Positions 1-52,343 of a DNA stretch of 52,343 bases are shown here, piece after piece (within the stretch, counting starts at the first letter, position 1; each line of letters starts with the position of its first letter). The notes under the pieces are model-generated. The model made no database searches and was not told the origin of the DNA. It saw only the letters and a program-made list of their open reading frames with translations. A program made the position numbers and the translations under genes. The stretch lies in assembly GCA_003989075.1 (NCBI GenBank), contig RXIX01000011.1, forward strand, positions 1-52,343. Direction: 5' to 3'. This DNA is from Candidatus Competibacteraceae bacterium (GTDB lineage Bacteria; Pseudomonadota; Gammaproteobacteria; Competibacterales; Competibacteraceae).

Positions 1-169
1 CGTACCGGATGAGCCGGTCACTCGCACAGTATGGACAGCGTAAGGTGAGGGTTACCATGATCGTACCTTTCGTGGATGAGCTTGATCCTTTCAGTCTATA
101 ACATCCAAATTTGAACCACTACCCTCGCTTTCGCTTCATTCACGTTCGTTTACTCGTTAGAGTCGGCTG
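1..169. other. Left-edge region without a confident gene
   Basis: A plus-strand frame is open from the window edge and stops with TAA at 99-101. It could be the last ~30 codons of a gene entering from the left or chance; its residues match no family I recognise. After it comes AT-richer sequence with no visible gene, RBS or repeat, up to the palindrome that begins at 170. Confidence 0.3.
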
Positions 170-238
170 GTTGAGTCTCAATGAGCATTTGGCGGCATCA
201 TGGATGATGACGACAAATGCTCACGGCGGCGACTCAAC
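170..238. repeat. Three-tier nested inverted repeat at the 3' end of the channel gene
   Basis: Three pairs of arms are nested around one centre: GTTGAGTC (170-177) with GACTCAAC (231-238), TGAGCATTTG (182-191) with CAAATGCTCA (214-223), and CATCAT with ATGATG around a GG centre near 202. The middle right arm contains the stop codon (221-223) of the minus-strand channel gene, so the structure would form at the end of its mRNA. No T-run follows on either strand, so it is not a textbook intrinsic terminator. It could be an RNA-stabilising 3' end, a protein-binding palindrome or a palindromic repeat element. Confidence 0.6.
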
Positions 239-1333
239 CCACTTATCATGGATGCGCTGATACGTGCCATCCTCGCGCAGGCTCAGTAAAGCGCCATTGA
301 CCTTTCTGCGCAGCATGGTTTCCTCTGGAAAGATGAAGCCCACATCATTTTTATTAAACTCTGGCCCCACGACTCTCACCAGTCCCCGGCCCTCATGGGT
401 CGCGTAGTAAATCTGACCCGCCGCACCCAACAGCACGGCATCCACCCTGCGATCCAGAAGCGCCTGATAGATCTCGCTGGTCTGCGCAAACTCCACGACC
501 TGAATGCCGTGTTCCCTGAGATAACGAACAGCAGAGCCACCTGACAGGGTAGCAACCCGCTTGCCATGCAAATCATCCGGTCCATTGATCGCCCCTCTGA
601 TCTGCTGCACCGTCAGGTTCGTGGTCAATTGAGCGGTATAGGATGCGACAAAGCTGATGCCGACAAACATCCAGAGCACCGAGAGTGTACGCACCAGCCA
701 GCGGCCCGGAAATCGATCTACCGCCTGAGTCAACAGAGTCGCGGCCGCCCAATACATGGCGTAAAAGATGCCGGGAAAATAACTCTGGGTAGGAATCATG
801 CCATCCGGATGCCGCCGCTCCAGTAGCCAGGCCACATGCGCGGCCATAACCACGAACAGCAGCGCAATACCCAGCCAAGCCAGAGTTGCGCGCGAGAACA
901 ACAGATCCAGCAAGCGCCAGAGCGACGAGAATGCCGCCACCTCCCCACTTGCACTGTTTCGCACCATGACCTGCAGACCGGATTCCAGAATCGGATATGA
1001 AAACTCGAATTCCCGGTCGCGCTCGGAGGTGTAAAAAAGACCGGAAACAGCAATATCGGCATTGCCGTCACGCAGGGCATCAAAAACGTCCTTCACGCTT
1101 GGCATCAACTGATAGGTCGTTTTGGCGCCCATGCGCTTGCTGATTTCATTCCAGATCTCAATACTGAAACCGGTCAGTACGCCATCCTGATCGATCACGA
1201 AAGGCGGCAATACGACAGTGGCCGCGCGTACGGACAGGCCCTGATTCTCCGCATATACTGGAGGCATCCAGACCATCGCCAGTGATAGCATCACTATTAA
1301 CCGCCGCAGGACAGTCAGCATCGCAATTTTCAT
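221..1333 (-). CDS. Ionotropic glutamate receptor-like ligand-gated channel
   Basis: This 370-residue protein has prokaryotic glutamate-receptor topology. It has a signal peptide (about 1-28), a first ligand-binding lobe (about 33-125, with the family Arg at 105 in TSERDREF), a membrane helix (about 150-171), a re-entrant pore segment (about 186-207), a second helix (about 214-234) and a second lobe (about 250-365). The second helix ends in SYTAQLTTNLTV (231-242), close to the SYTANLAAF gate motif of animal receptors. The filter reads TLLTQAVD rather than the potassium-type TVGYGD of GluR0. In lobe 2 the acidic residue that usually holds a ligand amino group seems replaced (LGAAGQ, 302-307), so the ligand may not be a standard amino acid. 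I chose ATG 1333 for its AGG-containing RBS and signal peptide; the frame is open further upstream. It is divergent from the serine dehydratase. A plain solute-binding protein is unlikely given the two helices inside the domain. Confidence 0.8.
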   Translation of the reverse strand: MKIAMLTVLRRLIVMLSLAMVWMPPVYAENQGLSVRAATVVLPPFVIDQDGVLTGFSIEIWNEISKRMGAKTTYQLMPSVKDVFDALRDGNADIAVSGLFYTSERDREFEFSYPILESGLQVMVRNSASGEVAAFSSLWRLLDLLFSRATLAWLGIALLFVVMAAHVAWLLERRHPDGMIPTQSYFPGIFYAMYWAAATLLTQAVDRFPGRWLVRTLSVLWMFVGISFVASYTAQLTTNLTVQQIRGAINGPDDLHGKRVATLSGGSAVRYLREHGIQVVEFAQTSEIYQALLDRRVDAVLLGAAGQIYYATHEGRGLVRVVGPEFNKNDVGFIFPEETMLRRKVNGALLSLREDGTYQRIHDKWVESPP

Positions 1334-1455
1334 AGAACCTATCTGCATAATAAAAACATGGATTATGCCTGAAAATGAGTATTCAAAAGACACATCGCGC
1401 AGCAGATGCATGCGAATCGCCAGTCCTGGAACCGCGCAGGTATCTTCGGCTGGAT

Positions 1456-1461
1456 TATAAT
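1456..1461 (+). promoter_or_regulatory. Candidate -10 element for the serine dehydratase gene
   Basis: A perfect TATAAT lies 50 bases before the ATG at 1512, in the divergent intergenic region. I cannot see a good -35 hexamer 16-18 bases upstream, so an activator may be needed. The RBS GGGAGG, 7 bases before the ATG, is strong. Confidence 0.4.
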
Positions 1462-1511
1462 GAGTTGTATCAATCAGCTATCAGTATCTCTTCAAAAACG
1501 GGAGGTATGTT

Positions 1512-3020
1512 ATGGACCGTCGCTGTTTTCTCAAGATCGCTGCTCTGTCCTCCGCGAGTGCGGCTCTGCTGTCGCCTGCGCCTGGCGCCATCGCACGCGG
1601 AATTCCAGCGCAGGACTTTCCGGGTGGTCCCTTAGGTAAATGCTACGCCCCGCCCAATAACCCGGTGATTCTCACCACCCTGACTGATCTGTTCAAGATC
1701 GGTCCAGGGCCATCCAGCTCGCACACCATCGCACCGCTGCGCATCGCCAGCAATTTCCGCGAGACGGTCGCGGCACTGCCTGCGGAAACCCTGAATCAAG
1801 CCCAATCCATTCAGGCCCATCTGTTTGGCAGTCTGAGCGCTACCGGTCGTGGCCATCGCACTGACCGGGCCATTCTAGCCGGTCTGATGGGCCAGAAACC
1901 GGACACCTGCGATACCGCATTGATGGACCAGCTGGAAGATACTCAACGTTCCTATACGACTCAGATCGGTGGTAAAACCTTTACCGTGGATCAGAGCACT
2001 ATCGTTTGGGATCAGGTCAAGCACACCTATCCCTTCTCCAATACGCTGATCATGCGCTTGATGGGACCGGATGCCACGGTGCTGTTCGAACGCGAATACT
2101 ATTCACCGGGTGGCGGCTTCTTTCAGTGGAAAGGCCAGCCGGCTGCGGATCGCGGCCAGCCCGTCTATCCCTATGGCAACATGGCGGCTTTCAAGCAACT
2201 GGCGCGGGATCGTCAGAAAAACCTTGATGAAATCCTGCTGGAAAATGAAAAGGCCATTCTGAAGGTCGGCGATGCCGAGATTCTGGCGCATCTCGATCAG
2301 GTGCTCAGCACCATGGAAAATGGCGTGAATCAGGGCCTGAGTGAAGAAGGCGTGCTGCCCGGGCCATTTCCGGTTTATCGCCGGGCCAAGCGGCTGTATC
2401 AGAGCGCCCAGAACGCCAGCGATGGCGATGGATTCATGAATCGGCTGAGCAGTTATGCGCTGGCCGTGTCCGAAGGCAATGCCGCTGGCCGGCTGGCGGT
2501 CACTGCACCTACCCTGGGTTCTGCCGGCACTCTGCCCGCCCTGGTTTACCTGATGAAGCATCAATTGAAGTTTTCTCAGGACGCGATGCGTCAGGGATTG
2601 CTGGCGGCGGGACTGGTGGGCTTCCTGTGCAAGAACAACGCGAGCGTCGCCGGCGCGGAAGTCGGCTGTCAGGGCGAGATTGGCGTTGCTTCGGCGATGG
2701 CCGCCGCCATGCTCGCCCACGCCAGCGGCGCACCACTCGACACCACGGAAATCGCCGCGACCAGCGCCCTGGAGCATCATCTAGGCATGTCCTGCGACCC
2801 GGTCGGCGGCTTTGTGCTGATCCCCTGCATTGAGCGCAATGCCTTTGGCGCCATCAAAGCCTATAACGCCTATCTGCTGGCGAAAAACGAGATCGCCACA
2901 CAACATTGGGAGGATCTGGACCGGGTGATTCTGGCAATGCTGGAAACAGGACGGGCATTGCCCGCACCATTCAAGGAAATGGGCACCGCCGGTCTGGGCG
3001 TCACCATGGTGAATTGCTGA
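1512..3020 (+). CDS. L-serine ammonia-lyase (Fe-S type) with twin-arginine signal
   Basis: The enzyme deaminates L-serine to pyruvate and ammonia using a [4Fe-4S] cluster. After a leader, the beta-type domain begins with the family motif around FKIGPGPSSSHT (61-72) and the alpha-type domain covers about 240-497. The three cluster cysteines are present at C386 (GCQGE), C428 (SCDPVGG) and C439 (PCIERN). The 502-residue length exceeds the usual ~455 because of the leader. Residues 1-28 read as a Tat signal: R3-R4-C-F-L-K, an Ala/Ser/Leu-rich core, and an AIA cleavage site before R29. The ATG at 1512 has a GGGAGG RBS, so the leader is translated. Export of this normally cytoplasmic enzyme would be unusual; tatABC lies at 41.7-43.2 kb. 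The enzyme family is certain and the location is inferred. Confidence 0.88.
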   Translation: MDRRCFLKIAALSSASAALLSPAPGAIARGIPAQDFPGGPLGKCYAPPNNPVILTTLTDLFKIGPGPSSSHTIAPLRIASNFRETVAALPAETLNQAQSIQAHLFGSLSATGRGHRTDRAILAGLMGQKPDTCDTALMDQLEDTQRSYTTQIGGKTFTVDQSTIVWDQVKHTYPFSNTLIMRLMGPDATVLFEREYYSPGGGFFQWKGQPAADRGQPVYPYGNMAAFKQLARDRQKNLDEILLENEKAILKVGDAEILAHLDQVLSTMENGVNQGLSEEGVLPGPFPVYRRAKRLYQSAQNASDGDGFMNRLSSYALAVSEGNAAGRLAVTAPTLGSAGTLPALVYLMKHQLKFSQDAMRQGLLAAGLVGFLCKNNASVAGAEVGCQGEIGVASAMAAAMLAHASGAPLDTTEIAATSALEHHLGMSCDPVGGFVLIPCIERNAFGAIKAYNAYLLAKNEIATQHWEDLDRVILAMLETGRALPAPFKEMGTAGLGVTMVNC

Positions 3021-3084
3021 AGCCACGTTTCATGCATTCGCGGCGGAAAACCACGTGTAGTCATGCTGAAACAGACATTGCCTG

Positions 3085-3123
3085 CCCCGTGACTGCAACT
3101 CATCTGGCGTTGCAATCACGGGG
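3085..3123. terminator. Stem-loop between convergent genes
   Basis: CCCCGTGACTGCAAC (3085-3099) pairs with GTTGCAATCACGGGG (3109-3123) with one mismatch and a 9-base loop. It sits between the ends of the plus-strand serine dehydratase and the minus-strand PhaC-like gene. It can act from both sides, but there is no strong T-run. Confidence 0.55.
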
Positions 3124-3144
3124 ATAGCCGGGACGCTTCAGGCG

Positions 3145-4128
3145 TTACGCGACATCCTTAAACCAAACCGCCAGTTTTTCCTTTTCTTCCTTGAATCCCG
3201 GCCGCGCGAATACAAAGTGACCACCCGGGAAGATCATCTGTTCGAAAGAAGCAAACTGTTGCGGCACTGGGGAATTCCATTCCACGATGGAAGCCGAGGG
3301 CATCACCAGAAAGTCATGCTCGCCGACCATATTGAAGAAATGGATGTTGGATACATCGCCGTAGAAGTGGAAGGATTCCTTGGTTTTCTCGCCTGATGCA
3401 AAACCTTCCTCCAGAATGTCCATCAGCGCCGCGAACGGCACCCAGCGGTCATCGCAGGTGAGCATCAGTGCTTCCGAGAACGTCTTGGGTCCGGCCTCCC
3501 AGAAACGCTGCCAGAACCATTGCGTCATTGAATTGCTGGTGCCCTGCATTATCATCATATCGAGTGTAAACAGGGAAATGCCGCTATTCTCCAGGGCCGG
3601 TCGATAGGGCTTCATTGTGTGGTAAAAATTCAGGAAGGTTCTGCCCATTCCCAGGTCGCGACTGCCGAGAATCGGTGAGCCATAATAGGCGATCTTGTGA
3701 AACCGCTTTGCGTAATCCTTGTCGTTCTGCATCTTCCGGTTAATGAGATGCGAGGTAATCAGACCGCCAATACAGATGCCGAAGATATTGAGGCTATCCA
3801 CTCCGTATTCTTCAAGCAGTGGCGATATAGCCTTGTCGTTCAGAGTATCGGCCAGTTTGTCCAGTGTCCAGCCGGACAGGGTAAAGATGCTTTCCTTGCC
3901 CCAGTCCATCAGATATACATCAAAGCCGTGCTTATTGAAGAAGGAAATAAAGCTGTCGTCGTTAAAGAAGGTTCCATAGGCCCGGGTCATGATCGAGTAA
4001 TTCAGGATCAGGGGGCGCTTTTGCCGCTTGCCTGCTTCGGGCTGGGCAGGGAATTTCCAGATATTGAAATTGCTATCCTGGTAATAGGGCTGCGCGTTGG
4101 AGTTCGCATAAAAGATGGGGTCTAACAT
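3145..4128 (-). CDS. PhaC-like alpha/beta hydrolase (class III PHA synthase family)
   Basis: The 327-residue protein has the PHA synthase form of the lipase box, GICIGG, with Cys119 as nucleophile. It also has the family motif VYLMDWG, an acid at D272 (GEHDFLV) and a His at H304 (PGGHF). The Cys-to-Asp spacing of 153 residues equals that of Allochromatium vinosum PhaC (C149-D302) as I recall it, and Asp-to-His is similar. Such enzymes polymerise hydroxyacyl-CoA at granule surfaces. Class III synthases need PhaE, and neither PhaE nor phaAB genes are in the window, so this may be a diverged paralogue or a hydrolase. The first in-frame start is TTG at 4143; I prefer ATG 4128 because GAGGG lies 6 bases before it. 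Base composition looks lower in GC than most neighbours. Confidence 0.72.
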   Translation of the reverse strand: MLDPIFYANSNAQPYYQDSNFNIWKFPAQPEAGKRQKRPLILNYSIMTRAYGTFFNDDSFISFFNKHGFDVYLMDWGKESIFTLSGWTLDKLADTLNDKAISPLLEEYGVDSLNIFGICIGGLITSHLINRKMQNDKDYAKRFHKIAYYGSPILGSRDLGMGRTFLNFYHTMKPYRPALENSGISLFTLDMMIMQGTSNSMTQWFWQRFWEAGPKTFSEALMLTCDDRWVPFAALMDILEEGFASGEKTKESFHFYGDVSNIHFFNMVGEHDFLVMPSASIVEWNSPVPQQFASFEQMIFPGGHFVFARPGFKEEKEKLAVWFKDVA

Positions 4129-4177
4129 GTTGCCCTCGTTCAACTTGCATTATGGTTTTGGGCGAACGGTACGGTTA

Positions 4178-4198
4178 CACGATTTGCTTCAAATCGTG
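4178..4198. promoter_or_regulatory. Perfect inverted repeat upstream of the PhaC-like gene
   Basis: CACGATTTG and CAAATCGTG (9-base arms) flank a 3-base CTT centre, 50 bases upstream of the ATG at 4128. Position and symmetry suit an operator; a small hairpin in the mltD 3' transcript is the alternative. Confidence 0.4.
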
Positions 4199-4212
4199 CA
4201 CAGAAAAGTGTA

Positions 4213-4240
4213 GCAGCCGCGGCTGCGGGCACAGGCCCGC
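4213..4240 (-). terminator. Possible terminator after the mltD gene
   Basis: On the minus strand a GCGGGC/GCCCGC hairpin (4225-4240) and an overlapping GCAGCCGCGGCTGC palindrome (4213-4226) follow the mltD stop and are followed by a T-containing tract. The T-tract is broken, so termination strength is uncertain. Confidence 0.4.
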
Positions 4241-4276
4241 GCCGGTGATCCTGCGAGGATGGGGGGTAAACGATGC

Positions 4277-5797
4277 TCAGGAGGAGGGATAGACGATCAA
4301 CTGCTGGCCGGCTTTCAGCGCCACACGGTCGTTCAGACCATTCCACTGTGCCAGCTGTCCGGATGGCACGCCATGGCGGCGGGCGATGGCTGCGAGGGTT
4401 TCCCCTTTGCGCACCGTGTACCGGCTCGGCGCGACCAATTGGGCGCCGGGTGCGCTGGCCACCAGGGTCTGCGCCTGCTCGCGCGGCAGCAGGAGATTAT
4501 AGGCACGGGCCGGCGGTTCAACACCCTGCTTGAAACCGGGATTGAAACGGCTGAAATCCTCCAGCGGGATACCGGCGGCGGTGATGCTGTCGATCACCTT
4601 TTGATCAGCAGTCAGATCAACCCGGTACAGATAGGGCTGGTTGTCGATCACCGGCAGCTTTAGACCATAGGCGCCGGGATTGGCGACGACATGCGCCAGG
4701 GCGACGATGCGCGGGACATAGTCCTGGGTTTCCTTGGGCAGTTTCAGGCTCCAAAACAGCGACTGCGAAACCGGCGTTGTGTCCGCTGGGTCCACGGTCG
4801 CCAGAACCTCGCGAACCAGCGGCTGGGTGTCCAGACCAGGATAGGCGATCACCGGCGCGGCTTCAGCGGTTCGGGCCTTGATCGCATCCTGCACCGCGCG
4901 CGGCCCGGCGTTGTAGGCGGCCAGGGCCAGCAGCCAGTCGCCGTTGAATTGCTGGTTCAGATAGCGCAGATAGCGCAGCGCCACTCCGGTTGAGGTGTGA
5001 ATATCCAGGCGCCCGTCATAACCCTCGGCCAGCAGCAGCCCCCATTCCTGGCCGGTGCTGGGAATGATTTGCCAGAGTCCGGCAGCATCCTTGGGCGACA
5101 GCGCAGTGGGATCAAAGGCACTTTCCACCATCGGCAGCAGGGCCAGATCCATCGGCAGGCCGCGCCGGTCAATATTCTCGACGATATAGTGCAGATAGGG
5201 GCGGGCGCGCTGGGTAAACAGGTTCAGATAGCCAGGCTGACGTTTGAGCGTTTCAAGCTGTTCGGTGATGCGCGGATGTTCGATATCGGCCAGCGCCATG
5301 CGCCCGCGCATGCGCACCCAGAGATCCGGGCTGGCGAGCGGCGAAGCCGCCTTGGCAACGGTGCGGCCTTTGCCACTTTCCCTGCTCTTGACAGGGGCCA
5401 GCGCACGCGGCGCCACCGGCTGGGCTGTGGCCGCGGCCGTCACCGCCGCAGGTTTGGATGCGCGCGTAACCGAGGCCTGGACAGCGGCCTTGATCGCGCC
5501 CGGCTCAGTCGGCAACACCACAGTAATGCGGGGTTGCCCCGGGGTCGATACGGGCGGCGCCGCTGCTGCCGGGCGTATCACAGCCACATCCGCCGAGGCG
5601 GTGGCAACTACGGCGGATGTGGCACTGGCCGGGGCAATGACCGGCGCTGTAGCGGTATCCGGGGCGGATTCTGTCACAGCCGCCGTTATGCTGGATGGTG
5701 CTTCAGAACTGCTCTCGGGTTGTGGTAGCGCCGCGCAGGCGCCAAGTGTAGTCGCTAAACAGAGCACGGCAGGCGCCGCAAAAAAGGTTCTTGGCAT
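4277..5797 (-). CDS. mltD: Membrane-bound lytic murein transglycosylase D (lipoprotein)
   Basis: The protein cleaves peptidoglycan glycan strands to 1,6-anhydro-muropeptides from the periplasmic side of the outer membrane. From ATG 5797 it has a lipoprotein signal ending in TTLGAC (Cys21), then an Ala/Pro/Thr-rich linker to about residue 165. Next is an SLT domain with the catalytic Glu in PMVESAFDP and the AAGLWQI motif. A single C-terminal LysM domain begins at YTVRKGETL. E. coli MltD has two LysM repeats; this 506-residue protein has one, balanced by a long linker. The frame is open 45 codons upstream, but only the internal start gives the lipobox. It is transcribed in the same direction as, and separated by 168 bases from, the sulfurtransferase gene. 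Confidence 0.9.
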   Translation of the reverse strand: MPRTFFAAPAVLCLATTLGACAALPQPESSSEAPSSITAAVTESAPDTATAPVIAPASATSAVVATASADVAVIRPAAAAPPVSTPGQPRITVVLPTEPGAIKAAVQASVTRASKPAAVTAAATAQPVAPRALAPVKSRESGKGRTVAKAASPLASPDLWVRMRGRMALADIEHPRITEQLETLKRQPGYLNLFTQRARPYLHYIVENIDRRGLPMDLALLPMVESAFDPTALSPKDAAGLWQIIPSTGQEWGLLLAEGYDGRLDIHTSTGVALRYLRYLNQQFNGDWLLALAAYNAGPRAVQDAIKARTAEAAPVIAYPGLDTQPLVREVLATVDPADTTPVSQSLFWSLKLPKETQDYVPRIVALAHVVANPGAYGLKLPVIDNQPYLYRVDLTADQKVIDSITAAGIPLEDFSRFNPGFKQGVEPPARAYNLLLPREQAQTLVASAPGAQLVAPSRYTVRKGETLAAIARRHGVPSGQLAQWNGLNDRVALKAGQQLIVYPSS

Positions 5798-5965
5798 CGT
5801 TATTTTTCCGGTCGTAGCGGTGACATGCGGCCGGCACGAACGATCACGTCCACGCAAGGTTGAGGACATCACGCGGGCGATCACCCGGCATTTCCCGGTC
5901 ATGATGCTGATTTTCAGGATAATTTTCAACAAAACCGGAAAAATTCACGGAAAATGCCGGCACGA

Positions 5966-6814
5966 TCAGGCCGCACCGGTCGCCACCGGCCGTTGCGGAT
6001 CGCGAATCCACTCGCTCCAGGACCCCGCGTACAGCCGTGAACCGGATAGCCCGGCGACCTCCATCGCCAGCAGGTTATGGCAGGCAGTGACCCCAGAACC
6101 GCAGCTGTGCACCACCGTTGCCGCCGGCCGTTCGCCCAGCAGTGCCGCGAACCGGGTCCGCAAGGCGGCGGCCGGCAGAAAGCAGCCATCGGCAGCCAGA
6201 TTGCTTTCGGTAGGCAGATTGAGCGCGCCAGGAATGTGGCCGGCGACCGGATCAATCGGCTCCATCTCGCCCCGATAACGCGCCGCACCGCGGGCATCAA
6301 GCAGCAGCTCATGCGCAGGCAGTGCCTGCACCTGCTCCACCGTCAGCCACAGCCGGTTATCCGGACGCGCTGTAAAGGTCTGCGCCGCAATCACCGGCAC
6401 ATCCGTATCCAGCGGCAGGCCGGCGCGCGTCCAGGCCGGTAGACCGCCATCCAGCACCGCCACCGCTGCATGGCCCAGCCAGCGCAGCAGCCACCACAGC
6501 CGCGCCGCCGCCAGCATCCCGCCCAGATCGTCATAGGCAAGCACCTGGGTTTCGGGACCAATGCCCCAGGCGCCCAGTGTTGCCGCCAGCCGGGCCGGAT
6601 CGGGCAGCGGATGCCGGCCGGTCGTAGCGGTCACGGGCGCGGACAGATCCTCGTCGAGATGGGCATAGCGGGCACCGGGAATATGGCCGGCCTGATAGGC
6701 GCGGCGACCGGCGTCCGGATCGGCCAGATTGAAGCGGCAATCGACCACCACCCAGTCGGGATCATCGAGATGGGCGTGCAGAGTAGCGGCGGTAATCAGC
6801 GTGGTATGGGCCAT
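5966..6814 (-). CDS. sseA: 3-mercaptopyruvate sulfurtransferase (two rhodanese domains)
   Basis: The protein moves sulfane sulfur from 3-mercaptopyruvate to thiol or cyanide acceptors. It has two rhodanese domains: an inactive N-terminal one (about 1-140; AGHIPGARY) and a catalytic C-terminal one (about 155-275). The active loop is CGSGVTAC. The CG[S/T]GVT form is typical of mercaptopyruvate enzymes, whereas thiosulfate rhodaneses have CRKGVT. Its 282 residues match E. coli SseA. It lies 38 bases after rlmJ on the same strand and is probably co-transcribed. No signal peptide is visible, so it should be cytoplasmic. Confidence 0.85.
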   Translation of the reverse strand: MAHTTLITAATLHAHLDDPDWVVVDCRFNLADPDAGRRAYQAGHIPGARYAHLDEDLSAPVTATTGRHPLPDPARLAATLGAWGIGPETQVLAYDDLGGMLAAARLWWLLRWLGHAAVAVLDGGLPAWTRAGLPLDTDVPVIAAQTFTARPDNRLWLTVEQVQALPAHELLLDARGAARYRGEMEPIDPVAGHIPGALNLPTESNLAADGCFLPAAALRTRFAALLGERPAATVVHSCGSGVTACHNLLAMEVAGLSGSRLYAGSWSEWIRDPQRPVATGAA

Positions 6815-6852
6815 GGCGAATGGGCGTCAGGTTTGTGGATTGGGGGGAAAGC

Positions 6853-7698
6853 TCAGGGCGCCGGCACCAGCCAATCAAGCCGGGTCTGGCCGTGCACGCC
6901 ACCGCCGAGCCGTTCAAGCAGTTCCGGCAGCAGGCGGCCAAGCATCTGGTCGAACTGCCAGGGGGGATTGATGATCACCATGCCCGTGCCGTGCAGGCCA
7001 CGCGGTGCGTCATACGGTTGCAGGCCAAGCTCGGCGCACAGGATCGCCGGAATGCCCAACTCCTGGAGCTGCCGCTGCCAGCGCTGGCTTGGGATGCGCT
7101 CAAGGATCGGATACCAGAGAGCCACGATCCCGCCCGGCCAGCGCTGGTGGATCGTCTGCACCGCTGCACGCAATCGCTCAAACTCGTCCCTGCGCTCAAA
7201 GGCCGGATCGAGGAATACCAGACCCCGGCGCTCCGGTGGCGGCAGAAAGGCTTTCAGGGATGCGTAGCCGTCGGCGTGATGCACCGCGACCTGCCGATCA
7301 CCGGCAAAGGTCGCCTTGAGCAGCGGATAGTCGCCGGGGTGCAGTTCGGTCAACAGCAGCCGGTCACCGGGGCGCAGCAGGGCGCGGCTCAGCCAGGGCG
7401 AACCGGGGTAATAGCGCAGCGCGCCATCGGGATTCAGCGCCCGCACCTGGTCGCGATAGTCGCTTAACTCCGCGCCCAGCACCGGCGCTGGCCACAAGGC
7501 GCCGATGCCAGCGGCAAACTCGCGGTTCCTGGCCGCGGCCAGCGCGTGCAGATCGTAGCGACCTGCGCCGGCGTGGGTGTCGAACACGCAAAACGGTTTG
7601 TCCTTGCGGCGCAGGCTGTGCAGCAGTTGCAGCAGCAGAATGTGCTTGAAGACATCGGCGAAATTGCCGGCATGAAAGGCATGGCGATAGCTGAGCAT
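6853..7698 (-). CDS. rlmJ: 23S rRNA (adenine-2030-N6)-methyltransferase
   Basis: The 281-residue protein has the RlmJ N-terminus (MLSYRHAFHAGNFADVFKH), an SAM-binding segment with DTHAGAGRYDL (about 40-50), and the N6-adenine methyltransferase motif NPPW near residue 246. In E. coli RlmJ methylates A2030 of 23S rRNA. The gene follows amrS after 51 bases and precedes the sulfurtransferase on the same strand. The start has no clear Shine-Dalgarno sequence, but the family N-terminus begins exactly here. Confidence 0.93.
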   Translation of the reverse strand: MLSYRHAFHAGNFADVFKHILLLQLLHSLRRKDKPFCVFDTHAGAGRYDLHALAAARNREFAAGIGALWPAPVLGAELSDYRDQVRALNPDGALRYYPGSPWLSRALLRPGDRLLLTELHPGDYPLLKATFAGDRQVAVHHADGYASLKAFLPPPERRGLVFLDPAFERRDEFERLRAAVQTIHQRWPGGIVALWYPILERIPSQRWQRQLQELGIPAILCAELGLQPYDAPRGLHGTGMVIINPPWQFDQMLGRLLPELLERLGGGVHGQTRLDWLVPAP

Positions 7699-7749
7699 CG
7701 GGATTTTGGTACAGGCTCTCAGTTCTCAGTGCAGCGACCGATGGCCGCC

Positions 7750-8844
7750 TCAATCGGCGAATTGCCGCAGGCGCACCGGACGGCGGCGCGCGCCCCAGGT
7801 GCCGGGCTGGGCTTCAAACACGCCGGCACAGGGCGTGCCGCAGCTATTACAGCGGCCTTCGGCAGTCAGGTTCCACACGCCGAGCGTATACCAGTCGCGA
7901 CCGATCAGCTTCTGGCCGCAGTGGTGGCAATAGGTGCTGCCGCCTTTTTCATCGTTGACGTTGCCGGTATAGGCATGATGGATACCGTTTTGCAGCGCGA
8001 TGCGCCGCGCCCGGCTCAGGGTCGAAGGTGGCGTCGGCGAGTGGCTCATCATCTTCCAGTCGGGATGAAAGGCGGTGAAATGCAGCGGCACATCCGGGCC
8101 GAGATGCTCCATCACCCACTGGGTCAGCGCTTCCAGCTCGGCATCGGAATCATTTTCGCCGGGAATCAGCAGGGTGGTGATCTCGAACCAGACCGAGGTT
8201 TCCTGCTTCAGGTACAACAGAGTGTCGAGCACCACCTGCAGGTGACCACCGCAGATCTTCCAGTAGAAATCTTCGCTGAAGGCCTTCAGATCGACGTTGG
8301 CGGCGTCCATGTAGCGGAAGAACTCGCGGCGCGGCTCCTCGCACATATAGCCGGCAGTCACCGCTACCGAGCGAATGCCGTACTCGCGGCAGGCAATCGC
8401 GGTATCGATGGCATATTCCATGAAGATGACCGGATCGTTATAGGTGTAGGCGACGCTGCGGCAGCCCAGCTCATGCGCCACCCGCGCCAGCTTGTCCGGC
8501 GCAGCGGCATCGGCCAGGGTATCCATTTCACGCGACTTGCTCATGTCCCAGTTCTGGCAGAACTTGCAGGCCAGATTGCAGCCGGCAGTGCCAAACGACA
8601 GCACCGGCGTACCCGGCAGGAAATGGTTGAGCGGCTTTTTCTCGATCGGATCGATGCAAAAGCCGCTGGAACGGCCATAACTGGTCAGGACGATCCGGCC
8701 GTCGTGACAGCCGCGCACAAAGCACAGGCCCTGCTGGCCCTCGTGCAGCTTGCAATAGCGCGGGCAGACATCGCATTGCAGCCGCCCGTCATCAAGCGCA
8801 TGCCAGTACTGGGTAGGAAAGAAATCGGTGGTTATCGCATTCAT
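7750..8844 (-). CDS. amrS: AmmeMemoRadiSam system radical SAM enzyme
   Basis: The radical SAM cluster motif is C89-x3-C93-x2-C96 in AGCNLACKFCQNW. The family-typical N-terminal cysteines (C24, C27, C31, C41) come before it, and a C-terminal zinc-ribbon-like segment (YCHHCGQK and CNSCGTPC) ends the 364-residue protein. The gene has a strong GAGGAGG RBS. It is divergent from amrB-amrA, 134 bases away, so the three-part system is complete here. AmrS proteins are presumed to use S-adenosylmethionine for radical chemistry; I know of no settled substrate, so none is claimed. Confidence 0.9.
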   Translation of the reverse strand: MNAITTDFFPTQYWHALDDGRLQCDVCPRYCKLHEGQQGLCFVRGCHDGRIVLTSYGRSSGFCIDPIEKKPLNHFLPGTPVLSFGTAGCNLACKFCQNWDMSKSREMDTLADAAAPDKLARVAHELGCRSVAYTYNDPVIFMEYAIDTAIACREYGIRSVAVTAGYMCEEPRREFFRYMDAANVDLKAFSEDFYWKICGGHLQVVLDTLLYLKQETSVWFEITTLLIPGENDSDAELEALTQWVMEHLGPDVPLHFTAFHPDWKMMSHSPTPPSTLSRARRIALQNGIHHAYTGNVNDEKGGSTYCHHCGQKLIGRDWYTLGVWNLTAEGRCNSCGTPCAGVFEAQPGTWGARRRPVRLRQFAD

Positions 8845-8929
8845 GGGCGTCCTCCTCGATCCAAGGCGCCTGTTTTATCCAAACCGGCCGGGTGGCCGCG
8901 CTTGTGCTGTTGCCGTGCGTCCTGGCACC

Positions 8930-8935
8930 TATACT
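8930..8935 (+). promoter_or_regulatory. Candidate -10 element for amrB-amrA
   Basis: TATACT lies 44 bases before the amrB ATG in the divergent region shared with amrS. No good -35 is visible at normal spacing. The amrB RBS GGGAG sits 8 bases from the start. Confidence 0.35.
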
Positions 8936-8978
8936 GAACTGAGTTTAGCGATCCTGAAAGGACACCGGGAGAACACCC

Positions 8979-9767
8979 ATGCATACTGTACGCGCCCCCG
9001 CAGTTGCGGGCCTGTTTTATCCAGCGGATGCCGCTGAATTGCGCATCCAGATCCAGCAGTTGCTGAATCAGGTCAAGCCGCTTGCAGAGCCGTCACCCAA
9101 GGCCATCATCGCCCCGCACGCCGGCTACATCTACTCCGGGCCGGTCGCTGCCTCCGCCTATGCGCGCCTGCGCGCCGCGCGCGGCACCGTCGAGCGGGTG
9201 CTGCTGCTCGGCCCCAGCCACCGCGTTGGCTTTCGCGGCATCGCCGTCAGCAGCATGACCGCCTTTGCCACCCCGCTCGGCACTATCCCCATCGACCAGA
9301 ATGCCATCGAACAGTTGCAGCAACTGGAGGAGGTCGGTTTCCTCGAACAGGCTCACGCCCAGGAACACAGTCTGGAAGTGCACCTGCCGTTCCTGCAGAT
9401 CGTGCTGGGCGATTTTCAGCTCGTGCCGATGGTCATCGGTGATGCGCGGCCGGAAACGGTCGGCGCGGTGCTGGAATTGCTGTGGGGTGGGCCGGAAACC
9501 CTGATCGTGATCAGCTCCGATCTCAGTCACTACCACGACTACCTGACCGCCCGGCACATGGACAGCGAGACCTCGCGGGCCATCGAGACGCTGCGCTATG
9601 AAGATATCGGTTATGAGCAGGCCTGCGGGCGCAATCCACTCAATGGCCTGCTATGGACAGCGCGGCGTAAGGGCCTGCATATCGACACCGTTGATCTGCG
9701 CAATTCCGGCGATACCGCAGGCCCGCGTGATCAGGTCGTCGGCTATGGTGCCTACCTGCTGCACTGA
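8979..9767 (+). CDS. amrB: AmmeMemoRadiSam system protein B (MEMO1 homologue)
   Basis: The 262-residue protein is a bacterial MEMO-family member. It has APHAGYIYSG with H47, GPSHRVGFRG with H81, SSDLSHYHDY (Asp and His) and YEQACGRNP (Cys). These appear to match the metal-site residues reported for human MEMO1 (H49, H81, D189, H192, C244), so the metal site looks intact. MEMO1 has been described as binding iron or copper; the bacterial role is unknown. The gene begins the plus-strand pair with amrA, 39 bases downstream, and is divergent from amrS. Confidence 0.92.
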   Translation: MHTVRAPAVAGLFYPADAAELRIQIQQLLNQVKPLAEPSPKAIIAPHAGYIYSGPVAASAYARLRAARGTVERVLLLGPSHRVGFRGIAVSSMTAFATPLGTIPIDQNAIEQLQQLEEVGFLEQAHAQEHSLEVHLPFLQIVLGDFQLVPMVIGDARPETVGAVLELLWGGPETLIVISSDLSHYHDYLTARHMDSETSRAIETLRYEDIGYEQACGRNPLNGLLWTARRKGLHIDTVDLRNSGDTAGPRDQVVGYGAYLLH

Positions 9768-9806
9768 AACCTCTGCCTGATCCGTCATCCGTACCGAGAT
9801 TCCGTC

Positions 9807-10400
9807 ATGCTCACTGCTTCTCCTGCACCCACCCTGTCGCCCCGGGAACGTCGCATTCTGCTCGATCTTGCCCGTGCCTCGATCCAGCATGGCCTGCACC
9901 ATCATCAGCCGCTGCCCGTCGATCCACGCGATTACCCCGAATCCCTGCAAGCGCTGCGCGCCACCTTTGTCACCCTGGAAAAGCAGGGCCAGTTGCGCGG
10001 CTGCATCGGCACACTCATCGCCCATCAGCCACTGGTGCAGGATATCGCCGCCCACGCCTATGCGGCCGCCTTTGATGATCCGCGCTTTCCGGAACTGGCC
10101 GCGGAGGAATTCGCACACCTGGAGCTGCACATTGCCGTGCTGTCGCCGCCGGAGCCTTTGCACTTTGATTCCGAGGATGCGCTGCTGGCACAGTTGCGCC
10201 CGGGTATCGACGGGCTGATCCTGCAGTTTCGCCGTGGCCGCGCCACCTTCCTGCCGGCGGTGTGGGAACAGTTGCCCGATCCCTATGTGTTCCTGGCCCA
10301 GCTCAAGCACAAGGCCGGCCTGCCGCTGGACTTCTGGTCGCCGGAACTGCGCGCCGAACGCTATACCACTGAAGCCTTCGGCGACGCCGAATCCACCTGA
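9807..10400 (+). CDS. amrA: AmmeMemoRadiSam system protein A (AMMECR1 homologue)
   Basis: The family hallmark LRGCIG is at 63-68, followed by AMMECR1-typical segments (AYAAAFDDPRFP, LHIAVLSPP, PGIDGLIL and ATFLPAVWEQLPDP). The 197-residue length is normal. Its function is unknown in bacteria. It shares an operon with amrB. The last 40 bases overlap the 3' end of the convergent DUF2064 gene. Confidence 0.92.
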   Translation: MLTASPAPTLSPRERRILLDLARASIQHGLHHHQPLPVDPRDYPESLQALRATFVTLEKQGQLRGCIGTLIAHQPLVQDIAAHAYAAAFDDPRFPELAAEEFAHLELHIAVLSPPEPLHFDSEDALLAQLRPGIDGLILQFRRGRATFLPAVWEQLPDPYVFLAQLKHKAGLPLDFWSPELRAERYTTEAFGDAEST

Positions 10401-11017
10401 AGCCGTCGCCAGCGGCGCAGATCGGCCGGCGTGTCCAGATCCCAGCCCGGCGCCAGCTCGGACCAGTTCACGCCGAGCCGGTGCAGGCGCCGCCGGGTCG
10501 CCGCCAGCACCTGCGGCGTACCCCAGGCGATGCCCACGAACAGCCTCCGGCAGGGCCGGCGCAGACCGATCAGTACATAGCCACCATCCGCTGCCGGTCC
10601 CAGCACGGCATCGGCGCCGCCAGCCAGATGAGCGGCCGCCGCGCGCAATTCAGCCTCACTCAGCGACACGCAATCGCCACCGATCAACAGCGCGCTGTCA
10701 CCTGCAATCAGGGTCCGGCGCAGGGCATGCGCCATGCGCGCACCCAGATCGCCACTGCGCTGCCGGCACAGACGCACGCCATAAGCGCGCCGGCAGGCGC
10801 TGAAAAAGCCATGCCGGCTGTCGGGTGCGCACCACAACTCCACCGGCCCCAGCGCCGTAGCCGTGGCCATGGCCAGCGTCCGCAGCAGCAGCACCCGATA
10901 CAGCCGCGCCGCGCCGCGCGTGCCCAGCACCCCGGCCAGCCGGGTTTTCACCCGCCCCGGTACCGGCGCCTTGGCGAACACCAGCAGCCGGGGCAGCGGT
11001 GCGCTCAGCCGATCCAC
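10361..11017 (-). CDS. DUF2064 / TIGR04282-family glycosyltransferase-like protein
   Basis: The 218-residue protein has the GT-A-like signature of this family: FAKAPVPGRVKTRL at the N-terminus, LLIGGDCVSL (metal-binding position, about 112-121) and GPAADGGYVLIGL. Relatives are annotated as arsenosugar-biosynthesis glycosyltransferases or CofC-like nucleotidyltransferases; no arsenic gene is nearby, so the substrate is open. The start is GTG at 11017, inside the 3' end of the L,D-transpeptidase gene (13-base overlap), which suggests translational coupling. It is the last gene of the CYTH-transpeptidase-DUF2064 set. Confidence 0.8.
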   Translation of the reverse strand: MDRLSAPLPRLLVFAKAPVPGRVKTRLAGVLGTRGAARLYRVLLLRTLAMATATALGPVELWCAPDSRHGFFSACRRAYGVRLCRQRSGDLGARMAHALRRTLIAGDSALLIGGDCVSLSEAELRAAAAHLAGGADAVLGPAADGGYVLIGLRRPCRRLFVGIAWGTPQVLAATRRRLHRLGVNWSELAPGWDLDTPADLRRWRRLQVDSASPKASVV

Positions 11018-11487
11018 ACCCGATCTCCCGCCGCAACCTGCTCAAACAGCGCCAGCAGCGCGGCGTTGTGCATGCGCACGCAGCCATGCGACAGCGGTAC
11101 GCCCAGCGGCGCACTGTCCGGGCAACCGTGAATGTAGATGAAGCGGCGCAGGGTATCGCACTCACCGCCCCGGTTGCGCCCCGGCTCCAGACCGGTCAGC
11201 CACAGAATCCGGGTCAGAATCCAATCACGCTCGGGATAGCGGGCGGCCAATTCCGCGTCATAGATCTCGCCGGTCGGGCGTCGGCCCACGAACACCGTGT
11301 TCTCCGGCAGGCCGGCGCCAATGGCGATGCGGATCCGGTGCCAGCCGCGCGGTGTGCAGCCACTGCCGCGCTGTTCGCCAGGACCGTTGCGGGCAGTGGA
11401 CACCGGATAGCTCGCCCGCAGCCGTTCGCCTTCAAACAGGCTCAGCCGCTGCCCGGCCAGATCGACGCGCAGCAGCCGCCCGCTCAC
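11005..11487 (-). CDS. L,D-transpeptidase (YkuD) family protein without signal peptide
   Basis: The YkuD catalytic pattern is complete: H120-G in YIHGCPD, then SHGCVRM with H134 and nucleophile C136. At 160 residues it is nearly a bare catalytic domain. The GTG start overlaps the CYTH stop by 4 bases (GTGA), and the sequence begins directly with the first strand of the domain. No signal peptide or membrane segment is visible. Known enzymes of this family act on periplasmic peptidoglycan, so either export is non-classical or the protein acts in the cytoplasm, for example on recycled muropeptides (inference). Confidence 0.83.
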   Translation of the reverse strand: MSGRLLRVDLAGQRLSLFEGERLRASYPVSTARNGPGEQRGSGCTPRGWHRIRIAIGAGLPENTVFVGRRPTGEIYDAELAARYPERDWILTRILWLTGLEPGRNRGGECDTLRRFIYIHGCPDSAPLGVPLSHGCVRMHNAALLALFEQVAAGDRVWIG

Positions 11488-11954
11488 CGCCAGTCCTTGT
11501 AGGGATGGCGCACCAGTTGCGAGTTGTAATAGCGCAGATCATGGGACACCTCCTCGCCAATCCAGTCGGGGCGCGCGAATGCTTCGTCAACTGTACCCAG
11601 TTCGACTTCGGCGACAATCAGTCCGGCGTTATCACCGCCAAACTCATCCACTTCCCAGAGATGATCACCGTAGTGGATAAAGTGACGGGTCTTCTCCAGC
11701 AGCGGTTTCTCGCACAGGGTATTGAGCAGTTCCTCGGCCTCGGCCAGCGGAATGCGGTACTCGTACTCGCGGCGCGCAATGCCCAGCGTGCCGCTCTTGA
11801 TGTTCAAGTAACCTTGGTCACCGGCAACCCGCACCCGCACCGAGCGCGTCGCATCGCTGACCAGATAGCCCTGACGCATGCGCAGCGAGTGTTCCACTTG
11901 GTCGCGCCAGCGCTCATCGCGCAGCAGAAACTTATGTTCGATTTCCAGAGCCAT
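11484..11954 (-). CDS. CYTH-domain triphosphatase
   Basis: The triphosphate-tunnel signature ExExK is at residues 4-8 (EIEHK). Charged strands follow: SVRVRV, YLNIKSG, REYEYRIP, WEVDEF and VAEVEL. The 156-residue length matches short bacterial tunnel enzymes, such as the Nitrosomonas tripolyphosphatase, rather than the longer CYTH-CHAD proteins. Inorganic triphosphatase activity is the best guess, and class IV adenylate cyclase the alternative. The gene has a GAGGAG RBS and opens the overlapping minus-strand set with the transpeptidase and DUF2064 genes. Confidence 0.85.
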   Translation of the reverse strand: MALEIEHKFLLRDERWRDQVEHSLRMRQGYLVSDATRSVRVRVAGDQGYLNIKSGTLGIARREYEYRIPLAEAEELLNTLCEKPLLEKTRHFIHYGDHLWEVDEFGGDNAGLIVAEVELGTVDEAFARPDWIGEEVSHDLRYYNSQLVRHPYKDWR

Positions 11955-12112
11955 GCTTTTGTTCTCCTCGATTCGGGATCAAGCCGCACAGGTTCGGTTA
12001 CGGTCGGGCGGGTCCGGTTTTACGTTGGGGCGACACCCTTCGCCATATCCGGGGCTTTGTGTATGCTTGTCCATCATCCGCCTCCTAACACTGCTGTCCG
12101 GGAAAACGCCCA

Positions 12113-12472
12113 ATGAGCGATATCGATCTCAACCAACTGCCCCTGCTCGATGAAGACATCATCATCGAGTTGCGCGAGATCATGGAAGATGAGTTTACCG
12201 ACCTGCTGAATACCTTCCTGCACGATCTGCCGGTGCAACTCGCTCATATGGAAGCGGCTGTCGCCCAGGGTGACAGCAATGAGCTATACAGCGCGGCGCA
12301 CAAGCTCAAGTCCAGTTGCGGCAGTCTCGGCGCGCTGCGCCTGGCCGAAGTGGTGCGCCGCCTGGAACAGGCGGGCCGCGACGGCACCGTAGCCGATGCC
12401 GTCGCACTGTTGCCGCTGGCGCGCGATTTCACCGCTACGACCATGGCCCGCCTGCAACAGCACATTGCATAA
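12113..12472 (+). CDS. Hpt domain histidine phosphotransfer protein
   Basis: The 119-residue protein is a single helical Hpt domain. The phosphorylatable His is H63 in AAHKLKSSCGSLGA, the family motif. Such proteins shuttle phosphoryl groups between hybrid kinases and response regulators. No kinase or receiver gene lies in the window, so this is an orphan partner. It ends 8 bases before the mfd stop on the other strand. Confidence 0.9.
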   Translation: MSDIDLNQLPLLDEDIIIELREIMEDEFTDLLNTFLHDLPVQLAHMEAAVAQGDSNELYSAAHKLKSSCGSLGALRLAEVVRRLEQAGRDGTVADAVALLPLARDFTATTMARLQQHIA

Positions 12473-12480
12473 GCGGCACT

Positions 12481-15400
12481 TCAACCCGCCAGTAGCTCCA
12501 ACAGACGCTCGACTGCTGCGACCCGCGCCGCGGCGTCGGGCAGTTCCTGCAGAAAGCGCAGCCGGTCCTGACCATCGAGCTTATAAACCCGTGGCTGTCG
12601 CTGAATCAGCCGCACCACGCGCGCCGGATCGATTTTCGGCGCCGGCCCGAACACCAGGCGCCCGCCCTTGGGGCCGGCCTCGATCCTGCGCACCCCGAGC
12701 GGCAAGGCCCGCAGCTTCAATTCAGTAACCCGGAACAGGTGCTTGAGCGGTGCCGGCAGCAAACCAAAGCGGTCGATCATCTCCACCTGCAGTTCGCGCA
12801 GCGCGCCAGCATCGGTGGCACTGGCAATGCGTTTATACAGAATCAGCCGGCTGTGCACATCGGGCAGGTAATCGTCGGGGATCAGCGCGGGGCTTTGCAG
12901 ATCGATTTCCGGACCGTGATCGAGCGGCCGATCCAGCTCTGGCATCCGCCCGGCCTTCAGTGCTTGCACAGCCCGTTCCAGCAGTTCCATGTACAGACTG
13001 AAACCAACCTCGTGGATCTGGCCGCTCTGCGACTCGCCGAGCAGTTCGCCGGCGCCGCGAATTTCCAGATCGTGGCTGGCGAGCAGAAAACCGGCGCCGA
13101 GATCCTCCAGCGATTCGATGGCCTCGATGCGCTTGATGGCATCGGCGGTCATGGCCGCGCGGGGCGGCACGATCAGATAGGCATAGGCACGGTGATGTGA
13201 ACGCCCGACCCGGCCGCGCAACTGGTGTAACTGCGCCAGCCCCAGCTTGTCGGCGCGATGAATGATGATGGTGTTGGCGCTGGGCACGTCGATGCCCGAT
13301 TCGATGATCGTGGTGCAAAGCAGCAGGTTGCAGCGGCGGTGATAGAAGTCGAGCATCACCTGCTCCAGCTCACGCTCGCGCATCTGACCATGGGCAATCG
13401 CCAGACGCGCGCTCGGCACCAGATCAGCCAGTTGCGCGGCCATGCGCTCGATGGTCTCGACCTCGTTATGCAGAAAGTAGATCTGTCCTCCGCGCTTCAG
13501 CTCGCGCTGGCAGGCTTCCTGAATCAGCGCCTTGTTCCACTCACCGACAAAGGTTTTCACCGCCAGACGCCCGGCCGGCGGCGTAGCGATGATCGACAGT
13601 TCACGCAGCCCGGCCATGGCCATGTTCAAGGTGCGTGGAATCGGGGTCGCGGTCAGGGTCAGTACATCGACACTGTTGCGCAGTGCCTTGAGCTGCTCCT
13701 TGTGGCGCACGCCAAAGCGGTGTTCCTCGTCGATCACCACCAGCCCGAGCTGTTTGAAGCACACGCTATCCTGCAACAGCTTGTGGGTGCCGATCAGGAT
13801 ATCGACCTGACCTGCGGCCAGCGCCTTGAGGGTCTCGGCCTGCTGCTTGGGTGAACGGAAGCGCGACAGCGATTCAATGCGCACCGGCCAATCCGCAAAG
13901 CGATCGAGAAAATTCTGGGTGTGCTGCTGCGCCAGCAGCGTGGTCGGCGCCAGCACCGCCACCTGTCGCCCATCCTGCACGGCAACGAAGGCGGCGCGCA
14001 TCGCCACCTCGGTCTTGCCAAAGCCGACATCGCCGCATACGACCCGGTCCATGGGCTTGCCGGAACGCAAATCGGCGATCACCGCGGCAATGGCGGCCTG
14101 CTGATCGGCGGTTTCCTCAAAGGGAAAACCCGCGGCAAAGGCGGCATAGTCGGCTTCGCTGAGCCGGAAAGCATGGCCGGGGCGGGCCGCCCGCCGCGCG
14201 TACAGATCGAGCAGTTCGGCGGCGGCATCACTGGCCTGTTCGGCGGCCTTGCGCTTGACCTTCTCCCATTGGCCACTGCCGAGGCGGTGCAGCGGCGCAT
14301 GTTCCGGCGCCGCGCCGGTGTAGCGGCTGAGCTGTTGCAGCGAGGCGACCGGCACATACAGGCGATCGCCGCCGGCATATTCAACTACCACGAACTCGCC
14401 ATCGATCCCGGCCACTTCCAGACGCTCCAGCCCGGCATAGCGGCCGATACCGTGTTCCTCGTGGACCACCGGCGCACCCGGACTCAGGTCGGTCAGATCG
14501 CGCAGAATGGTCTCAGGATCGCGGCTGCGCACCCGCTGACGGCTCTGGCGTACCCGCTCGCCGTACAGTTGCGCCTCAGCGATCACCGCCAGCGGCGGAT
14601 CAGTCAGCAACAGGCCACGTTCCAGCGGCGCTACCGTGAGCGCTAGACGCAGCTGCGGCTGCTCAAGAAATGCGCTCCAGCTCGCGCATACCGTCGGTTG
14701 CAGGCCATAAGCGCGCAGGGTGTCCAGCAGCAGTTCGCGGCGCCCAGCCGACTCGGCGGCGATCAGAACCCGGCCGGGAAAATCAGCCAGAAACTGTTCC
14801 AGCGCAGCGGCCGGGCGTGCAGCGCGGGCATCAAAAAACAGGGCGGGCGGCGGCGCACTCGGATAGTTCACCCCCTCAACGCGGGTTTCGCCCAGTTCGA
14901 TGCGTGGATAGCGGGCTAGCGCCTTTTCCACCTGCGTCGCGTCCAGAAACAGCAGCGGCGGCGGCAGCAATGGCCGCTCAGCGTCGTAGCGCAGCTGTTC
15001 GTAGCGGTCCATGATCTGCGCTTGGAATGCGGCTATCGCTGCATCGACACCCGGCAGACGGATCGCCAGGGTACTTTCCGGCAGGTGATCGAACAGAGTC
15101 GCGGCCTGGGCGAAGAACAGCGGCAGATAGTATTCAATTCCGCCGGGCGCATGGCCGGCGCTCACATCGCGATACAGTGTGCTGCGCTGCGGATCGCCTT
15201 CGAAATGACGCCGCCAGGCCTGGCGAAACTGGCTGATGCTGTCCTTGTCCAGAGCGAATTCACGCGCCGGCAACAGCTCAATGGCTGTGGTACGCGCCAC
15301 TGATAATTGGGTCTCGGGATCGAAATCGCGGATGCTCTCGACCGTGTCATCGAACAGCTCGATGCGGTAGGGTCGCGCCGCGCCCATCGGGAACAGGTCG

Positions 15401-15936
15401 AGAATCGCACCGCGTACCGCGAACTCGCCGTGCTCGACCACCTGCGACACGCAGTTATAACCGGATGCCTCCAGGCGCTGGCGGAAGCTATCCAGATTCA
15501 GCTGTTCGCCGGTCTTCAGCAGCAGAGCATAGCGATCCAGATAATCGCGCGGCGCCAGACGCTGCATCAGCGTCGCCACCGGCACCACCAGGATGCCATG
15601 GCGGCGCTGTGGCAGCCGGTACAGGGCCGCCAGTCGCTGCGAGAGAATGTCCTGATGCGGCGAAAAGCCGTCGTAGGGCAGAGTTTCCCAGTCGGGAAAG
15701 GTCAGAATATCCAGCGCCGCGCCGCCGAATACGCGCAGTTCGCTTTCCAGGCGCAGCGCACTCTGGCTGTCGGGAGTGATGGCCAGTACCAGGCCGCGAA
15801 AGCGGGTCGCAGCGGCGATCAGCAGGGCCGGCGCGGCACCGTGCAGCATGCCCCAGGACAGGGTCTGGCGGGCATCGGACGGCAGAACCGCAACCAGGGG
15901 TGGCGCGGGCCGGGAGCTGGCGGGCGAAGCGGACAT
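12481..15936 (-). CDS. mfd: Transcription-repair coupling factor
   Basis: Mfd removes stalled RNA polymerase from DNA lesions and recruits UvrA. At 1151 residues it matches E. coli Mfd (1148). The order is a UvrB-like N-terminal module (FPDWETLPYDGFSPH near 81-95), the RNA-polymerase-interacting domain (SPGAPVVHEEHGIGRY), and a RecG-like translocase with Walker A GDVGFGKTE, DEEH box (VVIDEEHRFG) and TATPIPRTL. The C-terminal TRCF domain completes it. No strong RBS is visible at ATG 15936, but the length supports that start. It is convergent with the Hpt gene. Confidence 0.97.
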   Translation of the reverse strand: MSASPASSRPAPPLVAVLPSDARQTLSWGMLHGAAPALLIAAATRFRGLVLAITPDSQSALRLESELRVFGGAALDILTFPDWETLPYDGFSPHQDILSQRLAALYRLPQRRHGILVVPVATLMQRLAPRDYLDRYALLLKTGEQLNLDSFRQRLEASGYNCVSQVVEHGEFAVRGAILDLFPMGAARPYRIELFDDTVESIRDFDPETQLSVARTTAIELLPAREFALDKDSISQFRQAWRRHFEGDPQRSTLYRDVSAGHAPGGIEYYLPLFFAQAATLFDHLPESTLAIRLPGVDAAIAAFQAQIMDRYEQLRYDAERPLLPPPLLFLDATQVEKALARYPRIELGETRVEGVNYPSAPPPALFFDARAARPAAALEQFLADFPGRVLIAAESAGRRELLLDTLRAYGLQPTVCASWSAFLEQPQLRLALTVAPLERGLLLTDPPLAVIAEAQLYGERVRQSRQRVRSRDPETILRDLTDLSPGAPVVHEEHGIGRYAGLERLEVAGIDGEFVVVEYAGGDRLYVPVASLQQLSRYTGAAPEHAPLHRLGSGQWEKVKRKAAEQASDAAAELLDLYARRAARPGHAFRLSEADYAAFAAGFPFEETADQQAAIAAVIADLRSGKPMDRVVCGDVGFGKTEVAMRAAFVAVQDGRQVAVLAPTTLLAQQHTQNFLDRFADWPVRIESLSRFRSPKQQAETLKALAAGQVDILIGTHKLLQDSVCFKQLGLVVIDEEHRFGVRHKEQLKALRNSVDVLTLTATPIPRTLNMAMAGLRELSIIATPPAGRLAVKTFVGEWNKALIQEACQRELKRGGQIYFLHNEVETIERMAAQLADLVPSARLAIAHGQMRERELEQVMLDFYHRRCNLLLCTTIIESGIDVPSANTIIIHRADKLGLAQLHQLRGRVGRSHHRAYAYLIVPPRAAMTADAIKRIEAIESLEDLGAGFLLASHDLEIRGAGELLGESQSGQIHEVGFSLYMELLERAVQALKAGRMPELDRPLDHGPEIDLQSPALIPDDYLPDVHSRLILYKRIASATDAGALRELQVEMIDRFGLLPAPLKHLFRVTELKLRALPLGVRRIEAGPKGGRLVFGPAPKIDPARVVRLIQRQPRVYKLDGQDRLRFLQELPDAAARVAAVERLLELLAG

Positions 15937-16101
15937 GGCGAGGACAAAACCCGGTGGCCAGGGAAGTTGCCTATTGTTTCACAGGGCTGCGCATCGCGCA
16001 CAGATCGCCAATGATCCACTCGCCGCGCCGCACGGCGACCGGGTACAGCGTGCCTTGTATCGCCCGGCCGGGTCGGCTATAGTCTGCAACCTTCGCTTTT
16101 C

Positions 16102-16177
<76 letters not shown>

Positions 16178-16198
16178 AAAGAGATCCAGCATCGCTCA

Positions 16199-16222
16199 AG
16201 CCCGCCGCAAGGCGGGCTTTTT
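16199..16222 (+). terminator. Intrinsic terminator of the tRNA gene
   Basis: AGCCCGCC and GGCGGGCT form an 8-bp GC-rich stem with a GCAA tetraloop, followed at once by a T-run. It lies 22 bases after the tRNA and is the cleanest intrinsic terminator in the window. Confidence 0.9.
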
Positions 16223-16316
16223 CGTGCCCTGGCTGTCCAATCCGTCCCCGTCGATCCATGGGCGGGCGCGGGCGACCGGGAGTTGCCGCGCTACAAGTCC
16301 GCACCCGGTGCTGTTG

Positions 16317-16850
16317 CTAGCCGTTGCCGTGACCGGTACCGGAATCGAATTGCGGCTGCTGCGGGATGCTGAAAATATGGGTGGCGCGGAAAGCTTCGAC
16401 CTGCTTCTCGGCCTCGGCGATTTGCGCCGGCGTCATCTTCTCAGCCAGTTCACGCTTGGCCTGCGGCGCTTGGCCATCACCCTGGCTCTCAGCCAGCGCA
16501 TACCAGACATAGGCCTGCACCGGATCGCGGTCCACGCCTTCGCCTTCCTCGTACATGATCGCCAGATTGACCTGCGCTTGTGACAGGCCCTGTTCGGCAG
16601 CCTTGCGATACCAGATGATCGCCTGGGCGTCGTCCTGCGGCACACCCTGGCCGTTGTCGTACAGCACGCCCAGATTGAACTGGGCAAAGGCATAGCCCTG
16701 CTCGGCCAAGGGGCGGACGATGGCCAGTTCGGCCGCGTAGTCACCGCGCTCGTGAGCGCTGCGCGCCCGGCCCCAGTCACCGTCGCCGCTCCAGGCGGGC
16801 GCACTGCCCATCAGGCTGAAAATAAGCATTAAAAACAGTTTTTTATTCAT
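16317..16850 (-). CDS. Exported Sel1-repeat protein
   Basis: From ATG 16850 the 177-residue protein has a signal peptide (MNKKLFLMLIFSLMGSAPAWS). Two clear Sel1 repeats follow (cores AQFNLGVLYDNGQGVPQDDAQA and AQVNLAIMYEEGEGVDRDPVQA), each with the WYRKAAEQG- or WYALAESQG-type helix. Sel1 repeats make protein-binding solenoids; no enzymatic domain is present, and the C-terminus is low complexity. The frame is open 18 codons further up, but only the internal start yields a signal peptide. It follows the RMF-like gene on the same strand. Confidence 0.85.
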   Translation of the reverse strand: MNKKLFLMLIFSLMGSAPAWSGDGDWGRARSAHERGDYAAELAIVRPLAEQGYAFAQFNLGVLYDNGQGVPQDDAQAIIWYRKAAEQGLSQAQVNLAIMYEEGEGVDRDPVQAYVWYALAESQGDGQAPQAKRELAEKMTPAQIAEAEKQVEAFRATHIFSIPQQPQFDSGTGHGNG

Positions 16851-16963
16851 GCGTGGATGCTCAATCGAAGGAATGGATGCAGGATCAGTCGTGGTACAGG
16901 TCAAAACGGCTCAAGTGTAGCACCGGGCGGCGCGACACCCACGCAATCGGTGTGGCGGCTGCG

Positions 16964-17161
16964 TCAATCCCAGCGTAGGTCGTTATTATCGTTCCAGCCC
17001 CGCCCCCAGGACGCCCAGCCTGCGACCCAGGCATGATACAAATAACTGTTTTTAACGTAAGGATTTTGCTCGTCACCGCAGCGCGCTGCTTCAAAACCCA
17101 GGCGAAAAGCCTGTTGAAACAGCGGGGCCAGTTTCTGAGAGGAATCGCCACTGCCACGCAT
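16964..17161 (-). CDS. Ribosome modulation factor-like small protein
   Basis: The 65-residue protein has the spacing of the RMF family: FRLGFEAARCGDEQNPY, then AWVAGWASWGRGW, similar to the G-x2-A-x3-G, PY and W-x2-GW pattern of E. coli Rmf. Rmf drives 100S ribosome dimers in stationary phase. This one is more acidic (CGDEQNPY, DNNDLRWD) and less Arg/Lys-rich than E. coli Rmf, so ribosome binding is uncertain; other small proteins share this fold. The upstream region is very AT-rich and could hold a stress promoter. Confidence 0.65.
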   Translation of the reverse strand: MRGSGDSSQKLAPLFQQAFRLGFEAARCGDEQNPYVKNSYLYHAWVAGWASWGRGWNDNNDLRWD

Positions 17162-17187
17162 CGGAGTTTTCCAGCAAGTTCATGACC

Positions 17188-17193
17188 ATTTTA
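17188..17193 (-). promoter_or_regulatory. Candidate -10 element for the RMF-like gene
   Basis: TAAAAT preceded by C on the minus strand lies 26 bases before the ATG. It resembles a sigma-S -10 with its upstream C. An A/T-only stretch at about 17221-17248 lies further upstream and could act as an UP element. No -35 is recognisable. Confidence 0.3.
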
Positions 17194-17305
17194 GACCAGT
17201 TGCCGGCATGCGTGTTGCGTTTTAAATAAATTTTTATTTTTTTTACAACTTTGTTGTTTAGTTGTTCGATTCGAAAGAAATGGCTCTTTGGTCATGAATT
17301 ATTTA

Positions 17306-19042
17306 TTAATCAGCCTGTTGCGCCTGCATCCGGTACAGGCTGGCATACAAGCCACCCAGGGCGAGCAGTTCGCCATGGGTACCACTTTCAATCAGGCGGC
17401 CACGATCGAGCACCACGATGCGGTCGGCATTTTCCACCGTGGACAGGCGGTGGGCGATGACAAAGGCGGTGCGGCCGCGCCGCAGGGTATCGAGTGCCTG
17501 CTGCACCTTGCGCTCGGATTGGGTGTCGAGCGCCGAGGTGGCTTCATCAAGAATCAGGATCGGTGCATCCTTGAGCAGGGCGCGGGCGATGGCGATGCGC
17601 TGACGCTGGCCACCGGACAGACGCGCGCCATTTTCCCCAATCAGAGTCGCCAGCCCCTCGGGCAGCTCCCGGATAAAGTCCAGAGCATGGGCATGCTCGG
17701 CAGCCTCAAGAATCCGGGCCTCGCTGACCTCGAAGCCGGCGCCATAGGCGATATTGGCAGCGACGGTATCGTTGAATAGCACGATATCCTGACTGACATA
17801 AGCGATATTGGCGCGCAACTCGGCCAGATGCAGTTCGTTGATCGGCAGGCCATCGAGCAGGATTCGCCCGGAATCCAGTTCATAGAAGCGCGGCAGCAGC
17901 GCCATCAGGGTAGTCTTGCCGCTGCCGGAAGGGCCGACCAGGGCGATGGTTTCGCCGGGCTGCACGCTCAGATCAAACTGCTCCAGTACCGGAGCACCCT
18001 CGGCGCGATAGCGGTGGCTGACCTGCTGGAAGCGCACCTCACCACGGGCGCGCCCCAGACTGCGGGTGCCGTGATCGCTTTCCGGCGGCTCGTCAAGCAG
18101 TGCAAACAGGGCTTCCGCCGCTGCTAGACCGCGCTGCAATTGCTCGTTGACCTTGGTCAGACGCTTGATCGGCGCCAGCAGCATGGCCATGGCGCCAAAC
18201 AGCGATACGAAACCACCGACGGTGATCTGGTTGGCCGCTGATTGCAGCGACGCAAAATAAATCATGGTGCCGAGAGCGAAAATCGCCAGCAGCTGCACCA
18301 GCGGCCCGCTGCCTTCGGACGCGGCGGCCAGCTTGAGATTGAAATGGCGCACCCGGTTGTTGACCCGGTGAAAACGCGCCCGCTCGTACTCCTGGCCGCC
18401 AAAGATCTTGATCACCTTGTGCCCCTGCAACACCTCGTCGATGACGTGGGCCAGATCGCCCATCAGATCCTGCAGCTCGCGGCTCAGCCGGCGCAGCCGC
18501 CGGCTGACCAGGCGCATGATCAGGGCGATGCCGGGTGCAATCAGAAAGGCCAGCAGCGATAGTTTCCAGTTCAAATACAGCATCCAGCCCAGCAGGCCGA
18601 TGACGGTCAGCCCGTCGCGCACCAGGGTCACCAGCGCCTGGGTCGTGGCGCTCATCACCTGGGTGACGTCGTAGGTAAGGCGTGATAGCAGGTTGCCGGC
18701 GGAATGATCATCGAAGTAGCGGGTCGGCAGGGTCAGCAGGCGGGCAAACAGATCACCGCGCAGATCGGTCACCACGCGCTGCGCAATCCATTCCATGGCC
18801 AGCGCACCGACGAAGATGGCCAGGCCGCGAATGATGAACACCGCGACCAGCAGCAGCGGCACCAGGCGAATGCTGTGCGGATCCTTGGCCACAAAGCTGC
18901 CATCGAGCAGCGGCTGGATCAGGGCCGGAATCAGCGGCTCGGTGGCAGCGGCGATGACCGTGCCGAGCAGCGACAGGGCGAAGACGCGGGTATGGGGCCG
19001 TACATAGCGCAGCAGCCGGAAATAGAGGTCTTTACTGTTCAT
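17306..19042 (-). CDS. msbA: Lipid A export ABC transporter, ATP-binding/permease
   Basis: MsbA flips lipid A-core across the inner membrane. The 578-residue protein has an N-terminal six-helix exporter domain and a C-terminal ATPase with Walker A GPSGSGKTT, signature LSGGQRQR, Walker B ILILDEATSALD and the H-loop His in IAHRLST. The length matches E. coli MsbA (582). I place the start at ATG 19042 (MNSKDLYFRLLRYV) instead of the upstream in-frame codon, because MsbA proteins begin this way. It is divergent from hldE across 92 bases, joining lipid A export with heptose supply. Confidence 0.93.
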   Translation of the reverse strand: MNSKDLYFRLLRYVRPHTRVFALSLLGTVIAAATEPLIPALIQPLLDGSFVAKDPHSIRLVPLLLVAVFIIRGLAIFVGALAMEWIAQRVVTDLRGDLFARLLTLPTRYFDDHSAGNLLSRLTYDVTQVMSATTQALVTLVRDGLTVIGLLGWMLYLNWKLSLLAFLIAPGIALIMRLVSRRLRRLSRELQDLMGDLAHVIDEVLQGHKVIKIFGGQEYERARFHRVNNRVRHFNLKLAAASEGSGPLVQLLAIFALGTMIYFASLQSAANQITVGGFVSLFGAMAMLLAPIKRLTKVNEQLQRGLAAAEALFALLDEPPESDHGTRSLGRARGEVRFQQVSHRYRAEGAPVLEQFDLSVQPGETIALVGPSGSGKTTLMALLPRFYELDSGRILLDGLPINELHLAELRANIAYVSQDIVLFNDTVAANIAYGAGFEVSEARILEAAEHAHALDFIRELPEGLATLIGENGARLSGGQRQRIAIARALLKDAPILILDEATSALDTQSERKVQQALDTLRRGRTAFVIAHRLSTVENADRIVVLDRGRLIESGTHGELLALGGLYASLYRMQAQQAD

Positions 19043-19134
19043 CGGATGGGCGGGCGGTGGCGAGAGGCAACGGCCAGGAGCCAAATGCCACCATGCTATC
19101 ATGCAATTCCCGTGTAACTCTCCCCAGGTTTACC

Positions 19135-20562
19135 ATGCAAGTGCATATTCCTTCGTTCGCGCCGGCCCGGATCCTGATTGTCGGCGACGTCATGCTGGAC
19201 CGCTACTGGTACGGCCCAGCCGCGCGGATTTCTCCGGAAGCGCCTGTCCCGGTGGTGCGGGTCGAACAGATTGAAGAGCGCCCCGGTGGCGCCGCCAATG
19301 TCGCGGTCAACATCGCCACGCTCGGCGCTCAGGTCCGGGTCCTGGGCGTGGCCGGTGCCGATGAGGCCGCCGACCGTCTGCAACAACGGCTGCAGCGGCT
19401 GGGTGCCGCCTGTGAGTTGCTGCGCCTGCCCGGACAGGCGACCATCACCAAGCTGCGCGTACTCAGCCGCAACCAGCAGTTGTTGCGCCTGGATTTCGAG
19501 GACGGCTTTCCCGGTTTTGAACCGGCGAGCCTGCAGGAGCGCTTCCGCGCCCGGCTGGCCGAGGTCGATATCGTGGTGCTGTCCGATTACCAGAAAGGTG
19601 CGCTGCGCGAAGTCGAGACCTACATCGAGGCGGCGCGCGCCGCTGGCAAGCCGGTGTTGGTCGATCCGAAGGGCCAGGATTTCGCCCGCTATCGCAACGC
19701 CACCCTGCTTACGCCCAATCTGGCCGAATTCGAGGCGGTCACCGGTCCCTGTCGCGATGAGCAGGAACTGGTTGATCGCGGCGAGGCGCTGCGCCGTGAA
19801 CTGGCTCTGGAGGCGCTGCTGATCACCCGTGGCGAACAGGGCATGAGCCTGCTGCGCGAGGGCGGCGAGCCGCTGCATCTGGCGGCGCGCGCCCGCGAGG
19901 TTTACGACGTCACCGGCGCGGGCGATACCGTGATCGCCACCCTCGCGACCGGACTGGCGGCCGGATTGAGTCTGGCCGCAGCAACGGTGCTGGCCAATCT
20001 GGCGGCGGGTATTGTGGTCGGCAAGCTTGGTACCGCCAGCGTCACCGTGTCCGAACTGCGCCGCGCCCTGTATGCCCACGAGGAACCCCCGCGCGGCGTG
20101 CTCGATGAGGAAACCCTGCTGCGGGTAGTCGCCGACGCCAAGGCCCACGGCGAAACCATCGTCATGACCAACGGCTGTTTCGACATTCTCCACGCTGGCC
20201 ATGTCGCCTATCTGGAGCAGGCCAAGCGCCTCGGTAATCGGCTGATCGTCGCCGTCAATGACGATGCCTCGGTGCGCCGGATCAAGGGCGCCGAGCGCCC
20301 GGTCAACGCCCTGTGGCAACGGATGCGGGTGTTGGCTGGACTGGCGGCAGTGGACTGGGTGGTACCATTTGGCGAGGACACTCCGGAGCGGCTGATCAGC
20401 GCGGTCAGTCCCGATTACCTGGTCAAGGGCGGCGATAACAACCCGGCCCATATTCCCGGCAACCGCCACGTCTGGGACAGCGGCGGCCAGGTGGTGGTGA
20501 TGGATTATATCGATGGCTGCTCGACCACCGGCACTATCGCCCGCATCCTGCAGCGGCCATGA
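19135..20562 (+). CDS. hldE: Bifunctional heptose 7-phosphate kinase / heptose 1-phosphate adenylyltransferase
   Basis: HldE makes ADP-heptose for the LPS inner core. The 475-residue protein (E. coli 477) has a PfkB-type kinase domain (about 1-315; GGAANVAVN, catalytic GAGDT) and a nucleotidyltransferase domain (about 345-475; TNGCFDILHAGH with HxGH). The ATG at 19135 has an AGG RBS and fits the E. coli length; a longer in-frame start would reach into the divergent promoter region. The stop overlaps the next ATG by 4 bases, so the FAD oxidoreductase is translationally coupled. Confidence 0.96.
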   Translation: MQVHIPSFAPARILIVGDVMLDRYWYGPAARISPEAPVPVVRVEQIEERPGGAANVAVNIATLGAQVRVLGVAGADEAADRLQQRLQRLGAACELLRLPGQATITKLRVLSRNQQLLRLDFEDGFPGFEPASLQERFRARLAEVDIVVLSDYQKGALREVETYIEAARAAGKPVLVDPKGQDFARYRNATLLTPNLAEFEAVTGPCRDEQELVDRGEALRRELALEALLITRGEQGMSLLREGGEPLHLAARAREVYDVTGAGDTVIATLATGLAAGLSLAAATVLANLAAGIVVGKLGTASVTVSELRRALYAHEEPPRGVLDEETLLRVVADAKAHGETIVMTNGCFDILHAGHVAYLEQAKRLGNRLIVAVNDDASVRRIKGAERPVNALWQRMRVLAGLAAVDWVVPFGEDTPERLISAVSPDYLVKGGDNNPAHIPGNRHVWDSGGQVVVMDYIDGCSTTGTIARILQRP

Positions 20563-21752
20563 GCGCGCCGACGGTGTTCCAGGTCGATATCGCTATTATC
20601 GGTGGCGGGATCGCCGGTCTATGGCTGCTGGCGCAGTTGCGCGAGCACGGTTATGACGCCGTACTGATCGAGAGCAGCGCACTCGGCGCCGGCCAGACGC
20701 TGTGCGCGCAGGGCATCATCCACGGCGGCACCAAATACAGCCTGCACGGCCAGTTCAGCACCTCGGCGGCGGCAATCGCCGACATGCCGGCGCTGTGGCG
20801 GCGCTGCATGGCCGGTGCCGGCGAGATCGATCTGCGCGGCGCGCGGCTGCTGGCCGAGCATCAGTATCTGTGGGCGACGCAGGCGCCGACCTCGCGGCTG
20901 GCGGCCTTTTTCGCCAGCAAGCTGATGCGCGGCCGGGTGGAAAAAGTGGCCGGCTCCACGGCCCTGGACATGCCGGCGGCGTTGCAGCATCCGCGCTTTC
21001 GCGGCACTGCATACCAGCTCGATGAGCCGATCGTGGCCGTGGATTCGGTGCTGGCGGTGCTGGCGGAACGCTATCAGGCCGCGCTGCTTGCCAGCCAGGG
21101 GCCAGCGATCCTGAAAGCCGATGGCAGCCTGACCCTGCATCATCCCGATGGCCTGCCACGGGTGATGCGTCCGGCCCTGACCGTGTTCACCGCCGGTGCC
21201 GGCAATGCCGGCCTGCCCTGGGCGAGTCTGCAACTGCGCCCGCTGCACATGGTGCTGGCGCGCGGCACGGCCCTGCCCGGTTTGCTATACGCACATTGCC
21301 TGGGCGCCAGCGACCTGCCACGCCTGACCGTGACCAGTCATTACGATGCCCAGGGTCGGCTGATCTGGTATCTGGGCGGGGCGCTGGCCGAGGAAGGCGT
21401 CGCACGCGACCGGGCCGCACAGATCCGCGCTACGCGCCGCGAACTGCGGACGCTGCTGCCGTGGGTGGACTGGAACGCGGTGCAGTTCGCCACCTTTACC
21501 GTGCAACGCGCCGAGGCCCGCCAGGCGGATGGCCGTCGGCCGAGTGGACCGGGGGTGTTTCGCGATGGCCGGGTGATTGCCGCATGGCCGACCAAGATGG
21601 CACTGGCGCCGTTGCTGGCCAGGCAGATCGAAGCGCTGCTGCCCGACCTTGGGATGCGGCCACGCCCACGCGATTTGTCCCGGCTGGCCGACTGGCCGCG
21701 ACCGGCGCTGGGTGTGTATCCCTGGGATCGGGAGGATCTGGAATGGAGCTAA
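20559..21752 (+). CDS. DAO-type FAD-dependent oxidoreductase
   Basis: The 397-residue protein begins with the FAD dinucleotide-binding motif IIGGGIAGLWLL. A flavin-contact segment CAQGIIHGGTKYSLHG (about 48-63) follows, similar to that of glycerol-3-phosphate and 2-hydroxyglutarate oxidoreductases. The C-terminus has WPTKMALAP in place of the usual closing FAD motif. The substrate is unknown. No membrane anchor or signal peptide is visible. It is sandwiched by overlaps, 4 bases with hldE and 10 with the aldo/keto reductase, so the three genes form one translational unit and may act on related sugar or glycerol compounds (inference). Confidence 0.82.
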   Translation: MSAPTVFQVDIAIIGGGIAGLWLLAQLREHGYDAVLIESSALGAGQTLCAQGIIHGGTKYSLHGQFSTSAAAIADMPALWRRCMAGAGEIDLRGARLLAEHQYLWATQAPTSRLAAFFASKLMRGRVEKVAGSTALDMPAALQHPRFRGTAYQLDEPIVAVDSVLAVLAERYQAALLASQGPAILKADGSLTLHHPDGLPRVMRPALTVFTAGAGNAGLPWASLQLRPLHMVLARGTALPGLLYAHCLGASDLPRLTVTSHYDAQGRLIWYLGGALAEEGVARDRAAQIRATRRELRTLLPWVDWNAVQFATFTVQRAEARQADGRRPSGPGVFRDGRVIAAWPTKMALAPLLARQIEALLPDLGMRPRPRDLSRLADWPRPALGVYPWDREDLEWS

Positions 21753-22534
21753 GAGCACTGGGCACGACCGGCCTACGGGTCAGCGCGCTGGGTCTGGGCA
21801 CGGTCAAGCTGGGTCGCAATCAGGGGGTCAGGTATCCACAACCCTTTGAGCTGCCCTCGGATCAGCAGGCGCTGGCACTGCTGGAGCTGGCCTGGGATCT
21901 GGGGATCAATCTGCTCGATACCGCGCCGGCCTATGGCCTCAGCGAGGAACGGCTGGGGCGGCTGCTGCGCCAGTGCCGGCGCGACTGGGTGATCGTGACC
22001 AAGGTCGGCGAGGCGTTTCAGAACGGACAATCGCAGTTCGATTTTTCCGCCGCCGCAACCCGGGCCAGCGTCGAACGCAGCCTGCGCCGGCTGGGCGTGG
22101 CGGCGCTGGATGCGGTGCTGATCCATTCCAGCGGCGATGATCTGGCGATTCTGGAGCAGCAGGAGGCGCTGCCAACCCTGCTGGATTTGCAACAGGCCGG
22201 TCTGATCCGCGCCGTGGGCATGTCCACCAAGACCGTGGCCGGCGGCCTGCGCGCGTTGGCCTGCTGCGATCTGCTGATGCTCACCTATAACCTGCTGCAG
22301 CGCGAGGAACTGCCGGTGATCCGGGCCGCCGCAGCCGCTGGCAAGGGTGTACTGATCAAGAAGGGCCTGTGCAGCGGCCACCTGGACCCGACAGCACCGA
22401 CTGATCCGGTGCGGGCGGCGCTGCACTTGATTCTGGCCGAGCCGGGGGTCAGCAGCGTGGTGGTCGGGACGCTGAATCCGGCGCACCTGCGGGCGAATGT
22501 GGCAGCGGCCAAGGCAGTGCAGGCGGTAAGGTAA
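21743..22534 (+). CDS. Aldo/keto reductase
   Basis: This 263-residue NADPH-dependent reductase has all four catalytic residues in family context: Asp and Tyr in LLDTAPAYGLSEERLG, Lys in VIVTKVGE and His in VLIHSSG. The short barrel resembles bacterial aldo/keto reductases acting on sugars or small carbonyls. The ATG at 21743 lies inside the oxidoreductase gene with GGGAGG 7 bases before it; the longer frame upstream is overlap. The 3' end is 12 bases from the convergent aminotransferase stop. Confidence 0.88.
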   Translation: MELRALGTTGLRVSALGLGTVKLGRNQGVRYPQPFELPSDQQALALLELAWDLGINLLDTAPAYGLSEERLGRLLRQCRRDWVIVTKVGEAFQNGQSQFDFSAAATRASVERSLRRLGVAALDAVLIHSSGDDLAILEQQEALPTLLDLQQAGLIRAVGMSTKTVAGGLRALACCDLLMLTYNLLQREELPVIRAAAAAGKGVLIKKGLCSGHLDPTAPTDPVRAALHLILAEPGVSSVVVGTLNPAHLRANVAAAKAVQAVR

Positions 22535-22546
22535 CTGCAGGATAGA

Positions 22547-23728
22547 TCAGATCCTGTCCTTGGCTCGCAGTGCCACCCGTAAACGTTCTACGCCCTCGGC
22601 CAGGCGCGGAATCGCGCGGGTATAGGCAAATCGCACATGCCGCTCGGGCCGATACTGACCAAAGTCGATGCCGGGCGTGATGGCAACACCGGTCTCCTCC
22701 AGCAGGCCCAGCGCGAAACCGTAGCTGTCCTCGCTGAAGCGGCTGCAGTCGGCGTAGAGATAGAACGCGCCGTCCGGGGTTACCGGAATCGAAAAACCCA
22801 GCTCACGCAGCGCCGGCAGCAGGAAATCGCGGCGGGCCTGAAATTCACGCCGCCGTTCCTCGAAAACCGCCTGCGCCGCGGGGGTGAAGGCCGCCAGCGC
22901 TGCATACTGCGCCGGGGTTGAGGCAGCCAGAAACAGATTCTGCGCCAGCTTTTCCACGGCGCTGACGCAATCGTCCGGCGTCACCAGCCAGCCCAGCCGC
23001 CAGCCGGTCATGCCGTAGTACTTGCTGAAGCTGTTGACCACGAACACCCGGTCGGAACAGGCCAGCGCGGTTTGCAGCGGCGCGCCGTAGACCAGACCGT
23101 GATAGATCTCGTCCATGATCAGCCGCCCGCCGCGCGCCTCGACCGCCGCGACAATGGCCGCCAGCTCCGCCGGTGGCACCACCGTGCCGGTCGGATTGGC
23201 CGGCGAGGCCAACAGTACCGCCACGGTGCGCGCGTCCCAGTGACGCTTAACCAGTTCAGCGGTCAACTGGTAACCCGTCTCCGGGCCGACCGGAATGCCC
23301 ACTGCCTCACCTTCCACCAGGCGCACGAAATGGCGGTTGCAGGGATAGCCCGGATCGGCCAGCAGCACCCGGTCACCGGGATTGATCCAAGCCGCAGTGG
23401 CCAGTTGCAGCGCACCGGATGCGCCCGGCGTGACCAGGATGCGCCGCGCGGGCACTTCAACCCCGTAGCAGTCCTGATAATGCTGGCTGATGGCCTGACG
23501 CAGGGCCGGCAATCCGGCGGCGGCGGTGTAGCCGGTACGACCATCGGCCAGGGCGCGCTGCCCGGCGGCAATGATCGGCGCGGCACTGGTGAAATCCGGC
23601 TCGCCGATTTCCATGTGCACGATGCTGCGGCCCGCCGCTTCCAGTTCATGGGCACGCGCCAGCAGGGCCATGACGTGAAAGGGCGCGATATCAGCCGTGC
23701 GCCGCGCACCCGGCAGAGTCGCGTTCAA
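22547..23728 (-). CDS. Class I/II PLP-dependent aminotransferase
   Basis: The 393-residue fold-type I enzyme has its PLP Lys in NSFSKYYGMTGWRLGW, ASPANPTGT (Asn contact), MDEIYHGL and an Arg for substrate carboxylate near the C-terminus (HVRFAYTR). The N-terminal HMEIGEPDF places it in the aspartate/alanine aminotransferase-like group; the amino donor cannot be read. It starts with TTG, overlapping the pilU stop by 4 bases (TTGA). No in-frame ATG keeps the conserved IAPFHVM segment, so the TTG is probably real. It is translationally coupled to pilU, with no clear functional link. Confidence 0.87.
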   Translation of the reverse strand: MNATLPGARRTADIAPFHVMALLARAHELEAAGRSIVHMEIGEPDFTSAAPIIAAGQRALADGRTGYTAAAGLPALRQAISQHYQDCYGVEVPARRILVTPGASGALQLATAAWINPGDRVLLADPGYPCNRHFVRLVEGEAVGIPVGPETGYQLTAELVKRHWDARTVAVLLASPANPTGTVVPPAELAAIVAAVEARGGRLIMDEIYHGLVYGAPLQTALACSDRVFVVNSFSKYYGMTGWRLGWLVTPDDCVSAVEKLAQNLFLAASTPAQYAALAAFTPAAQAVFEERRREFQARRDFLLPALRELGFSIPVTPDGAFYLYADCSRFSEDSYGFALGLLEETGVAITPGIDFGQYRPERHVRFAYTRAIPRLAEGVERLRVALRAKDRI

Positions 23729-24873
23729 AATGTCCGTCCCCGGTCGATCTGATCGTCATCGTGAATCGACAGATCGGCCAGACTGCTGGATCGACTGCTA
23801 CCGCCGGATTCCATGCCTTCAGCAAGGCGAATCTGCAGGCCGACGTTATTCTTGGAATCGGCATTCTTGATCGCTTCCTCCTTGGAAATCCTGCCTTCCT
23901 TGTACAGTTTGAACAGCGACTGATCGAAGGTCATCATGCCGCCCTCGGTGCCCTGCTCCATGGCATCCTTGATGTAGTCGATCTTGCCCTTCTGGATCAG
24001 GTCGGCGATGTAGGGCGTATTGAGCAGCACTTCCACCGCTGGCACCAGGCCGCCATCCAGACCGCGGATCAGCCGCTGTGAAATCACCGCACGCAGATTC
24101 AGCGAGAGATCCATCAGCATCTGCGGCCGGGCATCCTCGGGGAAGAAGTTGACGATGCGATCCAGGGCGCCGTTGGCGTTATTGGCGTGCAGGGTCGACA
24201 GCACCAGATGCCCGGTCTCGGCGAAGGTCAGCACGTACTTCATCACCTCGCGCTGGCGCACCTCGCCGACCAGAATCACATCCGGCGCCTCGCGCATGGC
24301 GCTGCGCAGGGCATTCTCATAACTGTGGGTATCAATGCCAATCTCGCGCTGGCCGACCACCGATTTCTTATGCTGATGGGTGAACTCGATCGGGTCCTCA
24401 ATGGTGATGATGTGCCCGGGCGCACTGGAATTGCGATGATCGATCATTGCCGCCAGCGTGGTGGATTTGCCCGAGCCGGTGGCGCCGACCAGCATGATCA
24501 GGCCCCGCTTTTCCATCACCAGTTGTCGCAGCAGCGGCGGCAGGCCGAGTTCTTCGACCTGCGGAATATCGCCCTTGATGTAGCGGATCACCATGGACAC
24601 TTCGCCGCGCTGCTTGAAGACATTGGCGCGGAAGCGACCGACGCCGTGCAGCGGAATGGCGAAATTCAATTCCCATTCGTGCTCGAATTCCTTGATCTGG
24701 TCGTCCTTCATCACCGAATAGGCAATCTCGCGCACCTGCCCGGGACCGAGCACTTTGTTACCGATGGGGCGCACCACCCCACCGATCTTGATGTTGACCG
24801 AGGCACCGACATAGAAAAACAGGTCGGACGCGTTCTTGTCGACCATCAGCTTGAGATAGGGGGTGATGTCCAT
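23725..24873 (-). CDS. pilU: Type IV pilus retraction ATPase PilU
   Basis: This is a hexameric secretion-type ATPase of twitching motility. The 382-residue length equals Pseudomonas PilU. It has Walker A GATGSGKST, the Asp box (TIEDPIEFTH), Walker B (DVILVGEVR) and His box (GHLVLSTLHANNA). A Ser-rich C-terminal tail with SSLADLSIHDDDQIDRG follows. PilU normally assists PilT, which is usually adjacent; pilT is not next to it or elsewhere in the window. The ATG has GGAG 8 bases upstream. It lies 22 bases after sthA and overlaps the aminotransferase start. Confidence 0.92.
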   Translation of the reverse strand: MDITPYLKLMVDKNASDLFFYVGASVNIKIGGVVRPIGNKVLGPGQVREIAYSVMKDDQIKEFEHEWELNFAIPLHGVGRFRANVFKQRGEVSMVIRYIKGDIPQVEELGLPPLLRQLVMEKRGLIMLVGATGSGKSTTLAAMIDHRNSSAPGHIITIEDPIEFTHQHKKSVVGQREIGIDTHSYENALRSAMREAPDVILVGEVRQREVMKYVLTFAETGHLVLSTLHANNANGALDRIVNFFPEDARPQMLMDLSLNLRAVISQRLIRGLDGGLVPAVEVLLNTPYIADLIQKGKIDYIKDAMEQGTEGGMMTFDQSLFKLYKEGRISKEEAIKNADSKNNVGLQIRLAEGMESGGSSRSSSLADLSIHDDDQIDRGRTF

Positions 24874-24895
24874 GGCAATCGCTCCGCGCGTGCGC

Positions 24896-26299
24896 TCAGG
24901 CCAGCCGGTTCAGGCCATTGAGCGCCGCTACCCGGTACGCCTCGGCCATGGTCGGATAGTTGAACGTGGTGTTGACAAAGTACTGGATGCTATTGGCCTC
25001 GCCCTGCTGGGCCATGATCGCCTGACCGATGTGGACGATCTCGGCGGCCTGGTCGCCAAAGCAGTGGATGCCGAGAATTTCCAGGGTATCGCGATGGAAC
25101 AGCAGCTTGAGCATGCCCACAGTGCGCCCGGTGATCTGGGCGCGCGCCAGGCTCTTGAAATAGGCATGGCCAACTTCGTAGGGAATGCGCGCTTGGGTCA
25201 GTTCGCGTTCGGTGCGCCCGACCGAGCTGATTTCCGGCGAGGTGTAGATGCCAGTGGGGATGTAGTCGATCAGGTGATGATCGCAACTGCCGCTGACCAG
25301 ATGCGTGGCGGCAAAGCGCCCCTGATCGTAGGCGGCGCTGGCCAGGCTGGGATAGCCGATCACGTCGCCGACCGCGTAGATGTGCGGCAGGGCAGTACGG
25401 TAGTTCTCATCGACCTTGAGCTGGCCACGGTTGTTCGGGGTCAGGCCGAGTTCCTCCAGACCCATGTTCTGGGTATTGCCAGTGCGGCCATTGGCCCAGA
25501 GCAGAGCATCGGCCTTGATCTTCTTGCCTGACTTGAAGTGCATCATCACACCGTCGGCCATGCCTTCCACCTGCTCGTATTCCTCGTTGTGGCGGATCAT
25601 CACACCCTGGTCACGCAGGTGATAACTCAGGGCGTGGGCAATCTCGTCATCGAGGAAGGACAGCAGTTGCGAGCGGGTATCGACCAGGTCGACCTTGCAG
25701 CCCATGTTGCGGAAGATGCTGGCGTATTCGCAGCCAATCACTCCGGCGCCATAGATCAGAATCGAGCGCGGCGTGCACTTCATGCTCAGGATGGTGTCGC
25801 TGTCGAAGACCCGCGGATGGTTGAAATCGATGTCGCGGGCCCGGAACGGGTGCGAGCCGGAGGCGATGACGAAGGCGTCGGCGTGCAGAATGATGGGTTC
25901 GACACTGGTCTTGGAGCGCACTTCCAAAGTGTGGGCATCGAGGAAGCGGGCATAGCCGTGGTGCAGCTTGACGCGGTTGCGCTCGTAGAAGTCGCGCCGC
26001 ATGCCCGATTGGCGGGCGATCACCGATTCGGCTGAGCGCAGCAGGTCCGGGTAGGACAGCTTCAGCGCCGTGCCCAGCGCACTGCGGAAGGCTGGGGTGG
26101 TATTGAACTCCAGCATCCGGTTGATGGAATGACGCAGGGCCTTGGAGGGAATGGTGCCCCAGTGGGTACAACCACCACCGACCAGGTGGTGCTTTTCAAT
26201 CACCGCCACTGCTTTGCCGTCCTTGGCGGCTTTCATGGCGGCGCCTTCTCCTCCCGGTCCGGTCCCGATCACGATGACATCGTATTTCTGGTCGTTCAT
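24896..26299 (-). CDS. sthA: Soluble pyridine nucleotide transhydrogenase
   Basis: SthA moves reducing equivalents between NADPH and NAD+. The 467-residue flavoprotein has an FAD motif [10 protein letters not shown] and the SthA signature [16 protein letters not shown]. In that signature only one cysteine remains, so the redox-disulfide of related lipoamide dehydrogenases is absent. The NAD(P) motif is [10 protein letters not shown] and the dimerisation domain begins near 340. This matches E. coli SthA (466). It is transcribed in the same direction as pilU. Confidence 0.95.
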
Positions 26300-26437
26300 G
26301 GTTGTGCTCGTGGGTGGTGTGCTGCGGAGGATGCGGGGCGCTCCCCCGTTATGACGTTATGGGTGTTGAACAATGGCTAGTTTAGACCCTTTTGTGGCAC
26401 GGGGCGTAATGGCCGCCCCGCACCGGCGGGCACGTTT

Positions 26438-28636
26438 TCATGCCCGCAGAGCCAGATTTTCCGCTATGCGCCGTGCGCCCGGATAATCGGGTTTGCCGGA
26501 TCCCAGCAGGGGAATTTCCCGCACGGTCAGCACCTGGCGCGGAATATACAGCTCGCCCAGCCCTTCGCGATGGGCGGCGGCGATCAGATCGCTGCGATCG
26601 GCGTCCTGCTGGGTGGTGAGCAGCACGATATGTTCGCCCTTGACCGGATCGGGCAGATTGAGTGCGGCGTGCTGCCGCTCCGGCCAGCAGTCAGCGGCAA
26701 GCTGCTCGACGGTGGCCAGCGAGATCATTTCACCACCGAGCTTGGCAAAGCGTTTGGCGCGCCCCAGGATGGTGATGAAGCCGGCCTCGTCGATGCGCAC
26801 GATGTCGCCGGTATCATGCCAGCCCGGCCCCTGCTCGGTACGCGGCGGCGCCAGTCGCCCCGGCTGGCCCGGCAGCAGGTAGCCGGCCATGACGTTCGGG
26901 CCGCGCACGCACAGCAGGCCGCCCTCGCTGATGCCTTCCACCGGCGCCAGATAGTATTCCAGTCCCGGAAACAGCTTGCCGACCGTGCCGCTGCGATGAT
27001 GGCGGCGGGTGTTGGTGGCTAGCACCGGACTGGCCTCGGTCAGGCCATAGCCCTCACTGATGCGGATGCCGAACTTTTCGCTCCACAGCCGTCGGGTCTC
27101 GTCGCGCAGCGGCTCGGCGCCCATGATCACCAGGCGCACACTGAAAAAGTCATAGGGATCGGCGTGGCGGCCATAACCCATCAGGAAGGTGTTGGTGCCA
27201 AACAGCACCGTGGCGCGGCGTTCGTAGCTCAATTCGGGCAGGATGTGATAGTGCAGCGGCGATGGGTACAGGATCACCCGCGTGCCCAGCAGCAGCGGGG
27301 TCAGGGTCGCGGTGGTCAGGCCAAAGGCATGAAACACCGGCAGGGCGTTGAGAATCACGTCACTGGGCATGATGTCGAGCACCGCGCGCGCCTGGGCGAC
27401 ATTGGCCAGCAGGTTGCGATGGGTCAGCACCACGCCCTTGGGCTCACGCTCGGAACCGGAGGTGAACAGGATCACCGCCGGGTCATCGGCGCGCACTGTG
27501 CCAGCCAGGCGGCGGAAGCTGCGCACCGGGGTTAAGGCCCGCGCCAATCCACGCAGGCGCACCGCCAGGGTGGCATGGGGTCGCAGATCCTCCAGGAATA
27601 GCACCGTGGTTTGCGCGCTCAGCGCAGCGATCTGCGCCTCCAGGCCGGCGGCGGCGACAAAGGCGCGCGACGTGCAGACCGTGCGCACCTCAGCGATGCG
27701 GCAGGCGCTGAGCAGGTCGTGAATACCGGCGGTGAAGTTGAGGATCACCGGCACCCGGCCCCGCAGATGCAGAGCAAGCATCCCGATCACCGCCGCTGCG
27801 GTATTGGGCAACAGCAGGGCGACATTGCGCCCCAGCGCTATGGCTTCTGACCCGGCGGGCGTCGGGCGCGGCGCGTTTTCCAGCAGGTCGGCAAGGATGA
27901 AGGCGCGGGTGAACAGTGCCCGCCAGCCGAGGCGCTGCTGCTGGGCATCTTCCAGCACGATGCGGCTGCCGCCGTGACGCTGCCAGGTGTCGAGCATTGC
28001 CGCCGCCAGCGGCTGATCCTGGCGGATACCGCGATAGGCCAGCTCCACCATCAGTTCGTCCAGTTGCCGGCCGAGCTGCTGGCGGCGGGCGCGACCGTTG
28101 CTGGCGGTCGCGCTCAGGCGGCGCGGCGGCAACAGGGTCAGGCGGATGCGCGGAAACGGCCGCCGGCGCACCATGCCCTGCAGCCGCGACAGCAGGCTGT
28201 ATTGCGCACCCTCGATATATACCGGCAGCAGCGCAGCATCGGCCTTGTCGGCCGCCAGCGCCGGCCCTTCGTAGATCTTCATCAATGCCCCGGTGACGCT
28301 GATGCGGCCCTCGGGAAACACCGCCACGCGCTCGCCGGCCTTCAGGTGCTGGATCAGGGTTTTCAGATACAGCGGGTTGGTCGGATCGATGCTGATGTGG
28401 CGGGTGATGGCAATGAATGGCCTGACCCACCAGTGCTGGGCAATACGGGTGTTGATGACGAAGATCGGCATGTCCGGCAGGAAGGCGGCCAGCAGCGCGC
28501 CATCCAGATAGGACACATGATTGGCGACAATCAGCAGACGGCGCTCGTCATGCGGGTAATGCTCCCAGCCGATCAGCTCGACGCGGAACAGGCGCTGGAA
28601 CAGGGCGCGGGTCAGGCGTTGCAGCAGGCCGCGCAT
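26438..28636 (-). CDS. aas: Bifunctional acyltransferase / acyl-ACP synthetase (Aas-like)
   Basis: Aas reacylates lysophosphatidylethanolamine and activates fatty acids onto ACP. The 732-residue protein (E. coli 719) has an N-terminal PlsC acyltransferase domain, with catalytic NHVSYLD near 40 and FPEGRIS near 106. The C-terminal AMP-forming synthetase domain has LFTSGSEREPKGVVLTHRN and WHDTGDIVR. I chose ATG 28636, one base after the prfC stop with GGAG 9 bases upstream; an upstream in-frame start inside prfC adds 11 residues. An LplT partner gene is absent from this window. Confidence 0.87.
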   Translation of the reverse strand: MRGLLQRLTRALFQRLFRVELIGWEHYPHDERRLLIVANHVSYLDGALLAAFLPDMPIFVINTRIAQHWWVRPFIAITRHISIDPTNPLYLKTLIQHLKAGERVAVFPEGRISVTGALMKIYEGPALAADKADAALLPVYIEGAQYSLLSRLQGMVRRRPFPRIRLTLLPPRRLSATASNGRARRQQLGRQLDELMVELAYRGIRQDQPLAAAMLDTWQRHGGSRIVLEDAQQQRLGWRALFTRAFILADLLENAPRPTPAGSEAIALGRNVALLLPNTAAAVIGMLALHLRGRVPVILNFTAGIHDLLSACRIAEVRTVCTSRAFVAAAGLEAQIAALSAQTTVLFLEDLRPHATLAVRLRGLARALTPVRSFRRLAGTVRADDPAVILFTSGSEREPKGVVLTHRNLLANVAQARAVLDIMPSDVILNALPVFHAFGLTTATLTPLLLGTRVILYPSPLHYHILPELSYERRATVLFGTNTFLMGYGRHADPYDFFSVRLVIMGAEPLRDETRRLWSEKFGIRISEGYGLTEASPVLATNTRRHHRSGTVGKLFPGLEYYLAPVEGISEGGLLCVRGPNVMAGYLLPGQPGRLAPPRTEQGPGWHDTGDIVRIDEAGFITILGRAKRFAKLGGEMISLATVEQLAADCWPERQHAALNLPDPVKGEHIVLLTTQQDADRSDLIAAAHREGLGELYIPRQVLTVREIPLLGSGKPDYPGARRIAENLALRA

Positions 28637-28637
28637 C

Positions 28638-30230
28638 TCAGTGCGCTCCGTGTTCACGGGTAGCGGCAAAGCGCACCTCAGGCCAGCGCTCCTGGGTCAA
28701 TTGCAGGTTGACCCGGGTCGGTGCGATATAGACCAGTTCACCATGGTGATCCAGCGCCAGGTTATCGTGCAGCTTGTTCTTGAATTCCTCAAAGCGCCGG
28801 GTATCGGCGCAGCGCACCCAGCGCGCGGTGGTGACGTTGACGTTCTCAAAACCGCACTCGACCCCATACTCGCTGCGCAGGCGGAAGGCGGCCACATCGA
28901 ATTGCAGGATACCGACCGCGCCGAGAATCAGGTCGTTGCTGTTGAGCGGGCGGAACAGTTGCGTTGCGCCTTCCTCGCAGAGCTGCTCCAGACCCTTTTG
29001 CAGCGCTTTCATCTTCAAAGGATCGCGCAGCCGGGCGCGTCGGAACAGTTCCGGGGCGAAATCGGGAACGCCGGTGAAAGTCAGTTCCTCGCCCTGGGTG
29101 AAGGTATCACCGATGCGGATGGTGCCGTGGTTGTGCAGGCCGATGATGTCGCCGGCATAGGCAGCTTCGACATGCTCGCGCTCGGCGGCCATGAAGGTCA
29201 GCGCATCGGCGATTTTCACCTCGCGGCCAAGGCGGACATGGCGCGCTTTCATCCCCGGCTGATAAGTGCCGGAACAGACCCGCAGAAAGGCAATGCGGTC
29301 GCGGTGCTGCGGGTCCATGTTGGCCTGGATTTTAAACACGAAGCCGGTGAATGCCTCCTCGTCAGCGGCCACCAGACGCTGCACGGTGGCGCGACTACCC
29401 GGTGGCGGGGCATGTTCGATGAAACCGTCGAGCATTTCCTGCACGCCGAAATTGGTCAGTGCCGAGCCGAAGAATACCGGCGTCAAGCGCCCGGCGCGGT
29501 AGTCGGCGAAATCGAAGGCATGGCTGGCGCCGCGCACCAGATCGATTTCCTCACGCAGCGCCGCCGCCCGTTCGGCGCCGAGTTCCTGATCGACCGCCGG
29601 ATGATGCAGACCCTGGATGGTATGGCCGGTATTGATGCGCCCATCGCGGGACGGGTCGTAGAAGTGGATGAAATCCTGCTCCAGGTGATAGACACCCTTC
29701 AGTTCGCGACCCATGCCAATCGGCCAGGTGATCGGCGCGCAGCGGATCTTGAGAATATTCTCGACCTCGTCGAGCAGTTCGATCGGTTCGCGGCCTTCGC
29801 GGTCGAGCTTGTTGATGAAGGTAAAGATCGGTGTGTCGCGCAGCCGGCAGACCTCCATCAGCTTGATGGTGCGTTCCTCGACACCCTTGGCGCAGTCGAT
29901 CACCATCAGCGCCGAATCCACTGCGGTCAGGGTGCGATAGGTGTCCTCGGAAAAATCCTCGTGCCCGGGCGTATCGAGCAGGTTGACGATGCACTCGCGG
30001 TAGGGGAACTGCATCACCGAGGAGGTGACTGAGATGCCGCGCTGCTGCTCCAGCGCCATCCAATCGCTGGTTACATGGCGGGTCGCCTTGCGGCCCTTGA
30101 CCGTGCCGGCCAGCTGAATAGCGCCGCCAAATAGCAGCAGCTTTTCGGTCAGGGTGGTTTTACCGGCGTCGGGGTGGGAGATGATGGCGAAGGTACGCCG
30201 GCGGTTCAGTTCGTCAAGAAAGGTGCTCAT
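28638..30230 (-). CDS. prfC: Peptide chain release factor 3
   Basis: RF3 is the GTPase that removes RF1/RF2 from the ribosome after peptide release. The 530-residue protein (E. coli 529) has P-loop [13 protein letters not shown], switch regions RGISVTSSV and [13 protein letters not shown], and the G4 motif NKLDREGR. The family C-terminal domains complete it. ATG 30230 follows a possible in-frame GTG by one codon; no clear RBS decides. It is directly upstream of the aas-like gene, 1 base from its start, and probably co-transcribed. Confidence 0.96.
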
Positions 30231-30338
30231 CACGGGTCGGCTGGGGTCGGGAATCGGGAATTTTGAATGGGATGTTGCGCAATTGCGTGGATTTTACCCG
30301 AATTCAACCGGGTCCACCGACGGTGCGCGCACCACGCT

Positions 30339-30379
30339 GCTGCATCAGCCATATCCTGACGGGTTGTGGTTGATGCAGC
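30339..30379. repeat. Inverted repeat after the DUF5682 gene
   Basis: GCTGCATCA (30339-30347) and TGATGCAGC (30371-30379) are perfect 9-base arms around 23 bases, between the DUF5682 stop and the prfC start. A long loop and no T-run make it a weak terminator candidate. Confidence 0.35.
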
Positions 30380-30409
30380 GATGAAGTTCCGACCCGTTCC
30401 TGGTGCCGT

Positions 30410-32710
30410 TCAGACCAGTCCAAGCAGCCGCGCCGCCAGCGGCAGCACCTGATCGGCGCGTGCCACATCGACATGGGTGGCGACGCCGGGTACGCCAGGA
30501 CCGGAGCTGCCACGCTGCACTCGCTCGCCAAGCTGGCGCCGTTCCGGGGCGGCAAAGCCGGAAAAGGTGCGGCGCAGCAGCGGTAGCATCTGGGTGAAGG
30601 CCGTACCGGACAGCCCACACAGCCAGGCATCGAGCAGTTGCCACAGCCCCTCGTGATGCAGCAGCAGCAGACCGCTACCGTGCAGGAAGCCCTCCAGCCA
30701 GGCCGCTGCCCTGGCGACATCACCGGCTGGCGACAGCGCCAGGCCCATGCGCCGGCCGGTTTCCGCCGCATCGAACACCTGTTGTTCGAACAGCAGCCGG
30801 CAGGTATGCCCAGCCACCAGGCCATGCAGGCCCACCTGATCGGCCAGCCGCGCCAGCGCGCCCTGCCAGATTGCGGTTTGCCCGGCCTCCTGCAACAGGG
30901 CGACAGCCGCCTGCGTCGCTTGCAGGTGCGCGAACATGTCCGCTGCTGCCGCATCGTCGAGGGCGCTGCAGGCCGCGGGCAGACCGATGGCAATGCGCGT
31001 CACCAGCCCGGCCACCACCGGACCGACCCGGCTGGCGTCGGTCTGGCGCACATCGCCATAGCGCAGCACCCGCGCCAGCGGCGGCAGGCTTTCCATCAGA
31101 TGCGGGATATCGTGGGTCAGGGCAGCCCGGTCCTGCAGCAGCGCCATGAGCGCGTGGATCACATCGGGCAGCGCGGCCAGCAGGGTCTGTTCGACCAGCG
31201 CGGTCAGGGCGCTGAGCTGATCACTTTTCTGCGCCTGATCGCGGGCGCGGGCGCTGGCGGCATCGGCGACGCTATTGCCCCACAGGCTGGCCTCGATCAC
31301 GGCCAGCGCCAGTTCCGGCTGCCACTGCAGGCGCCAATGCTCCTTGAAGGTGCCCTTGCCGCTGGCCTGCTCCGGCTGGCCCCAGGCAATGCCGAGCAGA
31401 TTCAGGCGGTGCAGCAGCTGGCTGCGCTCCAGGTCATTGGGCTGGCGCAAATCCAGTTCCAGCCGGCGCTGCCCGGCTTCCGGCGGCAGACGCAGCCGCT
31501 TCTGCTGGCGCTGCAGATCCAGTTGCAGGGGCAGCATCGGCGTATGCTCCGGCACCACACCCAGGCACTCGCCGATCAGTAACTGCTCTTCAATCAGCCG
31601 CAGCGGCGCAGCATCGCCCTGGCAGAGCACTGCCAGGGTTGCCTCGTTCAATTCATCCAGAGTCGGGCGCGGCCGGGCGCGCAGCGCTGCCAGGGCCTCG
31701 GCCAGCCGGGTTGCCTCGATGACGCTGGCCGTGGACGCGGACAGATCCTGCTCACGCAGCAGTTGTGCGATCCGCGCCAGCCAGCGCGGCGCCGGTTCCC
31801 CGACGCTGTCCCAGAGATGCTGATAGAAACCCGGCGCGGCGACCCCGGCGCCATAACCGCTGGCCTGGGTCAGACGGCCATGAGTCCACGGCACCCAGGT
31901 CGCGGCGAGCTTGCGTTTGGGCAGGCCCTTGAGCAGGGCGGCATCGGTGCGCGCCGGCGGCAGATTGGCCAGCGCCGGCACATGCCAGGCGCCGCAGACC
32001 ACAGCAATGCGCTGAAACCCTTCCTTCTGCGCCGCACGCAGTTGTGTGCGCATCGCCGCCTCGCGCTGCTGTTCGAGCAGTTCCGGCGGCTGTTCGGCAT
32101 CAGCAGCGGCACGCAGCGCGCCCATCAGCTCGCCGATCGCCTGAAACAGCTCGCTGCTGTCCTGGCGCAGTTCAACCTGATGTTCCCACCAGCGTTCGCC
32201 ATCGCCATAACCGGCCGCTTCCGCGACCCAGCGCAGCGGATCGCGGCGCAGTTCGGGCCCCTGTGGGCCAGCCGGCGGCGGCGCGGCATCCGGAGGCTCT
32301 GCGATCGGCTGGACTGTTTCCACCTCATCAGCGCCATCGGCAGCCGCTTCAGGCACAGCCGCTGTTGCCGCGTTGATCTCCAGCGCCAGGCGCACCGCCT
32401 GCGGCAGGTCCATGAAGCGCACCGGCACGCCCTGCTGCAGGCCATAGCGGATTGCCTGCCATTCCGGGGAAAAGCTGGCGAAGGGGTAATAGACGGCGTG
32501 GCGCGGTTCGCCGGGATCGTACAGCAGCAGCGCCACCGGCGGCCGCAGGTCCGGATCAATCACCAGCGGCAACAAATCCTGGGCATCGGGTGGTCCTTCC
32601 ACCAGGATCAGATCCGGCTGCAGCGCTGTCAACGCCGCCAGCACGCTGCGTGCCGAACCGGGGCCATGATGGCGGATACCGAGCAGCGTCGGCGCGGCGG
32701 ACTCGGCCAT
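30410..32710 (-). CDS. DUF5682 family protein with TraB/TIKI-like N-terminal motifs
   Basis: The 766-residue protein belongs to the DUF5682 family, normally encoded beside a MoxR-type ATPase, as here. By eye, residues 11-40 (GIRHHGPGSA, then a helix, then PDLILVEGP with H14/H15 and E38) and 216-247 (REAAMRTQ, then IAVVCGAWHVPAL with H243) follow the TraB/TIKI/EreA-like pattern of paired His/Glu motifs. The N-terminal third may therefore be a metal-dependent hydrolase. An acidic Pro-rich insert lies at about 116-150, and the rest is helical with no known motif. ATG 32710 lies 10 bases after the ATPase stop. The usual VWA partner of such clusters is absent: 176 bases after the stop, prfC begins. 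Confidence 0.78.
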   Translation of the reverse strand: MAESAAPTLLGIRHHGPGSARSVLAALTALQPDLILVEGPPDAQDLLPLVIDPDLRPPVALLLYDPGEPRHAVYYPFASFSPEWQAIRYGLQQGVPVRFMDLPQAVRLALEINAATAAVPEAAADGADEVETVQPIAEPPDAAPPPAGPQGPELRRDPLRWVAEAAGYGDGERWWEHQVELRQDSSELFQAIGELMGALRAAADAEQPPELLEQQREAAMRTQLRAAQKEGFQRIAVVCGAWHVPALANLPPARTDAALLKGLPKRKLAATWVPWTHGRLTQASGYGAGVAAPGFYQHLWDSVGEPAPRWLARIAQLLREQDLSASTASVIEATRLAEALAALRARPRPTLDELNEATLAVLCQGDAAPLRLIEEQLLIGECLGVVPEHTPMLPLQLDLQRQQKRLRLPPEAGQRRLELDLRQPNDLERSQLLHRLNLLGIAWGQPEQASGKGTFKEHWRLQWQPELALAVIEASLWGNSVADAASARARDQAQKSDQLSALTALVEQTLLAALPDVIHALMALLQDRAALTHDIPHLMESLPPLARVLRYGDVRQTDASRVGPVVAGLVTRIAIGLPAACSALDDAAAADMFAHLQATQAAVALLQEAGQTAIWQGALARLADQVGLHGLVAGHTCRLLFEQQVFDAAETGRRMGLALSPAGDVARAAAWLEGFLHGSGLLLLHHEGLWQLLDAWLCGLSGTAFTQMLPLLRRTFSGFAAPERRQLGERVQRGSSGPGVPGVATHVDVARADQVLPLAARLLGLV

Positions 32711-32720
32711 GGTCGCGGTC

Positions 32721-33800
32721 TCAGGCGAGGTCGCGGCAGGCGCGATACAGATCCTTCCAGCCGTCGCGCTCCTTGACCACGGTTTCCAGATATTCGCGCC
32801 ACACCAGAGCATCCTGCACCGGATCCTTAACCACCGCGCCCACCAGACCGGCAGCCAGATCAGCGGCCTGCAGACGGCCATCGCCAAAGTGCGCCGCCAG
32901 CGCCAGACCGTGGTTGAGCACCGAGATCGCTTCGGCGACGCTCAGGGTACCGCTGGGTGATTTCAGCTTGGCCTTGCCATCCACGGTCACCCCGGCGCGC
33001 AGCTCGCGGAATAGAGTGACCAGGCGGCGCACATCCTCCAGCGCCGGCGGTTCAGCGGGCAGCGCCAAGGCCCGACCCAGCGCGGCAGCACGCTGCTGGA
33101 CGATAGCCACTTCCTCATCCAGAGTCTCGGGCACCGGCAGCACCACGGTATTGAAGCGGCGCTTCAGGGCGCTGGACAGTTCATTCACACCCCGGTCGCG
33201 ATCATTGGCGGTCGCGATCAGGTTAAAGCCCTTGCGGGCCTGCACCTCGCTGTCGAGTTCAGGAATCGGCAGGGTCTTCTCGGACAGCACCGTGATCAGT
33301 GCATCCTGCACATCGGCGGGGATGCGGGTCAGCTCCTCGACCCGGGCGATGCTGCCTTCCTGCATGGCGCGCATCACCGGACTGGGTACCAGCGCCGCCG
33401 GTGACGGTCCCTCGGCCAGTAGTCGGGCATAGTTCCAGCCGTAGCGGATAGCCTCTTCGCTGGTACCGGCGGTGCCCTGTACCAAAGCGGTCGAGCTGCC
33501 GCAGATCGCTGCCGCCAGATGCTCAGAGACCCAGGTCTTGGCGGTGCCGGGCACGCCAAGCAGCAGCAGAGCGCGATCGGTTGCCAGGGTGGCAACGGCA
33601 ATTTCGATCAGGCGGCGACTGCCGATGTACTTGGGTGTAACGCTGAAGCCGTTATCGAGGGTGCCGCCGAGCAGGTAGGTGGTCACCGCCCAGGGCGACA
33701 GGCGCCAGTTGGGCGGGCGCGTGCGGCGGTCCTGTTCGGCCAGAACGTGCAGTTCCTCAGCAAAATGCTGTTCGGCGTGTTCGCGCTGCAACTCAGTCAT
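32721..33800 (-). CDS. MoxR-family AAA+ ATPase
   Basis: The 359-residue protein has Walker A GVPGTAKT (82-89), the MoxR helix-2 insert region (SSTALVQGTAGTSEEAIRYG), Walker B-like VEELTRIP, sensor 1 IATANDRD and arginine-finger segment ALKRRFN. MoxR ATPases act as chaperones that load metal or remodel partner complexes, usually with a VWA-domain protein. Here the only partner gene is DUF5682, 10 bases downstream. The ATG at 33800 overlaps the purK 3' end by 8 bases; the frame is open far into purK, but that part is antisense-like overlap. Confidence 0.85.
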   Translation of the reverse strand: MTELQREHAEQHFAEELHVLAEQDRRTRPPNWRLSPWAVTTYLLGGTLDNGFSVTPKYIGSRRLIEIAVATLATDRALLLLGVPGTAKTWVSEHLAAAICGSSTALVQGTAGTSEEAIRYGWNYARLLAEGPSPAALVPSPVMRAMQEGSIARVEELTRIPADVQDALITVLSEKTLPIPELDSEVQARKGFNLIATANDRDRGVNELSSALKRRFNTVVLPVPETLDEEVAIVQQRAAALGRALALPAEPPALEDVRRLVTLFRELRAGVTVDGKAKLKSPSGTLSVAEAISVLNHGLALAAHFGDGRLQAADLAAGLVGAVVKDPVQDALVWREYLETVVKERDGWKDLYRACRDLA

Positions 33801-34926
33801 CAGGGTTCCCCGCAAGCGGCGGACTGTGGAAATCATCGGCCCGGTAGCCCGCCAGCGGCAGCAACTGCTCCAGTCCGGCTTCCAGTGCTGCGGGCGTATC
33901 AGCGCGCAGGGTGATATGGCCAACCTTGCGACCGGGGCGCGCTGCCTTGCCATAGGCGTGGTAATGGGCGCCGGGCACCGCCAGCACCGCCGCGCGGGGC
34001 GGCAGACTGCCGATGCAATTGATCATCGCCGCATGACCGAGCGCCTCGGTGAGGCCCAGCGGCAGGCCGAGCACTGCGCGCAGATGGTTTTCAAACTGGC
34101 TGGTCTGCGCGCCCTCGATGGTCCAGTGCCCGGAGTTATGCACCCGTGGCGCCATCTCGTTGGCGATCAGGCGGCCATCGCGGACGAAGAATTCCACCGC
34201 CAGCAGGCCAACATAGTGCAGGCGGTCGAGCAGACGGCGGGCATAGTTCCAGCCCTCGCGCGCCAGTTCCGGTGCGGCCAGCGGTGCCCGCGACAGGCGC
34301 AGAATGCCATCGCGATGGTGATTTTCCACCAGCGGGTAACAGGCCGTGGACCCATCGCGGCCGCGCACCGCCAGCACCGACACCTCGCGTTCAAAGGGTA
34401 TGAAGCTCTCCAGCAGCAGCGGTACCCCGCCCAGCGCGCGCCAGGCGGCATCGGCATCAGCGGCCTCGCGCAGCAGGTACTGGCCTTTGCCATCGTAACC
34501 CAGGCGGCGGGTTTTCAGCATCGCCGGCAGCCCGACCCGCTCGATGGCGGCCTGCAGTTCCTTCAGGCTGGCGACGGTGGTAAACGCCGGCGTCGGAATG
34601 CCCAGCTCCCAGAACAGGGTTTTTTCCAGCAGCCGATCCTGTGCCAGCGCCAGGGCCTGCGCGGGTGGGTAAACTGCCACCTGTCGCTCCAGGGTATGCG
34701 CCGCTTCCGCCGGCACGTTCTCAAAGTCGAAGGTGACCACGTCCGCCCAGTCCGCCAGGGCTTCCAGACGCGTTTCCTGGTCATAGTCGCCACGCAGCAG
34801 AGCCGCCACCTGACCGGCGCAGGCATCGCTGGCCGGGTCGAGCACCTGAAAACGCAGGTCCAGAGGATAGCCGGCCAGGGCCAGCATCCGCGCCAGTTGT
34901 CCACCACCCACAATACCGACGTTCAT
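33793..34926 (-). CDS. purK: N5-carboxyaminoimidazole ribonucleotide synthase
   Basis: PurK uses ATP and bicarbonate to carboxylate AIR in purine synthesis. The 377-residue ATP-grasp protein starts with [16 protein letters not shown] and has [19 protein letters not shown] and [15 protein letters not shown]. Length and motifs are standard. It overlaps the purE stop by 4 bases, so purEK is a translationally coupled unit, and its own stop overlaps the MoxR ATPase start. Confidence 0.96.
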
Positions 34927-35435
34927 AAACGGCTGCTCCGCGGATCGGGATCGGCCAGCACACTGTCGGTCTGTGCGGCACGAAAGGCGCGCAGCGCTTC
35001 GCGGATGGCCGGGTATTTATTGCCCAGCAGGGCGGCGGCCAGCAGGGCGGCATTAATCGCACCGGCCTTGCCGATGGCCAGCGTACCCACTGGAATACCA
35101 CCGGGCATCTGCACGATCGACAGCAGCGAATCCAGGCCATTGAGCGCCTGGGACTGCACCGGCACACCCAGCACCGGCAGCACGGTCTTGGCCGCCACCA
35201 TGCCGGGCAGATGCGCGGCGCCGCCAGCCCCGGCGATGATCACTTCCAGGCCACGCTCCTCGGCGCGGGCGGCGTACTCAAACAGCAGGTCCGGGGTCCG
35301 GTGCGCCGAAACCACCCGGATTTCATGGGGCACGCCCAGGCTATCCAGAGTCTGCGCGGCGTGTTCCAGGGTGCTCCAGTCGGAACGGGAGCCCATGATC
35401 AAGCCCACCAGGGGCGTTGCATTGTTCATATCCAT
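34923..35435 (-). CDS. purE: N5-carboxyaminoimidazole ribonucleotide mutase
   Basis: PurE moves the carboxyl group of N5-CAIR to carbon 4, the step after PurK. The 170-residue class I enzyme has [17 protein letters not shown] (catalytic His), [12 protein letters not shown] and a GVPVQS segment. A 4-base overlap couples it to purK. The ATG has no clear RBS; a second ATG two codons later is possible. Confidence 0.96.
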
Positions 35436-35517
35436 GCGCGTCGCGGGTCTGCCTCGTGAGGAGAAAGCGGAGTTGCCGGGTGATTATGCACCGGCTCGTG
35501 CACAGGCGGCAGCCCTT

Positions 35518-35793
35518 TCAGGACTCCCAGACGCTAGCGCCGCAGGCCAGCAGAGCGCGGTCATTCTCAGCCAGCACCACCAGCAGGCCGGCACGCTGCC
35601 GCTGCAGCCAGGCGCTGTGCTCGGCGCGGGCGACGCGTGCCTCGGTGGCTGCTTCAGTATCGGGGTCGGGATCACTGTCCGGCGCGGCATCGGCAGCGGC
35701 CAGTTCCGCCAGGATGGCGTCGATCTCGGCCAGATCATCGAGCAGCTCGCGGCGGCGGGCCACCCGTTCAGCCAGATTGATCAGGGTCTCCAC
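35518..35793 (-). CDS. Small acidic helical protein of unknown function
   Basis: I do not recognise this 91-residue protein. It is mostly alpha-helical and heptad-like (ETLINLAERVARRRELLDDL, AEIDAILAELAAAD), with an acidic middle DSDPDPDTEAAT. It has no signal peptide or cysteine pair. It starts 18 bases after the mutS stop. I prefer the GTG at 35793 because GAGG sits 5 bases before it; another GTG at 35799 would add two residues. It is probably co-transcribed with mutS. It could be a real small protein or a chance frame in GC-rich DNA. Confidence 0.5.
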   Translation of the reverse strand: METLINLAERVARRRELLDDLAEIDAILAELAAADAAPDSDPDPDTEAATEARVARAEHSAWLQRQRAGLLVVLAENDRALLACGASVWES

Positions 35794-35810
35794 AGGCACC
35801 TCGTCAGGGT

Positions 35811-38447
35811 TCAGGACAACAAGTCACGCAGACGGCACAGAGCCGCACGCGCCTGTTCGGGATCCAGCGTCGCCGGATCCGCCAGTGCTGCCAGCGCCAC
35901 CAGCGCCGGATGCGGCTCGGCTTCAAACAGCGGCAACTGCGCACCCGCGGTACGGGCCGGCGCGGCGCGGTGCAGCATCTGCCGCTCCAGCAGGCGCAGA
36001 CGCTGGCGGGCCTGCTGAATCACCACTGCCGGCACGCCCGCCAGTGCCGCTACCTGCAAACCATAGCTGCGGCTGGCCGGTCCGTCGCGTACCTCGTGCA
36101 GGAAGACGATGTGCTCGCCGTGTTCAAGCGCATCCAGATGCACATTGGCAATGCCGGGATGCTCGTCGGGCAGCCGGGTCAGCTCGAAATAATGGGTGGC
36201 AAACAGGGTGAAGGCGCGCACCGTGCCGGCCAGATGGGCGGCGCAGGCCCAGGCCAGGGCCAGACCGTCGAAGGTACTGGTGCCACGGCCAATCTCATCG
36301 ATCAGCACCAGGCTGCGCGGCGTGGCGTTATGCAGGATATTGGCCGCCTCGCTCATCTCGACCATGAAGGTAGAGCGGCCGCTGGCCAGATCATCAGCAG
36401 CGCCAATACGGGTAAAAATGCGGTCGAGCGGTCCGATCACCGCCCGCGCTGCCGGGACGAAACTGCCCAGGTGGGCCAGCAGGGCGATCAGCGCCACCTG
36501 GCGCATGTAGGTGCTTTTACCGCCCAGATTGGGGCCGGTGACAATCAGCATGCGCCGCTGTTCGGCATCCAGGCGCAGGTCATTGGCCACGAACGGCACC
36601 TCAAGCACCTGTTCCACCACCGGATGGCGACCGGCCTCGATGCGCAGACCCGGCTCATCGACCAGTTCCGGCCGCTGCCAGCGCAGAGCAACGGCGCGCT
36701 CGACGAGATTGGCCAGTACGTCCAGTTCGGCCAGAGCGGCGGCGCTGGCCTGCAGGGCCGGCAATGCACTGATCAACTGGTCCAGCAGGGCATCGTAGAG
36801 CGCCTTTTCCCGCGCCAGGGCCTGCTCGTGGGCATGCAGCACGGTGTGCTCGAAGGCCTGCAGCTCGGGCATGATGTAGCGCTCGGCACCCTTGAGGGTC
36901 TGGCGACGATGGTAGTCGGCCGGCACCGCCTGAGCCTGGGCGCGGCTGACTTCAATGTAATAGCCGTGCACCCGATTGAAGCCCACCTTGAGCGTGGCAA
37001 TGCCGGTGCGGCTGCGCTCGCGCTGCTCCAGTTCGATCAGATACTGATCGGCGTGCTCGCTGAGGCTGCGCAGGCGGTCGAGTTCGGCATCATAGCCCGG
37101 CGCGATCACTCCGCCATCCCGCAGCAGTTGTGGCGGCTGTGGTCGCAGCGCGCGCTGCAGCAGTTCGCAGATCGCCGGATGGGTGCTGGCGCGGTGGGCC
37201 AGTTCGCGCAGCAGCGGGGCCGTGTGGCGGGCGAGAATCTCCTGCACCTGGGGCAGGCGCGCCAGAGCATCGCCCAGTGCGATGAGATCGCGTGGCCGCG
37301 CCGACTTCAGCGCCACCCGGGCTAGGATGCGCTCCATGTCGCCGCTGCCGCGCAGCACGCCGCGCAGCGCTTCATGATCGCCGCGTTCGAGCAGTCCCTG
37401 CACGCTGTCGAGGCGCTGGCCGAGCACCACACGGTCACGCAGCGGTCGATGGGTCCAGCGGCGCAGCAGGCGTGCGCCCATCGGCGTCACGCAGCGGTCG
37501 AGCAGGCCGATCAGGGTATGTTCGGGATGGCCGCCGAGGCTGTGCTCCAGTTCCAGATTGCGCCGGCTGGCGGCGTCGAGAATCACGCTGTCCTCATGCT
37601 GCTCGACGCGCAGACCGTGCAGATGCGGCAGGGCGCTGCGCTGGGTATCCTTAACGTATTGCAGCAGGCAACCGGCGGCGGCCACCGCCAGCGGCAGCCC
37701 GGCGCAGCCAAAGCCGTGCAGGTCATGCACCGCAAATTGGGTGCACAGGGCGCGGCGACCACTGTCGGCATCGAAATGCCAGGGAGCCTGCCGGCGCAGG
37801 CCGGGATGCTCGCGCCACGTCCCCGGCAGCGCGGCATCGTCGGCCAGCAGCACTTCCGCCGGTTGCAGCCGCTCCAGCTCGCTGAGCAGCGCCGCTTCGC
37901 CGCTGATCTCGCTGACCACGAAACGCCCAGCGCTGAGATCGAGGCTGGCCAGGCCATAGCGATCCTTGCTCTGATGCACAGCCAGCAGCAGGGTATCGCG
38001 CCGCTCATCGAGCAGCGCCTCATCGGTAAGCGTGCCCGGGGTAACGATGCGCACCACCTGCCGCTCCACCGGGCCCTTGCTGGTGGCCGGATCGCCGAGC
38101 TGTTCACAGATCGCCACCGACAGGCCGCGTTTGACTAGCCTGGCCAGATAATTCTCGACGGCGTGGAACGGTACGCCGGCCATCGGAATCGGCGCCCCGG
38201 CTGACTGGCCGCGACTGGTGAGCGTGATGTTGAGCAGTTCGGCAGCGCGCCGGGCATCCTCATAGAACAGTTCGTAGAAATCGCCCATCCGGTAAAACAG
38301 CAGGACATCCGGATGTGCGGCCTTGATGCGCAAATACTGCTGCATCATCGGGGTATGCTGGTCGAGATTATCCACTGGAGTATCCGTGCCGTGATGGGCC
38401 GGGTTGCGAAAAGGAGATGGCATCGCTGCTGTTTCAGGCGCATCCAT
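35811..38447 (-). CDS. mutS: DNA mismatch repair protein MutS
   Basis: MutS recognises mismatches and recruits MutL. The 878-residue protein (E. coli 853) has the mismatch-contact motif GDFYELF in the N-terminal domain, Walker [10 protein letters not shown], Walker [17 protein letters not shown] and the C-terminal helix-turn-helix. The N-terminus is extended relative to E. coli; a second ATG at 38423 would shorten it by 8 residues, and neither has an evident RBS. It is preceded by the foreign-looking helicase gene, 47 bases away. Confidence 0.97.
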
Positions 38448-38494
38448 GAGTGCGGCGTCCAGGATTCAGGTTTATGGCAATACTGCACAGGAGA

Positions 38495-40471
38495 TTATAA
38501 ATCCTCAAGACCAATCCTATGAAAATAATCGAACGTATGATCATAGAATTCATGCAATCGGGTCGGGTCTTCATCATCGCCATGCGGAACAAAAATAACC
38601 ATGCCCTGCCGGGCACGCGTCAACAGAACACGATAGGCGTTTTTAAGATAAATCTGCCGCTGTTCCTTTCGAATGCGATTCCATCTGTCGCCCACAAATG
38701 ACCAATGCTGCCATCCAGCAGGAGAATACCGGAAATCAGCATCCCATGCGACGCACGCCCAATCAAGTTCCAGGCCCTGCACCTGAAATTCGGTCGCAAC
38801 ATCTTCCATATAATAGGATGAACGAACATCGTCCTTGCCATCCAGAAACCAGTGGATCGGATCAACCGGTGATTTAACGTCGATCGCATGCGGCTTCAGG
38901 CGCTGTGCCTGCGACGAAACGACAACGCCATATCGCTCCGATCCTCGCGCCTTTTTTCTGAGCCATTTTTTTGCTTTTGCCAGGTCGCGCGTCATGACGA
39001 TAGGGTATTTTTCTCTGATCTTTTCAAGCATCTCGCTGGCCTGACCGGCCTGCAGATCCAGCAACTGCTGGACAAACAGCGCAAGGTGCTCAGCGCGAAA
39101 GGAACGCATGGAAACCGCGAGATGCAACTCGTCCCGGAAGGCAACATGGGATAGCTGTTTGATTTTCTGCAGCATGTCCTCCGCCCGGTACTCCGCGCCT
39201 GCTAGACGGGGAGAGATATAAACATGCCAGTCGGGAAATGATCGCAACAGTGACTCCAGCCATTCACTGATACCGGCTTCACCTGTATTGATTTCCTGTC
39301 CACCACCGACCAGACATACGACCACAGCCCAATCAGGATGACGATCGAGACAGGAAATCAGAAACTCGGGTTCTGACCTATTAAAATCAGCTTTATCCCG
39401 CTTGCGGCTCATAAAGTTGACCGTTTGCTGCAAATCCCAAGCGCGCTGTGCCTCATCAAACAGCGCTACATGTTCAATCGGTGGTTTTTTTATATCAATC
39501 AGGCATTCATCACGAAAATGATGTACGTTCTGGATGAATGCCTTGACCTCACTCCTCGCATGACCCTTACGTGATGTCCTGCCGGATTCTCTTGCCCGCT
39601 TCACTTGGTCGCGCGCTAGGGCTTCGCGCAGCACGGCAACTAGCGGACCGTTTCCAGAGAGAAAAACGCTGTAAAGATCAGTGTCCCTGTCAAGATGCCG
39701 GGTTGCGATATTCAGTCCAACCAGGGTTTTTCCAGAACCGGGCACACCCGTCACAAAGCAAATGGATTTATGGCATTGTACTTTTGATTCATGAATGATA
39801 TCCGAGATCGTGTCGGATGTTATTCCGAGATTGATCGCGCCGGCATCACTGCGGGAAATCTCGCTGACGGAATGGCCACTATAAAGTGCCATTGCGGCTT
39901 CTATGATAGTTGGGGTTGGTTGATACTGGCTTTGTTCCCACTCAACCGGATCCAGGCTTTCTCCATTAAAAAACCGCAGAACATCAGCAATTATATTGGG
40001 CAGTATTTTTGAATTGGCAAGAATGGGTGAAATAATGCCATCCGAGCCTGATTCAATAGAAGTCGTTGTAAATTTTACATTTGACTGAGTCGATATCAAT
40101 ATGGGAACTATAGTGGCATGATGACTTTTTTTATGAAAGTTTTTGAGGTCAAGCGCATAATCAAAAACCTGGTCAATTGCACAAACCGGAAATTCCTTTT
40201 CGCCAACCTTGAACTCCAGAACAAAAACAACCGATTCGATCAGCAGAACAACATCAATTCTTTTTCCCATGCGTGGAATGGAGTATTCGAAATAAATACG
40301 ACCAGCATAAGGACCGAGGGTGTTTTTTAGAATGGAAATCTGTTCAGCCCAGGCATTTCTTTGCGTCTGCTCCAGCGAAAACGCATGTTTCTCTACCAGT
40401 TTGCCAAGAATTTCCTGTTCGGAAGCCAGGAGGAATTCCCCTATTGTGCTTCCGTAGTGCCATCTTTTCAT
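38495..40471 (-). CDS. PD-(D/E)XK nuclease - Schlafen-group-3-type helicase fusion (DUF2075)
   Basis: The 658-residue protein joins two modules. Residues about 20-165 contain a PD-(D/E)XK-like core, D73 in KRIDVVLLI and E86-x-K88 in VLEFKVG. Residues about 230-650 form the DUF2075 helicase domain with Walker A GVPGSGKT (242-249), DEAQ box (339-342), [11 protein letters not shown] and LTRARQG motifs of superfamily 1. The same Pfam domain covers the helicase part of animal Schlafen group 3 proteins. The gene is visibly AT-richer than mutS and corA on its sides, suggesting transfer. It has no partner genes and is divergent from corA. Defence or DNA/RNA processing is inferred; no experiment on a close relative is known to me. 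Confidence 0.8.
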
Positions 40472-40614
40472 AAGCCACTATTTCCTTGTATTTTTTTTGC
40501 CCTTCGCTTAAATTTCCCGCCCTGAAGAATGACCCAAATCCGCACCAGCGCATTGACCTGCTGCAGATTCTCAACCATGTTCCACGCTGCCATTCTACCT
40601 GCCGGGAAACTCGC

Positions 40615-41577
40615 ATGATCAATGCCTTCGAACTGCGCAACGGCCGTCTGCAGCAGCTCCAGGTGGAGAGCCGCGAGGATCTGCAACAGGCCAAGCCCAT
40701 CTGGGTTGATTTCGATTCGCCGACCGATGAAGAGCGACAGTGGGCGCGGGAACTGTTCAACCTGACCCTGCCTGATGAGGACGATTTTGGCGATATCGAA
40801 GCCAGCGCGCGCTGTTTCGAGGATGCCAGCGGTGCCCTGCAGATCCGCTCCGATTTCCTGCTCGACAAGGATGACGAGTCGCGCAACATCCCGGTCGCCT
40901 TCGTGTTCCGCCAGGACATCCTGTTCAGCCTGCACCAGGAAGATCTGCCGGTGTTCCGGCTGCTGCGGATGCGTGCCCGCCACCAGCCCGGCTATCTGGA
41001 AGACTGTCGCGACGTGCTGCTCGACCTGTACGCCACCGATGCCGAGTATTCCGCCGATGCTCTGGAAGGTGTCTACGAGGCGCTGGAGGAGATTGGCCGC
41101 CGGGTACTCAATGCACGCCTGACCGACGAGGATGCCGCGGCAGTCCTGTCCAGCATCGCCCGCGAGGAAGACCTGAACGGGCGCATCCGCCGCAACCTGA
41201 TGGATACCCGCCGCGCCATTTCCTACCTGATGCGCCAGCGACTGCTGTCGCCCGACCAGATCGAGGAGGCCCGGCAGATTCTGCGCGACATCGAATCGCT
41301 GGACGGGCACACCTCGTTTCTGTTCGACAAGATCAACTTTCTGATGGACGCCACGGTTGGCTTTATCAACATCAACCAGAACAAGATCATCAAGATCTTC
41401 TCGGTGGCCTCGGTAGCACTGCTGCCGCCAACCTTGATCGCCAGCATCTACGGCATGAATTTCGATTTCATGCCGGAGCTGAAATGGGCGATGGGCTATC
41501 CCTTCGCTCTGGGCCTGATGCTGACCTCAGTGGCGGCGCCGTTCTGGATCTTTCGCCGCAAGGGCTGGCTGAAGTAG
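40615..41577 (+). CDS. corA: CorA magnesium/cobalt transporter
   Basis: The 320-residue protein is a pentameric Mg2+ channel of the inner membrane. It has a long cytoplasmic funnel (about 1-250), then TM1 with the GMN motif (YGMNFDFMPELKW) and TM2 ending in FRRKGWLK. Length and motif are standard. The start ATG 40615 has GGGA 8 bases upstream; an in-frame start at 40486 adds 43 residues not typical of CorA. It is divergent from the nuclease-helicase gene and convergent with tatC. Confidence 0.94.
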   Translation: MINAFELRNGRLQQLQVESREDLQQAKPIWVDFDSPTDEERQWARELFNLTLPDEDDFGDIEASARCFEDASGALQIRSDFLLDKDDESRNIPVAFVFRQDILFSLHQEDLPVFRLLRMRARHQPGYLEDCRDVLLDLYATDAEYSADALEGVYEALEEIGRRVLNARLTDEDAAAVLSSIAREEDLNGRIRRNLMDTRRAISYLMRQRLLSPDQIEEARQILRDIESLDGHTSFLFDKINFLMDATVGFININQNKIIKIFSVASVALLPPTLIASIYGMNFDFMPELKWAMGYPFALGLMLTSVAAPFWIFRRKGWLK

Positions 41578-41689
41578 TGAAGTAGGCCAGCATCGCGGCG
41601 CTGCTGACCTGGGCGCGGTTTTGCCGCTCACGCTTCAGCAGGAGTCCTGAGCCCGTCCGCGCGGCAATGGGTGGACAGGCGGTACTGCC

Positions 41690-42442
41690 CTAGCGCGCGG
41701 CGCCGGTCGCTGCGGTTGCGCGCTGGCGCAACAGCAGCCGCGCCACGAACACGCCAATCTCGAATAGAAACCACATCGGCAGGGCCAGCAGGGTCTGCGA
41801 AATCACATCCGGCGGCGTCAATAGCATACCGACGATAAAGGCGCCGACAATCACATAGGGGCGCTTGGCGGCCATCGCTTCGGGGGTCAGGATGCCGAGC
41901 AGGGCCAGAATGACCGTCGCCACCGGCACCTCGAAGGCAACGCCGAAGGCGAAAAACAGCGTCATCACGAAGTCCAGATAGCGGTTAATGTCGGTCATCA
42001 CCGCGACTCCGGTCGGCGCGGTACTGGTGATGAAGGCAAAGAAGATCGGCATGATCACGAAATAGGCGAAGGCCATGCCCGCGTAGAACAGCAGGGTGCT
42101 GGACGCCAGCACCGGCAGGGCCAGACGCTTTTCCCGCTGATACAGGCCCGGGGCGACAAAAGCCCAGACCTGGTAAAGCACCCACGGTATGGTCACGAAC
42201 ACCGCCAGCACCAGAGTAAATTTCAATGGAGTCAGGAACGGCGACAGGACATCAATGGCGATCATGCTGCTATTGGCCGGCATGTGCTTGAGCAGCGGAC
42301 CGGCCAGGGCGGTGTAAATCGGGTTGGAAAAGGGCGACATCGCCACGAACACCAGCAGAATGCCGCCGACGATGCGCAACAGCCGGCTGCGCAATTCAAC
42401 CAGATGACTGATGAAGGGCTGTTCGTGATCGGTGTCGGACAC
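41690..42442 (-). CDS. tatC: Sec-independent protein translocase TatC
   Basis: TatC is the signal-peptide receptor of the twin-arginine pathway. The 250-residue six-helix membrane protein has HLVELRSRLL at the cytoplasmic N-terminus, the family ALPVLASSTLLFYAG region, and PPDVISQ in the last loop. It starts with GTG, 6 bases after the tatB stop, and is the last gene of the his-tat block. No convincing terminator separates it from convergent corA. Confidence 0.96.
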   Translation of the reverse strand: MSDTDHEQPFISHLVELRSRLLRIVGGILLVFVAMSPFSNPIYTALAGPLLKHMPANSSMIAIDVLSPFLTPLKFTLVLAVFVTIPWVLYQVWAFVAPGLYQREKRLALPVLASSTLLFYAGMAFAYFVIMPIFFAFITSTAPTGVAVMTDINRYLDFVMTLFFAFGVAFEVPVATVILALLGILTPEAMAAKRPYVIVGAFIVGMLLTPPDVISQTLLALPMWFLFEIGVFVARLLLRQRATAATGAAR

Positions 42443-42448
42443 GCTGGC

Positions 42449-42931
42449 TCAGCTCGTGGCGGGAGGAGAGGGGGGCGGTGCAGGTACATCAGCCGCCGTA
42501 GCCGCCGGCTTTTGCAGCGTCACCACCGATGTTTCAGGAACGGCCGGCTTTTGCAGCGTAACTGCTGATGCTTCAGCGGGCGCAGCGGGCGGTGTCCAGC
42601 CCGGTGGAGGTGGCGCGTTATGCATACCCGGTGTCCAGCCCGGCGGTGGACCGGGATCATCGAACTCTTCTTCGACATCCCGGCGCAGCGAACGCACCCG
42701 ATCGGCCAGATCCTTGATCTCACTCACATCAGCCTGCTGGCGCAGCGACTGCTTGAGCTCTTCAAGATGCAGTTCCCGGTCCACATCGGCCTTGACCTCG
42801 GCGATCATCCGCCGCGCCCTGCCCAGCCAAAGTCCGGCAGTGCGCGCCAGTCCCGGCAACTTCTCCGGACCGACCACGAGCAGGGCAACGACGCCGACCA
42901 GCACCAGTTCCCAGAAACCGATTTCAAACAT
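42449..42931 (-). CDS. tatB: Sec-independent protein translocase TatB
   Basis: The 160-residue protein has the short N-terminal helix MFEIGFWELVLVGVVALLVVGPEKLP with the TatB Glu and GPEKLP hinge. An amphipathic helix and a long Pro-rich tail follow. The tail contains repeat units: APPPGWTP-like and VTLQKPA segments occur twice. TatB works with TatC in substrate recognition. It lies between tatA and tatC with gaps of 18 and 6 bases. Confidence 0.95.
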   Translation of the reverse strand: MFEIGFWELVLVGVVALLVVGPEKLPGLARTAGLWLGRARRMIAEVKADVDRELHLEELKQSLRQQADVSEIKDLADRVRSLRRDVEEEFDDPGPPPGWTPGMHNAPPPPGWTPPAAPAEASAVTLQKPAVPETSVVTLQKPAATAADVPAPPPSPPATS

Positions 42932-42949
42932 GCGGGCGTGATCCGGTGC

Positions 42950-43210
42950 TCAGACCTTGTCGCGATCCTTGGCCAGCGGGTCACGGGCCGTCGTGGCGCT
43001 GGCCTCGCTGCCACGCTCGGCGCTGGCTGGCTGGTCGAGCTTGCGCGGCTCGTCGGCAGCGGTGTCCGGTTTGGCGCCTTCCTTCATCGAATCGCGAAAA
43101 CCGCGAATCGCCGCGCCCAGATCGCCGCCCAGGTTGCGCAGCCGGCTGCCGCCAAACAGCACCAGGATAATGACCAGGATGAGCAGGAGTTCCCAAATAC
43201 TGAAACGCAT
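42950..43210 (-). CDS. tatA: Sec-independent protein translocase TatA
   Basis: The 86-residue protein has a single N-terminal membrane helix (FSIWELLLILVIILVLFG). A GGSRLRNLGGDLGAAIRGF amphipathic segment follows, with Phe-Gly before the hinge, as in TatA. TatA oligomers form the protein-conducting path. It begins 33 bases after hisE, so tat expression is likely tied to the his operon. Confidence 0.95.
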   Translation of the reverse strand: MRFSIWELLLILVIILVLFGGSRLRNLGGDLGAAIRGFRDSMKEGAKPDTAADEPRKLDQPASAERGSEASATTARDPLAKDRDKV

Positions 43211-43243
43211 GACAGTGTGCCTCTGAAGAACGGGAGATCGCGC

Positions 43244-43567
43244 CTAGCGCGCGTTGCGGGCGGCTTTTTCGGCCAGGCCGGAGGTGCCAAAGCGGCGGCG
43301 CAGTTCGTCGAGAACCGCATCCGGCCCCAAGCCCTGATGAGCCAGCATGACCAGAGTATGAAACCACAGGTCGGCGGTTTCGCGCACCAGATGCTCGGGG
43401 TCACCATTCTTGGCCGCCAGCAGAGTTTCGGCGGCTTCCTCGCCGACTTTCTTGAGAATGGCATCCAGCCCCTTGGCATATAGCCGGGCGACATAGGAGC
43501 TGTCGGGATCGGCCTGCTTGCGGGCTTCCAGGGTCGCGGCCAGTTCGCGCAGCGTGCTATCGCTCAT
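43244..43567 (-). CDS. hisE: Phosphoribosyl-ATP pyrophosphatase
   Basis: HisE hydrolyses PR-ATP to PR-AMP in the second step of histidine synthesis. The 107-residue all-alpha protein has the MazG-like metal motif [10 protein letters not shown] and the downstream E-x2-D pair in RETADLWFH. The ATG at 43567 overlaps the hisI stop by 4 bases; the longer frame upstream lies inside hisI. HisI and HisE are separate proteins here, not the fused form of E. coli. Confidence 0.94.
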
Positions 43568-43953
43568 GAGCCATACATCTCGCGCGGGTCCTTGAGCACC
43601 GGATCGATGGCCACCCACTGCCCGTCGCGCAGCTCCTCGAAAAAGCAGCTCTGCCGGCCGGTATGACAGGCGATACCGCCTATCTGTTCGATCTCCAGCA
43701 GCAGCACATCGGCATCGCAATCCAGACGGATGCGCCTGACCTTTTGCGTATGGCCGGAGGTCTCGCCCTTATGCCAGATCTGGCGGCGCGAACGCGACCA
43801 GTACACCGCCTCGCCACAGGCCACGGTGCGCTGCAGCGATTCGCGGTTCATCCAGGCCATCATCAGAATCCGGCCGCTGCTGGCATCCTGGGCAATGGCG
43901 GGCACCAGCCCATCAGCGGTCCATTTAATACGGTCCAGCCAGTTGTCGCTCAT
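43564..43953 (-). CDS. hisI: Phosphoribosyl-AMP cyclohydrolase
   Basis: HisI opens the adenine ring of PR-AMP. The 129-residue protein has [34 protein letters not shown], metal-binding Asp in DCDADVLLL and the Cys motif [10 protein letters not shown]. The start ATG 43953 matches known HisI N-termini (NWLDRIKW); an upstream in-frame codon adds 16 unlikely residues. It overlaps hisE by 4 bases. Confidence 0.95.
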
Positions 43954-44007
43954 GAATAGTCTCGCTCCGCCCACGCTCCCGCCAGGAGCAGGGCCTGTCA
44001 AATCAAC

Positions 44008-44781
44008 TCAAAGCCTGACTTCGATGCCACGCGCCTGCAGATGGCGCTTGGCCTGTTCAATGGTGTATTCAGCGAAATGGAAAATGCTCGCCGCCAGCAC
44101 CGCATCAGCTTTGCCGAGCAGGATGCCGTCAGCCAGATGATCCAGCGTGCCGACGCCGCCAGAGGCAATTACCGGAATGCTCACCGCCTCGCTGATGGCG
44201 CGGGTCAGTTCCAGATCGAAGCCGCGCTTGGTGCCATCGCGGTCCATGCTGGTCAGCAGGATTTCACCCGCGCCGTAATCGGCCATGCGCCGTGCCCATT
44301 CCACCGCGTCGATGCCGGTCGGACGGCGACCGCCGTGAGTAAAGATTTCCCAGCGCGGTGTTTCCTGCCCGGCATGCACGGCCTTGGCATCGATGGCGAC
44401 CACGATGCACTGATTGCCAAAGCGTTCGGCGGCGTCGCGGACGAATTCCGGGCGGGCGATGGCGGCGGTATTGATCGACACCTTATCCGCGCCGGCATTC
44501 AGCATCCGCCGTACATCGTCGAGACTGCGGATACCGCCGCCGACGGTCAGCGGGATGAACACTTCGCTGGCCACCTGCTCCACCACATGTACCATGGTTT
44601 CGCGGTCATCGGAACTGGCGGTAATGTCGAGAAAAGTGATTTCATCGGCGCCTTCCTGGTCATAGCGGCGGGCGATTTCCACCGGATCGCCTGCGTCGCG
44701 AATCTCGACGAACCTGACGCCCTTGACCACCCGGCCCCGATCGACGTCCAGACAGGGAATAATGCGCTTGGCCAGGCCCAT
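44008..44781 (-). CDS. hisF: Imidazole glycerol phosphate synthase, cyclase subunit
   Basis: HisF forms IGP and AICAR from PRFAR with ammonia from HisH. The 257-residue TIM barrel has [15 protein letters not shown] with catalytic Asp, VGGGIRS and VIASGGVG phosphate-binding loops, and catalytic Asp in TSMDRDGT. The ATG overlaps the hisA stop by one base (TGATG), giving translational coupling; a GTG one codon earlier is also possible. Confidence 0.96.
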
Positions 44782-45521
44782 CACGCCTGCCCCGCCGGTT
44801 CAAGCAGGCGCTGCGCCTCGGCCAGATCAATGGCGCCGTCATACAGCGCCCGGCCAATGATCGCCCCCATGATGCCCTCCTTTTCCACTGCACACAGTGC
44901 CCGCAGATCGTCGAGCGTGCTGACGCCGCCGGACGCGATCACCGGGATGCTGATGGCCTGGGCCAGGCGCAGCGTGGCCTCGACATTCACACCCTGCATC
45001 ATGCCGTCGCGGCTGATGTCGGTATAGACGATCGCCTCGACGCCATAGCGTTCGAAGACCTGCGCCAGGTCGATGACATTGTGTTTGGACAGCTTCGACC
45101 AGCCATTGACCGCCACCCGTCCATCCTTGGCATCCAGGCCGACGATGATGTGACCGGGATATTCCAGGCACAGGTTGTTGATGAAGTGCGGCTCCTGCAC
45201 GGCCTTGGTGCCGATGATCACGAACTGGACGCCAGCATCCAGATAGGCATCGACGGCTTGTTCATCGCGGATGCCGCCGCCAACCTGGATCGGCAGTTCG
45301 GGAAAGGCCTGGGCAATGCGCCGGATCACCTGGGCATTGACCGGCTGACCGGCGAAGGCGCCATTCAGATCAACCAGATGCAGGCGACGGGCGCCAGCCT
45401 CGACCCAGCGCCCGGCCATGGCCACCGGGTCGTCAGAAAAGATCGTGGAGTCGTCCATGCGCCCCTGGCGCAGCCGCACGCACTTGCCATCCTTTAAATC
45501 GATTGCGGGTATCAGCAGCAT
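44781..45521 (-). CDS. hisA: ProFAR isomerase
   Basis: HisA converts ProFAR to PRFAR by Amadori rearrangement. The 246-residue TIM barrel has [15 protein letters not shown] with catalytic Asp8, VGGGIRD and [12 protein letters not shown] with the second catalytic Asp, and [11 protein letters not shown] for phosphate binding. It follows hisH after 50 bases and overlaps hisF. Confidence 0.96.
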
Positions 45522-45571
45522 GACCGGTTCTTCCAGCAGGCCTATCCAGGTGAGAAGAATGAAGGGGGTGA

Positions 45572-46210
45572 TTACGGATTCCAGCCGGCGAAATTGGCCA
45601 GCAGGCGCAAGCCGGCCGCCGCGCTTTTTTCCGGGTGAAACTGCACCGCGAACAGGTTGTCGCGGGCGATGGCCGAGGTGAAGCTGAAACCATAGCGGGT
45701 CTGGCCGGCCGCCAGCGCCGGATCGGCGGGTTGCAGATAGTAGCTATGGACGAAATAAAAGCGGCTGTCCTGGGCGATGCCAGACCAGAGCGGATGTGCG
45801 CCGAGCTGATGGACCTGGTTCCAGCCCATGTGCGGTACTTTCAGGCGTTCAGCGCTGTCCGGATCGTGCAGTTCGCCAAACCAGACCACCCGTCCAGGCA
45901 GCACGCCGAGGCAGGGTGTACCGCCGTTTTCCTCACTGAAGTCGAGCAGCGCCTGCGGTCCCAGGCACAGCCCCAGGAACGGCTTGCTGCACGCCGCGGC
46001 GCGGACCACGTCGATCAGGTCCCAGCGGGCCAGTTCGCGCATGCAGTCGCGGATCGAGCCCTGGCCGGGAAACACCACCCGGTCGGCGTGCAGAATGTCA
46101 TGGCGGTCCTGGGTGATGCACACCCGGGCTGTGGGGGCGACGTGTTCCAGCGCCTTGGCGACGGAGCGTAAATTGCCCATGCCGTAATCGATGATCGCGA
46201 TGCTGGTCAT
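45572..46210 (-). CDS. hisH: Imidazole glycerol phosphate synthase, glutaminase subunit
   Basis: HisH supplies ammonia to HisF. The 212-residue class I glutamine amidotransferase has the catalytic Cys in GLCLGPQ, where most HisH have GMQ, and His-x-Glu in VQFHPEKS. The ATG at 46210 begins the typical [14 protein letters not shown]; the open frame upstream overlaps hisB and is not used. Confidence 0.95.
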
Positions 46211-46262
46211 GCGGAGAACTCGACGGATGCGGAACGCGGAAGGGGGGACAGGGCGCGATGGC

Positions 46263-46853
46263 CTACAGGCTGCCCTTGGTGGAGGGAATGCCGACTGCGC
46301 GCGGGTCTGGCTCGACCGCCATGCGCAGGGCACGGCCGAAGGCCTTGAACACGGTTTCCGCGATGTGATGGGCATTGCGGCCGCGCAGATTGTCAATGTG
46401 CAGGGTCACCAGGGCGTGGTTGACAAAGCCCTGGAAGAACTCGCGCAGCAGATCAACATCGAAATCACCGATGCGCGCGCGCGGGAATTCAAGAGTGTAT
46501 TCCAGGCCGGGGCGACCCGAACAGTCCAGCACTACCCGTGACAGTGCTTCATCGAGCGGCACATAGGCATGGCCATAGCGGCGAATGCCCGCCTTGTCAC
46601 CGAGCGCCTGCCGCACCGCCTGGCCCAGGGTAATGCCGATGTCCTCGACGGTGTGGTGGGCGTCGATGTGCAGATCACCCTGGGCGTCGATTGCCAGATC
46701 AATCAGACCATGGCGGGCGATCTGGTCAAGCATGTGATCGAGAAAGGGCAGGCCGCTGGACAGGCGCGCGCTACCGCTGCCGTCCAGGTTGACGCTGACC
46801 TGAATCCGGGTTTCCAGGGTGTCGCGCTTGACCGTCGCTATGCGTGCTGACAT
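46263..46853 (-). CDS. hisB: Imidazoleglycerol-phosphate dehydratase
   Basis: HisB dehydrates IGP to imidazole acetol phosphate. The 196-residue monofunctional protein has metal-binding [25 protein letters not shown] and [12 protein letters not shown], then GRNAHHIAE and a final Lys-Gly (STKGSL). The histidinol-phosphatase domain of E. coli HisB is absent. It opens the minus-strand hisBHAFIE-tatABC block; hisG, hisD and hisC are not in the window. Confidence 0.96.
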
Positions 46854-46900
46854 GAAAATCGCAATCCCGCGGGTCGATGAACAAGAGAAGGAATGATTCG

Positions 46901-46906
46901 ATTCTA
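46901..46906 (-). promoter_or_regulatory. Candidate -10 element for hisB
   Basis: TAGAAT on the minus strand lies 47 bases before the hisB ATG. No good -35 is visible, and the leader shows no run of His codons, so classical his attenuation is not supported. Confidence 0.3.
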
Positions 46907-46974
46907 CCTGAAATTTGTCCCGATGCACGCCGGAACCTGGGCGGAATGGGGGTTTGGAACAGGGGATCGGGCAT

Positions 46975-47001
46975 CCTCTGACTGCACAGGTGGGTCAGAG
47001 G
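46975..47001. repeat. Inverted repeat followed by T-rich tract in the hisB / DUF1499 intergenic region
   Basis: CCTCTGAC (46975-46982) and GTCAGAGG (46994-47001) are 8-base perfect arms around 11 bases. On the plus strand a TTTT and then TTTTTT tract follows within 20 bases, giving terminator-like form, although no plus-strand gene ends there. It lies 52 bases before the DUF1499 ATG. Confidence 0.4.
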
Positions 47002-47053
47002 GTGGGGTTTTATGTTTTTTCACGGCGTTAATTTTCACACAGGCGTATGAACC

Positions 47054-47506
47054 ATGATGAACAGGCACGTTAAAGACGGACACGGTTGGGCGCTGCTCCT
47101 GATCGGGTTGCTGGCGGGCTGCTCGGGCGGACGGCCGCCGGTCGCGCAGGATCCCGCCGCTGGTCTGCCACCCTGTCCGCCTTCGCCCAACTGCGTCTCC
47201 TCGCAGGCAAGCGATCCTGACCAGCGGGTGGAACCGCTGCGCTATGACGATGCGCCGGCGGCGGCGCGGGCGCGCCTGCTGACGGTGATAAACGGTATGG
47301 AACGGAGCCAGGTCACGCAGGCCAGCGCCGATACGCTGCAGGTCGAATTCCGCTCGGCGGTATTTGGCTTCGTCGATGATGTCGAATTTCGCTTCCGCCA
47401 GCCGGGCTTGATCGAACTGCGCTCGGCCGCGCGCAGCGGTTATTACGATTTTGGCGTCAATCGTGAGCGCATCGCGCAGATTCGCGCCCGCTTCGAGTCG
47501 CGCTAG
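47054..47506 (+). CDS. DUF1499 lipoprotein
   Basis: The 150-residue protein has a lipoprotein signal ending in LLAGC (Cys23). The DUF1499 body has the family opening CPPSPNCVSSQA and the conserved LQVEFRSAVFGFVDDVEFRF core. The fold family has no known function; many members are lipoproteins. A second ATG directly follows the first. It is divergent from hisB, and its stop overlaps that of the GGDEF-EAL gene by 4 bases on the other strand. Confidence 0.85.
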   Translation: MMNRHVKDGHGWALLLIGLLAGCSGGRPPVAQDPAAGLPPCPPSPNCVSSQASDPDQRVEPLRYDDAPAAARARLLTVINGMERSQVTQASADTLQVEFRSAVFGFVDDVEFRFRQPGLIELRSAARSGYYDFGVNRERIAQIRARFESR

Positions 47507-49776
47507 TCCGGTATCCGCTGCCAGGGTGGATCGCGCAGCAGGGCATCGGCGGCGGCAGCATCGACCGGCCGCGAGAAGTAATAACCCTGGCCGAAATCGC
47601 AGCCGAGCGTGCGCAGTGTCGCCAACTGCTCAGCGGTTTCCACACCCTCGGCGACCACGGTCTTGCCCAGGGTGTGGGCCAGGCCAATGATCGCGGCAAC
47701 AATCTGGGCGCGGCTGGCATCGTGATCCATCGCCTGCACAAAGGAGCGGTCGATCTTCAGGGTGTCGAAGGGAAACTGGTGCAGGTAGCTCAGCGCGGAA
47801 TAGCCGGTGCCAAAATCGTCCATGCTCAGCGGGAAACCCTGTTCATGCAGGCGCTGCAGGGTTTCCTGGGCAGCCGTGATGTCACCAAGAATGGCGCTCT
47901 CGGTGATCTCCAGGTTGAGCAGGGCCGGATCGCAGGCTTGGCGCTGCGCCAGGCTACTGATCTCCTCGGCGAGATTGGTGGCGGTGAACTGCCGCCCGGA
48001 CAGGTTGACGTTGACCACCGGCGGCTGGGCATGGTGCCGCATCCAGTGGCGTACCTGCTGGCAGGCGCTTTCCAGCACATAGCGGCCAATCGGCAGGATC
48101 AGCAGGGTCTCTTCAGCGATTGGGATGAAATCGCCCGGCGCGACCATGCCACGGGTCGGATGGCGCCAGCGCAGCAGGGCCTCGAAACCCTTGAGCCGGC
48201 CACTGACCAGTTCGACAATGGGCTGATAGTGGAGCAGAAATTCCTGGCGCGGCAAGGCGCGGCGCAGATCGTGTTCCAGATGCATCAGTTGCACGATGCG
48301 CTCATGCATCGACGGATCGAACGCGGCGCAGCGGTTATGGACGCTACCGCTCTTGGCCTGATACATGGCGATATCAGCGTCACGCAACAGCAACTCGGGC
48401 TCCTGATAGCGATCATCGGCGATCACGATGCCCACGCTGGCGTTAATGTAGATCTCGTGATCATCGAGATTGAACGGTCTGGCCAGGGCATACAGCAGGC
48501 GCTCGGCACAGGCGCGCGCCTTGTCAATCTGAGCCATCCGGGCGAGCAGGATGACGAACTCATCGCCGCCGATCCGGGCGATGGTATCCTTCTGGCGCAG
48601 GCAGGCGCGGAGCCGCCGGCCAATCGCCACCAGCAGCCGGTCACCGACATTGTGGCCGAGACTGTCGTTGATGACTTTGAAGCGATCCAGATCGAGGAAC
48701 AGCAGGGCAAAATGTTCATTGGGCTGCTGTTGGCAGTGGTGCAGGGCCTGGGCGAGGCGCTCCAGAATGGCCGCGCGGTTGGGCAGGCCGGTCAGCGGGT
48801 CATGGAACGCGTGGTAATGCAGCGCCTCTTCATGCTGGCGACGCTCGGAAATGTCACGCACCACCGCCAGCAACAGTTGGCGCGTGCCGGCGCTGATACG
48901 CTTGAGCTGGATTTCAGTCCACAACCGGCGTCCACTGGCGGTACGCAACGGGCATTCGATGCGCTGCGCCCGCCCGGCCAGTGCCCGCCGCCAGCGCCAT
49001 TTCCAGACAACCGGCTTGAAATCAATCAGCCAGCTGTTCAGCGACTGCTGACGCAATTCAGCCGGCGGACAACCGAGCAGGTCGACAGTCTGCTGGTTGG
49101 CATCAAGCAGTTGGCCGCCGGTATCGAACACCAGCAGGGCATCGTGGGCGCTGTCGAACAGGGTGCGGTAATTGGCCTCGGCAGCCTGGAGCGCGCGCAG
49201 AGTACGCTGCTGCGTCCGCAGCCCCAGGTAAATCTTGAGTGCCGTCATCGCGATCAGCACGTCGTCCTCGGTGAATTCGTCGGTATGCGGATCCAGTGGA
49301 TGAGGCTGGCGATTGGCCAATAGCAGGGCATGGTTGCTGTCCTGCGGAACGGTGACCCACAGCCAGTTGCGCAGGCCGACGGCGCGCAGAGCCGCCCGCG
49401 CCGCATTCGGCACTTCCTGGACATTCTGGCTGCTGGCACAGGCGGGCAAGGCCGGCAGGCTGAAGTCCGCGTCCAGGCCCAGGCCATGACAGAGCACAAA
49501 ATGATCCGCCGCGGGTCGCCAGCGCAGTATCGCCACGCACTCGACCCGCAGCGACTCGGCCAGCAGGCTGTTGAGAATGTCGCCAAGCGATGCCCCCGGC
49601 GTCGCCTGGCTGCTCTCGTAGAGGCTCTGCACAATCAGGGCGATGGCGCGGTTGCGGCTGGCATCGCGGCGCGCCTGTATCAATTCCTGTTGCAGGCGCA
49701 GCAGCCGGCTGCCGATCTCGTCATACTGGCCCCGGTAATAGGCCAGCGCCTGCTGCGTATCCAGCGGTGTAGTCAT
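47503..49776 (-). CDS. GAF-PAS-GGDEF-EAL cyclic-di-GMP protein
   Basis: The 757-residue cytoplasmic protein has a coiled coil (about 15-45), a GAF-like domain (50-190), a PAS domain (196-312), GGDEF (320-485) and EAL (495-750). The GGDEF signature is intact (403-407), with an inhibitory RxxD site RQKD (394-397) five residues before it. The EAL side keeps EALLRW (from 532), VNLSG, EITES, DDFGTGYS (653-660), LKIDR and AEGVE. Both cyclase and phosphodiesterase activities are therefore possible. No membrane helix is seen. It lies 9 bases after the FIST gene on the same strand, so the FIST protein probably regulates it. Confidence 0.92.
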   Translation of the reverse strand: MTTPLDTQQALAYYRGQYDEIGSRLLRLQQELIQARRDASRNRAIALIVQSLYESSQATPGASLGDILNSLLAESLRVECVAILRWRPAADHFVLCHGLGLDADFSLPALPACASSQNVQEVPNAARAALRAVGLRNWLWVTVPQDSNHALLLANRQPHPLDPHTDEFTEDDVLIAMTALKIYLGLRTQQRTLRALQAAEANYRTLFDSAHDALLVFDTGGQLLDANQQTVDLLGCPPAELRQQSLNSWLIDFKPVVWKWRWRRALAGRAQRIECPLRTASGRRLWTEIQLKRISAGTRQLLLAVVRDISERRQHEEALHYHAFHDPLTGLPNRAAILERLAQALHHCQQQPNEHFALLFLDLDRFKVINDSLGHNVGDRLLVAIGRRLRACLRQKDTIARIGGDEFVILLARMAQIDKARACAERLLYALARPFNLDDHEIYINASVGIVIADDRYQEPELLLRDADIAMYQAKSGSVHNRCAAFDPSMHERIVQLMHLEHDLRRALPRQEFLLHYQPIVELVSGRLKGFEALLRWRHPTRGMVAPGDFIPIAEETLLILPIGRYVLESACQQVRHWMRHHAQPPVVNVNLSGRQFTATNLAEEISSLAQRQACDPALLNLEITESAILGDITAAQETLQRLHEQGFPLSMDDFGTGYSALSYLHQFPFDTLKIDRSFVQAMDHDASRAQIVAAIIGLAHTLGKTVVAEGVETAEQLATLRTLGCDFGQGYYFSRPVDAAAADALLRDPPWQRIPD

Positions 49777-49785
49777 GCGCAGCGC

Positions 49786-51015
49786 TCAGGCATGGACGGT
49801 AAACAGGGCCAGGACACCGGTCCAATCCAGTGGCCGCGCCCGGTCCAGAATCGGCGCGATCTCTACGCCGGAATAAAAGCCCAGCAGTGGGCAGCGGGTT
49901 GCCACCTGCTGGCGAATCGGCGCGGTTTCATCGTCATGTAGACCACTGAAGGCGGTGGAACGACCGGCACAGTCAATATACAGGCCAAACAGCGGTTCGC
50001 GTTTGCCCAGCGCAGCCAGCAGGGCCGTGGTCTGCTGGCGGGCGGATTCGAACATCCGCGCCGGATCGTACAGCATCAGTTGTACCCGCGAGCCACGCTG
50101 AAAATCAGCCTCAAACAGAATCAAGGCATCGCTGCGCAGATCGGCGGCCATCACCAGACGGTTGACATATTGCCGGTCGTTGAAGGGCGCAAACGGATCG
50201 CCATGCTTCTCTCCCAGGGTCAGGGACAGCAGCGGCTGCCGCGCCGCCAGCGCTTCGCGGCTGGTGCCCAGACGCGCCGCCACCAGCGCCAAGGCCGGCT
50301 GGCCATCCAGCTCCAGCACCCGCGCACCGTCGATGGCCGTGATTTCGAGAAAATCGCTGACCGGGTAGCAGCCGTGGGTAATGGCGATGTGCGCGTGCAA
50401 TTGCGACGGCAGCACCACCGCCAGCGCGGCATGCCGGCGCACGTTCTGGCCATCGAAGATGTAGCTGCTGGAAAAGCGCAAATCATCGAGCATGCCAGCA
50501 CCGAGCAGTACCGGCGCCGATGTATCGTCCAGGCCCGTATACAGACCATCGAGCAGCCGGCTGCAGATATGCACATCCAGCGGCTCACTGCTTTTGACCG
50601 AGTCATAAAACAACAGTACCGGACCAGGATCGGGCAGGCCGGCCAGCATGGCGCCAAGCTGTCGTCCAGCGGCGGCCTCGTCCTGATCGAGGCCGTCCAC
50701 GACCCGCAGCGTCAGCGGTGCGAGATCTGCGGAGAACAGCAGCAGACCGCAGGCATGGCCGCTCATCGATACGCCGGTGGCGGTGATCAGGCCAGCGGCG
50801 CAACCCCCGACCAGCGGAATCGACCCTAGCGCCGCCCGAAAGCCACGCAGCAATTCCTCCGGAGCGTGCTGCCCACCGCAAATGACCAAAGCCCAGCCGG
50901 GCGATGTGCCGACCGGCAGTTGCTGCAACGCCGCTACGGCTGCCTGACGGGCAACGGTATAGGCATCGGCATGCTGCGCCTGTCCGAGAACAACGGCATG
51001 ATGCGGGATAAGCAT
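49786..51015 (-). CDS. FIST domain sensor protein
   Basis: The 409-residue protein has a FIST N domain (about 30-220; LVGGCAAGLITATGVSMSGHACGLLLFSADL region) and FIST C domain (about 225-400; ending near LLGFYSGVEIAPI). FIST proteins bind small ligands; some, such as NosP, bind haem and sense nitric oxide. Nothing read here decides between those. The ATG at 51015 has GGAGAG upstream and is preferred over a GTG five codons earlier. It is co-oriented and 9 bases from the GGDEF-EAL gene. Confidence 0.85.
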   Translation of the reverse strand: MLIPHHAVVLGQAQHADAYTVARQAAVAALQQLPVGTSPGWALVICGGQHAPEELLRGFRAALGSIPLVGGCAAGLITATGVSMSGHACGLLLFSADLAPLTLRVVDGLDQDEAAAGRQLGAMLAGLPDPGPVLLFYDSVKSSEPLDVHICSRLLDGLYTGLDDTSAPVLLGAGMLDDLRFSSSYIFDGQNVRRHAALAVVLPSQLHAHIAITHGCYPVSDFLEITAIDGARVLELDGQPALALVAARLGTSREALAARQPLLSLTLGEKHGDPFAPFNDRQYVNRLVMAADLRSDALILFEADFQRGSRVQLMLYDPARMFESARQQTTALLAALGKREPLFGLYIDCAGRSTAFSGLHDDETAPIRQQVATRCPLLGFYSGVEIAPILDRARPLDWTGVLALFTVHA

Positions 51016-51171
51016 GCAATGACTCTCCACGCAGAACTGAATCGGGGAGGATACGGGGCAGCGCGGCGCAATGATTCGCGCGGCTAACGGCTAATATAGT
51101 TTACGGTGAAAGAGGGGGGAACGCGCGGTGCTGGTCCGCACCGTGTCAGATGATATGACGAGAATACAAGG

Positions 51172-51246
51172 CCGCCACTGACCTGGCTGCTACCTGGGTG
51201 GGGGGATCCGGGTAGCAGCGGTGGGGGGAGAGCAGGTCAGTGGCGG
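51172..51246. repeat. Two-tier long inverted repeat after the cytochrome c peroxidase gene
   Basis: Outer arms CCGCCACTGACCTG (51172-51185) and CAGGTCAGTGGCGG (51233-51246) are perfect 14-mers. Inner arms CTGCTACC (51187-51194) and GGTAGCAG (51211-51218) are perfect 8-mers. The G-rich spacers between them contain runs of G (about 51195-51206 and 51221-51230). It begins 26 bases after the peroxidase stop on the minus strand and ends in a mixed T-containing tract. It is probably the terminator or 3' stabiliser of that mRNA; the G-runs are an unusual extra. Confidence 0.6.
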
Positions 51247-51272
51247 TGGGGCAAGGAGTTAGCCGCGCGGTA

Positions 51273-52313
51273 TCAGTTCTCGGTCAGCAGGTCGCCGGGC
51301 GTCGGCGGCAGGCGCGGCATGGTCTGCTGTGGGAACGGCCCATCCAGCGCGCCGAGGAAGGCAACAATATCCGCTACCTGTTCAGGACTCAGTTCCTTAT
51401 TGAGCTGGGTCTTGGCCATCACCCGTACTGCCTCGTCCAGCGTCTTGACCAGGCCATTGTGGAAGTAGGGCGCGGTGTAGTTGAGATTGCGCAGGGTCGG
51501 CACCCGCCACATCGACTTGTCGGCGTCGTTCTTGGTGACGGTATAGCGGCCAAGATCCTCGGTCAGCTTGTACTGGGTCTCGTAGACACTGCCCGGGAAC
51601 GTCGGGAATTTCATGAAGAAGCCGGTGCCCTGCGGCAGATTGGCGGCGCCGTTGAAGGCCGGCCCGGAATGGCAGGCGGTGCAACCGGTCGCGGCAAAGG
51701 TCTCCATGCCCTTGATCTGCTGCGCGCTCATCGCCGTCTTGTCACCCTTGACGTAGCGGTCATAGGCGCTGTTCGGGGTGATCAGGGTGCGCTCGTAGGC
51801 AGCGATGGCCTTGGCAGCATTGTCCATGGTGATGACATCGCCATCGCCAAACGCGGCCTTGAAATAGGGCTGATAACCGGGAATGGCGCGGATACGGCCG
51901 ATGGTCGCGTCGAGATTGGCCATGCCCATTTCGATCGGGTTGGCCGGCGGGCCCTTGGCCTGTTCTTCCAGACTCGGCGCGCGCCCATCCCAGAACTGCA
52001 CCGAATGAAAGGCCGCATTCCACACCGTTGGCGCGTTGCGACCGCCCACCTGACCATGCACGCCGATCGAAGTCGGGCGATGGTCGTCACCGCCTTCCAT
52101 GACGTTATGGCAGGAGAAGCAGGACACCGTGCCGGTCGAGGAAAAGCGGGTATCGAAATACAGCATCTTGCCCAGCTCGACCTTGGCGGCGGTCGTAGGA
52201 TTATCAGCCGGGGCCGGCGCGGTCTCGGGCAGGGCCTGCCAGGCATCGGCGGCAAATGCCGTGCCGCCACAGGCCAGCAGGCTGAGTACATACGGAATAA
52301 CGCGCATGCGCAT
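51273..52313 (-). CDS. Di-haem cytochrome c peroxidase
   Basis: The periplasmic enzyme reduces hydrogen peroxide with electrons from small cytochromes or azurin. The 346-residue protein has a signal peptide (about 1-21, ending TAFA) and two haem sites, CFSCH (65-69) and CTACH (211-215). The bacterial peroxidase core WDGRAPSLEEQAKGP, PTLRNLNYTAPYFHNG and a short C-terminal tail are present. The ATG at 52313 has a strong GGGAGG RBS 7 bases upstream. No regulator is in view. MauG-like proteins are related, but the sequence order fits CcpA better. Confidence 0.9.
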   Translation of the reverse strand: MRMRVIPYVLSLLACGGTAFAADAWQALPETAPAPADNPTTAAKVELGKMLYFDTRFSSTGTVSCFSCHNVMEGGDDHRPTSIGVHGQVGGRNAPTVWNAAFHSVQFWDGRAPSLEEQAKGPPANPIEMGMANLDATIGRIRAIPGYQPYFKAAFGDGDVITMDNAAKAIAAYERTLITPNSAYDRYVKGDKTAMSAQQIKGMETFAATGCTACHSGPAFNGAANLPQGTGFFMKFPTFPGSVYETQYKLTEDLGRYTVTKNDADKSMWRVPTLRNLNYTAPYFHNGLVKTLDEAVRVMAKTQLNKELSPEQVADIVAFLGALDGPFPQQTMPRLPPTPGDLLTEN

Positions 52314-52343
52314 AACAATTCCTCCCGTTTTTTATGGAAGTTG

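Follow-up and report, generated by a model that had tools for sequence, protein, structure and literature searches.

The phage-defence candidates (PDCs) are gene families derived from a 'guilt-by-embedding' survey, which is cited in PMC12988326; according to PMC12988326 and PMC11514479, most of these candidate families are experimentally uncharacterized. Activation by phage SSB has been reported for the nuclease-helicase proteins Nhi and Hna, and the triggers given for Nhi, Hna, Hachiman and AbpAB are phage SSB or replication intermediates (PMC10732053). Neither full-length SLFN11 (PMC9482658) nor full-length SLFN5 (PMC8789055) hydrolyzed ATP under the conditions tested, according to these papers, which also describe the Schlafen linker as a mixed alpha/beta domain of unknown function with a conserved SWAVDL motif (residues 444-449 of SLFN11 and 424-429 of SLFN5). 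The literature searched contained neither PDC-S41 by name nor an experiment on any member of that family, and the publications found on DUF2075 and PF09848 mention these domains in passing, PMC10121019 excepted.

The window (the whole stretch of DNA that was analyzed, 52,343 nucleotides) carries at positions 38495-40471, on the minus strand, an intact ORF of 658 codons with an ATG start and a product of 658 aa. The gene, its domains and its surroundings are as follows:

38495..40471, minus strand: PDC-S41-type gene, predicted PD-(D/E)XK nuclease fused to a Schlafen group 3 SF1 helicase (intact ORF and PADLOC match)
39956..40471, minus strand: N-terminal PD-(D/E)XK nuclease domain, residues 1-172 (AlphaFold2 model, VIA-align)
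39770..39955, minus strand: connector, residues 173-234, a conserved stretch and a helix ahead of the helicase (alignment of 33 relatives)
38585..39769, minus strand: Schlafen group 3 SF1 helicase domain, residues 235-629 (PF09848 and PDB profile matches)
35811..38447, minus strand: mutS, native flank (five Pfam MutS domains; 77-79% identical to mutS copies of the same family)
40615..41577, plus strand: corA, native flank (PF01544; 80-87% identity to the nearest corA copies of the family)
38448..38494, no strand: 47-base gap from the PDC-S41 stop codon to mutS, the mutS-side end of the insertion
40472..40614, no strand: divergent intergenic stretch up to corA, in parts still like the empty junction of relatives

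Residues 1-658 match the PADLOC profile PDLC05014 (PDC-S41) over its positions 1-653 of 657 (959 bits, E 2.7e-289), and by this match the gene is a member of an already catalogued phage-defence candidate family. A one-gene defence candidate was what the sequence-only reading had proposed, and the independent presence of the family in PADLOC, again with candidate status, agrees with it. Defence is thus a well-supported candidate function of the gene.

The same reading had placed the gene alone between mutS and corA, as indeed found: mutS lies on the same strand as the nuclease-helicase gene, and corA on the opposite one. Of the proposed island insertion, only the insertion itself (approx. 2 kb) stood; it consists of a lone gene and, in this genome, lies outside any longer island. 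No other defence gene was found beside it. Neither a methyltransferase nor a McrB partner adjoins it, the flanks being mutS and corA, which rules out membership of a restriction-modification or McrBC system. There were no convincing direct or inverted repeats marking the insertion ends, and a consensus scan for a dedicated promoter gave matches at about the chance level, none of them upstream of the start codon. Elsewhere in the window, a TTG-start ORF (3145-4143, minus strand), which reads by eye as a PhaC/alpha-beta hydrolase-type protein, lies within a stretch of 51% GC, below the rest of the window.

The codon usage of the gene differs clearly from that of its surroundings. It has a GC3 of 0.47, falling to 0.40 over its first third, compared with 0.73-0.81 in the flanking housekeeping genes mutS, corA, tatC, purK, hisA and hisF, which bears out the earlier suggestion of an AT-rich, acquired gene. 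A homologue was present in none of the 36 other genomes of the same family; in a sample of 274 genomes of the class, nine carry the gene, the window's own genome included. In three same-family genomes (G021, G015 and G016) mutS and corA are directly adjacent, that is, the empty junction that the sequence-only reading had told us to look for exists in close relatives; in the remaining corA-bearing relatives mutS was not near corA within the stretch compared. The nuclease-helicase gene is a recent single-gene horizontal acquisition, and the empty-site comparison supports PDC-S41 as a mobile cargo gene.

Two further relatives carry other cargo at the same place. In one (G018, locus L092) the mutS-corA junction holds a PIN toxin with a MazE/VapB-type antitoxin (a VapBC-type pair). 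In the other (G023, L139:3880-7450) it holds approx. 3.6 kb of cargo. Among the products encoded there are a PIN protein of the PDC-S70 family (E 5e-35), one that matches PD-Lambda-2 B over profile positions 1-82 (E 6.7e-19), one that reads by eye as Rpn-like, and one whose tail resembles PEP-CTERM. With three different loads seen so far, the junction is a small hotspot at which cargo has inserted repeatedly in this bacterial family.

Residues 1-183 were not recognised as a nuclease by Pfam alone, and a distant relative matches HSDR_N (E 1.2e-4). An AlphaFold2 model of the N-terminal domain (pLDDT 90.9) revealed an alpha-beta-beta-beta-alpha-beta PD-(D/E)XK core, composed of helix 35-51, strands 58-65, 70-78 and 81-88, helix 96-112 and strand 120-127. 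In this model D73 lies on strand 70-78, and E86 and K88 on the adjacent strand 81-88. The residues concerned are:

40286..40288, minus strand: E62, invariant acidic residue of the first core strand (alignments of 40 and 20 sequences)
40253..40261, minus strand: R71-I72-D73, with the putative catalytic motif II aspartate (D73 at 40253-40255); R71 and D73 invariant in both alignments
40208..40216, minus strand: E86-F87-K88, putative catalytic E-x-K; E86 and K88 invariant in both alignments
40157..40171, minus strand: Q101-V-F-D-Y105, helix motif past the catalytic core; Q101 and Y105 invariant in both alignments

When the protein is aligned with 33 relatives, E62, R71, D73, E86, K88 and Q101 do not vary. 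None of these six varies in a set of 40 sequences either, to which relatives from viral contigs were added and in which identity falls to approx. 30%. Together with W41 and Y105 they are also kept in a set of 20 sequences with plasmid-borne DUF2075 proteins, where identity falls to 16-18%; this invariance is far above chance. The intact D73 and E86-x-K88 noted from the letters were therefore not only present but invariant to 16-18% identity. The best fold matches of the domain (VIA-align) are Cdn1 (Z 8.7), Can2 (8.4), McrC (7.8) and NucS/EndoMS (7.8), followed by the weaker Hjc (Z 6.6) and NucC (Z 6.1), and Foldseek also returned PD-(D/E)XK nucleases. With the exception of SLFN14, the top 50 VIA-align rows are what we take, from their titles and known families, to be PD-(D/E)XK proteins. 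Residues 1-172 are thus predicted by the model to fold as a PD-(D/E)XK nuclease, with both the core and the D/E-x-K residues in place. Of the two results that would have refuted the sequence-only reading, homologues at this place in every relative and an N-terminal model lacking the nuclease fold, neither was obtained.

The second domain, residues 235-629, matches the Schlafen group 3 helicase PF09848 (E 4.1e-85; 286.6 bits against a Pfam cut-off of 24). Its motifs are:

39725..39748, minus strand: Walker A, GVPGSGKT
39443..39466, minus strand: Walker B, ALFDEAQR
39290..39316, minus strand: motif CLVGGGQEI
38762..38791, minus strand: a further SF1 motif
38609..38635, minus strand: motif YRVLLTRAR

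Walker A, Walker B and motifs III, V and VI are intact, as expected from the first inspection of the gene, and their key residues are invariant in relatives. With a score past the curated cut-off and the SF1 motifs complete, the domain is, as judged from its sequence, an SLFN-g3 helicase, and the predicted fusion of a PD-(D/E)XK nuclease to a Schlafen-type helicase stood on both sides. A model of the full protein (pLDDT 87) matches UvrD (Z 20.4) and SLFN11 (Z 18.9), as well as HelD, Pif1 and RecD2, and the nuclease domains of AddAB and AdnAB are also among the structural matches. In searches of the PDB with a wide-family profile, SLFN11 (E 2.5e-7) and SLFN5 (E 3.3e-6) ranked first, through the helicase only, and these two are the nearest solved helicase relatives by sequence. 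Because neither showed ATP hydrolysis, translocation by the PDC-S41 helicase is not guaranteed.

A scan of 84,980 species genomes gave at least 564 confirmed stretches encoding a relative. The best 80 of these at least 564 carry 22 phylum labels, are 63-70% identical and have a nearly constant length of 655-660 aa. In the tree of these 80 there are 32 label changes (the least possible is 21); the phyla cluster more than shuffled labels do, yet they are mixed, with Chloroflexota and Bacteroidota as close sisters (L004 and L005), and mis-binning of MAGs may lie behind some of the cross-phylum placements. Relatives were found in only four of 72,556 plasmid records (at E 1e-5), 11 times among 2.9 million viral contigs and once in 50,697 phage records. 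Their rarity in viral contigs and phage records led us to reject phages as the main source of the gene. In one genome (G052, L002/L003, C40:105592-107570) a related gene lies in two overlapping frames, split near residue 424, owing to either a frameshift or a sequencing error.

The surroundings of the family members elsewhere are rich in PADLOC matches. The 142 adjacent genes matched 71 PADLOC models at E 1e-15, compared with 11 models for 145 genes of the same loci at a distance of over 4 kb; these figures count models and not proteins, exaggerate the contrast wherever many models hit a single protein, and control only partly for gene type. Among the neighbours are SoFic, Vsr-like endonucleases, AIPR, HipA, PIN, HNH and LexA-type proteins, and a distant PDC-S41 relative lies directly beside mcrC (L127:202-2247, mobilizable plasmid pCXA of Exiguobacterium aurantiacum). 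There is no conserved partner gene among these neighbours, the commonest close ones (Vsr-like proteins and a second nuclease-helicase) occurring in at most five loci.

In five loci (L030:817-3228, L031, L036, L044 and L077:5685-7871) a second PF09848 helicase gene is located 27-127 bases upstream. In L030 it encodes a PD-(D/E)XK-like domain, the helicase and an S24 (LexA/UmuD-like) peptidase, in L077 a GIY-YIG domain, the helicase and an S24 peptidase, and in four loci a small MazG-like ORF adjoins it. These second genes gave weak, partial PADLOC matches only; the helicase-S24 product is possibly an undescribed self-cleaving, SOS-linked defence protein.

The best explanation of these observations is that the gene encodes a horizontally acquired, single-gene immune enzyme, a candidate reading to which we assign a probability of roughly 0.58. 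It is supported by the full-length PADLOC match, the modelled nuclease fold with its conserved catalytic residues, the invariant helicase motifs, the recent lone insertion at a cargo junction, the patchy cross-phylum spread, the PADLOC-rich neighbours and the relative beside mcrC. It is weakened by the solitary position of the gene here, by the lack of ATP hydrolysis in SLFN11 and SLFN5, and by the counting of models among the neighbours. We infer DNA as the substrate, phage as the target, the loading signal, and direct cleavage over cell suicide. The SF1 helicase/translocase would load onto foreign DNA, most probably at ends or single-stranded stretches arising from the replication of phage or plasmid DNA; ATP-driven movement would then bring the DNA to the N-terminal PD-(D/E)XK nuclease, which would cut it in a metal-dependent manner. 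Self would presumably be told from non-self by the state of the DNA and not by methylation, since no modification enzyme (methyltransferase) or antitoxin travels with the gene. By analogy with Nhi, Hna, Hachiman and AbpAB, sensing of DNA state is a natural proposal.

The same two domains could serve abortive infection, in which the helicase would sense a phage replication intermediate and free the nuclease to act on host DNA (or RNA), so that growth stops before phage release. PF09848 is listed among abortive-infection Pfams (PMC10121019), the AbpAB nuclease and helicase pair halts growth on a phage SSB trigger (PMC10732053), and the CRISPR- or CBASS-activated PD-(D/E)XK nucleases Can2, Cdn1 and NucC are among the closest folds. 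However, the protein has no sensor or signal-binding domain besides the helicase, and the near-constant length of its relatives leaves no extra domain; we therefore put direct DNA degradation first and consider abortive infection unlikely.

A nuclease joined to an SF1 helicase is also the plan of RecBCD and AddAB, and the structural matches to AddAB, AdnAB and UvrD, together with the mutS gene next door, would suit an accessory DNA repair or recombination enzyme (RecB/AddAB/Dna2-like) with no part in immunity. The absence of the gene from each of the 36 other genomes of the family and from the majority of the class, its recent acquisition and foreign composition, and the toxin-antitoxin cargo at the same junction in relatives make such a role improbable. 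A system directed against plasmids or conjugation instead of phages is more improbable still: a DNA-targeting nuclease-helicase need not tell plasmid from phage and relatives are scarce on plasmids, but such scarcity is equally expected of any chromosomal gene, and a few plasmids do carry relatives.

The antiviral RNase of animal Schlafens is located in the SLFN core domain. Since that domain is absent here, with no Pfam match to AlbA_2 (PF04326) at E up to 1, the shared helicase alone cannot carry an antiviral claim; the earlier statement that this is the helicase of antiviral Schlafen group 3 proteins was correct as to the helicase family, but the domain with the antiviral RNase is missing. 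The protein is not a Schlafen proper, residues 1-172 having a fold different from that of the SLFN core tRNase.

A structural link to Schlafens outside the helicase was observed in the VIA-align results. All rows of the top 50 were recognised as PD-(D/E)XK apart from those of human SLFN14: the nuclease domain superposes on SLFN14 residues 390-551 (Z 6.6, rmsd 3.8 over 132 residues, 17% identity), and on residues 401-552 in a second row (Z 6.2), although a Z below 8 can reflect a common arrangement. The matched segment is the Schlafen linker (SWADL) domain, directly ahead of the homologous helicase, and the whole PDC-S41 model (residues 1-630) aligns to SLFN11 396-899. In sequence, PDB profile searches find Schlafens via the helicase only, and a nuclease fold is not among the descriptions of the linker in the Schlafen papers found by keyword search. 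It is possible, if on balance doubtful, that a PD-(D/E)XK nuclease has decayed into the linker of the vertebrate group III proteins; the linker and helicase of SLFN11 and SLFN14 would then be collinear with the bacterial single-gene nuclease-helicases and of common descent with them. The SWAVDL motif would then fall near nuclease motif II (D73 here), as judged from the aligned ranges only. If the match is real, this functionally open Schlafen domain would acquire a fold and a bacterial relative, human SLFN11 and SLFN14 would have a nucleic-acid-handling module in common with a bacterial nuclease-helicase, and the bacterial protein would represent the catalytically intact form of the Schlafen linker-helicase module.

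Compared with described systems, the protein is indistinguishable from PDC-S41 of PADLOC, with the same length and the same two domains. Nhi and AbiO likewise place a helicase and a nuclease in one protein and are comparable in how they may work, but the similarity to them is confined to approx. 40 residues at Walker A (E 1.8e-5 for AbiO, E 4.6e-5 for Nhi), and membership of either system was rejected for lack of a full-length match to their PADLOC profiles. The wider bacterial and archaeal DUF2075 nuclease-helicases, on Hymenobacter, Streptomyces and Methanosphaera plasmids (L129-L135), are 16-18% identical to the protein and keep both its nuclease catalytic residues and its helicase motifs. 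They form a subfamily of their own; in many of them an insert separates E-x-K from Q101 and the helicase is shorter, and some have a C-terminal S24 peptidase. On a mobilizable plasmid of Hymenobacter canadensis (L129:904-4890) two different DUF2075 nuclease-helicase genes stand in tandem, with a DUF4747 protein and integrase fragments nearby.

The animal group III Schlafens (SLFN5, SLFN11 and SLFN14) have the helicase family in common with the PDC-S41 protein; they possess the SLFN core (AlbA_2) tRNase domain that it lacks, whereas its PD-(D/E)XK active site is intact and their linker is described in PMC8789055 as 'of unknown function'. The nearest solved folds of the N-terminal domain are the Can2/Cdn1/Card1 and McrC-type nucleases (Z 6.3-8.7); their CARF or AAA+ partner is absent here, and an SF1 helicase is fused to the predicted nuclease instead.
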